A stretch of 64,000 nt of DNA, taken from positions 307,777-371,776 of the forward strand of contig WTGP01000018.1 of the NCBI GenBank assembly GCA_011523505.1. The letters run 5' to 3'. This document shows positions 1 to 64,000 of the stretch, in pieces (the stretch's first letter is position 1; each line of letters opens with the position of its first letter). Below the pieces are notes generated by a model. The model had not been told where the DNA came from and did not search any database. It worked only from the letters and a program-made list of their open reading frames with translations. This DNA is from Gammaproteobacteria bacterium. Lineage in GTDB: Bacteria; Pseudomonadota; Gammaproteobacteria; Steroidobacterales; Foliamicaceae. A program made the position numbers and the translations under genes.

Positions 1-1
1 C

Positions 2-625
2 GGCATCGAGGTCCGGGCCGGCAGGGCCGTGGGCGTCGCGACCACGCGCGGCGCGATCGCGGCCGATCGCATCGGCGTGGTGGTGGCCGGAAACGCCGGC
101 GTGCTGGCGGGAATGGCCGGACTGCGCCTGCCGATCGAAAGCCACCCCCTGCAGGCCTTCGTTTCCGAGCCCATAAGGCCGGTGCTGGACACCGTGGTCA
201 TGTCCGGCGCGGTGCACGGATACATCAGCCAGTCCGACAAGGGCGAGCTGGTGATCGGCGCCGGGATCGACGCCTACAACGGCTACGGCCAGCGCGGCAG
301 CTTCCCGGTGATCGAGCATGCGATGCAGGCGATCATCGAACTGTTCCCGGCGTTCAGCCGCGTGCGCATGCTCAGGCTGTGGGGCGGCATCGTCGACATC
401 TGTCCGGACGCCTGTCCGATCGTGTCGAAAACGCCGGTGCAGGGCCTGTACTTCAATTGCGGCTGGGGCACGGGCGGATTCAAGGCGACGCCGGGTTCCG
501 GGTGGGTCTTCGCGCACACGCTGGCCCACGACCGGCCCCACGACCTCAACGCGCCCTTCAGCCTGGACCGGTTCGCCTCGGGCGCGCTGATCGACGAACA
601 CGGCGCCGCGGCGGTGGCGCACTAA
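2..625 (+). CDS. soxB: Sarcosine oxidase beta subunit, C-terminal part (cut by left edge)
   Basis: This is the last 207 codons of the beta subunit of heterotetrameric sarcosine oxidase; the start lies outside the window. The subunit is a DAO-fold flavoprotein that oxidises sarcosine to glycine. The visible part includes a substrate-domain strand with VSEPIRP and the C-terminal FAD-side loop [16 protein letters not shown], which is typical of SoxB. The N-terminal dinucleotide motif and the covalent FMN histidine are not visible. It is followed after 24 bases by soxD, then soxA and soxG, the usual soxBDAG order. Identification rests on this motif plus the unmistakable neighbours. Confidence 0.93.
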
Positions 626-649
626 CGGCACGACGCCGGGTTCCCGAGC

Positions 650-967
650 ATGCTGCTGATCGAATGTCCATGGTGCGGCCCGCGGGCCGAGACCGAGTTC
701 AGCTACGGCGGGGAAGCCGGCATTGAGCGCCCCGCCGACCCGTACGCGCTGAGCGACGCCGAATGGGCCGACTACCTGTTCTTCCGACGCAACCCGCGCG
801 GCGCACACCGGGAGCTTTGGCATCACGCCCAGGGCTGCCGGCGGTGGTTTGGCGTCGAGCGCGATACGGTCAGCTACCGCATCGAGAAGAGCTACAGATT
901 GAGCGGCGCCGGCAGCGGCCGGCCGGCCGCTGCCCATATTGAAGCCAGCAAAGAGAAGCGCCGCTGA
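650..967 (+). CDS. soxD: Sarcosine oxidase delta subunit
   Basis: This is the small delta subunit (105 aa; family about 90-110 aa) of heterotetrameric sarcosine oxidase. It is a zinc-binding structural subunit without a flavin. The N-terminal CPWCGPR gives two cysteines, and the later H-x4-C in HHAQGCRRWF gives the remaining expected ligands. The family hallmarks YLFFRRNPRG and ELWHHAQGCRRWF are present. The gene ends two bases before the soxA start, so the two are certainly cotranscribed. The last 20 or so residues are low-complexity and basic, and probably disordered. Confidence 0.95.
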   Translation: MLLIECPWCGPRAETEFSYGGEAGIERPADPYALSDAEWADYLFFRRNPRGAHRELWHHAQGCRRWFGVERDTVSYRIEKSYRLSGAGSGRPAAAHIEASKEKRR

Positions 968-969
968 CC

Positions 970-3900
970 ATGGCTGCCGGCCAACCGAATCGTTTGCCGC
1001 ACGGCGGGCGGATAGACCGTTCGCAGCCCCTGGCGTTCTCGTTTGACGGCAGGGCCTTCGAGGGCTTTGCCGGCGACACGCTGGCGTCCGCGCTGATGGC
1101 CGCCGGCGTATCCCTGGTGGGACGCAGCTTCAAGTTGCGGCGCCCGCGCGGGATCGTCGGCAGCGGCGCGGAGGAACCGAACGCGATCATGCAGATCGGC
1201 GAAGGCGCCGCGGCGCAGCCCAACTTGCCGGCAACGCGGGTCGAACTCCGTGGGGGGCTGAACGCGCGCCCTACCAGGGGCTGGCCGGGGGTCCGCTTCG
1301 ATATCGGGGCGGTCAACGACTTTTTCGGCCGGGTGCTGGGCGCCGGCTTCTACTACAAGACCTTCATGTGGCCGCGCTCCTGGTGGAAGCACTACGAGCA
1401 CGCGATCCGCAAGTCGGCAGGCTTCGGCCAGGCGCCGGACGGGCCCGATCCCGACCGATACGAGCACATGAACGCGCACTGCGACGTGCTGGTGGCCGGC
1501 GGCGGGCCGGCCGGCCTGATGGCGGCGCTGGCGGCGGCGAAGTCGGGCGCCCGGGTGATTCTCGCCGACGAGCAGAACGAATTCGGCGGCAGTCTGCTCG
1601 CGTCCGCCGCGAGCATCGACGGGGTCCCGGCCGCCGAGTGGGCCGCCTCCGCGGTTGCGGAACTGCAAGGCCTGGACGACTGCGTCCTGTTGCCTTCAAG
1701 CACGGTTTTCGGTTACCACGATCACAACTTCCTGACGATTGCCGAGCGTTGCGCCGTCCATCCCGGCAGCTCAAACGGCGAAGGCGTCCGGGAGCGGCTC
1801 TGGCGGGTCCGGGCCGGGCAGGTAGTGCTGGCGCAGGGCAGTTTTGAGCGACCGCTGGTGTTCTGCAACAACGACCGGCCCGGCGTGATGCTGGCGTCGG
1901 CGGTATCGACCTACATCGACCGGTATGCGGTCCTGCCCGGCCGCCGCGCGGTGGTCTTCACCAACAACGATTCCGCGTACCGGGCGGCGATCAGCCTGGC
2001 CGGCGCCGGCGCCGAGGTCGCCGCCATCGTTGACAGCCGCTTCGGAGGGGACGGGCGAACGGGGCCCGCCGGGGAATTGGGCGCGCGGGTCCAGGCCCTG
2101 GGCATTCCGGTGCTGGCGGGGCATGTCGTGAGCGATGTGGCCGGCCGGCGCCGGGTCACGGGCGCCAGCATCGCGCGGTGGAACGGCGACAGTTGGGGGA
2201 ACGTCCGGAGCACGATCCGTATGGACTGCGACCTGGTGGCCGTGTCCGGCGGGTGGAGCCCCGCGGTGCATCTGCACTCGCAGGCGGGCGGCAGGCTCGA
2301 CTGGGACGAATCGCGGCATTGCTTCCTGCCCGCGGAAGCGCGCCAGGCCCATTTTTCGGCCGGCGCAGGGAACGGCAAATGGTCGCTGCGCGAATGCCTG
2401 GCCGACGGGTTGCGCGCAGGCGCCGATGCCGTGTCGAAGCTGGGGCTGAAGCCGGTGGCCGTCAGGGCGCCCGACACCGATGCCGATGCCGGGGAAAACC
2501 CGATCGAACCCTTGTGGCGGGTACCGGCAGCCAGGGACGCGGACCGCTGCCCCAGGCAGTTCATCGACTTCCAGAACGACACCACCGTCGCCGACATCCG
2601 CCTCGCCGTGCGGGAGGGCTATCGCAACGTGGAGCACGTCAAGCGATACACGGCGCTCGGCTTCGGCACCGACCAGGGCAAGCTCGGCAACATCAACGGC
2701 ATGGCGGTGCTCGCGAACGTCCTCGGCAAGGCGATTCCCGAGGTCGGGACGACCACGTTCCGGCCGGCCTACACGCCGGTGAGTTTCGGCGTCTGCGCCG
2801 GCGAAAGCGTCGGCGAACTCTACGATCCGGTCCGCACGACCGCGATTCACGAGTGGCATGAGGCAGCGGGCGCGCCCATGGAGACCGTCGGCCAGTGGCA
2901 CCGGCCCTGGTACTTTCCGCGCGACGGCGAAGACCTGCACGCCGCGGTGGCGCGCGAATGCCTGGCGGTGCGGAAGTCGCTGGGCGTCATGGACGCCTCC
3001 ACCCTGGGCAAAATCGATGCCTGCGGGCCCGACGTGGTCGAATTCCTGGAGCGGATCTATACCCACAACGTAGGCCGGATGAAGGTCGGTCGCTGCGCCT
3101 ACGGCGTCATTCCGGGCGAGGACGGCATGCTCATGGACGACGGCGTGATGGCCCGAACCGGCGAGCACCGCTTTTACCTGACCACGACGACCGGCGGTGC
3201 GGCGGCGGTGCTGGACTGGATGGAAAAGTGGCTGCAGACCGAGTGGCCGGAGCTCGAGGTTTACCTGACGTCGCTCACCGACCACTATTCGACGATCGCG
3301 GCGGCCGGCCCCAACAGCCGCAGCCTGCTGGAAAAGCTGGGCTGCGATATACCGCTGGACAAGGAGAGTTTCCCGTTCATGACCACGAGGCCGGCGGTCC
3401 TGGCGGGCATGCGCGTTACGCTGTTCCGAGTGAGCTTTTCCGGCGAGCTGGCGTTCGAGATCAACATCGACAGCAACGACGCGCTGGCCATGTGGCGAAA
3501 GATCATGGAGGCCGGCGCCGAATTCGACATTACGCCCTACGGAACCGAAACCATGCATGTGCTCCGCGCCGAGAAGGGATTCATCATCGCGGGCCAGGAC
3601 ACCGACGGCTCGGTAACGCCGGTGGACCTCGGCATGAACTGGCTGCTGTCAAAGGACAAGGACTTTCTCGGCAAGCGTTCGCTTGAGCGTCCCGACTGCC
3701 TGCGCGAGGACCGCAAGCAATGGGTGGGACTGCTGTCGCAAGACGGCCGGACCGTTTTGCCGGAAGGCACGCAACTCATCGGCGATGCCGGCAAGCCCGC
3801 GGCAATGTGCGGTCATGTCACGTCCAGCTACTTCAGCGCCTGCCTGGGCCACCCGATCGCGCTGGCGCTGGTGGCCGGCGGGCAACAGCGCAAGGGTGAA

Positions 3901-3996
3901 ACCATCCACGCGGCGCTGTCGGGGCGCGACCCCCTGCCGGTACGGATCGTGTCGCCGGTTTTTTACGATCCCAAGGGGCAGCGTCAGCATGTCTGA
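970..3996 (+). CDS. soxA: Sarcosine oxidase alpha subunit
   Basis: This is the large alpha subunit (1008 aa, normal length), which binds NAD and the THF used to trap formaldehyde as 5,10-methylene-THF. An N-terminal Fer2_4-like domain (about residues 15-110, with GRSFKLRRPRG) lacks a cluster-binding cysteine set, as usual for SoxA. A pyridine-nucleotide disulfide oxidoreductase domain starts near residue 170 with VLVAGGGPAGLMAAL. The C-terminal third (from about 620) is a GcvT-type aminomethyltransferase domain. The soxG start codon overlaps its last codons, which indicates translational coupling. The complex is cytoplasmic and releases H2O2. Confidence 0.97.
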   Translation: MAAGQPNRLPHGGRIDRSQPLAFSFDGRAFEGFAGDTLASALMAAGVSLVGRSFKLRRPRGIVGSGAEEPNAIMQIGEGAAAQPNLPATRVELRGGLNARPTRGWPGVRFDIGAVNDFFGRVLGAGFYYKTFMWPRSWWKHYEHAIRKSAGFGQAPDGPDPDRYEHMNAHCDVLVAGGGPAGLMAALAAAKSGARVILADEQNEFGGSLLASAASIDGVPAAEWAASAVAELQGLDDCVLLPSSTVFGYHDHNFLTIAERCAVHPGSSNGEGVRERLWRVRAGQVVLAQGSFERPLVFCNNDRPGVMLASAVSTYIDRYAVLPGRRAVVFTNNDSAYRAAISLAGAGAEVAAIVDSRFGGDGRTGPAGELGARVQALGIPVLAGHVVSDVAGRRRVTGASIARWNGDSWGNVRSTIRMDCDLVAVSGGWSPAVHLHSQAGGRLDWDESRHCFLPAEARQAHFSAGAGNGKWSLRECLADGLRAGADAVSKLGLKPVAVRAPDTDADAGENPIEPLWRVPAARDADRCPRQFIDFQNDTTVADIRLAVREGYRNVEHVKRYTALGFGTDQGKLGNINGMAVLANVLGKAIPEVGTTTFRPAYTPVSFGVCAGESVGELYDPVRTTAIHEWHEAAGAPMETVGQWHRPWYFPRDGEDLHAAVARECLAVRKSLGVMDASTLGKIDACGPDVVEFLERIYTHNVGRMKVGRCAYGVIPGEDGMLMDDGVMARTGEHRFYLTTTTGGAAAVLDWMEKWLQTEWPELEVYLTSLTDHYSTIAAAGPNSRSLLEKLGCDIPLDKESFPFMTTRPAVLAGMRVTLFRVSFSGELAFEINIDSNDALAMWRKIMEAGAEFDITPYGTETMHVLRAEKGFIIAGQDTDGSVTPVDLGMNWLLSKDKDFLGKRSLERPDCLREDRKQWVGLLSQDGRTVLPEGTQLIGDAGKPAAMCGHVTSSYFSACLGHPIALALVAGGQQRKGETIHAALSGRDPLPVRIVSPVFYDPKGQRQHV

Positions 3997-4540
3997 AGCC
4001 GGCCCGCCGCGCCCCCGAATCGCCATCAGCGTCCGTTCCGGCCGCGGGTTCCTGAACCTCAGGCTGAATCCGCGCCGCGGGCAAGCCCTCGAAGCCGCCG
4101 AGCGCATCCTCGGCCAACCCATGCCGCGGGCCGCGAATACGTTCACGGCCGGCGAGAACGAGGTCTACTGGCTGGGACCGGACGAATGGCTGGTCGCGAC
4201 CGGCGCAAAACGCGTCTCCGCTCTCGGAAGCGAACTCGCGGAAGCGCTCGGCGGATTCCACGCCGCGGTCAACGATGTGAGCGGCGGCCATGTCGAGCTG
4301 CTTGTGCGCGGCGCGGACGCGCGCACCGTGCTTGCGAAAGGCTGCACCCTTGATCTGCATCCGAGGGAGTTCGTCCCGGGCCAATGTGCGCAGACCGGCC
4401 TGGGCAGGGCGGCTGTCCTTCTGGCCGCCGGCGACCCGTCAACCTGCACAATCGTCGTTCGCCGGAGCTTCTCCGGCTACCTGCGCCGCTGGCTGGCGTA
4501 TGCCGCGCGCCCCCGTGGAGCCCGTTTGCCGGCCCTCTAG
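3989..4540 (+). CDS. soxG: Sarcosine oxidase gamma subunit
   Basis: This is the gamma subunit (183 aa), a GcvT-like fold protein that completes the tetramer. The reading frame is open further upstream, but the ATG overlapping the soxA stop by eight bases gives the family length and the expected N-terminus (MSEAGPPRPRIAISVRSG). Recognisable features are VYWLGPDEWLV, the VNDVSGGH strand and the C-terminal VVRRSFSGYLRRWL. It ends seven bases from the convergent alpha/beta hydrolase gene. There is no T-rich terminator in that gap. Confidence 0.94.
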   Translation: MSEAGPPRPRIAISVRSGRGFLNLRLNPRRGQALEAAERILGQPMPRAANTFTAGENEVYWLGPDEWLVATGAKRVSALGSELAEALGGFHAAVNDVSGGHVELLVRGADARTVLAKGCTLDLHPREFVPGQCAQTGLGRAAVLLAAGDPSTCTIVVRRSFSGYLRRWLAYAARPRGARLPAL

Positions 4541-4547
4541 TGCAGGT

Positions 4548-5345
4548 TCAGCCCAGGAAGGCCAGGACTTCTTCGGCGATGGCGGGGGCGCCTTCTTCCA
4601 TGACGGCCCGGGTCACGTCCCTGCGCTCGACGAAGCGGGAGCCGGGGATATCGGCCGCCGCGCGGCGCGTGTGTTCCTTGAGCATGTACTGGCTTGCGAC
4701 GACCAGCGCTTGGTGCTGTACGGCGCGAAAGCGTGCCGCGCAATCGTAGGTGAGCGTGGCGTGGTATCCCCAGTTGGCCCGCTCCCCCGCGCGCAGGAGT
4801 TCCACGAAGTTGCCGAAGGCGCGGCTGAACGGCATGCCGTCCAGACGCCTGGCCACGCTGAACTCCCAGGCATCGGCCAGGCTCGCCAAGTCTCCGTCGT
4901 AGCGAACCGGCGCGGTGGACCTGGGATACCGGCCTTTCTGTTCCTCGGCTGTGAAATAAGGCACGTCGACGATTGCCATTCTTCGCACGCGGGCCGGCGC
5001 CAGCCGCGCCATCTCCACCGCCAGCAGGCAGCCGCTGTGAAAGCCCATGAGGTCCACGGCTCCTGCCGGCGCCTCGGGCGCCCCTGCAAGCGCCTCGAGT
5101 ACGGTTTCCGCGAGTTCCTCCATCGAAAGCATCTCTTCGGGTGCGTCCGATCCCCCGAACCCGGGACAATCCGGCGCCAGGACCATGCGCCGCTCGTTCA
5201 ATAACGGCACGATCGTCTCGAAGAAAGCGCCGCTATAGGGAAACGGGTGAAGGCAGACCAGGGGCGGGCCGGCCGGCTTCCGGCGCGATTCGAGATACCG
5301 CAGGTGAATCTGACCCCTTTGAGTCGATGCGTAGGCTCGTTTCAT
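4548..5345 (-). CDS. Alpha/beta-fold hydrolase
   Basis: This is a 265-aa alpha/beta hydrolase with the HPFPYSG oxyanion region near residue 33 and the strand-5 nucleophile region LMGFHSGCLL near residue 100. The elbow reads F-H-S-G-C rather than the usual G-x-S-x-G, so the small residues flanking the serine are not standard; some family members carry similar HTG or HSG variants. The catalytic acid and histidine cannot be assigned by eye. It is the last gene of the minus-strand run led by the glycine cleavage genes, 18 bases after gcvPB. The substrate is unknown. Confidence 0.8.
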   Translation of the reverse strand: MKRAYASTQRGQIHLRYLESRRKPAGPPLVCLHPFPYSGAFFETIVPLLNERRMVLAPDCPGFGGSDAPEEMLSMEELAETVLEALAGAPEAPAGAVDLMGFHSGCLLAVEMARLAPARVRRMAIVDVPYFTAEEQKGRYPRSTAPVRYDGDLASLADAWEFSVARRLDGMPFSRAFGNFVELLRAGERANWGYHATLTYDCAARFRAVQHQALVVASQYMLKEHTRRAAADIPGSRFVERRDVTRAVMEEGAPAIAEEVLAFLG

Positions 5346-5363
5346 CAGGGCCGGTTGCGCGCA

Positions 5364-6830
5364 TCAATCACGGCGCAACGCCGGGGCGTGGGCCAGGTCC
5401 GGCTTGCGTGCGGCAAGCACCTCGTCGGGACGCCGGACCGGCATGCGGTGCGGGGCGGAGCGAACCGCCTCGGGATCGCCCAGGGCCGCGTCGCGGATAC
5501 GCACCATGGCTTCGATCAGCGCATCCAGCGCTTCGGGAGACTCGGTTTCGGTCGGCTCGATGAGCAGGCACTCGGGAACCAGCAGCGGGAAGTACACGGT
5601 GGGCGCATGAAAACCTTCGTCCAGCATGGCCTTGGCGAAGTCGGCCGCGGTGACGCCGGTCCGATCGCGCAGGCGCTTGAGGCTGATCACGAATTCGTGC
5701 CCGGCGCGCCGTTCGGGATAGGCCAGATCGAAGCCCTCTTCCGCGAGCCGGAACGCCAGGTAGTTGGCGTTGAGCACCGCGTGGTCGGCCACGCGCTGCA
5801 GTCCCTCGCGTCCCAGCATCCTCAGGTACACCCAGGCGCGCAGCAGCACGCCGATGTTGCCGCCGTTGGCCGCCAGCTTTCCGATGCTGTCCGGACTGTC
5901 GGCGCGCCACCGGTAGGTTCCTTCGGTCTCTTCCACGTAGGGCACGGGGAGAAAGGGCTTGAGACTGCTCGCCACGCCCACGGCTCCGGCGCCGGGCCCG
6001 CCGCCGCCATGCGGCGTGGAGAAGGTCTTGTGCAGGTTCAGATGCACCGCGTCAAAGCCCATGTCGCCCGGCAGCACGCGGCCAAGCAGAGCATTGAGGT
6101 TGGCGCCGTCGTAATACAGCAGGCCGCCGGCAGCGTGAACGCGTCTTGATATCTCCAGAATGTGGCGCTCGAACACCCCCAGAGTCGATGGGTTGGTGAG
6201 CATGATTCCGGCCGTGCGCGGGCCCAGGGCCTCGTCCAGCGCTGCGAGTTCGATATCCCCGTCCTTGCCGGTGGCAATTTCCCGGACCTTCAGTCCGCAC
6301 ATGGCGGCCGTGGCCGGATTGGTGCCATGCGCGGCATCCGGCACGATGATCTCGTCGCGGCCGTGGTCTCCGCGGGCTTGATGGTAGGCCTTGAACATCG
6401 CCACCCCGGCGAACTCCCCCTGCGCGCCGGCCATCGGCGCCAGCGTGATGGCCTCCATGCCGGTCACCGCGGCCAGCATTTCCTGCAGTTCGTGGAGACA
6501 CTCCAGCAGGCCCTGAACGGAAGCGTCCGGAGCGGCCGGGTGCACGTCGAGAAACCCCGGCAGGGAAGCCAGGCGGTGGCAGGCCCGCGGGTTGTATTTC
6601 ATGGTGCAGGAACCCAGCGGGTAACTGTTCGTGTCGATCGAGAAATTCAGCTGCGACAGGCGCGTGTAATGGCGTACGACATCCAGTTCCGAGACTGCGG
6701 GAAGGAGAGCCTCCCGGTCCCGGATCAATGCCGCCGGCAGGTCCGCCGGAGCGGCGCTTTCCGCGGCGGGCGCCTGCGCCCGGGCCCGCCGGCCGGGACG
6801 CGACACTTCGAATATCAGCCTGCGCGTCAT
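5364..6830 (-). CDS. gcvPB: Glycine dehydrogenase (decarboxylating) subunit 2
   Basis: This is the PLP-binding half of the split P-protein (488 aa) of the glycine cleavage system, which decarboxylates glycine and passes the aminomethyl group to the GcvH lipoyl arm. The PLP lysine is Lys268 in [16 protein letters not shown]. Other hallmarks are [20 protein letters not shown] and the glycine-rich loop after the lysine. The gene starts one base after the gcvPA stop, so translation is coupled. Subunit-split P-proteins occur in a subset of bacteria; many gammaproteobacteria have a single fused GcvP instead. Confidence 0.97.
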
Positions 6831-6831
6831 G

Positions 6832-8202
6832 TCAGGCGGTTTGTCCGGAATCGTCCGGTTCCATTATTTCGCGCAACGCGCCAGCGTAGCGCGAAATGTC
6901 GTCTTCCGTGCGCATCTCGGTTGCGCAAACCAGCAGCGCATTGCCCAGTTCGGGATACTCGGAGGAGATATCGATGCCGCCCAGGATGCCCTGCTTCGCC
7001 AGCGCGGCGAGAACAGGCGCTACCGGGCGGTCCAGGCACAGGACGTCTTCGTGAAAAAAGGGCGCGTCAAAGGCCCGCCGCACGCCCCCGATGGCGGTCA
7101 GCGCCTCCACCAGTTGCGCCGTGCGGGCATGACAGGCCGACGCGACCCGGCGCATTCCTTCGCCGCCGAGCAAAGCCATATACAAGGTGGCCGCGACCAC
7201 CATCAGGCCCTGATTGGTGCAGATGTTCGAAGTCGCCCGGCTGCGGCGAATATGCTGCTCGCGCGCCTGCAGCGTCAGTACGTAGGCGGTGTCGCCGGCC
7301 GCGTCCACCGTCCGCCCCGCCAGTCTTCCCGGCATCTGGCGAATGTAGCGGGACTTGCAGGCCAGCAGACCCAGGTAGGGACCGCCTCCGGACATCGGGA
7401 TGCCCAGCGGCTGGCCTTCGCCGCACACGATATCGGCGCCGAACTCGCCCGGCGGCCGTAACAGGCCCAGCGAAACGGGATTGATGCCCACCACCAGCAG
7501 CGCGCCCTCCCGGTCGGCGAGCGCGCGCCAGGCCTCGAGGTCGGGCATTCCGCCAAGGTAATTCGGCGCGGCCACCGCGATCGCGTCGAATCCGCCGCCG
7601 ACGTTCTCGTACACATGGTTGAAATCGGCGCGCCCGGAATCGTCCAGGGGGGCTTCCACCAGTTCGATCCCCTGGCCGTTCAACAGCGTCCGCGCGACCG
7701 CCCGCCAGGCCGGGTGCAGCGAGCGCGCCACGGCAATCCGGCGAGCGTCCGACTTCTTGTTGCAGCGCACCGCCATGAGGCAGGCCTCGGCAAAGGCGGT
7801 GGCGCCGTCGTAGAGCGACGCATTGGCGACATCCATGCCGGTCAGCCCGGCGATCATGGTCTGGTATTCGTAGGTGAGTTGCAGCGAGCCCTGCGCGGCC
7901 TCGGGCTGGTAGGGCGTGTAATTGCTGTAGAACTCGCCCCGCGATGCTATGTCCCAGATCGCCGCGGGTATGTGGTGTTCGTAGGCGCCACCGCCGGCGA
8001 AGCAAAGCAGCGGCGTATTGCTGGCGGCCCTCTGCCTGGCAATCCGCCCGATTCCCGCTTCATCGAGGCCTGGAGGAACTCCTGGTGGATCGTTCCTCAG
8101 CAGCGATTCCGGAATCTCGTCGTAGAGGTCGACAACGGACCGGGCGCCCAGGCGCCGCAGCATGTCCTGGACCTGCGAGGACGTGTGCGGAACGAACGGC
8201 AT
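6832..8202 (-). CDS. gcvPA: Glycine dehydrogenase (decarboxylating) subunit 1
   Basis: This is the N-terminal half of the split P-protein (456 aa), which pairs with the downstream gcvPB product to form the active decarboxylase. Typical segments are the opening [15 protein letters not shown], the loop [18 protein letters not shown] and [18 protein letters not shown]. It lacks the PLP lysine, as expected for this subunit. It lies six bases downstream of gcvH and one base before gcvPB, within gcvT-gcvH-gcvPA-gcvPB. Confidence 0.97.
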
Positions 8203-8208
8203 TTCTAC

Positions 8209-8595
8209 TCAGGAATCCAGCAGTTCTTCGTACTGGTCCGGGTCCAGCAATTCCTCCCATTCGGCCGGGTCTTCCGGCGCCAATTCGAACAGCCAGCCGT
8301 CGCCGTAAGGGTCGTCAGATATTTTTTCCGGTGAATCCTGGAGCGATTCGTTGACCGCCACGACCTCGCCGCCGGCGGGCGAATAGACGTCGCTGGCCGC
8401 CTTGACCGATTCCACCACCGCGCAGACGTCGCCGGCCGCAAACGACGCGCCCACCTCCGGAGTATCGACATAGACCAGGTCGCCCAACTGTTCCTGGGCG
8501 TAGTCGGTCAGACCGACTACCAGCGTCCCGCTGTCTTCCCTGCGCACCCACTCGTGTTCGCTCGTGTACTTGAGGTCGGTCGGTATTTCTGACAC
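8209..8595 (-). CDS. gcvH: Glycine cleavage system H protein
   Basis: This is the lipoyl carrier (128 aa) of the glycine cleavage system. The lipoylation site is Lys65 in VVESVKAASDVYSP, the same number as in E. coli GcvH. I chose the GTG start (VSEIPTDLKYTSEHEWV) because it gives the family length and has a good Shine-Dalgarno sequence (AGAGGA) seven bases upstream, lying across the gcvT stop codon. An upstream ATG would add 22 unrelated residues. Its position between gcvT and gcvPA is consistent with a single operon. Confidence 0.96.
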   Translation of the reverse strand: MSEIPTDLKYTSEHEWVRREDSGTLVVGLTDYAQEQLGDLVYVDTPEVGASFAAGDVCAVVESVKAASDVYSPAGGEVVAVNESLQDSPEKISDDPYGDGWLFELAPEDPAEWEELLDPDQYEELLDS

Positions 8596-8608
8596 TGCTG
8601 TTTCCTCT

Positions 8609-9730
8609 TCAGTTTTCACTGTCGCCCTGCGCGTCAACCAGAATGCGGCCGCGGCGCACAAACGGCGGCTTTACGACGGCGCACGTGGCTCCCACGCCGC
8701 GGATTTCCACCTCGCAATCGGCATACGCACCGCGCGGAACGCGTGCCAGGCCGATTGAGGCGCCCATGGTAGGCGAATAGCCGCCGCTAGTCACGATGCC
8801 CGGGCCGTGCGGAGTGCGCACCGTTTGACCGGCGCGAAGCATACCCCTTTTCTTCAGTACCAGGCCCTTGAATACGGGCAGGTCCTCGCTGTCCGCCAGT
8901 TGCTCCAGCGCACGTCTGCCCACAAAGTCCCGCTGCGACGGTTCCATCGCCACGGTCCACTTCAAACCGCAGTGCAGCGGCGTAACCGAGTCGTCCATGT
9001 CCTGACCGTACAGGCACAGGCCCGCCTCCAGCCGCAGGGTGTCGCGCGCTCCCAGTCCGCACGGCGCCACGTCGGCCCCGAGGAGCGCCTGCCACAACGC
9101 CTGTCCCGTTGTCGCGTCCAGATAGATTTCAAACCCGTCCTCGCCCGTGTATCCGGTTCGCGCAGCGAGGAAGCCGCGCGATTCCATCGCGTTGAAGGGC
9201 TTCAGCGCGGCCAGTTCGGCCGCGAATTCGCCGCCGAGCACGGTCGCGGCCGCCGCGGCGCCTGATTCCATGGCTTGCGGACCCTGGACCGCCAGGGTTA
9301 CCCGCTCCTCCTCGGGCACAAGCGTTACCGGAAACGCGCGCGCGGTCTTCCGCATTTGGGCGTGCACGGAATCCACGGTTGCGGCATTGCTGACCACGCG
9401 GTAGCGGTCATCGGCCAGGCGATAGGCGATCAGGTCGTCAATGACGCAACCGGATTCGTTCAGCAGGCAGGTGTAGAGGCCCGCAATGCGCTCGCCCAGG
9501 CGATCGACGTCGTTGGCCAGCAGGCGGCGCAGATAAGTCTTGGCGCCGCGTCCGGACACCATCGTCAGGGCCAGATGGGAAACGTCGAAAACGCCGGCGG
9601 CACGGCGCACGGCATGGTGTTCGGCAACCTGGGAGCCGTAGTGCAGCGGGAGTTCCCAGCCGGCGAAATCGACCAGGCGCCCGCCGCAGGCGAGATGCTG
9701 GTCCCGCAACGGCGTCGCTTTAGCCGGCAT
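8609..9730 (-). CDS. gcvT: Glycine cleavage system T protein (aminomethyltransferase)
   Basis: This protein transfers the methylene group from the aminomethyl-lipoyl arm to THF and releases ammonia (373 aa with the start used here). Hallmarks are CGGRLVDFAGWELPLHYGSQ at the N-terminus, GVFDVSHLAL, the folate-site region SRTGYTGEDGFEIY-like (here AARTGYTGEDGFEIYL) and a C-terminal barrel. The chosen ATG gives the family N-terminus and overlaps the end of the preceding DUF885 gene by 11 bases, consistent with coupling. Longer in-frame starts inside that gene would add unrelated sequence. Confidence 0.95.
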   Translation of the reverse strand: MPAKATPLRDQHLACGGRLVDFAGWELPLHYGSQVAEHHAVRRAAGVFDVSHLALTMVSGRGAKTYLRRLLANDVDRLGERIAGLYTCLLNESGCVIDDLIAYRLADDRYRVVSNAATVDSVHAQMRKTARAFPVTLVPEEERVTLAVQGPQAMESGAAAAATVLGGEFAAELAALKPFNAMESRGFLAARTGYTGEDGFEIYLDATTGQALWQALLGADVAPCGLGARDTLRLEAGLCLYGQDMDDSVTPLHCGLKWTVAMEPSQRDFVGRRALEQLADSEDLPVFKGLVLKKRGMLRAGQTVRTPHGPGIVTSGGYSPTMGASIGLARVPRGAYADCEVEIRGVGATCAVVKPPFVRRGRILVDAQGDSEN

Positions 9731-11495
9731 TGAGCGAGCGGGCGATGAAGCGGGCGATTTCCCTTTCCAGGATCGGCAGCGGCAGGGCGCCGTTGGCCAG
9801 CACGGCGTCATGGAACGCCCGCACATCGAATTCCGCTCCCAGGGCGTCTGCCGCCCGCCGGCGCAATTCCTTGATCTTCAGTTCACCGAGCTTGTAGCCC
9901 AGCGCCTGGCCCGGCCACGCGATATAGCGGTTGATTTCGTTTTCGACGTTGGTCAGGCTGAGCGAGGTGTTGTCCGCCAGGAAGGCGACTGCCTGGTCGC
10001 GCGTCCAGCCCTTTGCATGAATTCCGGTATCGATGACCAGCCGGCAGGCCCGCCACATCTCGTAGCTCAAGCGGCCGAAATGCTCGTATGGGGTCGTGTA
10101 AACGCCCATTTCGATGCCCAGCCATTCGGTGTAGAGCGCCCAGCCTTCCACAAAGGCGGTGAATCCCAGAGTGCGGCGGAATTCAGGGACGTCCTCCAGT
10201 TCGCGCGCCAGCGCAATCTGCAGGTGATGGCCCGGAACCGCTTCGTGGACCGTCAGCGCGGGCAGCTCGTAGAGCGGGCGCTGGTCGAGCGCGTACGTGT
10301 TCAGCCAGTAATACCCGCCGCGACTGCCGCCGCGCGGTGCGGACCAGTAGCGGGCGGTGGTTCCGGTCGGCGCCATTTCCGCCGGCATCGGCATGATGCC
10401 GTAGGGCGTGCGCGGCAAGAGGTTGAACCAGCCCGGCAGAATGCCGTCCACCTTCTTGGCGATCCGCGACGCATGGCCAATCAACTGTTCGGCGGTCTCG
10501 GCGTAAAACTGCGGGTCGGTGCGCAGAAACGTAACGAACGCATCGATGCCGCCCTCGAATTGAAGTTCCTCGACAATGGCAAGCATTTCCGAGCGGATGC
10601 GCGCCACCTCGGACAATCCGATTTCATGGATTTCATCCGGAGATAGATCGAGCGTGGTCATGGCGCGTATCCGCTGCCGGTAGTATTCCGCCCCTTCGGG
10701 CAATTCCGATGCGCCGATACTGTCGCGAACGTGCAGTCGGTACTCCGTGTCCAGAAACTCCGCCAGCCGTCCCAGCGCCGGCAGCACCAGCCCGCCGATG
10801 ACCTCGCGGGCTTCCGTCTCGAGCCGCGCGCGGTCCGTCTCGCTAAGCGAATCGGGCAGGTCCCTGAATGGTGCGAAGAAGGCGCTTTCGCCGACCGCTT
10901 TTCCGGCCGGCGCGGTTACCGTAGGCAGCACGCTTTCCAACGCTACGCGCGGCGCGACAAATCCGTCGGCAATGCCGGCGCGCATGTTCTCGATGTTCTG
11001 ATCCACGTAGCGGGGGATTGCCCGCAAACGCCGCAGGTAGTCGTCGTAATCGCCGAGCTTGCGAAAGCTGACGCCGTCCGCGGCGCGCAACAGGCCGGAA
11101 TGAAAGCCGCTGTCGGCGATAAAGGGAATCCGCTCGGGGTAGAACGAAGCCGATTCGATGCGGTTGCGCAGCATCCACTCGAAAAGTTCCCGGTCCATCC
11201 TGCGTTCCTCGGGGAGCAGATCGACTTCGATCCGGTTCAGCCGGTCCGCAAATGCCGCAGCTTGCTGCCTGCGGCGCTCGATATCGTCAATCGAAACGCC
11301 GGGGAGCCGGCCGTTGTAGTCGCTGACGCCCATGGAGGTGGCCAGCAGGGGGTTTTCGCGCAGCCGGGTCGCCCACTCGTCGGCGAACAGCTCATCCAGT
11401 TGCTGCTCCACCGTCGCCGGCTGAGCGCCGGCAGGGACGACTCCCGCCGTCAACAGGATTGCCAGAATACAGATCGGACCGGCTGCTGCTCGCAT
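9720..11495 (-). CDS. DUF885 family secreted metallopeptidase-like protein
   Basis: This is a 591-aa protein of the DUF885 family, whose members are thought to be zinc carboxypeptidase-like. A signal peptide is clear (MRAAAGPICILAILLTAGVV, then AGAQ), and the start I use lies behind a Shine-Dalgarno TAGGAG. The putative metal site HEAVPGHHLQ begins at residue 417, with a further conserved region AFVEGWALYTEWL downstream providing a likely glutamate ligand. It sits at the head of the gcv run, overlapping gcvT, although no role in glycine metabolism is known. Substrate is unknown; a periplasmic or surface location is inferred. Confidence 0.85.
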   Translation of the reverse strand: MRAAAGPICILAILLTAGVVPAGAQPATVEQQLDELFADEWATRLRENPLLATSMGVSDYNGRLPGVSIDDIERRRQQAAAFADRLNRIEVDLLPEERRMDRELFEWMLRNRIESASFYPERIPFIADSGFHSGLLRAADGVSFRKLGDYDDYLRRLRAIPRYVDQNIENMRAGIADGFVAPRVALESVLPTVTAPAGKAVGESAFFAPFRDLPDSLSETDRARLETEAREVIGGLVLPALGRLAEFLDTEYRLHVRDSIGASELPEGAEYYRQRIRAMTTLDLSPDEIHEIGLSEVARIRSEMLAIVEELQFEGGIDAFVTFLRTDPQFYAETAEQLIGHASRIAKKVDGILPGWFNLLPRTPYGIMPMPAEMAPTGTTARYWSAPRGGSRGGYYWLNTYALDQRPLYELPALTVHEAVPGHHLQIALARELEDVPEFRRTLGFTAFVEGWALYTEWLGIEMGVYTTPYEHFGRLSYEMWRACRLVIDTGIHAKGWTRDQAVAFLADNTSLSLTNVENEINRYIAWPGQALGYKLGELKIKELRRRAADALGAEFDVRAFHDAVLANGALPLPILEREIARFIARSLNAG

Positions 11496-11545
11496 GCGTT
11501 TACTCCTATTGCTGCGTCGAGGGAGAGACTCCCCCGCTCCCGGCC

Positions 11546-11764
11546 TCATCTCTCTCTATAGACGATGCGCCCTTTGCTCAAATCGTAGGGTGTCAATTCC
11601 ACCGTGACCCGGTCGCCGGTAAGGATGCGGATGTAGTGTTTGCGCATCTTGCCGGAGATATGCGCCATCACCATGTGGCCGTTATCGAGCGTGACGCGGA
11701 AAGTCGTGTTGGGCAGGGTCTCGGTGACCACCCCTTGAAACTGTATCGGTTCCTGCTTCGCCAC
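11546..11764 (-). CDS. infA: Translation initiation factor IF-1
   Basis: This is IF-1, a single OB-fold protein of 72 aa (E. coli 72) that binds the ribosomal A site during initiation. The sequence is near-canonical: [20 protein letters not shown], then [17 protein letters not shown] and [16 protein letters not shown]. It lies 42 bases downstream of clpA on the same strand, the usual gammaproteobacterial neighbourhood. The tRNA-Ser found nearby in E. coli is absent here. A short GGGAG-TCT-CTCCC hairpin follows, between it and the DUF885 gene, without a T-run. Confidence 0.98.
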
Positions 11765-11806
11765 TGAGCCGCTACCCCGCCGGCGCGCCGGACCGCCGCG
11801 CAGACC

Positions 11807-14065
11807 TCACTGGTCCTCCTCGGCCATCTGGCGCTCGTCCACTTCCAGGGACAGTCCCTCGCCCGATTCGTCGAGTTGCACCAGCAGGCGCCCGCCCTGC
11901 TGCAGGTCGCCGAACAGCATCCGCTCGGCCAGCGGCTTCTTGATGTGCTCCTGGATTACTCGCGCCATGGGTCGGGCGCCCATTTTACGGTCATAACCGC
12001 GCCTGGCAATCCACTCCCGGGCCTCGTCCTCCAGCACCAGGGTCACGTTCTTCCCCTGCAATTGCGCCTCGAGCTCCAGCACCAGCTTCTCGACCACGCG
12101 CAGCACCGAATCGTGCTCCAGCGCCGCAAACTGAATCACGCCGTCGAGGCGGTTGCGGAACTCCGGCGAGAACATTTTTTCGATCGCCGACATGGAGTCG
12201 CTGGAATGGTCCTGCGGCGTAAAGCCCATCGACCCGCGGGCCGCCTCGCGGGCGCCGGCGTTGGTGGTCATGACCACGATCACGTGATTGAAATCGGCCT
12301 TGCGGCCGTTGTTGTCGGTCAGCGTGCCGTGGTCCATGACCTGCAACAGCAGGTTGAACACGTCCGGATGCGCCTTCTCGATCTCGTCCAGCAGCAATAC
12401 CGAATGGGGGTGGCGGGTGACGGCTTCGGTGAGCTGTCCGCCCTGATCGAAGCCCACGTAGCCCGGCGGCGCCCCGATCAGCCGCGACGCCGTATGCCGC
12501 TCCATGTACTCCGACATGTCGAAACGCAGCAGTTCCAGGCCCAGGCAGTAGGCGAGCTGGCGCGTCACCTCGGTCTTGCCGACGCCGGTGGGACCGGAAA
12601 ACAGGAAGCTTCCGACCGGCTTTTCGGCTTCGCGCAAACCGGACCGGGCCATGCGGATTGCCGATGACAGCGCATCGATGGCGGGATCCTGACCGAAGAT
12701 CACGCGCTTCAGATTGCTTTCCAGCTGCTCCAGCAACTCGCGGTCGGAGGCCGAGACGGTCCGGGGCGGTATGCCGGCCATCTGCGCCACCACCGCCTCG
12801 ACCTGTCCTACGTCCACGATGAGTTCCTCATCCTCCGCGGCGTTCAGTTTCAGCCGCGCTCCCGCCTCATCGACCACGTCGATGGCCTTGTCCGGCAGGC
12901 AGCGGTCGCCGATATGGCGGTCCGAGAGCTCGGCGGCGGCGCGCAGGGCGTCGTCGTCGTAGCTGGTCTTGTGATGGTCCTCGAAGCGGCTCTTGAGCCC
13001 GCAAAGGATTTCGTAAGTCTCTTCCACGCTGGGCTCGGGCACGTCGATCTTCTGAAAGCGCCTGGCCAGCGCCCGGTCGCGCTCGAATACGCCGCGATAC
13101 TCCTTGTAGGTGGTGGAGCCGATGCAGCGCAGATCGCCGTTGGCCAGCACCGGCTTGATGATGTTCGAGGCATCCAGCATGCCGCCGGAAGCGGCCCCGG
13201 CGCCGATCACCGTATGGATCTCGTCGATGAACAGGATGGCTCCTTCCTCCTCGGCGAGCTCGTTGACCAGCGCCTTGAGGCGCTTTTCGAAGTCGCCCCG
13301 GTAGCGTGTTCCGGCCAGCAGCGCGCCCATGTCCAGCGCGTAGAGCGTGCACCCGTCCAGCGACGGCGGGACGTCCTCGCTCACCATCATCATCGCCAGG
13401 CCCTCGGCCAGCGCGGTCTTGCCGACGCCGGCGTCGCCCACGAAAAGCGGGTTGTTCTTGCGCCGGCGGCCAAGCACCTGCATGGCGCGCTCGATCTCGC
13501 CGGCGCGCCCCACCAGGGGGTCGATCTTGCCGTTGCGGGCGCGTTCGTTGAGATTGGCGGCGTAGGTCTCCAGTGCCCGTTTGCCGCGCGCGTCGGCGGC
13601 GTCTTCGGACGGCTCGCCGGCGGGAGAGGGTTTGGCCCGCGAAATGCCGTGGGAAATGTAGTTCACGACATCCAGGCGTGTGACGCCCTGCCGATTCAGC
13701 TCGCTTACCGCGAAGGTCTGGTTCTCGGCGAAAAGCGCCACCAAAACATTGGAGGAACTGACTTCCTTGACGCCGCTGTTCTGCACATGGGCCATGGCGC
13801 GCTTGAGTATCCGGTCGAAGGCGCGCGTGGGCCGGGTCTGCCGGTCCGCTTCCACGCCCAGAGTCGGCATGGTCTCCTCGAGATGCTCCTCCAGCGCCCG
13901 GGCCAGATCATCCACGTCGGCTTCGCAGGCAGCCAGGATCTCCGTCACTACCGGACTGCTGGTCAGGGCCAGCAGCAGATGCTCCGCCGTCAGGAATTCA
14001 TGGCGGCTCTCCCGGGCGCGCACCAGCGCGTTGGAAAGGCAGATCTCGAGTTCGCGGCTCAGCAT
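11807..14065 (-). CDS. clpA: ATP-dependent Clp protease ATP-binding subunit ClpA
   Basis: This is the AAA+ unfoldase partner of ClpP (752 aa, family about 750-760). The N-domain opens with [20 protein letters not shown]. The first P-loop GDAGVGKT has Lys216 and the second GPTGVGKT has Lys497, each followed by Walker B ([16 protein letters not shown] and [13 protein letters not shown]). The start is the ATG that gives the conserved N-terminus; the frame is open a little further upstream. clpS, encoding the adaptor that delivers N-end-rule substrates, precedes it by 28 bases. Confidence 0.97.
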
Positions 14066-14093
14066 GTTCGGAAAATCTCGCGTGGAGCGAACA

Positions 14094-14426
14094 CTAGGCC
14101 TTCTCGACCACGCACGCAAGCGGATGTTCGTGGCGGCGCGCGTAGTCCAGCACCTGGGCGGCGCGGGTCTCGGCGATCTCGAAAGAAAATACCCCGCACA
14201 CGCCCCGCCCCTTCATATGCACTTCCAGCATGATGCGGGTCGCCTTCTCGCGTCCGTAACCGAACAATTTCTGCAACATCTGCACGACAAACTCCATCGG
14301 CGTATAGTCGTCGTTGAGCAGCACTACGCGATACAGTGATGGGCGCTCGACTTCCGGCGGCGCGACTTCGGTTTCCGGGGCGCTGCCGAAACCGGGCAGG
14401 CGATCCTTGTTGGTTGGCTTGTTCAT
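14094..14426 (-). CDS. clpS: ATP-dependent Clp protease adaptor ClpS
   Basis: This is the N-degron adaptor for ClpAP (110 aa; family about 100-110). The core is [20 protein letters not shown] followed by [20 protein letters not shown], with the N-degron pocket residues of the ND-D-T/Y-M and H-x-x-G regions present. The first 35 residues are a variable, probably flexible tail. I chose the ATG after CCGGAA because it gives family length, although the frame continues upstream through the repeat-bearing divergent promoter region. It is divergent from gspC. Confidence 0.96.
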
Positions 14427-14442
14427 TTCCGGTATGCGGGAT

Positions 14443-14494
14443 GATGCCTCTACGGCATCCGGAACGATGCCTTCAGGGCATCTGGAATAATGCC
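14443..14494. repeat. Tandem 23-bp palindromic units between clpS and gspC
   Basis: Two complete tandem copies of a 23-bp unit (starting at 14443 and 14466) and the beginning of a third (14489) lie in the 122-bp divergent clpS-gspC gap. Each full unit is GATGCC, a five-base loop, then GGCATC and a YGGAAY tail, so each can fold into a six-bp hairpin. The third copy keeps only AATGCC before diverging. They sit just upstream of the clpS start on its transcribed side. They may be leader hairpins, regulator sites or a REP-like element; the sequence does not decide. Confidence 0.7.
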
Positions 14495-14548
14495 CTAAAG
14501 TTATCACAATCTCCCTGCAACAATGGGTCGCAAGCGTGGACATTTCGA

Positions 14549-15361
14549 ATGAGCTTCGAGAATAGCGGCAGACTTCTGTGGCGCTTGCCGGCACTTGTAC
14601 TGATGGGCGTGGCGGCGTGGCTGCTGGTGGAAATCGCGTTGACGGCCTGGGGTATGACGCAGTTCGAACCTCCGGCGGCAACAGGCGCCCGGCCGACGGC
14701 TGCGACGCGGGAGACCGGCGGGGACGCGCCCGGCAGCAGCCTCTTCGGCCTGCCCGCTCAGCGCGGCAATGCGGGACAGGCGCCGTCCGTCATTCGCAAC
14801 GGCAACTTTCGTCTCACCGGTGTCGTGGCTACAGCAAACAGGAGGCTGGCGCACGCCATCATCGAGACCGGCGGTGTTTCGGAGACCTATTTCCTCGGTG
14901 ACACCGTGGCCTCCGGCATCCGTTTGCAGGAAGTGCGGCCGCATGAGGTACTGCTTCGGCGCGGCGCCGAAACGCTCCGCCTCCCGCTCAGCGAATCGGG
15001 CATGACCGTGAGCGGGAGTCCGGCGCCGTCCGGCGCGGGCGGCATCGGCGATGAACTGCTGGCGCTTCCGCGAGAGACGCTCTCGCAATTGATCAACATG
15101 GAGCCGGTCATGGACGCCGACGGCGGAATGGAAGGCTACCGGCTTTCCCCCCGATCGCGCAGAGCATGGTTCGACAGTCTGGGGCTGGTCTCGGGCGACA
15201 TCCTGGTCGCGGTGAACGGCGTTTACTTCAAGCCGGACAACCTGGCGCAGGCCAGGCGGGAAATGAGCGCCGAAGGCGATATGATGCTAACCGTATTGCG
15301 CGACGGGGAACAGTTGGAAATAGCCGTAGGAAGCGGAAACTTCGGCCTGCTGGCCATGTGA
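14549..15361 (+). CDS. gspC: Type II secretion system protein GspC
   Basis: This is the inner-membrane GspC (270 aa), which links the secretin to the inner-membrane platform. One membrane segment lies near residues 10-33 ([16 protein letters not shown]). A homology-region domain follows (about 80-150; [20 protein letters not shown], then [16 protein letters not shown]). The C-terminal 85 residues look like a PDZ domain ([30 protein letters not shown]). The ATG is chosen for the membrane segment; the frame is open far upstream. It heads the gspCDEF run, with its stop overlapping the gspD Shine-Dalgarno sequence. Confidence 0.92.
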
Positions 15362-15371
15362 GGGTATGCAG

Positions 15372-17321
15372 ATGAGTCCCATCCGAAAGAAACCTGTCCG
15401 GCGGTGGCCGGCGGCGGCTGTCCTGCTGCTGGCCGGCGCGCTGGCGGCCCAGCAGGACACGGTCCGTCTGAACTATCGCAACACGGACCTGCAGGAGGTG
15501 GTGGAGGCCGTTGCCGAAGCCACCGGCAGGAATTTCGTAATCGATCCCCTGGTGGGCGCGGACAGGAAGGTCAATCTTTTCGGATCGCAGCCGTTGTCCC
15601 CCGAGGCCTACTACCAGGCCTTCCTTTCCATGCTGAGCGCTCACGGCATCGTTGCCGTGCCCTCGGGGCCGGTCATCCGCCTTTCTCCGGACCGGACCAT
15701 GCGGATCCTTGCCGGCTCCGGCCCGGAGTCGACGGCGAACGACGAACTACAGACCCTCGTTCTGCCCATAAACAACGTGGACGCTCAGGGCCTGGTGCCG
15801 ATCGTGCGCCCGATGATGTCGCCCGGCGCGCACGTGGCGGCCCACCCGCCGACCAACGTCCTTATCCTTTCCGACCGCGGCTCCAACGTGAACAAGGTGG
15901 CGCGCGTAATCGGGCGCATCGACCAGAAGAACGACCAACCCGTCGAAGTGATACCGCTGGAGCATGCCAGCGCGCGGGACGTCGTTCGCGTTCTGAACGA
16001 AATGGCGGTCGGAGCGGATGCTGCCTTCAACCTGGCGGTGGCGGACGACCGCACCAACAGCATACTGCTGGGCGGCGAGCAGAATCGGCGCCTGCAACTT
16101 CGGGCCCTGGTCGCGCACCTCGATACGCCCCCGATCGAGGGCGGCGACACTCGCGTGCGCTACCTGAACTACGCCGATTCAGAAATCCTTGCGGCGCAAC
16201 TCTCGACCCAGTTCCAGGATCAAGGCACCCAGGAAGAGCGGGTTCTGGTGACCGCCGACGTTGCGACCAACGCGCTGATCATTGACGCGCCGCCGGCCAC
16301 CATGCGACAGATGCTTGCCGTTGTGGACCAGCTCGATATCCGGCGCGCACAGGTGCTGGTCGAGGTCCTGATCGCCGAGGTCAGCGCGGAACGCGCCAAC
16401 CAGCTCGGCGTCAACTGGGCGGCTTACGACCCGCAACGCGTGCTGGGCAGCACCGATTTCCCGGCCTCGGGGACCAGCCTGCGCGAACTGGTGGCCGGAT
16501 CCCTTTCCGGTACCGACCAGGGCCGGGCGGTGGCGGCCGAAGCGCTGGGGCCGGGCGCCGGCTTCGCCGTGGGGCGGGTGCGCGACGAGGGACTGAGCTT
16601 TGCGGCCCTGATCAGCGCCGTCGAGAATACCCAGGGGTCCAATATCCTGGGCACGCCCATGGTGGTCACGCTGGACAACCAGGAAGCCACGATCAACGTG
16701 GGCCAGAACGTGCCCTTTATCACCGGCAGCTACGCCAGTTCGGGCATCAATCCCAGCAGCGCCGACGGCCAGATTCGGCCGTTTACGACCGTTGGCCGCA
16801 ACGACATCGGTCTTACGCTCACGATCACGCCGCGAATCAACCAGGGCGACGCGGTGCGGCTGGATATCGACCAGAAGCTGTCCGAACTGGCGCCGTCGGT
16901 GGCCGGCGCCGTCGACCTGGTGACCAATAGCCGCGAATTGACGACCGCGGTGATCGTCGAAGACGGCGGCACGCTGGTGTTGGGCGGACTGATCCAGGAC
17001 AAGGTGCGCGAGAGCCGCCAGTCCGTGCCCGTGCTCGGCAACCTGCCGCTGATCGGCGCGCTGTTCCGCGCCAGCGGCCAGACCCGCGAGAAAACCAACC
17101 TGATGCTGTTCATCCGGCCCACCATACTGCGCGACTCGGCCCAGGCGGACGCGGCCACCAACGTCAAGTACGACTACCTGCGCCGGCAGCAACTGGCGCA
17201 ATCGTTCTCCGGAGGGAGCGCGAAGCTGCCTGAGCTTGAGGATGCCTTCAATCTTGGCGACGGGGACGAGGGCGAAGACAACGCCGGGGCGGAAGAGGCC
17301 GAAAGCTCCGATTCCGATTGA
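15372..17321 (+). CDS. gspD: Type II secretion system secretin GspD
   Basis: This is the outer-membrane secretin (649 aa). A signal peptide (AAAVLLLAGALAAQQ) is followed by an N0 domain (LNYRNTDLQEVVEAVAEATG), N1-N3 repeats, and the secretin core with VPFITGSYA and VLGGLIQDKV. A strongly acidic tail ends the protein (GDGDEGEDNAGAEEAESSDSD region). Of two nearby ATGs I chose the second, because GAGGG overlapping the gspC stop lies seven bases before it but only one base before the first. The gspE start overlaps its stop. Confidence 0.95.
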   Translation: MSPIRKKPVRRWPAAAVLLLAGALAAQQDTVRLNYRNTDLQEVVEAVAEATGRNFVIDPLVGADRKVNLFGSQPLSPEAYYQAFLSMLSAHGIVAVPSGPVIRLSPDRTMRILAGSGPESTANDELQTLVLPINNVDAQGLVPIVRPMMSPGAHVAAHPPTNVLILSDRGSNVNKVARVIGRIDQKNDQPVEVIPLEHASARDVVRVLNEMAVGADAAFNLAVADDRTNSILLGGEQNRRLQLRALVAHLDTPPIEGGDTRVRYLNYADSEILAAQLSTQFQDQGTQEERVLVTADVATNALIIDAPPATMRQMLAVVDQLDIRRAQVLVEVLIAEVSAERANQLGVNWAAYDPQRVLGSTDFPASGTSLRELVAGSLSGTDQGRAVAAEALGPGAGFAVGRVRDEGLSFAALISAVENTQGSNILGTPMVVTLDNQEATINVGQNVPFITGSYASSGINPSSADGQIRPFTTVGRNDIGLTLTITPRINQGDAVRLDIDQKLSELAPSVAGAVDLVTNSRELTTAVIVEDGGTLVLGGLIQDKVRESRQSVPVLGNLPLIGALFRASGQTREKTNLMLFIRPTILRDSAQADAATNVKYDYLRRQQLAQSFSGGSAKLPELEDAFNLGDGDEGEDNAGAEEAESSDSD

Positions 17322-18784
17322 ACACCCTGCCCTTCAGCTTCGCGCAGCGCCATGGTGTGCTGCTGACGCCGGGACCGGATGGTGAGCTGATCGCGCTGGT
17401 TCGGGCCGGCGCCGGGCTGGCCGGGCTGGCCGAGGCCGGCCGCGTAGTGCGCCGGTCCCTGCGGCCGAAACTGATCGACGCGGAAGAATTCGACCGCCGC
17501 CTGAGGGCCCGCTACGAAAGCGGCGCCGACAGCGCTTTGTCGATCGCCGAAGACCTGGACGAGGACACCGAACTGGGCGCGCTGGCGCGGGAGCTTCCGG
17601 CTCCTTCCGATCTGCTCGACAGCGAGAACGACGCCCCTATCATCCGGCTGCTGAACGCGGTGCTGGCGTCCGCGATCCGAACCGGCGCCTCCGACGTGCA
17701 TCTGGAGCCGGGCGAGTTCAACCTGAGCGTGCGCTTTCGCGTCGACGGCGTGCTTCGCGAAACGCTGAAGCTCCGGCGGGGACTGAGCCCGCTGGTGATC
17801 TCGCGCGCCAAGGTCATGGCGGACCTGGACATTGCCGAGAAACGCCTGCCGCAGGACGGCCGCATTTCCCTGCGAATCGCGGGCCGCGCGGTGGACGTGC
17901 GGGTTTCCACGCTGCCCGGCATCCACGGCGAGCGCGTGGTGCTGCGGCTGCTGGACAAGCAGTCCGGCAGGCTGGACCTCGAATCGCTGGGCATGGATGC
18001 GGGGACGCTTGAGCACATGGAGCAGCTCATTCAGCGTCCGCACGGGATCGTGCTGGTCACCGGCCCCACCGGGTCGGGCAAGACCACCACGCTGTACGCG
18101 GCGCTGGAGCGGATCAACGACAGCACGCGCAACATCATGACGGTGGAAGACCCGGTGGAGTATTACCTGGACGGCGTCGGCCAGACACAGGTCAACAACC
18201 GTGTGGGTCTCACCTTCGCCCGCGGCCTGCGCGCCATCCTGCGCCAGGATCCGGACGTCGTCATGGTGGGCGAGATCCGCGACCTGGAGACCGCGGAAAT
18301 CGCGGTGCGCGCCAGCCTTACGGGACACCTGGTCTTCTCCACGCTGCACACCAACACCGCGGTAGGAGCGGTGACCCGGTTGCGCGACATGGGGCTGGAG
18401 CCTTTTCTGATTTCTTCCAGTCTGCAGGGCATCCTGGCGCAGCGACTGGTGCGCCGGCTCGATCCGGAAACGTTCGAATCCTATTCGCCCGGCGATTACG
18501 AGTGCGCGCTGCTGGAAACGAGACCTGCGGAGGCGCCGACGCTATACCGCCCCGGTCCGGTCGCCACCGCCGATGGCGGCGGGTATCGGGGCCGCACCGG
18601 CATCTATGAGCTGGTCCGTGTCGACGACCGTTTGCGCAAACTCATACACGACGGAGCGCCGGAACAGCAGCTGGAGGATGAAGTCCGGAAGGATACGCCG
18701 GCGCTTCGCTCCAACGGACTGGACAAAGTGCGCAAAGGCATTACCTCGCTGGAAGAAGTAATGCGCGTAACCAGCGAGGAGTAG
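17318..18784 (+). CDS. gspE: Type II secretion ATPase GspE
   Basis: This is the cytoplasmic ATPase that powers type II secretion (488 aa). The P-loop GPTGSGKTTTLYAAL has Lys255, followed by the Asp box TVEDPVEYYL, Walker B DPDVVMVGEIRDLETAEI and the His box FSTLHTNTA. The start is TTG overlapping the gspD stop (TTGA). Unusually, the tetracysteine zinc motif normally found in the C-terminal subdomain before YRGRTGIYEL is gone; only one cysteine (YECALLE) remains there. The PilB encoded at 29410 keeps all four. The fold is otherwise intact. Confidence 0.94.
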   Translation: MNTLPFSFAQRHGVLLTPGPDGELIALVRAGAGLAGLAEAGRVVRRSLRPKLIDAEEFDRRLRARYESGADSALSIAEDLDEDTELGALARELPAPSDLLDSENDAPIIRLLNAVLASAIRTGASDVHLEPGEFNLSVRFRVDGVLRETLKLRRGLSPLVISRAKVMADLDIAEKRLPQDGRISLRIAGRAVDVRVSTLPGIHGERVVLRLLDKQSGRLDLESLGMDAGTLEHMEQLIQRPHGIVLVTGPTGSGKTTTLYAALERINDSTRNIMTVEDPVEYYLDGVGQTQVNNRVGLTFARGLRAILRQDPDVVMVGEIRDLETAEIAVRASLTGHLVFSTLHTNTAVGAVTRLRDMGLEPFLISSSLQGILAQRLVRRLDPETFESYSPGDYECALLETRPAEAPTLYRPGPVATADGGGYRGRTGIYELVRVDDRLRKLIHDGAPEQQLEDEVRKDTPALRSNGLDKVRKGITSLEEVMRVTSEE

Positions 18785-18788
18785 GGCC

Positions 18789-19997
18789 TTGGCCCAATGG
18801 AGTTACGCCGCGCTGGACGAGCGTGGCCGCCGCAGGCGCGGCACCGTTGAAGGAGACAACGCGAGGCATGTGCGCAGCCTGTTGCGCGAGCAGGGCTTGC
18901 GGCCGCTTAACGTGCGGCCGGCGGCGCCCGGCATCGCAAGCCGCTTCCGGCTCGGCAAGCGGCGCGCGCTCGGCAGTGAGGCCCTGGCGCAACTGACCCG
19001 CCAGCTAGCCACGCTGCTGCGCGGCGGACTGCCGCTGGATGCGGCCCTGAACGCGCTGGCCGCCCAGCGCGCTCGTCACAGTGGAGTCCTTATGGGCGTG
19101 CGGGCCCGCGTGCAGGAAGGCTACAGCTTCGCCGAGGCCCTGGGCGCTTCGCGCCGCAGATTTCCGGAACTGCTTGTCGCCACGGTCGGGGCCGGCGAGC
19201 GTATCGGCCGCCTGGAGGAAGTGCTGGAGCGGCTGGCCGAACACTTCGAGAAACGCCAGGCGCTGCGCCAGCAGGTACGGGCGGCGCTGGCCTACCCGAT
19301 GGTGCTCACCGTCTTCAGCCTGGCGATCGTGAGCCTCATGCTGGTCTATGTCGTGCCGCAGGTCACCCCGGTATTCGTTGACAGCGGCGTGGAACTGCCG
19401 CGTCTGACGCGCGTGCTGATCGCAATAAGCGATTTCGCCCGCGCCTGGGGCTGGCTTGCGCTGCTGGGGGCGGCCGCGGGCTGCGGCCTCCTCGCCCGCG
19501 CGCTGCGTCTTCCGGCGGCGCGACTGCAGTTGCACCGGCTGCTCCTGCGCACTCCGCTGTTCGGCGCATTGTCGCGCGAACTGAATTCGGCCCGCCTCAT
19601 GCAGTCGCTCTCCACTCTTACCGATGCCGGCGTCTCCGTCTGGGAGTCCTTGCGGGTGGCCGCGCGCATGCTCACCAATCTGCCGATGCGCCAGGCCGCG
19701 ATGGACGCGGCCCGGGAAGTCAGCGAAGGCAAGCCGGCTGCAGAGGCGCTGGACCGCCACGGGCTGTTTCCGCCGCTCTGCATCCAGCTAATCGCCAGCG
19801 GCGAGGCCAGCGGCGAGCTGCATCAACTGCTGGGACGCGCAGCGGAAACCCAGGAACGGGAGCTGTCGGCGCGAATCAACACCCTCACTTCGCTGTTGCA
19901 ACCGGTACTGATCATGCTGGTGGGTGGATTCGTGCTGCTGATCGTGCTGTCGATACTGATGCCGATCTTCGAAATGAACCGACTCATCGGCCAGTAG
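18789..19997 (+). CDS. gspF: Type II secretion inner-membrane protein GspF
   Basis: This is the polytopic platform protein GspF (402 aa), with two T2SSF domains and three membrane segments (about 168-190, 217-240 and 370-395). Typical features are the opening YAALDERGRRRRGTVEG, LTRQLATLLRGGLPLDAAL, and LTDAGVSVWESL in the second repeat. The start is TTG, four bases after the gspE stop. No gspG-gspM gene follows; a palindromic repeat and an opposite-strand lipoprotein gene come next, so the secretion locus is incomplete here. Confidence 0.94.
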   Translation: MAQWSYAALDERGRRRRGTVEGDNARHVRSLLREQGLRPLNVRPAAPGIASRFRLGKRRALGSEALAQLTRQLATLLRGGLPLDAALNALAAQRARHSGVLMGVRARVQEGYSFAEALGASRRRFPELLVATVGAGERIGRLEEVLERLAEHFEKRQALRQQVRAALAYPMVLTVFSLAIVSLMLVYVVPQVTPVFVDSGVELPRLTRVLIAISDFARAWGWLALLGAAAGCGLLARALRLPAARLQLHRLLLRTPLFGALSRELNSARLMQSLSTLTDAGVSVWESLRVAARMLTNLPMRQAAMDAAREVSEGKPAAEALDRHGLFPPLCIQLIASGEASGELHQLLGRAAETQERELSARINTLTSLLQPVLIMLVGGFVLLIVLSILMPIFEMNRLIGQ

Positions 19998-20005
19998 GGA
20001 AAGCA

Positions 20006-20044
20006 GGACGCCGCGAGGGTCATGCCCTCGCTCCCCGAGGGCAT
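20006..20044 (+). repeat. Palindromic interspersed repeat, copy 1 (after gspF)
   Basis: This lies nine bases after the gspF stop. The first 30 bases match, on the opposite strand and with a single mismatch, the element at 57182-57211 after gabD. The shared part holds GCGAGGG and CCCTCGC around a five-base loop. Here it continues into a second overlapping hairpin (ATGCCCTCG, five-base loop, CGAGGGCAT; 20022-20044). The position immediately after stop codons and the palindromic form resemble REP elements. No T-run follows, so an intrinsic terminator is not supported. Confidence 0.8.
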
Positions 20045-20147
20045 CCGAAAAAGAGAGAGGGGCATTTTGCCGCGCTTTGCGAAATGCGCGGAGTAGTTGA
20101 AGGTTCCGGAAGGCCCGGACGGGCTGTTCAACCGGCGCCGGAAAGGG

Positions 20148-20178
20148 TAAAGCGGCCGCAATCTGCTATCGCGGCCGC
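20148..20178 (-). terminator. Likely intrinsic terminator of the lipoprotein gene
   Basis: Two GCGGCCGC octamers (each itself palindromic) flank an 11-base loop just downstream of the lipoprotein stop codon. On the minus strand the stem is followed by a short T-run (TTTACCC). The strong GC stem plus Ts fits a weak intrinsic terminator. The spacing to the stop codon (about 15 bases) is appropriate. Confidence 0.55.
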
Positions 20179-20193
20179 CTTACTCCGGGGAGA

Positions 20194-20511
20194 TTATTTC
20201 TGCTGGTTTTCCTCGAACATGCGGTCCATGCGTTCGCTGGTCGCGTCCGCCGAGGCACTCGCCTCCGCAGCCGCCTCAGCCGCACGTTCGGCAGTCACGC
20301 TCGCCCGCTCCACTTCGGCAGCAGTCTGACGCTGGGCCGCTTCCAGATCGCCGATCCTGCCCTCAAGGGCAGACAGTCTGCTGCCCATCGCAGCAGCGCT
20401 GGCATCGATCTTGGCGGCCATTTCGTCCATGCCCGCGGTGCAGCAGCCGGACATGGCCACCGCGACCGCCGGTGCTCCGAGCAGAGCAACAACAAGTCTG
20501 GTCTTTTTCAT
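20194..20511 (-). CDS. Lpp/OprI-like outer-membrane lipoprotein
   Basis: This is a small (105 aa) lipoprotein. A signal peptide MKKTRLVVALLGAPAVAVAM ends in a lipobox SGC. The rest is alanine-rich and fully helical with heptad-like spacing, like the trimeric coiled coil of Lpp and Pseudomonas OprI. It ends SERMDRMFEENQQK, resembling the OprI end and supplying a C-terminal lysine that could be crosslinked to peptidoglycan. The start has a Shine-Dalgarno CGAGGA five bases upstream. The preceding gene encodes an L,D-transpeptidase, the enzyme class that makes that crosslink, which supports the assignment. Confidence 0.85.
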   Translation of the reverse strand: MKKTRLVVALLGAPAVAVAMSGCCTAGMDEMAAKIDASAAAMGSRLSALEGRIGDLEAAQRQTAAEVERASVTAERAAEAAAEASASADATSERMDRMFEENQQK

Positions 20512-20600
20512 GAAGGTCCTCGGGTTCTCGACATGTGAAGCGCGCCTGTATCCAGCGCACCCGCGTATATTCGCCCAGCCCGCTGGAAATTGCAAGAGAT

Positions 20601-20629
20601 CGGGGTGTTTCCGAGGCTGAAAAACCCCG
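20601..20629 (-). promoter_or_regulatory. Hairpin between transpeptidase and lipoprotein genes
   Basis: CGGGGTGTTTC and GAAAAACCCCG flank a seven-base loop and can form an 11-bp stem with one mismatch. It lies in the 145-bp gap after the L,D-transpeptidase gene and before the lipoprotein gene, both on the minus strand. It could terminate or attenuate read-through so that the abundant lipoprotein is made from its own promoter. There is no clear T-run after the stem. Confidence 0.4.
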
Positions 20630-20656
20630 GTCGGGACACCCGCCGGACAGCCGCTT

Positions 20657-21598
20657 TCAGCGCCCGCCGGCAGCGGCCTGAACCGGCTCCAGTGAGGGGG
20701 AAATCGGCGTGGGAACGCCCCGGCGCTCGATCAGTACCCGGCGCATCGCCTGGACGTCCAGAATGACCCGCGCCGCCTGCGCCGAAGCCCTGATCCGATC
20801 GATCAGACTGTCGATTTCTTCCGCCCCGCGGTCCTCCAGCGCAGGGTGCGCCTCCAGGTACAGCCGGCCGTCACGCCAACCGATCTTGACCGGCTGATTG
20901 ACGATGGTCACCGGCAATCCGGTGGGAACCTGCGGAAACAGCCACTCGATGTCTTCCGGGAGCATCCGCAGGCAGCCGTGCGTCACCTGCATGCCGACCC
21001 CGCGCGGCTTGTTGGTGCCGTGAATCAGGTAACCCGGCGCGGAGAGATTGATCGCATAGTCGCCCAGGGGATTGTCCGGACCGGGCGGAACGACCCGCGG
21101 CAGCACTTCGCCATCGGCGGCGTACTCCGCGATGATGGACTTGGGCGGACGCCAGGTGGGATGGGTCCGTTTGCGCGTGACTCTCCAGTCGCCCAGCGGG
21201 GTCTGCCAGTCCATACGCCCGATGCTGATCGGGAAAGTCGCCACCATGTCCTGCCCGTCCCGCTCATGGTAGAAATACAGGCGGTACTCGGCGATATTCA
21301 CGACCACGCCGCGGCGCCGTGCGTTCGGCAGAACGAAGGAAGTCGGCAGCAGGACCTGCGCACCGTCCCTGGGCACCCACATATCGACATCGGGGTTGGC
21401 CTGCTTCATGTCGGAGAAACCCAGGCCGTTGCGCCGGGCCGCATCCAGCAGCGACTCGCGACGGTCGGCGGCGATCCAGTGCGATTCGCCCACGACGGTC
21501 GCGGTCGGCGACGGCAGCAGGAAAGTCTCCGCCCTGACGGGAAGGACGGCGAAGGTTCCGGCAACCAGGAAAGTGAGCCCGAAAGACGTGATTCGCAT
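20657..21598 (-). CDS. L,D-transpeptidase (YkuD family)
   Basis: This is a 313-aa periplasmic L,D-transpeptidase. A signal peptide (FGLTFLVAGTFAVLPVRAE) is followed by a LysM-like segment (about 40-90) and the YkuD catalytic domain (about 95-235), with HGTNKPRGVGMQVTHGCLRM and catalytic Cys209. It resembles the ErfK/YbiS/YcfS group, which attaches Lpp to peptidoglycan or makes 3-3 crosslinks. Its ATG overlaps the fabH stop by one base (TGATG), so it is coupled to the lipid operon. The adjacent OprI-like lipoprotein is a plausible substrate. The C-terminal tail beyond the catalytic domain is extra. Confidence 0.9.
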   Translation of the reverse strand: MRITSFGLTFLVAGTFAVLPVRAETFLLPSPTATVVGESHWIAADRRESLLDAARRNGLGFSDMKQANPDVDMWVPRDGAQVLLPTSFVLPNARRRGVVVNIAEYRLYFYHERDGQDMVATFPISIGRMDWQTPLGDWRVTRKRTHPTWRPPKSIIAEYAADGEVLPRVVPPGPDNPLGDYAINLSAPGYLIHGTNKPRGVGMQVTHGCLRMLPEDIEWLFPQVPTGLPVTIVNQPVKIGWRDGRLYLEAHPALEDRGAEEIDSLIDRIRASAQAARVILDVQAMRRVLIERRGVPTPISPSLEPVQAAAGGR

Positions 21599-22593
21599 CA
21601 GAACTGCATGAGGCCTGCGGCCCAGGTCAATCCTCCACCGAACGACACCATCATTATGCGCTGTCCGCGCCTGATTCGTCCATCCCTTATCGCCACGTCC
21701 AGGGCCAGCGGGATGGAGGCCGCTCCCGTATTCCCATGGTCCTGTACCGTGAGAACCACGCGCTCATCCGGCAGGCGCAGGCGTTTGCCGATGGCCTGAA
21801 TGATGCGCAGGTTGGCCTGGTGAGGGATAAGCCAGTCGATTGCGCCGCGATCCAGGCCGTGCCGCTCCAGCAGCTGGTCCACGGTCCTTCCCATGGTGCG
21901 CACGGCGATCTTGAACACCTCGTTGCCCTTCATCCGCACTGCGAGGCCGCCGTCGCCCAGTTCCGCTGGATTGCGGGAAACGCCCGCCCGGCTGCGCAGG
22001 ATATCCACGTAGTTGCCGTCCGCGCCCAGAATGAAGCTCATCAATCCCGGTTCTTCGGCCGGCTCCAGCACCACGGCGCCCGCCCCGTCTCCGAAAAGAA
22101 CGCAGGTCGAACGGTCGCTCCAGTCGGTAATGCGGGAAAGTACTTCCACACCCACGACCAGGGCCTTGCTGGCCCGGCCCAGGCGGATCATCCCGTCCGC
22201 GACGCTCATGCCGTAAAGCCAGCCGGTGCAGGCCGCCTCGCAACTGAAAGCGGCGCAGGGCGGGATCTCCAGGGCCTTCTGCACCAGGCAGCCGACATTG
22301 GGAAAAACCAGGTCCGGCGTGGTCGTGCCCACCACCACCAGGTCGATCTCGTCCGGAGAGCAATTGGCGGCTTCGAGCGCGGCCCGGGCCGCCGGAACGG
22401 CCAGATCGGAGCTGGCCTGTTCATCGGCGGCCATGTGCCGCCGTTCCATTCCCGTGCGCGTGCGTATCCATTCGTCGGTCGTATCGACCATCCGCTCGAG
22501 GTCCTGGTTGGTGAGCACCCGTTCCGGCAGGTACCTTCCGGTACCCGCAATACGAGAGTGTCTCAGGCCCGCTATGCCGCCAGGTTGCTCCAT
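21598..22593 (-). CDS. fabH: Beta-ketoacyl-ACP synthase III
   Basis: FabH condenses acetyl-CoA with malonyl-ACP to start fatty acid synthesis. Catalytic residues are visible: the cysteine in EAACTGWLYG (Cys122 here), the histidine in IPHQANLRII and the asparagine in GNTGAASIP. The ATG used gives 331 aa and overlaps plsX by 22 bases. A CTG nine codons downstream would give 322 aa and put the cysteine at 113, close to E. coli Cys112, so the true start is uncertain. It belongs to yceD-rpmF-plsX-fabH and is coupled to the transpeptidase gene. Confidence 0.94.
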   Translation of the reverse strand: MEQPGGIAGLRHSRIAGTGRYLPERVLTNQDLERMVDTTDEWIRTRTGMERRHMAADEQASSDLAVPAARAALEAANCSPDEIDLVVVGTTTPDLVFPNVGCLVQKALEIPPCAAFSCEAACTGWLYGMSVADGMIRLGRASKALVVGVEVLSRITDWSDRSTCVLFGDGAGAVVLEPAEEPGLMSFILGADGNYVDILRSRAGVSRNPAELGDGGLAVRMKGNEVFKIAVRTMGRTVDQLLERHGLDRGAIDWLIPHQANLRIIQAIGKRLRLPDERVVLTVQDHGNTGAASIPLALDVAIRDGRIRRGQRIMMVSFGGGLTWAAGLMQF

Positions 22594-23579
22594 ACGCCCT
22601 GGATCCGCTCGTTCAAACCTTTCGCCACCTCGCGCATGGCCAGCTGTATGGCCTGCTGCCAGCCGACCTCGTTGCTGGCGCCATGGCTCTTGATCACGAT
22701 TCCGTTCAGCCCTACCAGGGCCGCCCCGTTGTGGCGGTTCGGATCCAGCCTTTTCTTGATGGTGTAGAGAAAGGGCCAGCACGCCAGCCCGTATGCGCGG
22801 CTGAGCCATCCGGTCTGGAAATACGACTTCATCTGCGCGTATACGAACTGCGCCGAACCCTCCATCGTCTTGAGCGCGATATTTCCGGTAAATCCATCGC
22901 ACACCACCACGTCGGCGCGGTGCTTGAATACGTCGTTCGGTTCCACGAAGCCGTGATAGTTGAGATGGCTGTCGCTGAGCAGGGCGCCGGCGGCCTGCAC
23001 CGTCTCTATGCCCTTGATGTCTTCTTCGCCGTTGTTCAGCAATCGGATCGCCGGGTTCTCGACATTGTTGATCGAGGCGATCACCGAGCCCATCACCGCG
23101 AACTGCAGCAGGTGGGTGGGCGTGCACACGGGGTTGGCGCCGAGATCCAGCATGTAGCAGGCGCCGCTGAGCGTCGGCAGGGCGACCAGGATGGCCGGCC
23201 GGTCGATTCCGGGAAGCATCCTGAGAATCAGCCGTCCGATCGCCATGAGGGCGCCGGTGTTGCCGGCGCTCACGCAAGCCTGCGCCTCGCCGGAACGGGC
23301 AAGTTCCAGGGCCACGCGCATCGAGGAGCGCTTCTTGCGCCGCAGGGCCTCGGAAGGCGTATCCTCCATCGACACTACCTGCTCGGCGTGGTGAATCTCC
23401 ACGCGCCTGGACTCCTTGCCCAGCCGGCCCAGGTTGCGCCGCACGGTATCCGCGTCGCCCACCAGGATCAAACGCAATTCCTCGCGACTGCGGAGCATTT
23501 CCAGGCTGCCCCGCACCGCCACGGCCGGACCCAGGTCGCCGCTCATGGCGTCCACCGCTATGGTTACAAGCTTGCTCAT
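22572..23579 (-). CDS. plsX: Phosphate acyltransferase PlsX
   Basis: PlsX converts acyl-ACP to acyl-phosphate for phospholipid synthesis (335 aa, family about 335-350). Recognisable segments are TIAVDAMSGDLGP at the N-terminus, SAGNTGALMAIG, GANPVCTPTHLLQFAVMG and VVCDGFTGNIALKT. The chosen ATG gives the standard N-terminus; upstream in-frame sequence is intergenic. The gene lies between rpmF and fabH in the usual gammaproteobacterial order. Confidence 0.96.
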   Translation of the reverse strand: MSKLVTIAVDAMSGDLGPAVAVRGSLEMLRSREELRLILVGDADTVRRNLGRLGKESRRVEIHHAEQVVSMEDTPSEALRRKKRSSMRVALELARSGEAQACVSAGNTGALMAIGRLILRMLPGIDRPAILVALPTLSGACYMLDLGANPVCTPTHLLQFAVMGSVIASINNVENPAIRLLNNGEEDIKGIETVQAAGALLSDSHLNYHGFVEPNDVFKHRADVVVCDGFTGNIALKTMEGSAQFVYAQMKSYFQTGWLSRAYGLACWPFLYTIKKRLDPNRHNGAALVGLNGIVIKSHGASNEVGWQQAIQLAMREVAKGLNERIQGVWSNLAA

Positions 23580-23661
23580 GGCAAACGCCGGGCCGGCGCA
23601 GGTCGAACGACCGCTGCCTTGAGAATCACGATCGCCGCAGCCCGGCGCTAACCGCGCGGGC

Positions 23662-23865
23662 TCAGCCTTCCATCTCCTCCTCATCCGCCTCCGGGGGCGG
23701 CGGAATGATCTCGCGCCCCCGGTAGAAGCCGTCGGGCGCAATATGATGGCGGCGGTGCAACTCGCCGGTCTCTGGATCCATGGAAAGCGTCGGGCGCCCG
23801 AGCGCGTGATGCGACCGGCGCATGTCCCGGCGTGAGCGCGATTTGCGGTTTTGTTGAACTGCCAT
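23662..23865 (-). CDS. rpmF: Ribosomal protein bL32
   Basis: This is the 50S subunit protein L32 (67 aa). It opens with the diagnostic [20 protein letters not shown] and continues [19 protein letters not shown] chose the second of two close ATGs because AAGGGG lies seven bases before it but only one base before the first. The tail is unusually acidic and proline-rich ([14 protein letters not shown]). It does not carry the four zinc cysteines found in some L32 forms. Confidence 0.97.
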
Positions 23866-23904
23866 TGTCATACCCCTTGGAACAGGCCCAAAGTGCGGTT
23901 AAAT

Positions 23905-24414
23905 CTACTTTTGCCGAAGCAAAGCCCCCAGGCCGGCCAGCGGCCGGCTTGCGCCGGGCGATGAGTGGGTTTCCGCTTCCCCCGAGACCGTACACCCATC
24001 GTGTACGGGCGCCAGGGGCAAGCTGGTCAATATCTCATCTTCCAATATTGTACCCAGCGCCAGGCCTCCCGGGCCGGCCACCACCGTGTCGTAGGGCGAA
24101 GCTACCTCTCGGATCTCGTTCTCGCCGGCCACGATAGTGAGCCTGGAATCCACCTCTACGGGCAGCCGAACCGGCGCCAGGCAGCGCTGGCACTTGAGCT
24201 TGAGCGCGCCGGCGGCCCGCACGCGCACCAGCGGAAAGCCCTCCAGTCCCGATTCGAACGACCAGCTCGCGTGCAGCCGCTCGGCCAGGCCGCTGCTCCG
24301 GCACAGGTCGGCCAGACGCGCGGAGTCGCCAACGGCAAACGTGGTTTCTACGCTATGGCGGCGGCCGGCCCACTCACGCAACTTTCGAAATGCAATGACG
24401 TTACGCTGAATCAC
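23905..24414 (-). CDS. yceD: YceD family (DUF177) protein, 23S rRNA accumulation factor
   Basis: This is a 169-aa DUF177 protein. In E. coli YceD is linked to 23S rRNA accumulation, and its position before rpmF is conserved. The family signature is present: a CxxC pair in LKLKCQRCLAPVRLPVEV and the acidic motif GTILEDEILTSLPLAPVHD. It is the first gene of the yceD-rpmF-plsX-fabH operon, preceded by a consensus sigma-70 promoter about 55-85 bases upstream. Confidence 0.92.
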   Translation of the reverse strand: MIQRNVIAFRKLREWAGRRHSVETTFAVGDSARLADLCRSSGLAERLHASWSFESGLEGFPLVRVRAAGALKLKCQRCLAPVRLPVEVDSRLTIVAGENEIREVASPYDTVVAGPGGLALGTILEDEILTSLPLAPVHDGCTVSGEAETHSSPGASRPLAGLGALLRQK

Positions 24415-24468
24415 ACTGAGGCCCCTGTCCCGGAACTTCGGGAAATGACGAATGAAGCGCGGGCCGCT

Positions 24469-24497
24469 ATCATAGGAAGCTGTCTTTACGCTGTCAA
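24469..24497 (-). promoter_or_regulatory. Sigma-70 promoter for the yceD-rpmF-plsX-fabH operon
   Basis: Read on the minus strand, TTGACA (24497-24492) and TATGAT (24474-24469) are separated by exactly 17 bases. That is a perfect -35 and a five-of-six -10 at optimal spacing. The predicted start near 24462 leaves a leader of about 48 bases before the yceD ATG. It lies within the 100-bp divergent gap with maf. It is the best sigma-70 match I found in the window. Confidence 0.85.
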
Positions 24498-24514
24498 TTC
24501 AGCGGGTTATTTGA

Positions 24515-25078
24515 ATGGCTTCAAAGATCGTGCTGGCGACGCAATCACCGTACAAGCGCCAGTTGCTTTCACGGCTGGTCGGCGATTTCGTGACCGATCC
24601 CTCCGGCATCGACGAAAGTCCGCTCGCCGGCGAAATTCCGCTCGACCAGGCGGCGCGGCTGGCCGAGGCGAAGGCCCGCGAGGTCGCGCCACGCCATGCC
24701 GGCGCGTGGATCGTCGGCGCGGACCAGCTGGCCGAACTGGACGGCCGCGCCGTGGGCAAACAGCCCACTGCCGAGCAGGCGCACGCGATGCTGATGTCAC
24801 TGTCCCGGCGGGCGCTCAATTTCCACACGGCCGTGTGCGTCCTGGACCCCGCGGGCAACGCTCATGCCCATAGCGACCTGACGGTGGCACGGTTCCGGCC
24901 GCTGGATCGGGCGCTGGTGGAACGCTATCTCGCCCTGGACGCGCCCTACGACTGCACGGCGGCGTTTCGCGCCGAGGGCGCGGGCCCGCTGCTGCTCGAG
25001 GCGCTCGAGACGGCGGACCCCACCGCCATCGTGGGCCTGCCGCTGATCTGGCTGGCCTCGGTCCTGCCCCTCGACTAG
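24515..25078 (+). CDS. Maf/YceF-type nucleotide pyrophosphatase
   Basis: This is a 187-aa Maf-like protein, a house-cleaning nucleoside triphosphate pyrophosphatase. The opening IVLATQSPYKRQLLSRL and the region AKAREVA with GADQLAELDGRAVGK are typical, and the genome position beside yceD matches the YceF (m7GTP-preferring) subgroup. The subgroup is inferred from context and length. It is divergent from yceD. Its stop codon overlaps the convergent nadE stop by a few bases. Confidence 0.9.
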   Translation: MASKIVLATQSPYKRQLLSRLVGDFVTDPSGIDESPLAGEIPLDQAARLAEAKAREVAPRHAGAWIVGADQLAELDGRAVGKQPTAEQAHAMLMSLSRRALNFHTAVCVLDPAGNAHAHSDLTVARFRPLDRALVERYLALDAPYDCTAAFRAEGAGPLLLEALETADPTAIVGLPLIWLASVLPLD

Positions 25079-26703
25079 TCGTCGGCCCGGGAGGGGCGGT
25101 AGCCGGAAACAATGGGATAGCGCCAGTCGCGGCCGAAGGCGCGCCGGGTCACGCGCACGCCAGGCGGCGCCTGCCGGCGCTTGTATTCGCTCAGGCGCAC
25201 CCGGTCGAGGACCTGGCGCACGACGCCCGGCTCGAACCCCCGCTCGGCGATGTGCTTTACCGAAAGGTCTTCCAGCATCAGCGCGTCCAGCACCTCGTCC
25301 AGCACCTCGTACGGAGGAAGCGAGTCGCTGTCGAGCTGGTCCGGGCGAAGTTCCGCGGTAGGCGGGCGGTCGATGACGCGCTGCGGTATCGCCGGCGACA
25401 GCGTGTTCCGGTAGCGCGCCAGGCGATATACGCGGGTCTTGGTGCAGTCCTTCAGCGGAGCGAAGCCGCCCGCCATGTCGCCGTACAGCGTGGCGTAGCC
25501 CACCGCGTACTCGCTCTTGTTGCCGGTGGCCAGCACCAGGCGCCCCTGCTTGTTCGATATCGCCATCAGCAGCATGCCGCGGCAGCGCGACTGGATGTTC
25601 TCCTCGGTCACGTCCTCGGGAAGACCCGCAAACAAGTCCGCGAGCGTGCCGCGCATCGCCTCGACCATCCCGGAGATGGGCAGTACTTCGTATTGCGCGC
25701 CAAGGGCTCTCGCCTGGCTTTCCGCCTCCTCGAGGCTCAATGGCTGCGTGTAGCGATACGGCATCATCACCGCAAGCACGCGGTCCGCGCCAAGGGCATC
25801 CACCGCCAGTGCAAGCGTGAGCGCCGAGTCGATCCCGCCCGAAAGCCCCAGCACGACGTTCTCAAAGCCGCTCTTTCGCACGTAGTCACGAACCCCCGCA
25901 ACAAGGGCGCGATAGACCTCCTCGTCTTCGGGCATGAAGACGGCCAGGTCTCCTCGACGGGGCCGCGCGGGCTCGCCTTCGGACACGTCCAGCCGGCAGT
26001 ACCACAAGCCTTCCGTAAAGGCCTCGGCGCGTACGCAGGGCCGGCCCGAGCCGTCGATCACACAGGAAGCGCCGTCGAAAACCAGTTCATCCTGTCCTCC
26101 CACCTGGTTGACATAGGCGAAGGGCAAGCCGGTCTCCGAGGCGCGCTGCTCCAGCAGCTTCTCGCGCTCGGGCTGCTTGCCCAGCTCGTACGGTGAGCCG
26201 TTCGTTACGACGATCAACTGGGCGCCGCCGTCCGCCAGGCGCCGTGGCACTTCGGGTTCCCATACGTCTTCGCAAACCGCAAGGCCCAGCCGCAGCCCGT
26301 CCAGGTCCACGCAGTCCGCTTCCGTGCCCGGTGCGAAGTAGCGCCGCTCGTCAAATACGCGATAGTTGGGCAGCACGTTCTTGCGGTGCAGGTGAAGCCG
26401 GCGGCCGTCGGCGAATAGAGCGGCGGCGTTGAACCACCGGCCGTCCTCCCGGTGCGGGTAGCCGATCACGACCGCAATGCCGCGCGCAGCGTCGCGCACC
26501 TGCCGTATTCCGATGGCGAGATCCTCGCGCAGACCCGCATGAAACAGCAGGTCTTCCGGCGGATAGCCGCACAGGGCCAGTTCCGAAAACGCAACCAGTC
26601 CGGCGCCGGCCGACCGCGCCTCGTCGATCGCGTCCAGAATGCGCGCCACGTTTCCGGGCACGTCTCCCACCAGGAGATTGAGTTGCGCCAGCGCGATCTT
26701 CAT
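25075..26703 (-). CDS. nadE: Glutamine-dependent NAD+ synthetase
   Basis: This 542-aa enzyme amidates deamido-NAD to NAD+ using glutamine. The N-terminal nitrilase-type glutaminase domain (about 1-250) has its glutamate in LVAFSELALCGYPPEDLL, its lysine in LHLHRKNVLPNYRVFDERRY and its catalytic cysteine in AVCEDVWEPE. The synthetase domain follows, with the PP-loop LGLSGGIDSALTLALAVDA. The ATG used opens MKIALAQLNLLVGDVPGN, the standard N-terminus. The gene lies 17 bases downstream of sucD. Confidence 0.96.
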   Translation of the reverse strand: MKIALAQLNLLVGDVPGNVARILDAIDEARSAGAGLVAFSELALCGYPPEDLLFHAGLREDLAIGIRQVRDAARGIAVVIGYPHREDGRWFNAAALFADGRRLHLHRKNVLPNYRVFDERRYFAPGTEADCVDLDGLRLGLAVCEDVWEPEVPRRLADGGAQLIVVTNGSPYELGKQPEREKLLEQRASETGLPFAYVNQVGGQDELVFDGASCVIDGSGRPCVRAEAFTEGLWYCRLDVSEGEPARPRRGDLAVFMPEDEEVYRALVAGVRDYVRKSGFENVVLGLSGGIDSALTLALAVDALGADRVLAVMMPYRYTQPLSLEEAESQARALGAQYEVLPISGMVEAMRGTLADLFAGLPEDVTEENIQSRCRGMLLMAISNKQGRLVLATGNKSEYAVGYATLYGDMAGGFAPLKDCTKTRVYRLARYRNTLSPAIPQRVIDRPPTAELRPDQLDSDSLPPYEVLDEVLDALMLEDLSVKHIAERGFEPGVVRQVLDRVRLSEYKRRQAPPGVRVTRRAFGRDWRYPIVSGYRPSRADD

Positions 26704-26720
26704 GGCGCCAACTGGCAAGG

Positions 26721-27586
26721 CTAGGAAAGCGCCCTGGCCATGGTTGCGCCGATCTCCGCGGGGGAACGGGTCACGGCCACCCCGGCGGCCTGAAGCGCGT
26801 CGTACTTGGCTTCCGCCGTGCCCTGCCCGCCGGCGACGATCGCGCCCGCATGGCCCATTCGTTTCCCGGGAGGCGCGGTCACGCCGGCGATATAGGCCAC
26901 GACCGGCTTGGACACCTCGCTTGAGATGTACTCGGCGGCCTTCTCCTCGTCGGTGCCGCCGATCTCGCCCACCATGACGATTCCCTCCGTCTCCGGGTCC
27001 CGCTCGAACATCTCCAGGCAGTCGATGAAATTCAATCCGCGCACGGGGTCGCCGCCGATGCCGACGCAACTCGTCTGCCCCAGGCCTTGCGCGGTGGTCT
27101 GGTGCACCACTTCGTAGGTGAGCGTTCCCGAGCGCGAAATGATGCCTATTCGGCCCGGCTCGTGGATAAAGCCGGGCATGATGCCCAACTTGCACTGTCC
27201 GGGCGTGATCACGCCCGGACAGTTGGGCCCGAGCAGGCGGCAATCGAAGGACTTCAGCGCCGCCTTGATGCGCACCATGTCGAGGACCGGAACGCCTTCG
27301 GTAATACAGACGATCAGGCGGATGCCGGCGTCGGCGGCGGCCATGATCGCGTCGGCGGCGGCTGGCGCGGGGACGAACACCAGGCTGGTGTCGGCGCCGG
27401 TCGCCCGCACGGCCTCCTCGGCCGTGTCGAACACCGGCAGGCCCAGGCATTCCTGGCCGCCCCGTCCCGGGGTCGCCCCGGCCAGGATGCGGGTGCCGTA
27501 TTCCAGGCATTGCTCGGCGTGGAAGCGGCCCTGGCGGCCGGTCAGGCCCTGGCAGATCGCGCGCGTGGATGAATCGACCAGGATGC

Positions 27587-27590
<4 letters not shown>
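26721..27590 (-). CDS. sucD: Succinyl-CoA ligase alpha subunit
   Basis: This is the alpha subunit (289 aa, same length as E. coli) of the TCA-cycle enzyme that makes ATP or GTP from succinyl-CoA. The phosphorylated histidine is His247 in [20 protein letters not shown]. The CoA-binding start [21 protein letters not shown] and [19 protein letters not shown] are typical. The start overlaps the sucC stop by four bases. Confidence 0.97.
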
Positions 27591-28747
<1,157 letters not shown>

Positions 28748-28837
28748 GCGGGCATTCTGAATCAATAGCGCGAAGCCGCGCAAGCGAAGTGCCGGCACAA
28801 CGCCGGAAATTGCGCGCAAACGCGGGCGAATTCGCGC

Positions 28838-28866
28838 TTGCGCGCCCCCCGGGCCTGTCTTATTCT
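28838..28866 (+). promoter_or_regulatory. Possible sigma-70-like promoter of the pilin gene
   Basis: TTGCGC and TATTCT are separated by 17 bases, with about 24 bases from the expected start to the Shine-Dalgarno and GTG of the pilin gene. The -35 is poor (three of six) and the -10 moderate (four of six). Offered as the best candidate in the 149-bp sucC-pilA gap, not as a firm call. Confidence 0.3.
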
Positions 28867-28896
28867 GGCGGCCTTTCGTGCAAAAGGATTAGTGCC

Positions 28897-29379
28897 GTGC
28901 AACAGAGGTCACAAGGATTTACCCTGGTGGAGTTGCTGATCGTCATCGCCATCATCGGCATTCTGGCGGCCCTGGCGATTCCCGCCTACCAGGACTACAC
29001 GATACGCGCGCAGGTTCAGGAAGGACTGGCGCTGTCGGTGCAGACGCGCAACGCCGTCACCGAGACCTACGTGGGGAGCGGAGGCGGGCCGGAAGACCGG
29101 GAAGAAGCCGGTTTGAGCGCGGATGCGGCGGATACGCAGGGTCGGTATGTCGCCTCCGTGGACATCGTCGACAGCGAAGTGGTCGTCACCTTCGGCAACG
29201 AAGCCAATCGCATCATCAGGGACAAGGTGCTTTACCTGACGCCGTATGTGGCGGACGACGGCGCCACGCTGCTATGGAGGTGCGGCAACGCCCCGGCCCC
29301 GGAAGGGGAAGCACTCGGGGCGGAGGAAGCCGCTACCGACCTGGAGAACTCCTACCTGCCGCAATCCTGCCGCTCCTGA
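28897..29379 (+). CDS. pilA: Type IV pilin, major-pilin-like
   Basis: This is a type IV prepilin (160 aa). The leader VQQRSQG is short, and the processed protein begins FTLVELLIVIAIIGILAALA, with the required glycine at -1 and glutamate at +5. A C-terminal disulfide (D) loop is expected between Cys129 and Cys158. The start is GTG with AAAAGGA eight bases upstream. pilB, pilC and pilD follow directly. The acidic, glycine-rich head domain is not further classifiable by eye. Confidence 0.92.
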   Translation: MQQRSQGFTLVELLIVIAIIGILAALAIPAYQDYTIRAQVQEGLALSVQTRNAVTETYVGSGGGPEDREEAGLSADAADTQGRYVASVDIVDSEVVVTFGNEANRIIRDKVLYLTPYVADDGATLLWRCGNAPAPEGEALGAEEAATDLENSYLPQSCRS

Positions 29380-29409
29380 TCCCCCTGGTAGCAGGACTGC
29401 ACCGCCGCC

Positions 29410-31149
29410 ATGGAACACGGCGCGCTCGGCAGCCCGCTGAGCAAACGCCTGGTTGCGCTGGGTATAGTCGGGCGCGACACGCTGGCATTGGCGGAAAAGG
29501 AGCTGGGCGCTTCGGACGCGGGGCTCATCGCCTGGCTGGCTGAACGCGAGGAAGTCGATGCGGCGCGGCTGACCGGAGCGATCGCACGCGAGTTCGGCCT
29601 GCCCCTGCTCGACCTTGACCGCCTGGCGGAAATGGCGGCGCCACCGAACGGAATCGATCACGATTTCCTGGCCTCGCATGGTCTGGCCGCCCTGGCGGCC
29701 GATGGAGACAGGCTGGTCCTGGGCCTGGCGGACCCGGCGCAGATCACGGTGCTCGACGAAGTGCGCCGGCGCACGGGCCTCAAGCCCCACGCCGTCGTCG
29801 TGGAGCACAGGAAACTGGCGGCGCGGTTGCGGTCGGCGGACGCGGGTCCGCCGGAGGGCGATTTGCTGGCGGACGAACTGCCGCCCATGGAGTTCGAGGC
29901 CGAAACGCCGCAGGAGGAAGACCCGGCCATCGTCGCCTCCGTGGACGAAGCGCCGGTTGTGCGTTTCGTCAACGGCATCCTGCTCAACGCCATACGCCAG
30001 GGGGCGTCGGACATCCACTTCGAGCCGTACGAGGACGAATACCGCGTACGCCTGCGCATCGACGGCCTGCTCAGGATCGCGGCCCGGCCGCCGGCCGGGC
30101 TGGCGGCCAAGGTCTGCGCGCGGCTCAAGGTCCTGGCCCGGCTGGACATCGCCGAAAGGCGCGCGCCGCAGGACGGAAGAATCCGGCTGCGCCTGCCGAA
30201 CCGGCGCAAGGTCGACTTGCGCATGAATACCCTGCCCACCCTCTACGGGGAAAAGGCCGTGGTGAGGATCCTGGATTCGGGCGCGGCGCTGCCGTCGTTG
30301 GATGAACTGGGCATGACCGCGCGCCAGCAAGGTCACTTCCTCGCCGCGCTGGATCGCCCCCAGGGAATGATCCTGGTCACCGGACCCACCGGCAGCGGTA
30401 AAACCGTAACGCTGTACGCTGCCCTGGAACGCCTCAACGTGCAGGAACGCAACATCAGCGCCGTCGAGGATCCCTGCGAAATTCAGCTTGCCGGCGTCAA
30501 CCAGGTCAATGTGAATCGCACCGCAGGGCTGACCTTCGCCAGTGCGCTGCGGGCCTTTCTGAGACAGGACCCGGACGTGATCATGGTGGGCGAGATACGC
30601 GATGCGGAAACCGCCGCCATCGCCGTGCGCGCCGCCCAGACCGGCCATCTCGTGCTTTCCACGCTGCATACGGAGGACGCTCCCGCCTCGCTGACCCGCC
30701 TGCGCGACCTTGAGGTCCCGCCCTACGCGGCCGCCTCGGTCCACTTGATCGTGGCGCAGCGCCTCGCGCGGCGGCTGTGCCCCGAGTGCCGGCAGCACTA
30801 CTCGCCCGGCGAGGCGGCGCTCCGCGGGCAAGGCGTCGGCGACGATATCCTGCCCGCCGGCACGCGGTTCTACCGCCCCGCCCGCCGCGGCGCCTGCCGT
30901 CACTGCGCCGACGGCTACCGCGGCCGCGTGGGGGTGTTCCAGGTCATGCCGATTTCGACGGCGCTGCGGCACCTGATACTGGACGGCGCTCCGATCGCCG
31001 CCATCGAAGCCCAGGCTCAGGCAGAGAACGTGTCCACGCTGCGCGAATCCGGACTGCGGAAGGTCCATGACGGCGTTACCAGCCTTGAGGAAATCAACCG
31101 CGTGACCACTTCCGGCACCGGCGCCGCGCATAGTGCCGACAGGCCCTGA
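29410..31149 (+). CDS. pilB: Type IV pilus assembly ATPase PilB
   Basis: This is the pilus extension ATPase (579 aa; family about 560-580). An N-terminal MshEN-type domain (about 1-150) precedes the ATPase core: P-loop GPTGSGKTVTLYAALERLN with Lys331, Asp box VEDPCEIQLAGVNQVN, Walker B DPDVIMVGEIRDAET and His box LSTLHTEDAPASLTRL. A full tetracysteine zinc motif is present (CPECRQHY and CRHCADGYRGRVGVF), unlike the GspE at 17318. It lies between the pilin gene and pilC. Confidence 0.95.
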   Translation: MEHGALGSPLSKRLVALGIVGRDTLALAEKELGASDAGLIAWLAEREEVDAARLTGAIAREFGLPLLDLDRLAEMAAPPNGIDHDFLASHGLAALAADGDRLVLGLADPAQITVLDEVRRRTGLKPHAVVVEHRKLAARLRSADAGPPEGDLLADELPPMEFEAETPQEEDPAIVASVDEAPVVRFVNGILLNAIRQGASDIHFEPYEDEYRVRLRIDGLLRIAARPPAGLAAKVCARLKVLARLDIAERRAPQDGRIRLRLPNRRKVDLRMNTLPTLYGEKAVVRILDSGAALPSLDELGMTARQQGHFLAALDRPQGMILVTGPTGSGKTVTLYAALERLNVQERNISAVEDPCEIQLAGVNQVNVNRTAGLTFASALRAFLRQDPDVIMVGEIRDAETAAIAVRAAQTGHLVLSTLHTEDAPASLTRLRDLEVPPYAAASVHLIVAQRLARRLCPECRQHYSPGEAALRGQGVGDDILPAGTRFYRPARRGACRHCADGYRGRVGVFQVMPISTALRHLILDGAPIAAIEAQAQAENVSTLRESGLRKVHDGVTSLEEINRVTTSGTGAAHSADRP

Positions 31150-31154
31150 TTGAA

Positions 31155-32354
31155 ATGGCCAGGAGTACCTATTCCTGGCAAGGCCGGGCGCGCGACGGAC
31201 GGTTGCTCAAGGGGTCGCGGCGCGACGTCAGCGCGGCGAACGTCCGCGCGGAACTGCAACGTGACGGCGTTACGCCCATCAGGGTAAGCGCCGCGCGACC
31301 AGGCCGCAGTCAGCGCCGCGCAATCAAGCAGGCGGATATCGCGTTCATGGTGCGCGAACTCGCCACCGTGCTCAAGGCCGGCCTGCCGGTTGTCCAGGCA
31401 CTCGATATCACCGCCGAGAGCCAGCACCAGGTCCGCATGCAGGATTTGCTGGAAACGCTCTCGCGCGAGGTCGCCGCAGGCAACCCGCTCAGCGACGCCC
31501 TGAGGCGCCACCCGAGGCACTTCGGCGGGCTCCACGTCAGCCTGGTGGCGGCGGGCGAGCGCTCGGGACGCCTCCCGGATCTGCTGGCCAACCTGGCCAC
31601 CTGGCTGGAGAGGCGCGAACGGATTCGCAAGAAGATGTCTTCCGCGCTGAGCTATCCCGCGGCCGTTCTCGGGATCGCCGCCGTCGTGGTCGGGCTGATG
31701 CTGATCTACGTCGTACCGGAATTCGAGCGCATGTTCGCCGGATACGGGGCCGGACTCCCGCCGCTCACCCGTCTCGTGGTCACTCTTTCCGAGCGCTTGC
31801 GCGAAGACGGCCTTGCCTGGCTGATCGCGGCCGGCTCGGCCGTCCTGTCACTGGTGTGGCTGCGCAAGCGCCTGCCCGGGCTGCGCATGCTGGAGGACCG
31901 GCTCAAGCTGCGCCTGCCGATGCTGGGCGGACTGTTCGCCCGCGCCGCCCTGGCGCGCTTCATGCGCACGCTGGCGACCCTGCTGGACGCGGGCCTGCCG
32001 GCGATCGAGGCGCTCGACGGAGCCGCGGGCGCCTGCGGGAGCCGGGTTTACGAATCGGCCATTCGGCAGGCACGGGACGACGTGGAGACGGGGCAGAGCC
32101 TGACGCGCTCAATGGCCTATGTACAAGCGCTGCCGCCAGCATTGGTGCGGATGCTGGGCGTAGGGGAGGAAACGGGGCGACTGAGCGAAATGTGCCGGCA
32201 CCTGGCGGAACGCTACGAGGAGGAGCTGCAGGCGTCCGCCGACCGCCTGGGCGCGCTGCTGGAACCTCTGCTGATGGCGATACTCGGCGTGCTTATCGGG
32301 GGCCTTGTGCTGGCCATGTATCTGCCGATTTTCCGGATGGGATCGGTCATTTGA
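31155..32354 (+). CDS. pilC: Type IV pilus inner-membrane platform protein PilC
   Basis: This is a 399-aa polytopic protein with two T2SSF domains and three membrane segments (about 170-193, 222-240 and 370-392). It opens YSWQGRARDGRLLKGSRRDV and includes FMVRELATVLKAGLPVVQAL and the second-repeat LATLLDAGLPAIEAL. It forms the platform on which PilB acts. It starts five bases after pilB. It is paralogous to gspF in this window. Confidence 0.95.
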   Translation: MARSTYSWQGRARDGRLLKGSRRDVSAANVRAELQRDGVTPIRVSAARPGRSQRRAIKQADIAFMVRELATVLKAGLPVVQALDITAESQHQVRMQDLLETLSREVAAGNPLSDALRRHPRHFGGLHVSLVAAGERSGRLPDLLANLATWLERRERIRKKMSSALSYPAAVLGIAAVVVGLMLIYVVPEFERMFAGYGAGLPPLTRLVVTLSERLREDGLAWLIAAGSAVLSLVWLRKRLPGLRMLEDRLKLRLPMLGGLFARAALARFMRTLATLLDAGLPAIEALDGAAGACGSRVYESAIRQARDDVETGQSLTRSMAYVQALPPALVRMLGVGEETGRLSEMCRHLAERYEEELQASADRLGALLEPLLMAILGVLIGGLVLAMYLPIFRMGSVI

Positions 32355-32422
32355 GCGTGGAGCGCCAGCCCCGCGGGGATAATTCGAGGCGGGCGTGATC
32401 GCTGGAAGATCGGAACAGAACC

Positions 32423-33268
32423 TTGTACTGGAATATTCAGCTTGGGCAAACGGCACCGGCATGGACGGCGCTCGTCGCGGTCTTCGCCGGTCTGGCCCTG
32501 GGCAGTTTCACCGGCATGCTGGTCTACCGGCTGCCGCGCGGCCTGGCGCTCGATAAACCGGGATCTTTCTGTCCCGGATGCCGGACGCCGATCGGCTGGC
32601 GGAGCAACATTCCGCTAGCCGGCTTCCTTCTTCAACGCGGACGCTGCGCGCATTGCGGCGGGCGTATTCACTGGCGGTATCCGCTCAGCGAACTGCTTTG
32701 CGCACTGCTCGCGCTGGCCGCATGGTATGCGTTCGGGGCCTCCCTGGAGGCGATCGCGACACTCCTGTTCTGTGCGGCGCTGGTGGCGCTGGCGCTGATC
32801 GACGTCGAGCACGGCCTGCTGCCCGACCGCCTGACTCTGGGCCTTCTTTGGGCCGGACTCGCCTATAGTCTGGCGCCGAAATCGGGCGGCGCGGCTGCCC
32901 TGCTGCCCTTTCCCGGCCCCGGGCAGGCGATCGCGGGCGCCATCGTGGGCTACGCGTTCCTCTGGCTCTTCAATCGCGCCTGGCGAATATTGCGGAAGAG
33001 GGACGGGCTGGGCCTCGGCGACTGTAAACTGCTCGCCGCAATGGGGGCATGGCTCGGATTCAACGGACTGCCGCTGGTGATCGTGCCGGCGGCCGTGGCC
33101 GGCGCATTGAGCGGGCTTCTCATGATTGCCCTGGGACGGGCTTCCCTGTCCCAGCCTATTCCCTTCGGCCCGTTCCTGGCGGCCGGCGGCGTGTTTGCGC
33201 TCTTCCTGGGACCGGACGTGGCCCTGCTGTCCGGACTGGCCGGCGCCCCGGGCCTGACCGGACCATGA
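32423..33268 (+). CDS. pilD: Prepilin peptidase / N-methyltransferase
   Basis: This is the membrane-embedded aspartyl protease (281 aa) that cleaves and N-methylates type IV prepilins and type II pseudopilins. Two CxxC pairs are present in the cytoplasmic zinc loop (CPGCRTPIGWRSNIP and CAHCGGRIHWRYPLSE). The catalytic aspartates are in LIDVEHGLLPDRLT and the GxGD motif GLGLGDCKLL. The start is TTG, with a membrane segment soon after. The stop overlaps the coaE ATG (ATGA). It probably serves both the pilus and the gsp genes seen here. Confidence 0.95.
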   Translation: MYWNIQLGQTAPAWTALVAVFAGLALGSFTGMLVYRLPRGLALDKPGSFCPGCRTPIGWRSNIPLAGFLLQRGRCAHCGGRIHWRYPLSELLCALLALAAWYAFGASLEAIATLLFCAALVALALIDVEHGLLPDRLTLGLLWAGLAYSLAPKSGGAAALLPFPGPGQAIAGAIVGYAFLWLFNRAWRILRKRDGLGLGDCKLLAAMGAWLGFNGLPLVIVPAAVAGALSGLLMIALGRASLSQPIPFGPFLAAGGVFALFLGPDVALLSGLAGAPGLTGP

Positions 33269-33882
33269 AGACGCGATTCACCGTGGGGCTCACGGGCGGA
33301 ATCGCCAGCGGCAAGAGCCTGGTAGCGGACCGCCTCGCTTCGCTGGGGGCGGCAGTCGTCGATACCGACGTCATTTCACGCGAACAGACCGCAGCCGGCA
33401 TGCCTGCCCTCGCGGAAATCGGCCGTCAATTCGGCGCGGAACTGATCCGCGGCGACGGCACGCTGGATCGCGCGGGGCTTCGCGAGCAGGTCTTCGCCGA
33501 CCCGGCCGCGCGAAAACGCCTCGAAGCCATCCTGCATCCGCGCATCCGCAAGGCCGCCTGGGAGCGCGCCGGCAGGACCGCGGGAAGCTACCTCGTGATG
33601 GTCGTTCCGCTGCTCGTGGAGACCGGCTTCACCGACGGCATCGACCGGGTGCTGGTTATAGACGCGCCGAGGAAACTGCAAATCGGACGGCTGCGGGAGC
33701 GGGACGGCGTTACCCACGCACAGGCCCTGGCCATTCTCGCATCGCAGGCAAGCCGGCGGCAGCGCCGCGCCATGGCCGACGACGTCATACTCAACGACGG
33801 AACGCGCCGCCGGCTTATCGGGAAAGTGGACGAACTCCATGCCCTTTATCTCAGCCAGGCGGAGGTCTTGACCGAACAATAG
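33265..33882 (+). CDS. coaE: Dephospho-CoA kinase
   Basis: This enzyme phosphorylates dephospho-CoA in the last step of CoA synthesis (205 aa, E. coli 206). The P-loop GLTGGIASGKS spans residues 8-18, followed by VVDTDVISREQ and the lid VPLLVETGF. The ATG overlaps the pilD stop. The pilD-coaE-zapD order is standard for gammaproteobacteria. Confidence 0.96.
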   Translation: MKTRFTVGLTGGIASGKSLVADRLASLGAAVVDTDVISREQTAAGMPALAEIGRQFGAELIRGDGTLDRAGLREQVFADPAARKRLEAILHPRIRKAAWERAGRTAGSYLVMVVPLLVETGFTDGIDRVLVIDAPRKLQIGRLRERDGVTHAQALAILASQASRRQRRAMADDVILNDGTRRRLIGKVDELHALYLSQAEVLTEQ

Positions 33883-33945
33883 CGCCGTGGCACTCAAGAG
33901 CGTTTGCGCGATAACATTGACGGCAATGGCGCTGCCGCTCCTCGA

Positions 33946-34740
33946 ATGAACGATTCCTTCGGTCCGCACTCCTCTACGGGCATCCTGTACGAGTTCCCCC
34001 TGCGCGACGCCACCCGGCTGCTTCTGCGCCTGGAGGTTCTCGACCAGCAACTGAAGCACGCGCGCGGCTACAGCGGCCGGGAGCGGAACCGGATTGCGGC
34101 GCATGCCGTATTGAGCGCGCTGGATCTGGTGTTCCGCGAAGACTTGCGCGCCCAACTCCTGCAGCAGATCTATTACCTGCAGCGCAACTACGAAGTCCTG
34201 CGCGCCCACGAAGACATCCATCAGGAAGGATTGCAGGCGACTCTCGCGGAACTGGAAGAGTTCCGCGACGAATTGACGCAACTCAAGGCCAATGAGGTCA
34301 GGACGCTGCGTTTCGACCCGCTGATCAGCGCCTTGCGCCAACGCGACTCGGTGACCGATGCGGCAATGGCCGTGGACCTGCCGATGTACCAGTGGTGGCT
34401 GAGCTCCGGACCGGACCGGCGCCGCGAGGACATTCAGCGCTGGACCGAGACCTTTCGGCCGCTGATGGACGCAAACCGCAGGTTCCTGGCGCTGTTGCGC
34501 CAGCGCGGCGAGTATCGCGATTGCTCGGCCAGCAGCGGAGGTTTCACGGCCTCCATTACCCGCGGCCATGAACTTTGGATGGTTCGAGTATCGATGCCGC
34601 CGGACGCCCCCTGCTTTCCGCAGGTCAGCGGTGCTTCCGACAGCAGCAAGATTCACGTCCGGTTCTTCAAGACACCCTCCGGAAAGGATGCTTCGGAGCC
34701 TTACCGCGCGGATTTTTCCTTCAGGCTCGCGGTCTGCTGA
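33946..34740 (+). CDS. zapD: Cell division protein ZapD
   Basis: This is a 264-aa ZapD (YacF, DUF1342), which crosslinks FtsZ filaments at the Z-ring. The family opening ILYEFPLRDATRLLLRLEVLD is clear, and the N-terminal part is helical (about 20-130) with a beta-rich C-terminal domain ending IHVRFFKTPSGK. The second ATG of the frame is chosen. The last 40 bases overlap the convergent NUDIX gene. Confidence 0.93.
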   Translation: MNDSFGPHSSTGILYEFPLRDATRLLLRLEVLDQQLKHARGYSGRERNRIAAHAVLSALDLVFREDLRAQLLQQIYYLQRNYEVLRAHEDIHQEGLQATLAELEEFRDELTQLKANEVRTLRFDPLISALRQRDSVTDAAMAVDLPMYQWWLSSGPDRRREDIQRWTETFRPLMDANRRFLALLRQRGEYRDCSASSGGFTASITRGHELWMVRVSMPPDAPCFPQVSGASDSSKIHVRFFKTPSGKDASEPYRADFSFRLAVC

Positions 34741-35123
34741 ATCAGCAATTCGACCAGCGGGCGGTCCGCCGGCAGGAATCCCATGCCGCCGAGGTTTTCG
34801 GGAAACTCCCAGCGGAGTTCCTGTCCTTCCCGGCCGCCGGGCCTGCCGTCGTAGTCCTCCACCGCGAAAAAATGAAGCACGACCAGGCGGTCCGGATACT
34901 CCTGTTCGTAGTGCATGAGCTCGGTCGACCGGCGAACGGATATCCCGAGTTCCTCGTGGAGTTCGCGGTCCAGCGTCCGGCGCGGCGTTTCCCCTTGCCG
35001 GACCTTGCCACCGGGAAATTCCCAGGCGCCGGCCATGTGCTTGCCCCGCGGGCGGCGCGCAACGAGCACGCGGCCGTCTTCCCGCCGAATGACGCCTGCG
35101 GCTACCGTGATCCTAGTGTGCAT
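34701..35123 (-). CDS. mutT: MutT-type NUDIX hydrolase (8-oxo-dGTP diphosphatase-like)
   Basis: This is a 140-aa NUDIX protein. The NUDIX box is intact: G-x5-E-x7-RELHEELGI within GGKVRQGETPRRTLDRELHE and onward. The start MHTRITVAAGVIRREDGRVL and EFPGGK match MutT, which removes 8-oxo-dGTP. The location beside zapD-coaE also fits E. coli mutT. The first ATG of the frame would add 15 unrelated residues, so the second is used. Its 3' end overlaps zapD by 40 bases tail-to-tail. It is divergent from hpf across 43 bases. Confidence 0.9.
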   Translation of the reverse strand: MHTRITVAAGVIRREDGRVLVARRPRGKHMAGAWEFPGGKVRQGETPRRTLDRELHEELGISVRRSTELMHYEQEYPDRLVVLHFFAVEDYDGRPGGREGQELRWEFPENLGGMGFLPADRPLVELLIQQTASLKEKSAR

Positions 35124-35166
35124 AATGGAAGGAACACATCCTGCTACGAGTACATGGAGAAACGGC

Positions 35167-35487
35167 ATGCAGCTTAACTTGAGTGGCCATCATCTGGAGA
35201 TCACACCGCGCACCAGAAAGTACGCCAGCAACAAGTTCAAACGCATCAAGCGGCATTTCAGCCGGGTCACGCAGATTCACTGCGTATTGTCGGCGGAGAA
35301 ATCGCATTACAAGGCAGAAGCCACCGTTCATCTCAGCCAGGGTCGTTTGTACGCCGACGCGGTCCGGCACGACCTCAGGGCGGCCGTGGATGAATTGGTG
35401 GACAAGCTGGACCGGCAGGTTCGGCGCCACAAGGAGAAACTCGCCGACCATCGCGCCCGGGAAGCGCCGCACCACGGCCTTACCTGA
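35167..35487 (+). CDS. hpf: Ribosome hibernation-promoting factor, short form
   Basis: This is a 106-aa short HPF/YfiA-family protein that inactivates ribosomes in stationary phase. The fold is recognisable from LNLSGHHLEITPRTRKYASN, ILSAEKSHYKAEATVHL-like (here VLSAEKSHYKAEATVHLSQG) and AVDELVDKLDRQVRRHKEKL. It lacks the long-form C-terminal dimerisation domain. The ATG has GGAG seven bases upstream. The usual rpoN neighbourhood is absent. Confidence 0.92.
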   Translation: MQLNLSGHHLEITPRTRKYASNKFKRIKRHFSRVTQIHCVLSAEKSHYKAEATVHLSQGRLYADAVRHDLRAAVDELVDKLDRQVRRHKEKLADHRAREAPHHGLT

Positions 35488-35507
35488 CCTCCGCCTCGTT
35501 CTTCCTC

Positions 35508-35606
35508 GCCCTTCGTTCGTCCCCCTCCTCGTTGGAGACGCCATCCTGGCTCGATTCTCGCAATCCTGCTCCAACGCTCCCACGAGGAGGGGGACGAACG
35601 AAGGGC
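35508..35606. repeat. 99-bp element with perfect 25-bp inverted ends
   Basis: The first 25 bases (35508-35532) and last 25 bases (35582-35606) are perfect reverse complements, and a further nested pair GTTGGAG/CTCCAAC extends the fold inward after a small offset. The 49-bp centre is not otherwise notable. It fills nearly the whole gap between the convergent hpf and mgtE genes. It could be a strong bidirectional terminator, a REP doublet (REPIN) or a MITE. It encodes nothing. No flanking direct repeat is obvious. Confidence 0.85.
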
Positions 35607-35617
35607 TTTAGCCGGAG

Positions 35618-36967
35618 TTAGAGGAGGAGCATGGTGGCGAGGCCGAGGAAGGCGGCGAACCCGACCACGTCGGTAATGGTCGTGAGCACTACGCCGCCCG
35701 CCAGCGCCGGGTCGATGTTGATGCGCCGCAGAATCAGCGGCACCAGCACGCCCGACGCCGCCGCCGCCAGCAGGTTGATCGCGATCGCCGCGCCGGCGAT
35801 GAGCGCCACCTCCAGGTTGCTGAACACCCCCAGCGTGACCACCGCCACAACCAGCGCCCAGCCCAGTCCGTTCAAGAGGCCCACCGCGACCTCCTTCCAG
35901 AGCAGCCAGCGCACGTTGGAATTCTGAACCCGTCCTTGCGACAGGCCGCGAACCATGAGCGTGAGCGTCTGGCTCCCGGCGATGCCGCCCATGCTGGCAA
36001 CGACCGGCAGCAGGACCGCCAGCAACGCCACGCGCTCCACGGCCGGCTTGAACCAGGCCACCACGCCGGCCGCGACCAGCGCGGTCACGAGATTTAGCCC
36101 CAGCCAGAGCGTGCGGCGGCCGGTGCTGACCGCCACCGGCGCAAACATGTCGTCCTCTTCGTCCAGGCCGACGGAACCCAGGATCTCGTGATCGGTCTGT
36201 TCCTGCAGGGCGTCCACGACATCGTCCGCGGTGATCTGTCCAACCAGCCTGCCTTCGTCGTCCACCACCGCGGCCACTGAACTGTCGATGTTCCGGAACT
36301 GCCGAATGACGTCCGATGCGCTGGTATCGCAATGGATGGGACGCGCCTCGGTATCCATGAACCGGCTGACCCTGGCATCCGCCGCGCCGCCGAGGAGGTC
36401 GCGCACCTGCAATACGCCCCGATAGCGGCGCCTGCGGTCAACCACGTACACGCAATACAGGTCTTCGGGAAGTTCGGGGTGCGAGCGCAGGTAGGCGAGC
36501 ACTCCTTCCAGGGTCATGTCCGGGCGCACCGAAACGACTTCCGGCGCCATGAGGCCGCCGGCCGAATCCGGCGGGAAAACAAGGACCGATTGCAGAAGTT
36601 CCCGCTCGTCTTCGTCAAGCGACCGGATGATGCGCTCGGTGATGTCGTCGGGAAGGTCGGCGACGAGGTCCGCCAGATCGTCCAGCGGCAACCCCTCGGC
36701 GGCATCCACGAGCGCGGCGGACTCCATGCCTTCCATGATCTGGGCGCGCACCTCGTCGTTGAGCTCGACCAGGATTTCACCCTCGTCCTCCTCGTCGACC
36801 AGTTCCCAGGCGAGTTCGCGCCGCCCCGGGGGCAGCGACTCGATGAGTATTGCGGCTTCGCGCGGACTCAGCGCGTGTACGAGACGGCGCAGGCGCGGTT
36901 CGGTGTCCGCCGCCAGCAGGGCGCGCAAGGCTTCGCGCGGAGAAGAGTCGCGCGCATGCTCAACCAT
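35618..36967 (-). CDS. mgtE: Magnesium transporter MgtE
   Basis: This is a 449-aa Mg2+ channel. The cytoplasmic N-domain (about 1-130) has the usual LPDDITERIIRSLDEDEREL. A CBS pair (about 135-260; SVRPDMTLEGVLAYLRSHPE, DEGRLVGQITADDVVDAL) precedes five membrane segments. The signature GGIAGSQTLTLMVRGLS is in the membrane domain. Mg2+ binding by the N and CBS domains gates the family. It starts eight bases after the pyk stop, so it is probably cotranscribed with the glycolytic genes; pyruvate kinase is itself Mg2+-dependent. Confidence 0.95.
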   Translation of the reverse strand: MVEHARDSSPREALRALLAADTEPRLRRLVHALSPREAAILIESLPPGRRELAWELVDEEDEGEILVELNDEVRAQIMEGMESAALVDAAEGLPLDDLADLVADLPDDITERIIRSLDEDERELLQSVLVFPPDSAGGLMAPEVVSVRPDMTLEGVLAYLRSHPELPEDLYCVYVVDRRRRYRGVLQVRDLLGGAADARVSRFMDTEARPIHCDTSASDVIRQFRNIDSSVAAVVDDEGRLVGQITADDVVDALQEQTDHEILGSVGLDEEDDMFAPVAVSTGRRTLWLGLNLVTALVAAGVVAWFKPAVERVALLAVLLPVVASMGGIAGSQTLTLMVRGLSQGRVQNSNVRWLLWKEVAVGLLNGLGWALVVAVVTLGVFSNLEVALIAGAAIAINLLAAAASGVLVPLILRRINIDPALAGGVVLTTITDVVGFAAFLGLATMLLL

Positions 36968-36975
36968 CTAGGGCA

Positions 36976-38409
36976 TCAATCCTCTATGGGAAGCACGGTC
37001 ATCGAATCGGTGTGGCCAGACACGCCGGTAATCGCGCCCTTGGTAATGATCACCAGGTCGTGGGCCTCAAGCCCGCCCGCTTCCCGCAGCCGCTCGAATA
37101 CGGCGCGAAAGAGCAGGTCCGGCTGGGTCTCGGTCACGTCGAAGGCCACCGGGACCACCCCCCGGTAAAGCGTAACCCGGCGCTGCGTGCCGGGATGGCG
37201 GGTCAACGCGAAAATGGGGATATCGGAGCGGATGCGCGACATCCAGAGCGCCGTGGCGCCGGATTCGGTCAGCGCCGCAATAGCGCGCACGTCCATGTGG
37301 TTGGCCGCGTACATGGCGGCCTTGGCAATACCCTCGTCCACCCGTTCGAACGCGCCTTCGGTGACCGGGCTGGTTTCCATGCGGGCCGGCATCCAGGCTT
37401 CCGCGCCCTCGCAGATGGAGGCCATGGCGGCAACGGCCTCGGCTGCGTACTCGCCCACCGCGCTTTCCGCCGACAGCATCACGGCGTCGGTGCCGTCCAT
37501 GACCGCGTTGGAAACGTCGGAAACCTCCGCCCGGGTCGGCATCGGCCGGTCGATCATCGACTCCATCATCTGCGTGGCGGTTATCACGACTCGGTGCCGG
37601 TGGCGCGCACGGCGGATAATCGACTTCTGCTGGCCGATCAGGCCCTCGTAGCCGGTCTCTATCCCCAGGTCTCCGCGCGCCACCATCACCGCGTCGGCGG
37701 CATCCACGATTTCGTCGAGGTTGTCCAGCGCCTCCGACCGCTCGATCTTGGCGACGATGTGGGCGGAGCCTCCCGCTTCCCTGATCAGCCGGCGCGCAGT
37801 CTCGATATCGGCGCCGTCGCGGACGAAGGAAACGGCGATCCAGTCGAGTTCCGCTTCGGCCGCAAGCTTCAGGTCCCGGCGGTCTTCCTCGGTGAGCGCG
37901 GGCACCGCCAGCAGGCCCCCGCCCCGCTTGTTCACGCCCTTGTGATCCGAAACCACGCCGCCGTGGACCACGCTGCAGTGCACTCTGGATCCGCGGGTCT
38001 CCTCGACCCTGAGCTCCACGTTCCCGTCGTCCAGCAACAGGGTGTCGCCGGACACGACGTCCTCGCCGAGGGTGGTGAAATTCAGGCCGACGCCATGAAC
38101 GTCGCCCGCGTGCGCATCGAGCTCGTGATCGAAAAAGAATTCGGCGCCGTCTTCGAGCCGCACCGGGCCATTGGCGAAGCCGGCGATGCGGATCTTCGGC
38201 CCCTGGAGGTCTCCCAGCAGCGCCACGCAACGGCCCAGTTCCGCGGCGGCCTCGCGCACCTCGGCAATGCGCCGGTAGCGGACATCCCAGTCGCCGTGCG
38301 AAAAATTGAGCCGCAAGGCGTCGGCGCCGTTTTCCAGAACGCCGCGCAGGACCTCCGGCCGATCGGTCGCCGGACCCAGGGTCGCAATGATTTTCGTGCG
38401 CCGCATCAA
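36976..38409 (-). CDS. pyk: Pyruvate kinase
   Basis: This enzyme converts phosphoenolpyruvate to pyruvate (477 aa). Motifs are RRTKIIATLGPATDRPE at the start, LRLNFSHGDWDVR, the active-site region IVAKIERSEALDNLDEIV and VMVARGDLGIETGYEGLIGQ, and VITATQMMESMIDRPMPTRA. The second of two adjacent ATGs is an equal start candidate. It follows pgk by 27 bases. Confidence 0.96.
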   Translation of the reverse strand: MMRRTKIIATLGPATDRPEVLRGVLENGADALRLNFSHGDWDVRYRRIAEVREAAAELGRCVALLGDLQGPKIRIAGFANGPVRLEDGAEFFFDHELDAHAGDVHGVGLNFTTLGEDVVSGDTLLLDDGNVELRVEETRGSRVHCSVVHGGVVSDHKGVNKRGGGLLAVPALTEEDRRDLKLAAEAELDWIAVSFVRDGADIETARRLIREAGGSAHIVAKIERSEALDNLDEIVDAADAVMVARGDLGIETGYEGLIGQQKSIIRRARHRHRVVITATQMMESMIDRPMPTRAEVSDVSNAVMDGTDAVMLSAESAVGEYAAEAVAAMASICEGAEAWMPARMETSPVTEGAFERVDEGIAKAAMYAANHMDVRAIAALTESGATALWMSRIRSDIPIFALTRHPGTQRRVTLYRGVVPVAFDVTETQPDLLFRAVFERLREAGGLEAHDLVIITKGAITGVSGHTDSMTVLPIED

Positions 38410-38436
38410 CGCTGCATCATACAGGCGCGTCTTGCT

Positions 38437-39594
38437 TCAGCGCGTATGGAGAACGGCTACGCCCGGCAGTTCGCTCCCCTTAAGCCAGGCCAGCATCGCG
38501 CCGCCGCCCGTGCACAGATGATCCAGTTCCGAGGCCAGTCCGAACTCGTCCAGCGCGCGCAGGGTGTCGCCTCCTCCGGCAATGCGGTAAGCGGGACTGG
38601 CCGCAACCGCTTCCGCCACCTTGCGGGTGCCGCCGGCAAACGCCTCGACCTCGAACAACCCCAGCGGTCCGTTCCAGACAACGGCGCCGGCGTCGGCTAT
38701 CGCCTGCGCGTAAATCTCCGCCGTTCGAGGACCGATGTCCAGGATCATTTCGTGCGGCCTTACATCTTCGACCGGTGCGATGCGGGCGCTCCGGGGCGAG
38801 TCCGGCGACGGCGCCAGCACGGCGTCCAGCGGCAGAAGCACCTCGGCGCGGCCCGACAGCACCCGCCGCGCCTCGGCAAACATTTCCGGCTCGGCAAGCG
38901 ACGCCCCCAACTCCAGGCCGGTCGCGCCCAGCAGGGTATTGGCGATTCCGCCGCCTGGGATCAGCACGTCCGCCTGCGACGCAAGCGACCGCAGCACACC
39001 GAGCTTGCCGGAAATCTTGGCGCCGCCGGCGATGGCCGCAAGCGGCCGGGGAGGATCCGAAAACACCGCCTGCAAGGCCCTCAGTTCGGCCAGCAGAAGC
39101 GGACCCGCGCAGGCTTCCGGCGCCGCCCGCGCAACCGCGTGAACGCTGGCCTGGGCCCTGTGGGCGCTGCCGAAGGCATCCATCACGAACAGGTCGCACA
39201 GCGCCGCCATGCGCTTTCCGAGTTCCGGAGAGTTGTCCTTCTCCCCGGCGTTGAAGCGCACGTTCTCGCACAGGACCGCCTGTCCGCCGGCAACGTCCAC
39301 GCCGTCCAGCCAATCGCGCTGGAGCGGCACGGGCCCGCCCAGGGCCCGGCTCAGTTCCTCCGCGACGGGGGCCAGCGAATACCGGGCATCGAACGACCCT
39401 TCAGCCGGGCGCCCCAGGTGCGAAAGCACGATTACCGCCGCATCGCGATCAAGGCAATGGCGGATTGCCGGCAGCGCCGCCCGTATGCGCTGATCGTTGG
39501 CAACCCGGCCCTTTTCGATCGGGACGTTCAGATCCGCGCGAATCATGACCCGCCGTCCGGTGACGACGGCGGAGCTCAGCGCGGGAACGATCAT
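38437..39594 (-). CDS. pgk: Phosphoglycerate kinase
   Basis: This enzyme interconverts 1,3-bisphosphoglycerate and 3-phosphoglycerate, making ATP (385 aa; family about 385-400). Visible motifs are VMIRADLNVPIEKGRV, VIVLSHLGRPAEG, LLENVRFNAGEKDNS-like (here CENVRFNAGEKDNS), AIAGGAKISGKLGVL and VWNGPLGLFEVEAFAGGT. The ATG overlaps the gap stop (TGATG), so the two are coupled. The frame extends upstream inside gap but without homology to Pgk. Confidence 0.96.
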   Translation of the reverse strand: MIVPALSSAVVTGRRVMIRADLNVPIEKGRVANDQRIRAALPAIRHCLDRDAAVIVLSHLGRPAEGSFDARYSLAPVAEELSRALGGPVPLQRDWLDGVDVAGGQAVLCENVRFNAGEKDNSPELGKRMAALCDLFVMDAFGSAHRAQASVHAVARAAPEACAGPLLLAELRALQAVFSDPPRPLAAIAGGAKISGKLGVLRSLASQADVLIPGGGIANTLLGATGLELGASLAEPEMFAEARRVLSGRAEVLLPLDAVLAPSPDSPRSARIAPVEDVRPHEMILDIGPRTAEIYAQAIADAGAVVWNGPLGLFEVEAFAGGTRKVAEAVAASPAYRIAGGGDTLRALDEFGLASELDHLCTGGGAMLAWLKGSELPGVAVLHTR

Positions 39595-40607
39595 CAGGGC
39601 GCTTCGAGCAAGGCCAGCGTGGTGTCCAGCATGCGGTTGGCGAATCCCCATTCGTTGTCGTACCAGGAGCACACCTTGACCAGGTCATCGCCCAGCACCT
39701 TGGTCATGCCGGCATCGTAGACCGACGAATACGGGCAGTGGTTGAAATCGGCGGAAACCAGGGGCTCGTCGTTGAAGGCCAGCACGCCGCTCAACTCGCC
39801 ATCGGCGGCGGCCTTCATGGCGGCGTCGATTTCCTCCACCGTGGTCGCACGCGAGGCGCGGAACGTGAGATCGACCAGGGACACGTTGATCGTGGGAACG
39901 CGCACCGAAAAGCCGTCCAGCCGGCCGTCCAGTTCCGGCAGCACGAGCCCCACGGCGGCCGCGGCCCCGGTCTTGGTCGGAATCATCGAATGGGTTGCCG
40001 ACCGGGCGCGCCGCAGGTCCTTGTGATAGACGTCGGTCAGGACCTGGTCGTTGGTATAGCTGTGGATGGTGTTCATGATGCCCTGCTCGATGCCCACCGC
40101 CGCGTGCAGCACCTTGGCCATGGGCGCGAGGCAGTTGGTGGTGCAGGAAGCGTTGGAAATGATCGCGTGGCTCGATCGCAGCACCTGGTGGTTGACGCCG
40201 TAAACCACCGTGGCGTCCACATCCTTGCCCGCGGGAGCGGAAATCACCACCCGTCCGGCCCCGGCGCTCAGGTGCATTCCGGCCTTGTCGCGCGAACGGA
40301 ACAGTCCGGTGCATTCCAGCACCACGTCCACGCCCAGTTCCGCCCAGGGCAACTGCGCCGGATCGCGCTCCGCCAGCACCCGGATGCGATCTCCGTCCAC
40401 CAGCATGTCGTCGCCGTCCATCGCGACCTCGGCGCCGAAGCGCCCGTGAGCGGTGTCGTAGCGCGTCAGGTGCGCGTTGGTATGGGTATCGCCGAGGTCA
40501 TTGATGGCGACGATCCGCACCGCGCCGCGCTTACCTTCTTCGTAGAGCGCGCGGAGGATGCAGCGCCCGATTCGTCCATACCCGTTGATTGCAATTCTTG
40601 CCGCCAC
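39594..40607 (-). CDS. gap: Glyceraldehyde-3-phosphate dehydrogenase, type I
   Basis: This is a 337-aa GAPDH. The NAD fold opens [20 protein letters not shown], and the catalytic cysteine is Cys155 in [16 protein letters not shown]. The C-terminal [13 protein letters not shown] is typical. After [23 protein letters not shown]-type sequence there is an aspartate in the cofactor region, which favours NAD, but specificity is not proven. It lies ten bases after tkt. Confidence 0.96.
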
Positions 40608-40616
40608 TTCCCTACC

Positions 40617-42656
40617 TCAACTTGAAGCAAGCCCGCGCACTTCGGCGACGGACTCGCGGGCCAATGCCGCCACCGCTTCCGCGGTGAATCCATAATGTTC
40701 GAACAACTCGCCGCCGGGCGCCGAAGCGCCGTAGCGGCTTATTCCCAGCACCCGCCCGTTGGGGCCGGTAATGCCGGGCCAGCCTCGGGGAACGCCCGCT
40801 TCGACCGCCACCCGCGCCCGAACGCCCTCCGGCAGCACCGACTCGCGGTAGCCGGGCTCCTGCTGCATGAAGACGTATACGCAAGGCATCGAGACGACCC
40901 GCGCGGCTATGCCCTCGCCTTCAAGTTCGGCGGCCGCGGCCATCGCCAGCTGCACTTCCGAGCCGGTCGCGATCAGCAGCACGTCGGGCGCGGCCGCCGC
41001 TTCCCGCTGCAGCACGTAGCCGCCGCGGGCCACCTGGGCCAGCTGCTCGTCGCTGCGCTTCTGGGCCGGCAGACCCTGGCGCGTAAGCACCAGGCTCGTG
41101 GGGCCGTCGCGGCGCTCGATCGCCGCGCGCCAGGCCACCGCCGTCTCGACCCCGTCGCACGGCCGCCATACGCGCATATTGGGAATGATGCGCAGCGATT
41201 CCAGGTGTTCGATCGGCTGGTGCGTCGGACCGTCTTCGCCCAGGCCGATCGAATCGTGCGTGAAAACGAATATGCAGGGCTGGCGCATCAGCGCGGCCAT
41301 GCGGATGGCGTTGCGCTGGTAGTCGGAAAACGTGAGGAAGGTGCCGCCGTACGGAATGAAGCCGCCGTGCAGCGCCAGGCCGTTGAGCATGGCGCCCATG
41401 GCGAACTCGCGAACGCCGAAATAGACGTAGTTGCCGCCGCCCTGGGCCGTGATGTCCACGGACCCGGAATGGCGCGTGCAGTTGGACCCGGTCAGGTCCG
41501 CCGAGCCGCCAACCAGTTCCGGCAGCATCGGCGCGAACGCCTCCAGGGCCCCCAGCGACGCCTTGCGCGTGGCCTGGGTCTTGTGCTCCGCCGCGATGTT
41601 CCCGATCGCCCGTGCCGCCGACGCCTGCCAGTCTTCCGGCAATCGGCCGTCCATGCGCCGCTCGAACTCCGCAGCCTCAACCGGAAACGCCGCGCGATAG
41701 GCCGCGAATTTTTCGTTCCAGCCATCGACCTGCCGCTCGCCGCGATCGCGGATGTCCCAGCCGCGGCGGATATCTTCCGGCACATCGAACGGCGCATGCG
41801 GCCAGTTCAGCTCCTTGCGCGCGGCCTCGATCTCGGCCTCCCCCAGCGGTGCGCCGTGCGTGTCCGCCGTGCCCTGCTTGTTGGGCGCCCCGAAACCGAT
41901 GACGGTCCGGGCGCACACCAGGCTGGGCCGGTTTCCTTCCGCACAGGCCTGGTCCAGCGCCTCGCGCAGGGCCTCGGGATCATGGCCGTCGACGTCGCGC
42001 ACCACGTGCCAGCCGTAGGCCTCGAACCTGGCCGGCGTATCGTCGCGGAACCACGCGCCGACTTCCCCGTCGATCGAAATGCCGTTGTCGTCGTATATGC
42101 ATATCAGCTTGCCCAGGCCCAGCACGCCCGCCAGCGAACAGGCCTCGTGCGAGATGCCTTCCATCAGGCAGCCGTCGCCCAGCAATACCCAGGTCCTGTG
42201 GTCGACGATCTCATGTTTCGGGCGGTTGAATTCGGACGCCAGCAAGCGTTCGGCAAGCGCCATGCCCACCGCGTTGGCCAGACCCTGGCCCAGCGGCCCC
42301 GTCGTGGTCTCGATGCCGATCCCGACGTTGAGCTCCGGGTGGCCGGCCGTGTGCGAGCCCAGCTGCCGGAAGGCCTTGAGCTGGTCGAGGTCCAGGTCGT
42401 AGCCCGCCAGGTGCGCGGCGCCGTACAAGAGCATGGAACCGTGCCCGTTGGACAGAACCAGCCGGTCGCGATCCACCCAGTGAGGCTGCCTGGGCGCCAC
42501 CTTCAGGTAATCCGAGTAGAGCAACTCCGCGATGTCCGCCATGCCCATGGGCATGCCGGGATGGCCGGAGTTGGCGCGCTGCACGGCGTCCATGGCCAGA
42601 GCGCGCAAGGCGTTTGCGCGCTCCCGGCGCGCGGCCTGCGTTGCTAGCTGCGCCAC
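40617..42656 (-). CDS. tkt: Transketolase
   Basis: This is a thiamine-diphosphate enzyme (679 aa; E. coli 663) of the pentose phosphate pathway. Motifs are RANSGHPGMPMGMADIAE, the ThDP site LGDGCLMEGISHEACSLAG, THDSIGLGEDGPTHQPIEHL and the C-terminal GASAPGGELFEHYGFT. It is first in tkt-gap-pgk-pyk; no fba is seen after pyk. Its start overlaps the end of the thioredoxin-like gene by 13 bases. Confidence 0.97.
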   Translation of the reverse strand: MAQLATQAARRERANALRALAMDAVQRANSGHPGMPMGMADIAELLYSDYLKVAPRQPHWVDRDRLVLSNGHGSMLLYGAAHLAGYDLDLDQLKAFRQLGSHTAGHPELNVGIGIETTTGPLGQGLANAVGMALAERLLASEFNRPKHEIVDHRTWVLLGDGCLMEGISHEACSLAGVLGLGKLICIYDDNGISIDGEVGAWFRDDTPARFEAYGWHVVRDVDGHDPEALREALDQACAEGNRPSLVCARTVIGFGAPNKQGTADTHGAPLGEAEIEAARKELNWPHAPFDVPEDIRRGWDIRDRGERQVDGWNEKFAAYRAAFPVEAAEFERRMDGRLPEDWQASAARAIGNIAAEHKTQATRKASLGALEAFAPMLPELVGGSADLTGSNCTRHSGSVDITAQGGGNYVYFGVREFAMGAMLNGLALHGGFIPYGGTFLTFSDYQRNAIRMAALMRQPCIFVFTHDSIGLGEDGPTHQPIEHLESLRIIPNMRVWRPCDGVETAVAWRAAIERRDGPTSLVLTRQGLPAQKRSDEQLAQVARGGYVLQREAAAAPDVLLIATGSEVQLAMAAAAELEGEGIAARVVSMPCVYVFMQQEPGYRESVLPEGVRARVAVEAGVPRGWPGITGPNGRVLGISRYGASAPGGELFEHYGFTAEAVAALARESVAEVRGLASS

Positions 42657-43195
42657 TTGATCGAGCAGCCCTGGCTGGAATTCTGGCTGCGCGGGCCCTG
42701 CCCGGTCCTTGCGATCCGGACCATGGCGTCGAACAGTTCGCGGGGCGCGTCCGGGGGCGCTGCGCGCGATGTGCTGGAATCCAGCCGCCCCCGGTACTGT
42801 AGTTCAAGATCGGCGTTGTAGCCGAAGAAGTCCGGCGTGCAGACCGCGCCGTAGCTGCTCGCCACCTCCTGCGATTCGTCATGGAGGTACGGAAAATCGA
42901 AGCCGGCCTGCTCGGCCAGGGCGGCCATTCGCGGCGGGGAATCCGCCGGGTAGCGAACCACGTCATTGGGCATGATCGCGACGCTGCCGATGCCATGCTC
43001 GCGCAACTCGGCGGTATCGCGTGCAAGCTTGCCGAGGATGGCCTGCACGTACGGGCAATGATTGCAGATGAACATCACCAGCGTGCCGTTCTCGCCGGCG
43101 CAGTCCTCAAGACTGAACACGCGCCCGGACGGATCCGGCAGGTTGAAACGCGGCGCGGGGGCGCCGAAATCGCAGGGAGGCGGACCCATCAGCAT
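42644..43195 (-). CDS. Thioredoxin-fold AhpC/TSA-like protein
   Basis: This is a 183-aa thioredoxin-fold protein. PAPRFNLPDPSGRVFSLED is an AhpC/TSA-type opening. The active-site region is FICNHCPYVQAI, with a CxxC-like C-N-H-C pair. The C-terminus GCSIKWRS also matches this uncharacterised thioredoxin family. It has no signal peptide, so it is probably cytoplasmic and acts in thiol-disulfide or peroxide metabolism. It overlaps the tkt start by 13 bases. Confidence 0.85.
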   Translation of the reverse strand: MLMGPPPCDFGAPAPRFNLPDPSGRVFSLEDCAGENGTLVMFICNHCPYVQAILGKLARDTAELREHGIGSVAIMPNDVVRYPADSPPRMAALAEQAGFDFPYLHDESQEVASSYGAVCTPDFFGYNADLELQYRGRLDSSTSRAAPPDAPRELFDAMVRIARTGQGPRSQNSSQGCSIKWRS

Positions 43196-43380
43196 GAATT
43201 GCTCCTTCGTAGCGGCCGGGAGAGAAAAAAGCTGGATGGCAAAGCGGTGACGGGTTAAATCAAGGCAGCTTGAACTGGCCGCCGGAAGCTTCCACGAAAG
43301 GCGGGAAGTTTATCACGCAGGCCGTTTCCGATAAACGCCGAAACGGGAGTTTCCGGAGCCGGTCGGCATATTATTGGCGC

Positions 43381-43959
43381 ATGCGCACCGGCACTCCGCT
43401 GTTTCCGCTGCCCACGGTCCTTTTTCCGGAGGGCCCGCTGCCCTTGCGGGTGTTCGAGCCCCGTTACGTGGACATGGTCGGAAGGTGCATGCGCGACGAC
43501 GAACCCTTCGGCGTGATCCGTATCGACGAAGACGGCAAGTCGTCCTCGGAGTCGCAGCTTTGCAGGATCGGAACGCTTGCAATCATTGCCGACTGGTTCC
43601 AGAGCGACGGCGGCCTGCTGGGAATACTGGCCATCGGCTCGCTCAGGTTCCAGCTCCACGCGACGGCCCGGCAGCCCGACGGATTGCGAGTCGGCGACAT
43701 CGAGGAACTGCCGCCGGAACCCCGGGTCCCCCTGCCGCCGGAGTTCGTTTCCATGAGCTCGGCGCTGCAGCACCTGATTCAGAAGCTGGACCGCCTGTAC
43801 CAGGGCATCGAAACGCGGTTCGACGACGCCAGCTGGGTCAGTTTGCGGCTGGCCGAGATTCTGCCCATCGGCCTGGAGCACAAGCAGCATTGCCTGGAGC
43901 TTGAGGACCCGCTGGAGCGTCTGCGGTATCTCCGCCCCCTGGTGCGCCTTAGCCGTTAG
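43381..43959 (+). CDS. Lon N-terminal-domain (substrate-binding-like) protein
   Basis: This is a 192-aa protein made of only the Lon protease N-terminal domain: LFPLPTVLFPEGPLPLRVFE then RYVDMVGRCMRDDEPFGV. There is no ATPase or protease domain. Such stand-alone proteins are common in proteobacteria, with no firm function. The ATG chosen gives the family start; the frame is open upstream through intergenic sequence. It lies in a 185-bp divergent gap from the thioredoxin-like gene, and enoyl-CoA hydratase follows after ten bases. Confidence 0.88.
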   Translation: MRTGTPLFPLPTVLFPEGPLPLRVFEPRYVDMVGRCMRDDEPFGVIRIDEDGKSSSESQLCRIGTLAIIADWFQSDGGLLGILAIGSLRFQLHATARQPDGLRVGDIEELPPEPRVPLPPEFVSMSSALQHLIQKLDRLYQGIETRFDDASWVSLRLAEILPIGLEHKQHCLELEDPLERLRYLRPLVRLSR

Positions 43960-43969
43960 GCCCGCGGAA

Positions 43970-44746
43970 ATGCCGAACGACATGCTGCAAGTGGAAGAGC
44001 GCGACGGCGGCCTGCTGCGTCTCACGCTCAACCGCCCGCGGCAGCACAACGCACTGAGCTTCGCGTTGCTGGAGCAATTGCGTGAAACGCTTGAAAACTA
44101 CGCGCGGGACGCGGCGCTCAAGTGCGTAATCGTCACCGGCGCCGGCGAAAAGTCCTTTTGCGCCGGGGGTGATCTGCACGAACTCGACTCGATGCGGTCA
44201 CTGGATGACGCCCGCGAAATCTCCCGCATCGGGCGCCGGGCGCTGGATGCGGTGCGCTATTTCCCGGTGCCGGTGGCCGCGGCGCTGAACGGGGACGCGC
44301 TGGGAGGCGGCGCCGAACTGGCTCTGGCCTGCGACTACAGCCTGGCCGCAAGACATGCGCGACTGGGCTTTCTGCAGGCGCGTCTCAACCTCATGACCGC
44401 CTGGGGCGGGGCCGCGGACGTCCTGGCGCGCTGCGGCAGCGCCAGAGGCATGATGCTGCTGCTCAAGGCGAAGAGGCTGGGCGCCTGCGAAGCGCTTCAG
44501 GCGGGCCTCATAGACGAGGTGGCCGATGAAGGCCAGGACGTGGACGAACTGGCGCAGGCCTGGAGCGCTGCAATGACGGCGCGCAGCCGCGCGGTGCTGC
44601 GCGGGCAGAAAGCCCTGGCGGTGGTCATGCGCAGGAGCATGCAGGAGGCGCTGGCCGAGGCCGAAGAGCAGCACATGGCCAACGCCTGGACGGATCCCGC
44701 GCACTGGGAAGCCGTGCGGCAGAGTTTCTCCGGCAAGAAGGCATAG
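43970..44746 (+). CDS. Enoyl-CoA hydratase/isomerase family protein
   Basis: This is a 258-aa crotonase-fold protein. The CoA/oxyanion loop is visible in AGEKSFCAGGDLHEL, and the second oxyanion glycine in ALNGDALGGGAELALACDYS. The usual catalytic glutamate pair cannot be assigned with confidence, because the region after the second loop reads LNLMTAWGGAADV. It could be a hydratase, isomerase or decarboxylase. The ATG lies ten bases after the Lon-domain gene, and a PuuE-like gene follows 16 bases later. Confidence 0.85.
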   Translation: MPNDMLQVEERDGGLLRLTLNRPRQHNALSFALLEQLRETLENYARDAALKCVIVTGAGEKSFCAGGDLHELDSMRSLDDAREISRIGRRALDAVRYFPVPVAAALNGDALGGGAELALACDYSLAARHARLGFLQARLNLMTAWGGAADVLARCGSARGMMLLLKAKRLGACEALQAGLIDEVADEGQDVDELAQAWSAAMTARSRAVLRGQKALAVVMRRSMQEALAEAEEQHMANAWTDPAHWEAVRQSFSGKKA

Positions 44747-44762
44747 AGGAGTCGCGCGGGAC

Positions 44763-45623
44763 ATGAATACGGGTTTTCGCTGGCCGGGCGGCGCCGGCCT
44801 TGCGCTTTCGGTTGTGCTCAACATCGAGGAGGGCGCAGAGTCCAGCCCCAGGGACGGCGATCCGCGCCCTGATCCCGTGGATGAGCTCGGCATCGCGCTG
44901 CGCGGCTCGAGCCGCAATCTGCCCAACGAGAGCAACTACCGGTACGGCGTGCGGGCGGGAGCGCCCCGCCTTCTCGACATCATGGACCGTTACGGCGCCC
45001 CATGCACGGTGGCGGCCGCGGCGCTGGCGCTCGAGCGCGCACCGGGGCTCGCCGAAAGACTGACGCAAAGCCATCATGAAGTCTGCGCGCACGGTTTTCG
45101 CTGGGCCTTTCAGCACCGCATGGAGGAAGCCGAGGAACGCGAGTTCATCCGCAAGGCCGCCGACAGCATCGAGTCCTCCGTCGGGCGCCGCCCGCAGGGC
45201 TGGCTGTCGCGCTACCTGTTTACGGAAAACACGCGGCGGCTTCTCGCCGAGGAGGGATACGGCTATCACATGGACGATTTCAGCGATGACCTGCCGTGGT
45301 GGGACGTTGACGGATCGAAGCCGATGCTGGTGCTTCCCTACGCGCTGGACACCAACGACATGAAAATGTGGAATTCGCCCGCGTACACCGCGCGGGCCTG
45401 GCTCGATTACCTGAACGACAGCCTCGACCTGCTGCTGAAGGAAAGCCGCAGCGAACCCAGGATGATGTCGGTGGGGATACATGCGCGCATTGCCGGACGG
45501 CCCGGACGGGCCGCGGCCTTCGATTCCTTCCTGGCGCGCGCCGTCACGCGGCCCGGCGTGTGGGCAGCCACGCGATTGCAGATCGCCGAGGCCTGGAGAG
45601 ACGCCCACCCGCCACCCGGCTGA
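44763..45623 (+). CDS. PuuE-like polysaccharide deacetylase-fold protein
   Basis: This is a 286-aa NodB-fold protein of the PuuE (allantoinase-like) group. The strand-1 motif is VVLNIEEGAE, matching the NYEEG form of PuuE rather than the TFDDG of ordinary chitin deacetylases. YRYGVRAGAPRLLDIMDRYG and EVCAHGFRW also match. PuuE proteins hydrolyse allantoin-like ureides, but this group is broad and the substrate here is unknown. No signal peptide is present. It ends 36 bases from the convergent alcohol dehydrogenase gene. Confidence 0.8.
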   Translation: MNTGFRWPGGAGLALSVVLNIEEGAESSPRDGDPRPDPVDELGIALRGSSRNLPNESNYRYGVRAGAPRLLDIMDRYGAPCTVAAAALALERAPGLAERLTQSHHEVCAHGFRWAFQHRMEEAEEREFIRKAADSIESSVGRRPQGWLSRYLFTENTRRLLAEEGYGYHMDDFSDDLPWWDVDGSKPMLVLPYALDTNDMKMWNSPAYTARAWLDYLNDSLDLLLKESRSEPRMMSVGIHARIAGRPGRAAAFDSFLARAVTRPGVWAATRLQIAEAWRDAHPPPG

Positions 45624-45659
45624 ACGCTACGGGAGCGGCGCCCGTGTCCAGTCGCAGCT

Positions 45660-46643
45660 TCAGGGAATGAGAACCGCGGCTCCGTTGAGGCGGCCACCGC
45701 GTAGGTCCGCCAAGGCAGAGTTGGCTTCCGCGAGAGGAAAGCGGGTTACGTGGGTGCTGATCGGTGTCGCCGCGGCCAGCGACATGAATTCGTCGGCGTC
45801 GGCGCGGGTGAGGTTGGCTACCGAACGCAACACGCGCTCGCCCCACAGCAGCTCGTAGGGAAACGCCGGAATCTCGCTCATGTGGATGCCGCCGCACACC
45901 ACGGTTCCGCCCTTGCGCACCGCCGACAGGGCCGCGGGAACCAGGCCGCCCACCGGTGCGAAGATCAGCGCCGCGTCCAGTTTCCGGGGCGGGATCCGGT
46001 CCGAAGGTCCGGCCCAGACCGCGCCGAGTTCGCGGGCGAACGCTTCGCCCTGCCGGTCTCCGGGACGGACGAAGGCATGGACTTCCTGGTTATGCTCCAG
46101 CGCCACCTGGGCGACGATATGGGCCGCCGCGCCGAACCCGTAAATCCCGAGGCGCTCGGCCGGCCCGGCCAGCTTCCAGCTGCGATAGCCGATCAGGCCC
46201 GCGCACAGCAACGGAGCGGCGTGTTCGTCGGAATAACCGTCGGGGATCGATACGCAATAGCGCGCATCGGCCAGGATGCCCTCCGCGTAGCCGCCGTGGC
46301 GGTGAAAGCCGGTGAATTGCGCGCTTTCGCAAAGATTCTCCCGGCCTTCGCCGCAATAGCGGCACTTGCCGCAGGTCCAACCCAGCCAGGGCACGCCGAA
46401 CCGCTGCCCGGGCCGGATACCTTCGACGCCCTGCCCCACTTCCTCGGCGATCGCCACCGCCTCGTGTCCCGGGACGATCGGGAAACTCGGGTCGGGCAGT
46501 TCGCCGTCGACGAGGTGCAGGTCGGTGCGGCAAACGCCGCAGGCCAGAACGCGGCCACGCACCTCGCCTGCGGCAGGCGCCGGCAGGTCCAGTGTCTCGG
46601 AACGCAGGCCGCCGCGCGGACGGCTGAGAATCATCGCGCGCAT
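45660..46643 (-). CDS. Zinc-dependent alcohol dehydrogenase family protein
   Basis: This is a 327-aa medium-chain dehydrogenase. The catalytic zinc region is ACGVCRTDLHLVDGELP with GHEAVAIAEEVG, and the structural zinc site is CGKCRYCGEGRENLC with four cysteines. The Rossmann motif is degenerate but visible in LGIYGFGAAAHIVAQVA. It belongs to the adh_fam_2-like group (AdhA type). A second in-frame ATG three codons in is possible. It lies downstream of hsp20 past a tandem hairpin repeat. Confidence 0.88.
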   Translation of the reverse strand: MRAMILSRPRGGLRSETLDLPAPAAGEVRGRVLACGVCRTDLHLVDGELPDPSFPIVPGHEAVAIAEEVGQGVEGIRPGQRFGVPWLGWTCGKCRYCGEGRENLCESAQFTGFHRHGGYAEGILADARYCVSIPDGYSDEHAAPLLCAGLIGYRSWKLAGPAERLGIYGFGAAAHIVAQVALEHNQEVHAFVRPGDRQGEAFARELGAVWAGPSDRIPPRKLDAALIFAPVGGLVPAALSAVRKGGTVVCGGIHMSEIPAFPYELLWGERVLRSVANLTRADADEFMSLAAATPISTHVTRFPLAEANSALADLRGGRLNGAAVLIP

Positions 46644-46663
46644 CGCGCGATTGTGGCATGAGA

Positions 46664-46765
46664 ACCTGCCGACCGCCTTGCCGGGGGGCTCAGGCGGGCC
46701 GGCAGGGTTTGAATACCTGCCGGCCGCCGTGCTGGGAGGGCTCAGGCGGGCCGGCAGGATTTGGG
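46664..46765. repeat. Two tandem 51-bp hairpin units between hsp20 and adh
   Basis: Two adjacent 51-bp copies (46664-46714 and 46715-46765) share most positions, including GGCTCAGGCGGGCCGGCAGG. The second copy forms a perfect 10-bp inverted repeat, CCTGCCGGCC...GGCCGGCAGG, around about 23 bases; the first has one change in the left arm. They start nine bases after the hsp20 stop on the minus strand. They may block read-through into the alcohol dehydrogenase gene or be a REP-like repeat. Confidence 0.75.
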
Positions 46766-46773
46766 GGGTGGGA

Positions 46774-47247
46774 TCAGTCCGTCTTGACCTTGATCTGGCG
46801 TGACGGCGGCTCAACCTCTTCGGTTTTCGGCAGGAAGATCGCCAGCACACCGTTCTTCAGGCGGGCCTGGATCTGTTCCTGGTCAACGTCGTCCGGCAGG
46901 CTGAAGGAGCGCTTGAACGTACCGAAGCCGCGTTCGCTCAGGTGAACGTTGCGCCCGTCGCTCTCCTGCTCGTAGCTACGCTCGCCTGTGATGGCCAGGA
47001 CGTCGTTGGACACGGAAATATCCACGTCCTTGTCCTGCAGCCCGGGCAGGTCCGCGGTCAGCTCATAGCCCTTCGCGGTTTCCGCGATGTCCATTCTCGG
47101 CGTCAGCGTCAGGCGCCGTTCCAGGTCTTCGCCGTTCGAAACGCTGAATGCCCGATCCATCCAGTTCTCCAGTTGCCTGTGCATGGAATCGAGGGCCCAC
47201 GGAGTAACAAAGGTCCGCGGACGGGTCCTTACAACAAGGTTTCTCAT
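46774..47247 (-). CDS. Small heat shock protein Hsp20 / alpha-crystallin family
   Basis: This is a 157-aa small heat shock protein, an ATP-independent holdase. The alpha-crystallin domain runs from about residue 48 (TPRMDIAETAKGYELTADLP) to about 140, with the conserved FKRSFSLPDDVDQEQIQARL and the A-x-L-x-N-G-V-L motif ARLKNGVLAIFLPK. A short basic tail follows. Its ATG has AAGAGGAGAAG as a strong ribosome site. A consensus sigma-32 promoter lies 67-95 bases upstream, so heat induction is expected. Confidence 0.95.
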   Translation of the reverse strand: MRNLVVRTRPRTFVTPWALDSMHRQLENWMDRAFSVSNGEDLERRLTLTPRMDIAETAKGYELTADLPGLQDKDVDISVSNDVLAITGERSYEQESDGRNVHLSERGFGTFKRSFSLPDDVDQEQIQARLKNGVLAIFLPKTEEVEPPSRQIKVKTD

Positions 47248-47313
47248 TGCTCTTCTCCTCTTATGGCTTTTACTTGTTCGCTCCCATCACTGCGGGAGCC
47301 TCTTCTGCACTGG

Positions 47314-47342
47314 AAATGGGGATGAATTGCCCGGATTTCAAG
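47314..47342 (-). promoter_or_regulatory. Sigma-32 (heat-shock) promoter of hsp20
   Basis: Read on the minus strand, CTTGAAA (47342-47336) and CCCCATTT (47321-47314) are 14 bases apart. This matches the RpoH consensus CTTGAAA / CCCCATnT at correct spacing. The predicted start near 47305 gives a leader of about 58 bases before the hsp20 ATG, holding a small GCTCCC/GGGAGC hairpin. Confidence 0.85.
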
Positions 47343-47449
47343 CGCGATTTCCGACGTTTCCGGCCCTGGGCAGGGTTCAGCGCGTGAGCGTCGGCAAGGC
47401 GCCGCACGGCGAAGAGCGGAGGGCAGTCGTCCTGTAGAATCGGTCCGCA

Positions 47450-48178
47450 ATGTCCGAGCGTCTCGCCAACAAGATCGTGCTCGTCAGCGGCGCGGGCCCG
47501 GCGGTCTCTGCCGCCGTTGCGCGCCGTGGACTGGAGTGCGGCGCCGAGGCCGTTCTGGTCGCCCACGATCCCGGGTCCAGGGAAGCCGCCGAATCAGCCC
47601 TTGCCGGAACCGGTGCGCACCTGGTGGCGCACAATCGCGCCGAGCCGCGCGCCTGGCCGGAGCTGTACGACCGCCTGGAATCGGAGTCGCGGCTGCCCGA
47701 CGTCCTGGTGAACGGTTGTTATGCGCACCATGCCGGCTCATTGGGGGAGACCTCGCTCGAGCAGTTCAGCCAGGCGCTACAAGGCAACCTGACGGCCGCT
47801 TTTTTCGGAACGCAGACCGCCGTGGTGCGCTTGCGGGCGGCGGGCCGCAAGGGCGCGATCATCAACATGAGTTCGGTCTTTGCGGACCGCGCGCTGCCCG
47901 GCACCGCCGCCTATGCCGCCAGCGCCGGCGGAATCCGGTCGCTCAGCAAGTCCGCGGCGCTCGCCTGCGCCGAGGCCGGCGACGGCATTCACATACACAC
48001 CGTGTTGACCGGGCACTACGAAGGAGGACCGGACCTGCCGGCCGGCGGAAACTCGTTGCTTGACGGCAGGATCAGCGTCGGGGAAGTCGCGGCCCTGGTC
48101 GTACAGCTTGCGGGCGACGGCGCCACCTATACGCACGGCTCGGCCGTCATGCTGGACGGAGGCTTATGGATTTCCTGA
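47450..48178 (+). CDS. Short-chain dehydrogenase-like protein, probably catalytically inactive
   Basis: This is a 242-aa SDR-fold protein that has lost key residues. The cofactor motif TGxxxGxG reads SGAGPAVSA, the NNAG motif reads NGCY, and in the active site the tyrosine (Tyr155 in AAYAASAGG) is kept but the lysine at +4 is Ala159. The serine in INMSSVF remains. It overlaps the next, canonical SDR gene by 13 bases. A pseudo-subunit partnering an active SDR is the simplest reading, as known for BbsC/BbsD of anaerobic toluene degradation. Function unknown. Confidence 0.85.
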   Translation: MSERLANKIVLVSGAGPAVSAAVARRGLECGAEAVLVAHDPGSREAAESALAGTGAHLVAHNRAEPRAWPELYDRLESESRLPDVLVNGCYAHHAGSLGETSLEQFSQALQGNLTAAFFGTQTAVVRLRAAGRKGAIINMSSVFADRALPGTAAYAASAGGIRSLSKSAALACAEAGDGIHIHTVLTGHYEGGPDLPAGGNSLLDGRISVGEVAALVVQLAGDGATYTHGSAVMLDGGLWIS

Positions 48179-48966
48179 ACGACACGGCCGGACACGGCGA
48201 ACCCGGGCGGCTGGCCGGCAAGCGGGTGCTCATTACCGGCGCCACTTCCGGAATCGGGCGCGGCTGCGCCATGCACATGGCCGAGGAAGGCGCGCGCCTG
48301 ATCTTTACCGGCCGCAACGAGGAGGGAGCGGCCGAGACATTGCGCATGGTCCAGGAGGTAGCGCCCGAAGCCGAAATTGAATTCGTCCGCCAGGACGTCA
48401 CCCTGGAAGCGGACTGGACACGACTTTATGACCGGGTGCGCGAGGTCTGGGGCGCCATGGACGTGCTGTTCAGCAATGCCGGCGACGCCAAGCTGGGGCC
48501 GCTCGAGGACGTGACGCCCGAGGACCTGGATTTTCTTTACAAGGTCAACGTGGAAGGCCAGTTCATCGGCCTTCGCGACGGCCTGCCGCTGATGGCCCCG
48601 GGGGGAAGCATCATCGTCATGTCGTCGCGGGCGGGGCTGCGCGGCTTCCCGCACGGCACGGCCTACACGTCGGCCAAGGGCGCGCTGACTGCCCTGACCA
48701 AGGTCGTTGCCGCCGAGGCCGCTGCGCTGGGCACCGGGATACGGGTAAACTCGGTGCATCCGGGTCTCGTCTGGACGGAAAGCGTGGAGCGCGTGCTGAA
48801 GGGACGCGTGGAGGAGTTGCGCCCCAAGATGGAAGCCACCGTGCCGATGCACAAGATCGGGCATCCGCGCGATGTCGGCGATCTGGTCTGCTACCTGTCC
48901 AGCGACGATTCCCGCCACATAACGGGGGCCGAGCTGTCCATAGACGGGGGAATGGCGGCCCAATAG
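48166..48966 (+). CDS. Short-chain dehydrogenase/reductase
   Basis: This is a 266-aa classical SDR. The cofactor motif is TGATSGIGRG, then NAGDAKLG, the serine in IVMSSRAG and the Tyr167/Lys171 pair in TAYTSAKGALTAL. GRNEEGAAETL after strand 2 has an arginine that could favour NADP, but this is not certain. The C-terminus SIDGGMAAQ is typical. It overlaps the degenerate SDR gene and is followed after 19 bases by a methyltransferase gene. Substrate unknown. Confidence 0.92.
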   Translation: MDFLNDTAGHGEPGRLAGKRVLITGATSGIGRGCAMHMAEEGARLIFTGRNEEGAAETLRMVQEVAPEAEIEFVRQDVTLEADWTRLYDRVREVWGAMDVLFSNAGDAKLGPLEDVTPEDLDFLYKVNVEGQFIGLRDGLPLMAPGGSIIVMSSRAGLRGFPHGTAYTSAKGALTALTKVVAAEAAALGTGIRVNSVHPGLVWTESVERVLKGRVEELRPKMEATVPMHKIGHPRDVGDLVCYLSSDDSRHITGAELSIDGGMAAQ

Positions 48967-48985
48967 CGCCCCGGGGAGAGGAACC

Positions 48986-50080
48986 ATGCCTTTGATGGAA
49001 GTCGATACCAGCCAGGCGCTGAAACGGGAAAACGCCACCATCCTGCCCGAACTCGCCAGCCGCGAGGACGAAAGTTACCTGGATTTCGTCGAAAGCCTGC
49101 GCTCGTTCGTGCTGGACGGCATGCAATTCGACCAGCAACTCGCGACCCGCACGGCACACCTGGAGGACACCTCCGAACCGCCGGCGGAACGGCTCGAGAA
49201 GGTGCGCGAAATCGCCAGGGACATGCCGGTCGCGCGGGTGCGCGACCGCCTGATGCGCTCGCAGCAGGAAATGAAATGGCGGCGCATCGTGAGCTCGCTG
49301 GACGCGCGCCGCGACATACACCTCGACCGGCTCAAGTCCGCCGAGGGGCGCGGCCCGGCCCGGCTGGAGCTGGACCCGGGCTTCGAGCCGCCGGAATACG
49401 CCAACGTGCATTTCCACCTGCAGCCGGACGGATACCACAAGGACCCGCTGGCGGGATTCCGCTATCACTACGGGACCAAGGTCTTCTTCGTCGGCGACAA
49501 CGACAAGGACCAGTTGCACGCCTCTCTGGTGAACAATCACCTTCCGTCGCCGGCGGACGGCCGCGTAGAGCGGATTCTCGACCTGGCCTGCTCGGTCGGG
49601 CAAAGCACCACGGCCCTGAAGCAGAGGTTCCCGCAGGCGGACGTGACCGGCATCGACCACTCCGAGCCGATGCTGCGCTGCGCCCACCACCGCGCCGTGG
49701 AGCTGGGCATAGACGTGTGCTTTTCCCAGCGGCTGGTCGAAAACACCGGCTATGACGACAACAGCTTCGATATGGTCTTCTCCTTCATCCTGTTCCACGA
49801 GATTCCGACGCGGATCATTCGCGAGACCCTGGCGGAAGTGAGCCGGGTGCTGCGGCCGGGCGGGATGTTCGCGGTCTACGACTTCATGATGGCCAGCGGC
49901 ATGACGCCGGCCCAGCTCTATCACCGCCATTTCGATTCACGCCATAACGGCGAGGCGTACGGCGACGACTTCTGCTACACGGATTTCAACGGACTGCTCG
50001 AGGAATTCGGCTTCGTCGAGGCGGCGCCCGGCAAGCACCTGGGCACGACCCAGGTCTGGTACGCAACCCTACCCGGCTAG
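48986..50080 (+). CDS. Class I SAM-dependent methyltransferase with a long N-terminal domain
   Basis: This is a 364-aa protein. The C-terminal half is a class I methyltransferase: motif I ILDLACSVGQSTTALKQRFP, then VTGIDHSEPMLRCAHHRA, FDMVFSFILFHEIPTR and RVLRPGGMFAVYDF. The first 190 residues are a separate, mostly charged and helical region I do not recognise, with a conserved-looking FRYHYGTKVFFVGDNDKDQL before the Rossmann fold. It lies between the SDR pair and a small unknown gene. Substrate unknown. Confidence 0.85.
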   Translation: MPLMEVDTSQALKRENATILPELASREDESYLDFVESLRSFVLDGMQFDQQLATRTAHLEDTSEPPAERLEKVREIARDMPVARVRDRLMRSQQEMKWRRIVSSLDARRDIHLDRLKSAEGRGPARLELDPGFEPPEYANVHFHLQPDGYHKDPLAGFRYHYGTKVFFVGDNDKDQLHASLVNNHLPSPADGRVERILDLACSVGQSTTALKQRFPQADVTGIDHSEPMLRCAHHRAVELGIDVCFSQRLVENTGYDDNSFDMVFSFILFHEIPTRIIRETLAEVSRVLRPGGMFAVYDFMMASGMTPAQLYHRHFDSRHNGEAYGDDFCYTDFNGLLEEFGFVEAAPGKHLGTTQVWYATLPG

Positions 50081-50085
50081 GTCCA

Positions 50086-50427
50086 GTGAGCAAAGGCCCT
50101 TCCGGGCAGACGCCGGAGGGCGGCGCGCCCCTGGTGGGCGACTATCCGGTCTATTTCAAGGACCCGGTGCAGGATGCGATGATGAACATGATCCTGGAAC
50201 TGAGCGCCCAGCTCTGGATGAGCATGGACCGCCTGTACGCGCTGGAAGACCTCCTCGCCCGCCAGGGCATAGTGACCGCCGCCGCCCTGGACGGCTACCG
50301 GCCCGACGCGGAGCGGGCCAAGGCCTTGCGGGCGCGGCGCGAGCGTTTCACCCACGATATCCTGCGCGACCTCAAGTCGCTTACGGAAGGGGCGGCGTCC
50401 ACTCCGGCGGGATCGGGCAAGGAGTAG
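50086..50427 (+). CDS. Hypothetical small protein
   Basis: This 113-aa protein has no recognised family. It starts with GTG five bases after the methyltransferase stop and ends five bases before the AhpD-like gene, so it belongs to that operon. The middle is a long predicted helix rich in methionine and leucine (AMMNMILELSAQLWMSMDRL, then YALEDLLARQG), flanked by flexible Gly/Pro/Ser ends. There is no signal peptide. It may be an accessory or interaction subunit for its neighbours; that is inference only. Confidence 0.7.
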   Translation: MSKGPSGQTPEGGAPLVGDYPVYFKDPVQDAMMNMILELSAQLWMSMDRLYALEDLLARQGIVTAAALDGYRPDAERAKALRARRERFTHDILRDLKSLTEGAASTPAGSGKE

Positions 50428-50432
50428 GAATC

Positions 50433-50999
50433 GTGGCCCGCCTGCCCTCGCTGCCCGAGCAGGCCGACCTGGCCGATGTGTTCCGCCGCTTCCCGCTGGG
50501 CGTCAAGTCCCTTTGCGAATACACCGACGACCTGCTGCGAGGGCCCTCGCCGTTCACCGTGGGCGAGCGCGAATTCATCGCCGCCTACGTGTCCGGCATC
50601 AACGCCTGCAACTACTGCCATGGCGCCCACAGCATCATCGCGGAGCTGCACGGCATCGACGGGGACTTGCTCGAGAACGTGCTGAACGACCCTGCCGGCG
50701 CCGGAGTGGAGCCGAAGATGCTGCCGGTGCTGGATTACGTGCGCAAGCTCACGGAGGCCCCCGCGCGGCTGACCGATGCCGACGCGCAACGGGTCTTCGA
50801 TGCCGGCTGGAGCGAGGAGGCGCTGTATCACGCGATCTCGGTCTGCGCGATCTTCAATTTCATGAACCGCATCGTCGAGGGCTGCGGAGTCGAGTCCAAC
50901 CCGGCCATCCGCGACACCCAGAAGGAGCGGCACTCCGCGATGCGCGACGAGCCGCGGCCCTACACGCTGTTCGCACGCACTATCGGCGCTTTCGACTGA
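50433..50999 (+). CDS. AhpD-like / carboxymuconolactone decarboxylase family protein
   Basis: This is a 188-aa alkylhydroperoxidase-like protein. The redox motif CxxC-H-x-x-H is present in AYVSGINACNYCHGAHSI, as in the peroxidase-related CMD subfamily. PSPFTVGEREFIAAYV before it is also typical. It probably reduces peroxides or acts as a disulfide redox partner in the cytoplasm. It is the last gene of the five-gene plus-strand run and ends before two tandem hairpins. Confidence 0.88.
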   Translation: MARLPSLPEQADLADVFRRFPLGVKSLCEYTDDLLRGPSPFTVGEREFIAAYVSGINACNYCHGAHSIIAELHGIDGDLLENVLNDPAGAGVEPKMLPVLDYVRKLTEAPARLTDADAQRVFDAGWSEEALYHAISVCAIFNFMNRIVEGCGVESNPAIRDTQKERHSAMRDEPRPYTLFARTIGAFD

Positions 51000-51005
51000 A
51001 GGCGA

Positions 51006-51044
51006 GAGGGCGTCCCGCCCTCCCGGAGGCCGGGGACGGCCTCC
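51006..51044. terminator. Two tandem hairpins between convergent genes
   Basis: GAGGGCG-TCC-CGCCCTC (51006-51022) is followed by GGAGGCC, six bases, GGCCTCC (51025-51044). They occupy most of the 59-bp gap between the convergent AhpD-like and diheme cytochrome genes. A bidirectional transcription block is likely from position. There is no T-run, so a REP-like repeat is also possible. The first hairpin resembles the core of the 20006/57182 repeat. Confidence 0.5.
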
Positions 51045-51058
51045 CTCCCTAGCGGAAA

Positions 51059-51970
51059 TTACTCCGGCGGCGGTTGGTCGAAGAAGTAGTTTGCGATGGC
51101 CGCGAGGTCGGCGTTGCTCATGTAACGCGAGCCGTGTTGCACCAGTTCCGACATGGAGCTGCCGAAGGCATCGCCGTCCGGCATGATCCCGCTGCGCAGC
51201 GACCAGACCAGGTCGCCTTCGGTCCAGCCGTTCGCCTCGAGCGTGGCGGTCGTGATGTCCGGCCCGTTCGAGCCGACTTTCTCCACGCCCCCCTGATAGC
51301 GGCGGGACAGGTCGCGCCCGCCCATGGCCCCGCGAGGCGTGTGGCAGGCGCCGCAATGCGCCGGGCCCTCCGCCAGGTAGCGGCCGCGGTTCCACTGTTC
51401 CGACTTGCCTGCAACCGGAGTCAGTTCACCGCGCATGAAGAACCGGTTCTTCCAGATACCGACCATGCCCCGCATTCGATAGCGCAGCTTGAGCCTGTGC
51501 CCGGGAGCGCGGCCGGCCACGGGCGGAACGGACTTCACCGCTTCCCAGAGGTCCACGATGTCCTGGCTCGTCATGTGCGTGTAAAACGGGTAGGGATAGA
51601 CCGGAAAATAATGCCTGCCTTCGGGGTCCAGTCCTTCGGTCAGCGAGCGCGCGAAATCCTCGAAAGTCCAGTCGCCGATGCCGTCCTCGGGGTGCGGCGT
51701 GATGTTGGGCACGACGTAGGTGCCCGCCCTGGACTCGATCTGCAGGCCTCCGGAAAACAGCGACCCGCTTTTATCGGTGGCCCGGTGACAGGTGACGCAG
51801 CCGGCCAGCCGGGCGACGTAGAAACCGCGATTCGCGTCGCCGCTCAGCCCCGAATAGTCGCGCGAATCCGCGTCACCCGAGTCTTGGGCGGCACCGATGC
51901 CGCTCGCGAAAACGGCCAGGGCGCCCAAAGCCAGGCGCCTTGCCGGTGGAACGCGCGGCAGTGCGCTCAG
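51059..51970 (-). CDS. Diheme c-type cytochrome
   Basis: This is a periplasmic cytochrome c with two heme sites, CVTCH and CGACH, resembling the electron-accepting subunits of periplasmic dehydrogenases. No ATG, GTG or TTG gives a sound N-terminus. The CTG at 51970 has GGAGGA six bases upstream and overlaps the upstream stop (CTGA); it gives 303 aa with a basic-then-hydrophobic signal peptide (SALPRVPPARRLALGALAVF). The TTG 14 codons in would begin without any positive charge. It follows the cytochrome c' gene; no dehydrogenase partner is adjacent. Confidence 0.88.
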   Translation of the reverse strand: MSALPRVPPARRLALGALAVFASGIGAAQDSGDADSRDYSGLSGDANRGFYVARLAGCVTCHRATDKSGSLFSGGLQIESRAGTYVVPNITPHPEDGIGDWTFEDFARSLTEGLDPEGRHYFPVYPYPFYTHMTSQDIVDLWEAVKSVPPVAGRAPGHRLKLRYRMRGMVGIWKNRFFMRGELTPVAGKSEQWNRGRYLAEGPAHCGACHTPRGAMGGRDLSRRYQGGVEKVGSNGPDITTATLEANGWTEGDLVWSLRSGIMPDGDAFGSSMSELVQHGSRYMSNADLAAIANYFFDQPPPE

Positions 51971-52485
51971 CTATCGTCCTCCTTGCGGAAGTCGTCGTGG
52001 CATGCGCCGCAACTCGAGCCTAGCTGGAACAGGGCCGTTCCGGCATCCATGGCCTGTGGCTCGCCGCCTCCGGCCGCGGGATCGGGCGGACCGGCGCTCG
52101 GCGGCCCCGGAGGATTGTCGGCGGCTTCCGCCATCGCGTTGGCCGCGTCAACGAGGTTGCCGGCCAGCATCACGAATCGGTCCCAGTCCTCCCAGATCGC
52201 AGGCAAGGCTTCGCCGGCGGGGTCGTAGCTGCCCTCGGGGAACAGGGAAGTCAGCGTATCGCCTCCGGAATTTGCGATCGTTTCAGCCAGTTCGCGCATC
52301 CGGTCGGCGTCGTACGGCTGAATGCCGCGGACCATGTCAGCCATCGGCCCGATCGCCCCGGCCAGTCCCTCCATCAGATCATGGCGTTCCTTGGCAACAC
52401 CGGTGAGGTGCTCGTCGGCAATGGCCCCCGCCACGGCGAAACCGCCCACGGCGACCGCCAGACAACCCAGCATCTTCCGTTTCAT
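51967..52485 (-). CDS. Cytochrome c'-like protein
   Basis: This is a 172-aa periplasmic cytochrome of the c' (four-helix, CytC_2) type. A signal peptide (MKRKMLGCLAVAVGGFAVAG) is followed by a helical domain. The single heme site sits near the C-terminus as SCGACHDDFRKE, the family hallmark. Before it is a proline/glycine-rich loop (GPPSAGPPDPAAGGG). It has a GGGGAG ribosome site. Cytochromes c' bind NO and may protect against it; here it may instead serve the linked diheme cytochrome. Confidence 0.88.
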   Translation of the reverse strand: MKRKMLGCLAVAVGGFAVAGAIADEHLTGVAKERHDLMEGLAGAIGPMADMVRGIQPYDADRMRELAETIANSGGDTLTSLFPEGSYDPAGEALPAIWEDWDRFVMLAGNLVDAANAMAEAADNPPGPPSAGPPDPAAGGGEPQAMDAGTALFQLGSSCGACHDDFRKEDDS

Positions 52486-52592
52486 ATTCTCCCCTCTCTC
52501 ACGATGACAGCGATGAGCGGCACATTGTAGGGGACATTTCTTTACATTCCGGGAATGCGCGTTATCTTCCGGCATTCTTTCCGGCAATCACC

Positions 52593-54083
52593 GTGGCAAT
52601 CGAAGCTTTCCCCGCGCTCCACGAAGCGAACGATCGCGTCGCGCTGATTGACGGCGAATCGAGTTGGTCCTACCGCGAACTTAATGCGCGCATCGATCGC
52701 TGCGCAGCGGGCCTGCTCAACGGGAAGAACGACCTCCACGAGGAACGTGTCGCCGTGTTCGCCCCGGCCGGGCTCGACTATGTGACCGCATTGCACGGTG
52801 TGTGGCGGGCCGGGGGGATTGCAGTGCCGCTCAACGTGGGCGCGACGGCGCCGGAGATTGAGTATTACTTCAGGAAGGCAGGCGTAACGCGCGTCATTGC
52901 GAGTCGGCAGCAGCTGGTTGCCACCGACCCCGTATGCAGGCGGCTTGGTGTGGAACTGCTGGAAGTTAATGACTTGTTGGGCGCAAGTCGACAACAGCAA
53001 CCGCTTCCGGCCGTTGAAAGGTCAAGGCCCGCGATGATCGTTTACACCAGCGGCACTACCAGCAAGCCCAAAGGCGCGGTGATTACGCACAAGGCGATCC
53101 ACACGCAGGTCATCACGCTGATCAAGGCCTGGCGGTGGACCCGCAAGGACAGCATTCCGCTTTTCCTGCCGCTGCACCATCTTCACGGCATCATCAACGT
53201 CCTGAGCTGCGCACTCTGGTGCGGCGCCACCGTGCATGCCTCCCCGAAGCTGGATGTGGCCCGCTTGTGCGAACAGGCCGGCAGTGGAGCCTTCTCCGTG
53301 TTCATGGCGGTGCCGACTGTTTATGTAAAACTGATCGAACACATCGAATCGCTTGCCGCGCCGCAGCGCAAGGCCGTGTGCCGCGGATTCGGGCGGATGC
53401 GGCTGAATGTGTCCGGTTCGGCAGCTTGCCCGGTCAGGGTTTTTGAACGATGGAAACAGCTGACCGGCCAGACGCTTTTGGAACGTTACGGCGCCACGGA
53501 AACCGGCATGACCATATCCAATCCCTACGACGGCGAGCGGCGCGCCGGATTCGTGGGCCAGGTGCTCCCGGGGGTCAGGGCGCAGCTTTTCGACGACAAC
53601 CATCGGCCCGTTCGGAACGACGCCACGCCTGGAGAAATCCGCATTCGTAGCGACGGCGTCTTTCAAGGCTACTGGGACGACGAACGGGCCAGTCGGGCCA
53701 GCTTTCACGACGGCTGGTTCCGCACCGGCGATATTGCGGTCGTCGAAGACGGCTACTACCGGATCCTGGGGCGCTCGTCGATCGACATCATCAAGTCCGG
53801 CGGCTACAAGCTGTCGGCGCTGGAGATCGAAGGCGTGCTGCTGGACCACGAGGCGATCGGGGAGGCCGCGGTGATCGGCCTGCCCGACGACACCTGGGGA
53901 GAGGTCGTGGCCGCCGCCGTAACGCTGAAGGACGGAGCAAGCCTTGACCTGGCCGGACTGAAGCATTGGTGCGCCGGCAGGATGTCCGCCTACAAGATCC
54001 CCAAACGCCTGAAGGTCCTGAATGACCTCCCCCGAAACGCAATGGGCAAGGTCGTCAAGCCCGCCCTGCGCGACCTGCTCTGA
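52593..54083 (+). CDS. AMP-dependent acyl-CoA synthetase/ligase
   Basis: This is a 496-aa adenylate-forming enzyme. The P-loop is IVYTSGTTSKPKGAVITHKA, then LPLHHLHGIINVL, ERYGATETGMTISNPYDGER, the hinge WFRTGDIAVVEDGYYRILGR and catalytic Lys486 in RNAMGKVVKPAL. The overall order and HLHG segment resemble malonyl-CoA synthetase (MatB/ACSF3 type), but the substrate cannot be fixed by eye. The start is GTG. It is divergent from the cytochrome c' gene and convergent with sorB, 16 bases apart. Confidence 0.9.
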   Translation: MAIEAFPALHEANDRVALIDGESSWSYRELNARIDRCAAGLLNGKNDLHEERVAVFAPAGLDYVTALHGVWRAGGIAVPLNVGATAPEIEYYFRKAGVTRVIASRQQLVATDPVCRRLGVELLEVNDLLGASRQQQPLPAVERSRPAMIVYTSGTTSKPKGAVITHKAIHTQVITLIKAWRWTRKDSIPLFLPLHHLHGIINVLSCALWCGATVHASPKLDVARLCEQAGSGAFSVFMAVPTVYVKLIEHIESLAAPQRKAVCRGFGRMRLNVSGSAACPVRVFERWKQLTGQTLLERYGATETGMTISNPYDGERRAGFVGQVLPGVRAQLFDDNHRPVRNDATPGEIRIRSDGVFQGYWDDERASRASFHDGWFRTGDIAVVEDGYYRILGRSSIDIIKSGGYKLSALEIEGVLLDHEAIGEAAVIGLPDDTWGEVVAAAVTLKDGASLDLAGLKHWCAGRMSAYKIPKRLKVLNDLPRNAMGKVVKPALRDLL

Positions 54084-54099
54084 CCCGAACGCTCCCGGG

Positions 54100-54459
54100 C
54101 TACTGCTTGCGGGCCTTGCGGTCCGGTCCGTAGTACTCCTCGAGGTAATCGAGCACCTTTACGCGCACGTCCGCTTGCAGCGGCGCCATTTCGTGGTCCC
54201 GCACCATTTCCACGAGCACCTGTTCCCATACGGGGCGTGACAGGCCCTGCTGCAGAACCAGGTCGATGGAATGACAGGAGCCGCAAAAGCCGAATACCTC
54301 CAGCCGTCCCTGATCATCCGGCATTCCGCGGAACAGGGCCTGTTCCTCTTCGCTTTCCGGGTCGGTCACGGACTCGCCTTCCGCGCGCGCGTTCAATCCC
54401 AGAACCGCAGCAGCAAGAACTACCGGCAGGACTGCCCGCGCCAAAATGCGCGCCGCCAT
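54100..54459 (-). CDS. sorB: Sulfite dehydrogenase cytochrome subunit
   Basis: This is a 119-aa periplasmic monoheme cytochrome with signal peptide (ARILARAVLPVVLAAAVLGL, cleavage near ARAE) and heme site FGFCGSCHSIDLVLQQGLSR. Size and position five bases after the molybdenum subunit match SorB, which accepts electrons from SorA. Sequence support alone is modest, so the name leans on the neighbour. Confidence 0.85.
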   Translation of the reverse strand: MAARILARAVLPVVLAAAVLGLNARAEGESVTDPESEEEQALFRGMPDDQGRLEVFGFCGSCHSIDLVLQQGLSRPVWEQVLVEMVRDHEMAPLQADVRVKVLDYLEEYYGPDRKARKQ

Positions 54460-54464
54460 TGCCG

Positions 54465-55676
54465 CTATGACACGCGCACCGAAATCTGGTGCAATGAGTT
54501 GTTCAGATAGCCCTTGGGGTTCCAGGGCGGCGTGAACGGCTGGCTCACGCCGTTGCTGTCGGTGGCGCGCGCCCAGACCTGGTAATAGCCCGGTGCGGAA
54601 AACCGCACGTTTGCGGAAAACCGCTGCCAGGCGTGCGGATTGTGCGGCGGTGCCAGGTCGGCTGCCTGCCAGGTGGCGCCGTAGTCGGCGGAAACTTCCA
54701 CCCGCGCCACCTCGGTGTCGCCGGCCCAGGCGTGCCCCGCCACTTCCAGCTCGCGCGAATCGATCGCAAGGCCGGTCTGCGGTCGCGTGATCAGCGACTT
54801 GACCGGCATTGCGTGAATGATGCGCATGTCGTCTTCGGGAACAAACTCGCCCGGCGCGACCGGATGGGGCGGAACGCGGTAGGAGGAACCCGTCATCTTG
54901 GGCCCGTCGTGGACCACGTCGCGCAGCCAGATGCGCGTCAGCCACTTCTGCGAACAGGAGCCCGGCCAGCCGGGAATCACGAGGCGCAGCGGCGCCCCGT
55001 TCATGGGATGCAGCGGACCGCCGTTCATTTCGAACGCGATCAGGTTGTAGGGGTCCATGGCCTTCTTGAGCGGCACGCCGCGCGAAATCGGCAGTTTGCC
55101 GGGCGTGCCGGACAGGTGCACATCGGCGCCCTCGTGGGCCGTGTAGATCGCCGTCTCCTTGTAGCCCGCGGCCTTCAGCACGTCGGCCAGGCGCACGCCG
55201 GTCCATTCGGAGCAACCGACCGCACCGTGGGTCCACTGGTTGCCCCTCGCCGGAGGGTCGAATCCCGCCCGCCCGTTGCCGCCGCATTCGATGACCAGCC
55301 GGTAGCTAACTACTTCGAACTTCCGGCGCAACTCCTCGATGCTGAGCGTCATGGGGCGTTCCACCAGCCCGTCAATCCTGAGCGTCCAGGTATCGGGGTC
55401 CATGTCCGTCGGCACGATGCCGTTGTTGCGGATGAAATGCCGCGCCACCGGCGTGACCTCATCATCAAGCAGGTGCGCAGGCGTCTCGGCGGTCAGGGGC
55501 CGGTCGCCCAGCACCGTCAGACCTTCCTTGCCATCCAACGGCAGTGCCTGGGCGGAAGCCTCGGAAATGAAGCCGTAGCGCGACCAGCGGTCGAACGGTA
55601 AAGCGCTGCCCGCCACCGCGCCGACGGCGGCCATCCCCGCCCCTTTCAGAAATCGACGTCGCTTCGTGAAGTCCAT
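54465..55676 (-). CDS. sorA: Sulfite dehydrogenase molybdopterin subunit
   Basis: This is a 403-aa sulfite-oxidase-family enzyme that oxidises sulfite to sulfate in the periplasm. A Tat signal (TKRRRFLKGAGMAAVGAVAG) is present; the ATG before it is used. The molybdenum cysteine is Cys131 in LVIECGGNGRAGFDPP. The Moco domain is followed by a Mo-co dimerisation domain (about 290-400; EVSADYGATWQAADLAPP). sorB follows. It is divergent from gabD over an 18-bp palindrome. Confidence 0.92.
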   Translation of the reverse strand: MDFTKRRRFLKGAGMAAVGAVAGSALPFDRWSRYGFISEASAQALPLDGKEGLTVLGDRPLTAETPAHLLDDEVTPVARHFIRNNGIVPTDMDPDTWTLRIDGLVERPMTLSIEELRRKFEVVSYRLVIECGGNGRAGFDPPARGNQWTHGAVGCSEWTGVRLADVLKAAGYKETAIYTAHEGADVHLSGTPGKLPISRGVPLKKAMDPYNLIAFEMNGGPLHPMNGAPLRLVIPGWPGSCSQKWLTRIWLRDVVHDGPKMTGSSYRVPPHPVAPGEFVPEDDMRIIHAMPVKSLITRPQTGLAIDSRELEVAGHAWAGDTEVARVEVSADYGATWQAADLAPPHNPHAWQRFSANVRFSAPGYYQVWARATDSNGVSQPFTPPWNPKGYLNNSLHQISVRVS

Positions 55677-55683
55677 CGTGGCC

Positions 55684-55701
55684 CCGTATTCTAGAATACG
55701 G
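55684..55701. promoter_or_regulatory. 18-bp perfect palindrome between sorA and gabD
   Basis: CCGTATTCTAGAATACGG is a perfect inverted repeat and occupies over half of the 31-bp gap between the divergent sorA and gabD starts. It ends six bases before the gabD ATG. Its length and symmetry fit a dimeric regulator operator. No regulator gene is adjacent. A chance 18-bp palindrome at this exact place is unlikely. Confidence 0.6.
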
Positions 55702-55707
55702 TCGCTC

Positions 55708-57177
55708 ATGCAACAGGTTCCCGCACTAGAAGACCAGCGCCTGCTGAGAACAACGTCCTACGTGGACGGCGCCTGGGAGGCCGGCGAGGCGCGCGAAGTC
55801 CTGGCCGTGAACAATCCCGCGACGGGCGCGACGATCGCGGAAGTCCGGACGGCCAACGCAGCCGACACGCGGCGCGCCATCGAGGCCGCCCACCGCGCAT
55901 TCGGGGAATGGCGGCGAACCACGGTCAAAGAACGCGCAGGCATTCTCCGGCGCTGGTACGAACTGACGATCGAGGCGGCCGAAGACCTTGCGGTGCTGAT
56001 GACCGCCGAGCAGGGCAAGGCATTGTTCGAGTCGCGCGGCGAAATCCAATACGGCGCCTCCTTCATCGAGTGGTTCGCCGAACAGGCCAAGCGCGCCGAC
56101 GGCGACGTGTTCTCGGGCGCAACGCCGCATACGCGCGCCGTCTGCATACGCCAGCCGGTGGGCGTGGTTGCGGCCATCACGCCCTGGAACTTTCCCAATG
56201 CGATGATCGCGCGCAAGGTCGCGCCGGCGCTGGCCGCCGGCTGCACCGTGGTCGTCAAGCCGGCCGAGGACACGCCCCTGTCGGCGCTGGCGATGGCGGA
56301 ACTGGCCGAGCGGGCGGGCTTTCCGGCGGGCTGCTTCAACGTGGTGGTGGGCAACCCCCAGGAGATCGGCGCCGAGCTGACCGGCAGCCCGCTGGTGCGC
56401 AAGCTCAGCTTTACCGGCAGCACCGCGGTGGGCAAGCTGCTGGAGGAGCAATGCGCCCCAACGCTCAAACGCACCACGATGGAACTGGGCGGCAACGCGC
56501 CCTTCATCGTGTTCGACGACGCCGACCTGGACGACGCCATTGCCGGCGCCCTGCTCTCGAAATACCGCAACAGCGGCCAGACCTGCGTCTGCGCCAACCG
56601 CTTCCTGGTCCAGGACAGCATCTACGACGAGTTCTGCGAGCGCCTGGTGGCCGCCACCGGCGAGCTGGTGCTGGGCAACGGAGCGGACGAAGGCGTGACA
56701 CAGGGGCCGCTGATCAACACTGACGCAATCGAAAAGGTATCCGGCCTGGTCGAGGCGTCCATCGAGGCGGGCGCGGACTGCGTGATGGGCGGCGATCGCG
56801 CCGATCTCGGCGAGTGCTTCTATCCGCATACGGTCCTTCGTGACGTGACGCCGGACATGCCGGTGTTCCGCAACGAGATCTTCGGGCCGGTCGCGGCATT
56901 GACCCGCTTCAGCGACGAGACCGAAGCGATCGCGCTGGCGAACGACACCGACGCCGGCCTGTGCGCCTACGTCTACAGCCGCGATATCGGGCGCGTATGG
57001 CGCGTGGCCGAGGCGCTCGAATACGGCATGGTCGGCATGAACGAAGGGATCATCTCCAGCGAAATGGCCCCCTTCGGCGGCGTCAAGGCCAGCGGCTGGG
57101 GCCGCGAAGGCTCCCGCTACGGCATGGACGACTACATGGACATCAAGTACCTCTGCGTGGGCGGCCTCGACCGCTAA
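55708..57177 (+). CDS. gabD: NAD(P)-dependent succinate-semialdehyde dehydrogenase
   Basis: This is a 489-aa aldehyde dehydrogenase close to GabD. The nucleophile is Cys293 in NSGQTCVCANRFLVQDSIYD, and Glu259 lies in MELGGNAPFIVFDDADLD. VAAITPWNFPNAMIARKVAP and VNEGIISSEMAPFGGVKASG-like (here GMNEGIISSEMAPFGGVKAS) also match the family. It converts succinate semialdehyde to succinate, but other semialdehydes such as glutarate semialdehyde are possible. The ATG chosen follows the palindrome. A palindromic repeat lies five bases after its stop. Confidence 0.9.
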   Translation: MQQVPALEDQRLLRTTSYVDGAWEAGEAREVLAVNNPATGATIAEVRTANAADTRRAIEAAHRAFGEWRRTTVKERAGILRRWYELTIEAAEDLAVLMTAEQGKALFESRGEIQYGASFIEWFAEQAKRADGDVFSGATPHTRAVCIRQPVGVVAAITPWNFPNAMIARKVAPALAAGCTVVVKPAEDTPLSALAMAELAERAGFPAGCFNVVVGNPQEIGAELTGSPLVRKLSFTGSTAVGKLLEEQCAPTLKRTTMELGGNAPFIVFDDADLDDAIAGALLSKYRNSGQTCVCANRFLVQDSIYDEFCERLVAATGELVLGNGADEGVTQGPLINTDAIEKVSGLVEASIEAGADCVMGGDRADLGECFYPHTVLRDVTPDMPVFRNEIFGPVAALTRFSDETEAIALANDTDAGLCAYVYSRDIGRVWRVAEALEYGMVGMNEGIISSEMAPFGGVKASGWGREGSRYGMDDYMDIKYLCVGGLDR

Positions 57178-57181
57178 ACCT

Positions 57182-57211
57182 GGGAGCGAGGGCATGTCCC
57201 TCGCGGCGTCC
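57182..57211 (-). repeat. Palindromic interspersed repeat, copy 2 (after gabD)
   Basis: The reverse complement of these 30 bases matches 20006-20035 at 29 of 30 positions. The core is GCGAGGG, five bases, CCCTCGC. It lies five bases after the gabD stop, much as copy 1 lies nine bases after gspF. Only the 30-bp part is shared; the second hairpin of copy 1 is missing. Confidence 0.8.
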
Positions 57212-57247
57212 AGCCCTTCAGTTGGAAATCAACATGTCGTCTGCGTT

Positions 57248-57279
57248 TACAATATGTCCGGTCAATTCAACCAGTCATA
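57248..57279 (+). promoter_or_regulatory. Promoter -10 and imperfect palindrome before the antitoxin gene
   Basis: TACAAT (57248-57253) is a near-consensus -10. An imperfect 27-bp palindrome (57253-57279) with half-sites TATGTCCGGT and TATGACTGGT overlaps its end and finishes six bases before the antitoxin ATG. Such placement is typical for autoregulation by a toxin-antitoxin complex. No good -35 is seen at 17 bases. Confidence 0.45.
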
Positions 57280-57285
57280 AACAAG

Positions 57286-57537
57286 ATGAACGAAATCACA
57301 GCTACCCAGGCCAAGGCCCATCTTGCGGACCTCCTTCGCAGCGTCGAATCCGGAGAAACAATCGCCATCACGCGCCATGGCAAGACCATCGCCCACCTGG
57401 TGCCTGCCGTTTCCCGGAAACGCGACGCCCGACAGGCTGCCCTCGATCGCTTTGAAAAGCGGCGTGAACGCTGGAGGCGTGTCAAGGCATCGCGCAAGGA
57501 GATTCTTGCCTGGCGACACGAGGATCATCGCTTTTGA
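57286..57537 (+). CDS. Phd/YefM-type antitoxin
   Basis: This is an 83-aa antitoxin. The N-terminal DNA-binding part matches Phd/YefM: ITATQAKAHLADLLRSVESG, then ETIAITRHGKTIAHLVPA. The basic, charged C-terminal half (RFEKRRERWRRVKASRKEIL) is the likely toxin-binding tail. The stop overlaps the toxin start. It probably neutralises the toxin and represses the pair through the palindrome just upstream. Confidence 0.9.
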   Translation: MNEITATQAKAHLADLLRSVESGETIAITRHGKTIAHLVPAVSRKRDARQAALDRFEKRRERWRRVKASRKEILAWRHEDHRF

Positions 57538-57941
57538 GCAATCTGGTACTGGACGCATCCATCTCGCTGACCTGGCTGCTGGATGATGAGACCGCGCCCG
57601 AAGCCGATGCCGCAAGGCAGCGTCTTGCGACGTACAGCGCTTTTGTCCCGCGCATCTGGCACCTGGAAATGCGCAATGCCCTCCTGGTTGCCGAGCGCCG
57701 AGGGCGCCTGTCGCGCAGGATGTCCGAGGAGAGACTGGACGCCCTGTCGGAATTGCCCATCCGGACCGACCAGGAGCCGAACTTTCGCGCCGCCATGGAC
57801 CTGGCGCGAAAGCGGGGCATTACGTTCTACGATGCGCTCTACCTTGAACTGGCATTACGCATGACCGCGGCACTGGCCACACTGGACAAGGAGCTAGCGC
57901 ACGCGGCAGCAAACGAGGGCCTCGACGTTCTTACCGATTGA
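57534..57941 (+). CDS. PIN-domain toxin, VapC-like
   Basis: This is a 135-aa PIN ribonuclease. The acidic residues expected for metal binding are seen in LVLDASISLTWLL, WHLEMRNALL, TFYDALYLELALR and ATLDKELAHAA. VapC toxins cleave tRNA or rRNA; the target here is unknown. The start is TTG overlapping the antitoxin stop (TTGA), consistent with coupled translation. The gene ends 64 bases before tRNA-Ala. Confidence 0.9.
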   Translation: MSNLVLDASISLTWLLDDETAPEADAARQRLATYSAFVPRIWHLEMRNALLVAERRGRLSRRMSEERLDALSELPIRTDQEPNFRAAMDLARKRGITFYDALYLELALRMTAALATLDKELAHAAANEGLDVLTD

Positions 57942-58005
57942 CGGGTCCTTCAGCGCGCTAAAATTGCGATCCGCTGCCGGTCGGTTTCCTGGCCGCAGCC
58001 GCCAT

Positions 58006-58078
<73 letters not shown>

Positions 58079-58172
58079 GATTCACCCCGCAATAGCAGTC
58101 AACAAAAGCCCGGCACCCCGGGTGTGCTTGCCAGCGGACACCACACGCTGCGCGGACCGCCGGGATGTAAGT

Positions 58173-58208
58173 GCGGGGCGCCGCGCGGTCCCCCACGCGA
58201 CGCCCCGC
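58173..58208. terminator. Inverted repeat in the tRNA/TonB-receptor gap
   Basis: GCGGGGCG and CGCCCCGC flank 20 bases that hold a further CGCG pair, so a long GC hairpin can form. It lies in the 155-bp gap between the tRNA and the convergent TonB receptor end, about 25 bases past the receptor stop. No T-run follows on either strand. A termination role is guessed from position. Confidence 0.35.
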
Positions 58209-58233
58209 CGGGGGCTAACTCAAGGCAACGGCC

Positions 58234-61200
58234 CTACATTGCCCAGGTCAGTTCCAGATACAGGACCCGGCCGCGGGCGTCCCAGCGCGTCGGGTCGTAA
58301 CCCAGGATTCCGCTGAACGCCCACGGACTCGGCGATTCCCTCTCGAACAGGTTGCGCCCGCCGGCGCGCACCCGAAGCCCGTTGTCGAACCAGTAGCTGG
58401 CCGAAAGATCCACCGTCGTCAGCGAAGTGGCGTCGAACTCGGGAAGCTGCTGGAATGAAGTGAGGCAGCGCCCCACCACGTTGTTGCAACTTCCCGGCCT
58501 GTCGTTCGTGTAGCCCGGCCTGTAATAGACAAAGAGGTCCGCGGCGAGGCGTTGCCACTGCCAGGTCAGCTGACCTGTCAGCCGATACCGGTCACTACCG
58601 TGCTGCGTTCCCAACCGGTTTGTGGGCTCGGCCACTTCGGTCAACTGGAAATATTCGTCCAGGAATCTCGAATAGGTCAGGCGGGGCGTGAACCTGCCCA
58701 AGTTCATGGCGAAGGAGTACTCAACGGACGTCTCGAGGTACTCGCTGACCTTCACCGCCAGGTTGACCAATCCACGGGTAGCACCGATGGGATATCCGTT
58801 CTCGTCACGCTGGATGACTTTCTCGTTCCCTGCAATCAATTCCGGGTGGGTGCCCATGAAGCCGGCAGAGTTGGCGATCTTGTCCGTGAAGTCGGTCCGC
58901 GACCAATCCACCGTCCAGCGCAAACCGGGGATCGACTCAGGCCGCCAGTCGATGCCCAGGGACAATTTGTCCGCATATTCGGACCTGATTTCAGGATCGT
59001 ATGGAGCGTCAATAAGAGGCAGCACGACGCGCACGAAATCGTTTGCCCCTCTGTCCGGATGGAGATAGTCATGGAACAGAAGGGAAAAATTGCGCAGTCT
59101 GATGTCTTCGACACTGAATTGCTGCGAAATCAACGGCGGATGAAACGACTCCGTCCACGCCGCCCGGATCGACAGCGAATCGACCGGCTTGTACAGAAGG
59201 CCGATCCGCGGCGTGGTGTCCTTCTTTTCGACGTCGAGAATGTTGGCCGTGCCCACCAGGGTGTCGTACTCGGGTCCCCAGGCATTCACCCATCCCACGC
59301 CCGGCCGCCATGCTTGATATGCGTCCGGTTCGAATCCGCCTGGTATGCGTTCTATCCCGCCCTGCGGCCCATTGAAGGTATGCGTGTCGCGCCGGGCCTG
59401 CAGGCTCACATAAAGCTGTTGAACACCCGGGCGGGCATTGCTCTCTCCGAAAAGCGGAAAGCCCAGTTCCATGAACTCGGCCCGCAGCCCGGATTCGGGT
59501 TCCGGTACGGCAAAGGCATCCGCCCAGTAATCCAATACGTCCCTGCCCCGGTCGGCAAACCAACTCCAGTTGCGCCCGATCTTTCTTGTGCGGTCCTCGA
59601 GACCCACGACATAGTTGATGGGTCCGCCCCAGATCTCCAGCAGACTGCCGCGCAGAACCGCCTCTATTGTGGTGCTTACGGTGCGGCCTGCGAAGTCGAA
59701 GGTGGGCACAAGGAACGATGACAGATCTGCGCCCTGGGCGGTGCCGTCGCCAAACGGGTTGAATGCGACGTTGGGATCGGGACTCGACAGGATCCCATAG
59801 AACTCTTCCGCGGTGGGTTCAGCCTGGGTCCGGTGGTACCGGGCGCGCCAGGCCACCGATTCGTGCTCGGATTCGGAGCGCGTCACGCTCACGTCCAATT
59901 CGTGGCTGGCGCCGAACCGCCAGACGGCGCCGAGGTTGTACGTCTGCATCGTGTGTTCCGATTCGTCATTGGCGGTCGGAAACTGGCCCGACTCCACTTC
60001 GCGAAACGGAGCATAGGTCACCGCCAGGTCGTATCCGAACGGGTTGTAGGCATTGTCGGCCCCGATGATGTAGTCGTCGGCAAAGGTCCGTTCCTGGATA
60101 TAGGCATCGTGTTCGGAAAAAAGCGCCTCCGCATAGACCATCAGGTCCTCGCCGAGATATTGTTCGGCGCGCAGGTTCAGGCCCAGGCTCTCCGAAACCC
60201 ACCCGTTTTGGGGCGGCACGTAGTCGAACAGCGTAAGTTCCTCCGTGAAGTCGTCCACTGTCGCGCCGACGCCGCTGTGTCCGGGCGGCAGCTGCAGGCG
60301 TGGGGCGCCGAACGCGCATCTCGGAAGGACCAGCCAGTAGGTGGAAAAGAATCCCCCACGCTGACGGCATACGATACCGGGCTGCGTGGTCGCGCTGCGC
60401 CTGTCGTACTCCGGTCCCAATACATCGCGATAGTCCATGCTGGTCCAGATCTTGCGGTTGTTGACCGGGTCCGACTCATCGCGCGAGAGGTCCGCGGTCA
60501 CGCTGCCGCTGCCCCACGCGTAGCCGCCGCGCACGCTCATCACCCTTCGGTCCGCATCGGTGGCGCTGTATTCCTGGCGAACCGTCACCTCCAGGCCGGT
60601 AAAGCGCTTCTTGGTGATGAAGTTGATGACGCCGCCGATGGCGTCGGAACCGTAGATCGCGGACGCGGAACCCAGGTCGATGTCAACACGCTCGATTGCC
60701 GAAAGCGGAATGTTCACGAGGTTTACGGCGTTGTACTCCGAGCCGCCCCGGCCGGAGACGCGCCGCCCGTTGAGCAGTATCAGCGAGTTCTCCGAACCGA
60801 GGGCGCGCAGGTTCGCGAACGACACCCCAATGGCCATTCCATCCGCGTTGCTTATTTCCCGATCCACGTCGACGGGCGCGGAAAAGTGCCGGCCACTCTG
60901 GGACGTATTCGAGGCATAGGCCCAAGGCATCTGGCGAAGCAGTTCTTCCACTGTGGAGATGCCGCGCCGCGCCATGTCGTCGGCGGTCAAGCTGATGACA
61001 TTGGCCGTGGGATCGCCCCCCTGCATTCGCGAACCGGTGATCCGCTGTTCCTGCAACTCGAGCGGCGCTTCTTCTTCATTCGCATCTTCCTCCCCGGCAT
61101 CCTCCTCGTCCTCCCCGCCCTCGCTGGCGGATTCCTGCGCCTCGCGGACCACGATCCTGCTCTCCGAGGCGAATTCGTACGTGAGGCCCGTATCGGCCAA

Positions 61201-61455
61201 TAGCGCCGCCAGGGCCTCTTCAATCCGATATTCGCCCTTCAGTCCTTCGACTTCCTTGTTCTTGCCGGTCTCCCCGTCCAGCACAATCTCCATGCCCGAC
61301 GATGTGGCCAGCTTCACCAAGGCCGAACCGGCGTCCTGCGTCTCGATGTCGAGCGACAACACCTCGTCGGACTGCGCGTGGGCGCCGACCGTTGCAAGGG
61401 CCAGCGCGGCCAGCGCGACGGCCGGTAAAAAGTTCCGGTTCCGAATGTTGTTCAT
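58234..61455 (-). CDS. TonB-dependent outer-membrane receptor with STN signalling domain
   Basis: This is a 1073-aa outer-membrane receptor. A signal peptide (FLPAVALAALALATVGAHAQ) is followed by an STN domain (about 35-105; LDIETQDAGSALVKLATSSG), an acidic linker rich in Glu and Asp (about 107-130), a plug (about 135-250; GGDPTANVISLTADDMARRG, IYGSDAIGGVINFITKKRFT) and a long barrel ending YLELTWAM. The ATG has AGGAGGGGA upstream. STN receptors signal to FecR-like anti-sigma factors, and the two upstream genes are exactly those. The ligand is unknown. Confidence 0.95.
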   Translation of the reverse strand: MNNIRNRNFLPAVALAALALATVGAHAQSDEVLSLDIETQDAGSALVKLATSSGMEIVLDGETGKNKEVEGLKGEYRIEEALAALLADTGLTYEFASESRIVVREAQESASEGGEDEEDAGEEDANEEEAPLELQEQRITGSRMQGGDPTANVISLTADDMARRGISTVEELLRQMPWAYASNTSQSGRHFSAPVDVDREISNADGMAIGVSFANLRALGSENSLILLNGRRVSGRGGSEYNAVNLVNIPLSAIERVDIDLGSASAIYGSDAIGGVINFITKKRFTGLEVTVRQEYSATDADRRVMSVRGGYAWGSGSVTADLSRDESDPVNNRKIWTSMDYRDVLGPEYDRRSATTQPGIVCRQRGGFFSTYWLVLPRCAFGAPRLQLPPGHSGVGATVDDFTEELTLFDYVPPQNGWVSESLGLNLRAEQYLGEDLMVYAEALFSEHDAYIQERTFADDYIIGADNAYNPFGYDLAVTYAPFREVESGQFPTANDESEHTMQTYNLGAVWRFGASHELDVSVTRSESEHESVAWRARYHRTQAEPTAEEFYGILSSPDPNVAFNPFGDGTAQGADLSSFLVPTFDFAGRTVSTTIEAVLRGSLLEIWGGPINYVVGLEDRTRKIGRNWSWFADRGRDVLDYWADAFAVPEPESGLRAEFMELGFPLFGESNARPGVQQLYVSLQARRDTHTFNGPQGGIERIPGGFEPDAYQAWRPGVGWVNAWGPEYDTLVGTANILDVEKKDTTPRIGLLYKPVDSLSIRAAWTESFHPPLISQQFSVEDIRLRNFSLLFHDYLHPDRGANDFVRVVLPLIDAPYDPEIRSEYADKLSLGIDWRPESIPGLRWTVDWSRTDFTDKIANSAGFMGTHPELIAGNEKVIQRDENGYPIGATRGLVNLAVKVSEYLETSVEYSFAMNLGRFTPRLTYSRFLDEYFQLTEVAEPTNRLGTQHGSDRYRLTGQLTWQWQRLAADLFVYYRPGYTNDRPGSCNNVVGRCLTSFQQLPEFDATSLTTVDLSASYWFDNGLRVRAGGRNLFERESPSPWAFSGILGYDPTRWDARGRVLYLELTWAM

Positions 61456-61481
61456 GGTCTTCCCCTCCTGGTTTGGTGTTG

Positions 61482-62516
61482 TCAACTGTCGTTCCCGGTG
61501 GACGCACTAATCACGATCCGGTCGTAGTAGCGCGTGACTTCGATCGGCAGAACCTGTTCCAGGCTTTGCAGCGCGCCATCGATCTCGGTCACGCGGACGA
61601 CCGTGTAGACGCTCAGATCCATGACCGACGCGTCTTCGATCAGGATCTTTCTGCGCGAATAGCGATTCAGCTCCCGTACCACCTGAGACAGGGGCTCGTA
61701 GGAAAAGCTGAGCAGGCCGCTGCGCCAGTCGCGGTAGCGGTCCATGGACTCGGGCTGAAACGCCGTCAGCTCGTTTCGGCTTACGTCAAACTCGGCGACC
61801 CAGCCGGCCTCCACGCGCCGCGGGCCGGGTCCGCGCATCGTGACCGGCGGAGGCAATGCGGACAAATCGGCCGTAACTTCGTGAAACGTAACCGCGCCCT
61901 CGATCACCGCCACCTGGTAGCGGCCCGGGTCCATGAGCACATTGAATGCCGTCCCGAGCACGGTAACCGCATGCGTACCGAGCCCTACCCTGAAGGGTCG
62001 GTCCGGATCTTCCGCCACCTCGAAATAGGCTTCGCCGCGCTCCAGCAGGACCCGGCGCTCCGGCCCGCTGTAATCCACCACCAACTGGCCGCCGGTATTG
62101 AGCGTGATCACACTGCCATCGGTCAGTTCGATGGTCTGCTGCTCGCCGATGCGGGTGAAGTACTTGTGCAGGTGGCTTTCGTCCGGCCCGCGCCACGGCC
62201 AGACCAACGCCAGTACCGCGCCGACGGCGACCAGCATCCCGGCGACCAGGCCGAGCGCGACACGCCGGTTCCGTCGGCGCTGCTGCAACAGGCGTCCGTA
62301 GTCCGTGGCGATCGCTTCCATCCTGCGATCGCCGGCAAATCGCGCGACCCCATCGTAGGCCGCCAGCAACTCGTCCAATTCCTCCCGGTACTTCGGATCG
62401 CTCCGCCTCCGGCTGTGGATCGCCATGGCCTCGGCCTCCGAAAGTTCATCCGACCAAAGCCTTACCAGCGCATGGGCGACATCGCCGCCCATAATCTCCT
62501 GCAGGTTCTTCAGCAC
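61482..62516 (-). CDS. FecR-family anti-sigma factor / sigma regulator
   Basis: This is a 344-aa FecR-like protein. A cytoplasmic N-terminal part (about 1-80, DUF4880-like with LWSDELSEAEAMAIHSRRRS) is followed by one membrane segment (about 85-108; VALGLVAGMLVAVGAVLALV) and a periplasmic FecR domain (IELTDGSVITLNTGGQLVVD, ERRVLLERGEAYFEVAEDPD). The C-terminal STN-like part would contact the receptor. It overlaps the sigma-factor stop by seven bases and precedes the receptor by 26. Confidence 0.93.
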   Translation of the reverse strand: MLKNLQEIMGGDVAHALVRLWSDELSEAEAMAIHSRRRSDPKYREELDELLAAYDGVARFAGDRRMEAIATDYGRLLQQRRRNRRVALGLVAGMLVAVGAVLALVWPWRGPDESHLHKYFTRIGEQQTIELTDGSVITLNTGGQLVVDYSGPERRVLLERGEAYFEVAEDPDRPFRVGLGTHAVTVLGTAFNVLMDPGRYQVAVIEGAVTFHEVTADLSALPPPVTMRGPGPRRVEAGWVAEFDVSRNELTAFQPESMDRYRDWRSGLLSFSYEPLSQVVRELNRYSRRKILIEDASVMDLSVYTVVRVTEIDGALQSLEQVLPIEVTRYYDRIVISASTGNDS

Positions 62517-63112
62517 GAGTGTTCTCCCGTCGTTTCAGTGTTCCGCCGCGCCTTGTGGAGCCGCCTCGTGGCCCGGTACAGGTAGCGCTCGACCTGGCGT
62601 ACCGAGACGCCCATGTGCAGGGCGATCTGCTCATAACTCATGTTGCGCAAGCGCTGCAGCAGCAGCGCCACGCGCCAGTTCAGCGGCAGGTTCAGGATGA
62701 CCGCCCGGATCGCTTCCAGCTCCAGCTGCGCCGCCACGACCCGCTCGGGGGTGCGCTCGTCCACACGATCGGAGTCGAGTTCCCCTTGCGCACTGGCGTA
62801 GGCGGTGCGCACCCGCTGCTTGCGCCAGCGGTCGGAGACCAGGCCGCTGGCCATGCTCAGCAGATAGGCCCGGTTGCTTCCCGTCTCGGCGGTCATTTTT
62901 TCTTCCAGCCCCCGGGCGCCCATCAGGCGTGCAAAGACCTCCTGCACGACATCCTCGATCTCCTCCCGGCGCACGGACCGGCCCCGCAGAAACACGCGCA
63001 AGGCGCGGCCATGCTGCGCAAACAACTGCTCGACCAGCTGCCTGCGGGCGGGCCGTTCGCGCGAGCCCAGCTCGACGACGTTGTGATCTCGGGGATTGCT
63101 CGATCGGCGCAA
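62510..63112 (-). CDS. ECF-family RNA polymerase sigma factor (FecI-like)
   Basis: This is a 200-aa ECF sigma factor. Region 2 is around residues 25-90 (IEDVVQEVFARLM, AYLLSMASGLVSDRWRKQRV), and region 4 around 135-190 (RVALLLQRLRNMSYEQIALH, MGVSVRQVERYLYRATRRLH). The start is TTG in the absence of a nearby ATG or GTG, with GAGGG upstream. With FecR and the STN receptor it forms a cell-surface signalling set that probably activates the receptor gene. Confidence 0.93.
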   Translation of the reverse strand: MRRSSNPRDHNVVELGSRERPARRQLVEQLFAQHGRALRVFLRGRSVRREEIEDVVQEVFARLMGARGLEEKMTAETGSNRAYLLSMASGLVSDRWRKQRVRTAYASAQGELDSDRVDERTPERVVAAQLELEAIRAVILNLPLNWRVALLLQRLRNMSYEQIALHMGVSVRQVERYLYRATRRLHKARRNTETTGEHSC

Positions 63113-63277
63113 AAAAGGAGCCCTCTATAGATTCATCGTTTCAGGAACGCGGAATCCCCCCCGGAAGGACAAGTCGACTGAAGTGGAGAGCGTATCCCGC
63201 CCCCGGGCGTTCGCGACGGTGCAGTCCAGCCTATGTAAGGCCGTCGAAGCGGCGCTGGAAGCGGCGGCCGGCTGCGG

Positions 63278-64000
63278 TCATGGCTGATCGAAGTCCAGGA
63301 CGACGCGGTTGGTGATGGGATGGGCCTGACAGGTGAGGACCAGGCCTTCCTCCAGTTCCTTCTCGCCGAGCGCGTGGTTGATGTCCAGCTCCACCTGACC
63401 TTCCAGCAGGCGCGCCCGGCAGGTGGCGCATACGCCGCCCTTGCACGAGAACGGCAGGTCGGCGCCGTTGCGAAGCGCACCGTCGAGGATGCTCTCTCCG
63501 TCGGTGGAAAGTTCGAACCGCGACGAACGGCCGGCCACGGTCACGGTAACGTCGCTGACCTGCCCGGCGTATTGCTGCGCGCGGGCCAGGTGCTTCTCCA
63601 CCGCGGTTCGCGCGTCTTCAACTGAAGACGAGAACAGTTCGTAGCGGATATGCGCTTCGTCCACGCCGGAGCCGCGCAACCCGCGCGAGACTTCCGAGAT
63701 CATCGATTGCGGGCCGCACAGGAAGAACTCGTCAGTCCCGGCGATGTCGATCAGTCGCTTGCGCTGCAATTCGCCGCCCTTGCGGTTGTCGATGCGGCCG
63801 TAAAGCACTTCCGCGTCCTGCTCCTCGCGGCTCAGAATGTTGACCCAGTTGAAGCGCGTCATGTAACGGTTCTTGAGAAAGCTCAGTTCGCTCTTGAACA
63901 TCACCGTGGCGGAGTTGCGGTTGCCGTACAGGAGGGTCACCACGCTGCGCGGTTCGCGCTTGAGGATGGACTTGACGATCGACAGGATGGGCGTGATACC
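63278..64000 (-). CDS. paaE: PaaE-like FAD/NAD/2Fe-2S oxidoreductase, C-terminal part (cut by right edge)
   Basis: This is the final 240 codons of a ferredoxin-reductase-type protein; the start lies beyond the window. The NAD domain is seen in GITPILSIVKSILKREPRS, then VVTLLYGNRNSATVMFKSEL and FLCGPQSMI. A plant-type 2Fe-2S domain follows with CKGGVCATC and a last cysteine in LVLTCQAHP. FAD-NAD-2Fe-2S order and these segments match PaaE, the reductase of phenylacetyl-CoA epoxidase. The other paa genes would lie outside the window. Confidence in the exact name is moderate. Confidence 0.82.
   Translation of the reverse strand, partial: GITPILSIVKSILKREPRSVVTLLYGNRNSATVMFKSELSFLKNRYMTRFNWVNILSREEQDAEVLYGRIDNRKGGELQRKRLIDIAGTDEFFLCGPQSMISEVSRGLRGSGVDEAHIRYELFSSSVEDARTAVEKHLARAQQYAGQVSDVTVTVAGRSSRFELSTDGESILDGALRNGADLPFSCKGGVCATCRARLLEGQVELDINHALGEKELEEGLVLTCQAHPITNRVVLDFDQP

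Follow-up and report, generated by a model that had tools for sequence, protein, structure and literature searches.

At the centre of this study are two overlapping genes of short-chain dehydrogenases/reductases (SDRs), here named genes A and B, and the three genes that follow them, all on one strand of a 64,000-nucleotide stretch of DNA (the window) from a gammaproteobacterium that is probably sponge-associated (Table 1). An earlier sequence-only reading had described a full-length, open pseudo-SDR frame overlapping a canonical SDR by 13 nt, and the ORF coordinates are exactly as it gave them. It had also noted that the first protein keeps the active-site Ser and Tyr155 but carries Ala159 for the catalytic lysine, SGAGPAVS for the glycine-rich motif and NGCY for NNAG, all of which are borne out. 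The gene overlap and the GGAGG sequence ahead of gene B would be expected to aid balanced production of the two proteins; one locus of the genus (L006) has an extra in-frame ATG 24 nt upstream. No Rfam family was found, and promoter-like and terminator-like sites were not above expectation.

Table 1. Genes and sequence features of the A/B locus (positions in the window).
Feature	Position	Strand	Remarks
Gene A, pseudo-SDR	47450..48178	+	ATG start, 242 aa, full-length ORF; SDR fold
Degenerate TGxxxGxG (SGAGPAVS), gene A residues 13-20	47486..47509	+	SGAGP and Ser20 invariant across genus
NGCY instead of NNAG, gene A residues 88-91	47711..47722	+	NGC invariant across genus
YAASA, gene A residues 155-159	47912..47926	+	Tyr155 retained, catalytic Lys replaced by Ala159; within helix F (153-176)
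GGAGG, Shine-Dalgarno-like	48158..48162	+	Within gene A 3' end, 3 nt before gene B start; putative function
Gene A/gene B overlap, 13 nt	48166..48178	+	Position identical in 7/7 genus genomes with both genes
Gene B, canonical SDR, proposed catalytic subunit	48166..48966	+	ATG start, 266 aa
SAM-dependent methyltransferase	48986..50080	+	Pfam Methyltransf_25; ~190-aa N-terminal extension matching no known family
113-aa protein, no known family	50086..50427	+	No NCBIfam or Pfam match
AhpD/carboxymuconolactone-decarboxylase-like protein	50433..50999	+	TIGR01926, 2.3e-22; last gene of the cassette

Both proteins belong to the SDR superfamily by fold, gene A matching Pfam adh_short_C2 at 3.8e-23 and gene B an SDR family at 5e-59; the NCBIfam matches listed for gene A all lie far under their curated cut-offs. 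Gene B has every motif of an active classical SDR (TGATSGIG, SNAG, Ser153/154, Tyr167 and Lys171), with TGATSGIG, SNAG, SS and YTSAK invariant across the genus, and its nearest solved structures are the R-specific and Ralstonia alcohol dehydrogenases. Gene A lacks the TGxxxGxG, NNAG and Ser-Tyr-Lys signature of such enzymes, and its substitutes for them are themselves conserved in the genus, as are Asn113, Ser142 and Tyr155, which it still possesses. Three further losses were detected: Asp of the adenine-site D-V pair has become Asn62, Pro of the P-G motif after strand beta6 has become Thr187, and the segment of the substrate lid has been shortened. The AlphaFold2 model of gene A (mean pLDDT 91.3) places helix E at residues 103-130 and helix F at 153-176, superimposes on the best SDR structures with TM-scores of about 0.84-0.91, and has no helix between the strand at 180-187 and the helix at 210-221, whereas gene B is predicted to have lid helices at 205-211 and 215-224. 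Among the other SDR-like proteins checked in the source genome, 19 of 20 keep YxxxK. One SDR of this genome (L121:734-1546, C53:145766) has GAAAN at that site with an intact G motif and may belong to another, Tyr-less group of SDRs. Contig C45 (L012, L109) carries two more adjacent SDR gene pairs, and both members of each are intact.

Eight other genomes of the genus were available for comparison. Gene A is found in seven of them, among these a 3.1-Mb genome in a single contig, and is missing from the eighth, G004; one of the seven copies is truncated by the end of its contig. The seven complete copies, counting that of the window, are 78-96% identical to the window's, and every one keeps SGAGP, Ser20, NGC, Ser142, Tyr155 and Ala159, so Ala159 and the degenerate G motif, whose conservation the sequence-only reading had proposed to check, are conserved across the genus. 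Since YxxxK is retained by nearly all other SDR-like proteins of the source genome and seven more assemblies of the genus encode the same protein, the losses in gene A are due neither to chance nor to sequencing error; an assembly error as the cause of its odd motifs is ruled out by the agreement of eight genomes. Genes A and B are present together in seven genomes of the genus and absent together from G004, which is 94% complete.

Pairwise dN/dS values between genus copies are mostly 0.07-0.15 for gene A (range 0.04-0.25) and mostly 0.02-0.09 for gene B. The codon comparisons thus point to purifying selection on gene A, a conclusion that holds and that answers the concern, raised at the outset, that selection on this gene might be relaxed. 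Its distribution along the gene is uneven. Overall pN/pS of gene A is 0.177, but in the G-motif region it is 0.28 against 0.037 for gene B, making the cofactor region about sevenfold looser in gene A, and across beta6 and the lid it is 0.275 against 0.103. Helix F is the most constrained region of gene A, with a pN/pS of 0.016 (0.000 in gene B). In SDRs, the dimer interface consists chiefly of helices E and F. Taken together, the regional contrast indicates that gene A is relaxed at the cofactor site and frozen where SDR subunits normally pack, although the near-invariance of helix F exceeds chance over the whole gene only modestly, as 3.7% of shuffles gave a stretch as low.

No close homologue of gene A was found outside the genus, either among 396 genomes of the order or by profile in 398 genomes of the phylum, and none with an intact YxxxK lysine; sampling beyond the order was thin, comprising these 398 genomes and a pattern scan of one collection. 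A plasmid search gave distant matches alone, at 35% identity or less. Because a profile of the pseudo-SDR family (A2) separated poorly, matching SDRs in 386 of the 396 genomes, wider pairs were sought through the partner, gene B. A profile of the B clade, searched against 336 genomes of the order, recovered 13 members, spread over 12 genomes. A pseudo-SDR lies immediately upstream of ten of them (seven in the genus, two in G010, one in G048), and the other three (G009, G024 and G037) have an intact SDR there, with a 4-nt overlap. The pairing with a B-type SDR recurs in three more instances, drawn from two further families of the order. In the first G010 pair, a 216-aa pseudo-SDR, in which LAAGS replaces YxxxK, overlaps a B-like SDR that is 46% identical to gene B, and is preceded by genes for an MFS transporter, a small protein (40% identical) and a methyltransferase (57% identical to that of the window); the second lies on another contig and overlaps by 4 nt. 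In G048, from the third family, a pseudo-SDR with TCAAA and NAAQ stands beside a B-like SDR. The YxxxK replacements in these further pseudo-SDRs (LAAGS, TCAAA and RCAAE) mean that the Tyr has been lost in three different ways, and the shortened lid is common to all four pseudo-SDR lineages. MFS transporters that are 39% identical to each other are encoded directly upstream of the pseudo-SDR in G048 (L133:11396-12769) and G010 (L126:9409-10710), which may hint that the substrate is imported.

In a maximum-likelihood tree of 70 SDRs, the pseudo-SDRs form one clade (support 100/98) and the B-type SDRs another (100/99), with the G010b and G048 members as sisters in both. When the motif and loop columns were removed the B clade stayed at 100/99 but the pseudo-SDR clade dropped to 80/54, so that independent losses are possible. 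A single origin of the pseudo-SDRs thus appears likely but is not secure, given their long branches. The intact upstream SDR (S1) of G037, G009 and G024 is not sister to the pseudo-SDR clade in the tree, and a common clade was not rejected (p-AU 0.115). Three genomes of family f2 carry tandems of three intact SDRs, S1-S2-S3 (L127:5521-7890, L128:7287-9664 and L129:6572-8950), in which S1 and S2 overlap by 4 nt and S2 belongs to the clade of gene B; it is possible that they picture the state preceding catalytic loss.

The reading that we favour, and regard as probable, is that gene A encodes a non-catalytic pseudoenzyme subunit of an SDR hetero-oligomer with B, most likely of the form A2B2. The case for physical association is made by analogy and by the concentration of constraint in the interface helix. 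Under this proposal, gene A would have arisen from the upstream SDR of a tandem pair; NAD(P) binding, the substrate lid and the catalytic lysine would then have been lost, while the protein held on to its SDR fold and to the interface of helices E and F. Its product would assemble with B, the catalyst, and may stabilise it, position its active-site loops or tune its specificity. Against the A/B hetero-oligomer it can be said that homotetrameric SDRs require no partner and B looks complete alone, that a shared operon does not imply binding, and that active SDRs also normally show strong constraint in helix F.

Several known systems offer precedents of differing closeness. BbsCD, to which the sequence-only reading had pointed, is described (doi 10.1111/febs.16216, cited in PMC10818641) as a bacterial short-chain alcohol dehydrogenase whose heterotetramer includes inactive pseudoenzyme subunits. 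The A/B locus shows the adjacent genes for one degenerate and one intact SDR that are expected of a BbsCD-type pair, and BbsCD is a fair analogy for mechanism. The analogy does not extend to the pathway: BbsCD acts in anaerobic toluene degradation, the A/B operon holds other genes (for the methyltransferase, the small protein and the AhpD-like protein), and no protein of the glycyl-radical enzyme family PF02901 is present in the source genome, which excludes the toluene pathway within the limits of a genome that is 95% complete. BbsD, without BbsC, is among the 60 best PDB matches of one pseudo-SDR relative, and BbsC is not named among the 60 best of gene A or of two relatives. Human mitochondrial ketoacyl reductase (HSD17B8/CBR4) has two kinds of subunit, each an intact NAD(P)-binding SDR, and neither is known to be a pseudoenzyme to the degree of gene A. 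This enzyme is a two-SDR heterotetramer (PDB 4cql, 4cqm), and its chains rank near the top in fold comparisons with gene A, one of its subunits being the top match, although ordinary SDRs score almost equally. The solved sequence relative nearest to both A and B is the Lactobacillus R-specific alcohol dehydrogenase (PDB 1nxq, 4rf2), but this is a single active SDR with YxxxK and the G motif intact. Plant benzaldehyde synthase consists of two Rossmann-fold proteins, alpha and beta, neither of which is active by itself, whereas a 1:1 mixture of the two has activity (PMC8924275; PDB 9pzk); it is a plant peroxisomal enzyme, but the second G010 pseudo-SDR weakly resembles its beta subunit in sequence. 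In trypanosomatids, a dead paralogue of deoxyhypusine synthase joins a heterotetramer and raises activity 3000-fold (PMC3663545), a likeness in mechanism only since the protein family is unrelated.

Halohydrin dehalogenases have the SDR fold with a Ser-Tyr-Arg triad and no cofactor site. By comparison with them, gene A might be a cofactor-independent enzyme that uses its Ser and Tyr for other chemistry, taking part in one pathway with B but not binding to it. The invariance of Asn113, Ser142 and Tyr155 in the genus would suit such an enzyme, and the conservation of the NGCY and SGAGP replacements is what a new binding site would show. However, the position of the lysine, Arg in halohydrin dehalogenases, is Ala159 in gene A, the relatives in G010 and G048 have dispensed even with the Tyr, the lid is missing in all four lineages and the G-motif region of gene A evolves fast, all of which make this alternative unlikely. 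A regulatory or chaperone-like role, in which A would help B to fold or act as a sensor and not be a stoichiometric subunit of the mature enzyme, accords with the invariant pairing and with the position of A upstream of and overlapping B, as for an assembly partner that is made first; since the constraint on gene A peaks in the SDR interface helix, a stable SDR-SDR contact fits better, and we consider this role quite unlikely. That gene A is a decaying duplicate whose function has gone is strongly disfavoured, and the dN/dS values led us to reject it. In its favour are the missing catalytic motifs and a cofactor region under looser constraint than that of gene B, but the frame is open in all genomes, overall pN/pS is low with pairwise dN/dS near 0.1, the losses are identical in every A-bearing member of the genus, helix F is almost frozen, parallel pairs exist in other families, and no frameshifted or absent A was seen next to an intact B.

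Few enzyme families are as large as the SDRs, nearly all of which are, to our knowledge, treated as homo-oligomers; BbsCD was the only bacterial SDR with dead subunits that we found. Going beyond the A/B hetero-oligomer itself, there is perhaps an even chance that the pseudo-SDRs are a new bacterial family of subunits, which would have arisen once, been co-inherited with a dedicated clade of catalytic SDRs in several families of one order, and formed obligate hetero-oligomers; the metabolic module to which they belong would, in two families, also comprise a methyltransferase and a small protein without a known family. The occurrence of intact (G037, G009, G024) and dead (G010, G048 and the present genus) upstream partners beside related B-type SDRs would offer a route to trace how catalysis can be lost and the subunit retained. 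Annotation by family match would label such pseudo-SDRs as active oxidoreductases.

The methyltransferase gene accompanies A and B in seven genomes of the genus, and both it and the AhpD-like gene have close orthologues in the same seven A/B genomes and none in G004. Nearly every methyltransferase locus that was examined has a gene for a small protein next to that of the methyltransferase. Genomes of the genus contain between three and six matches to the methyltransferase at 1e-60, itself counted, and these paralogues nearly always stand beside a small protein of about 110-130 aa without a Pfam family (48986-50427 in the window; L122, L123, L124, L125, L126, L130 and L131), so that the two genes together look like an undescribed two-gene module.
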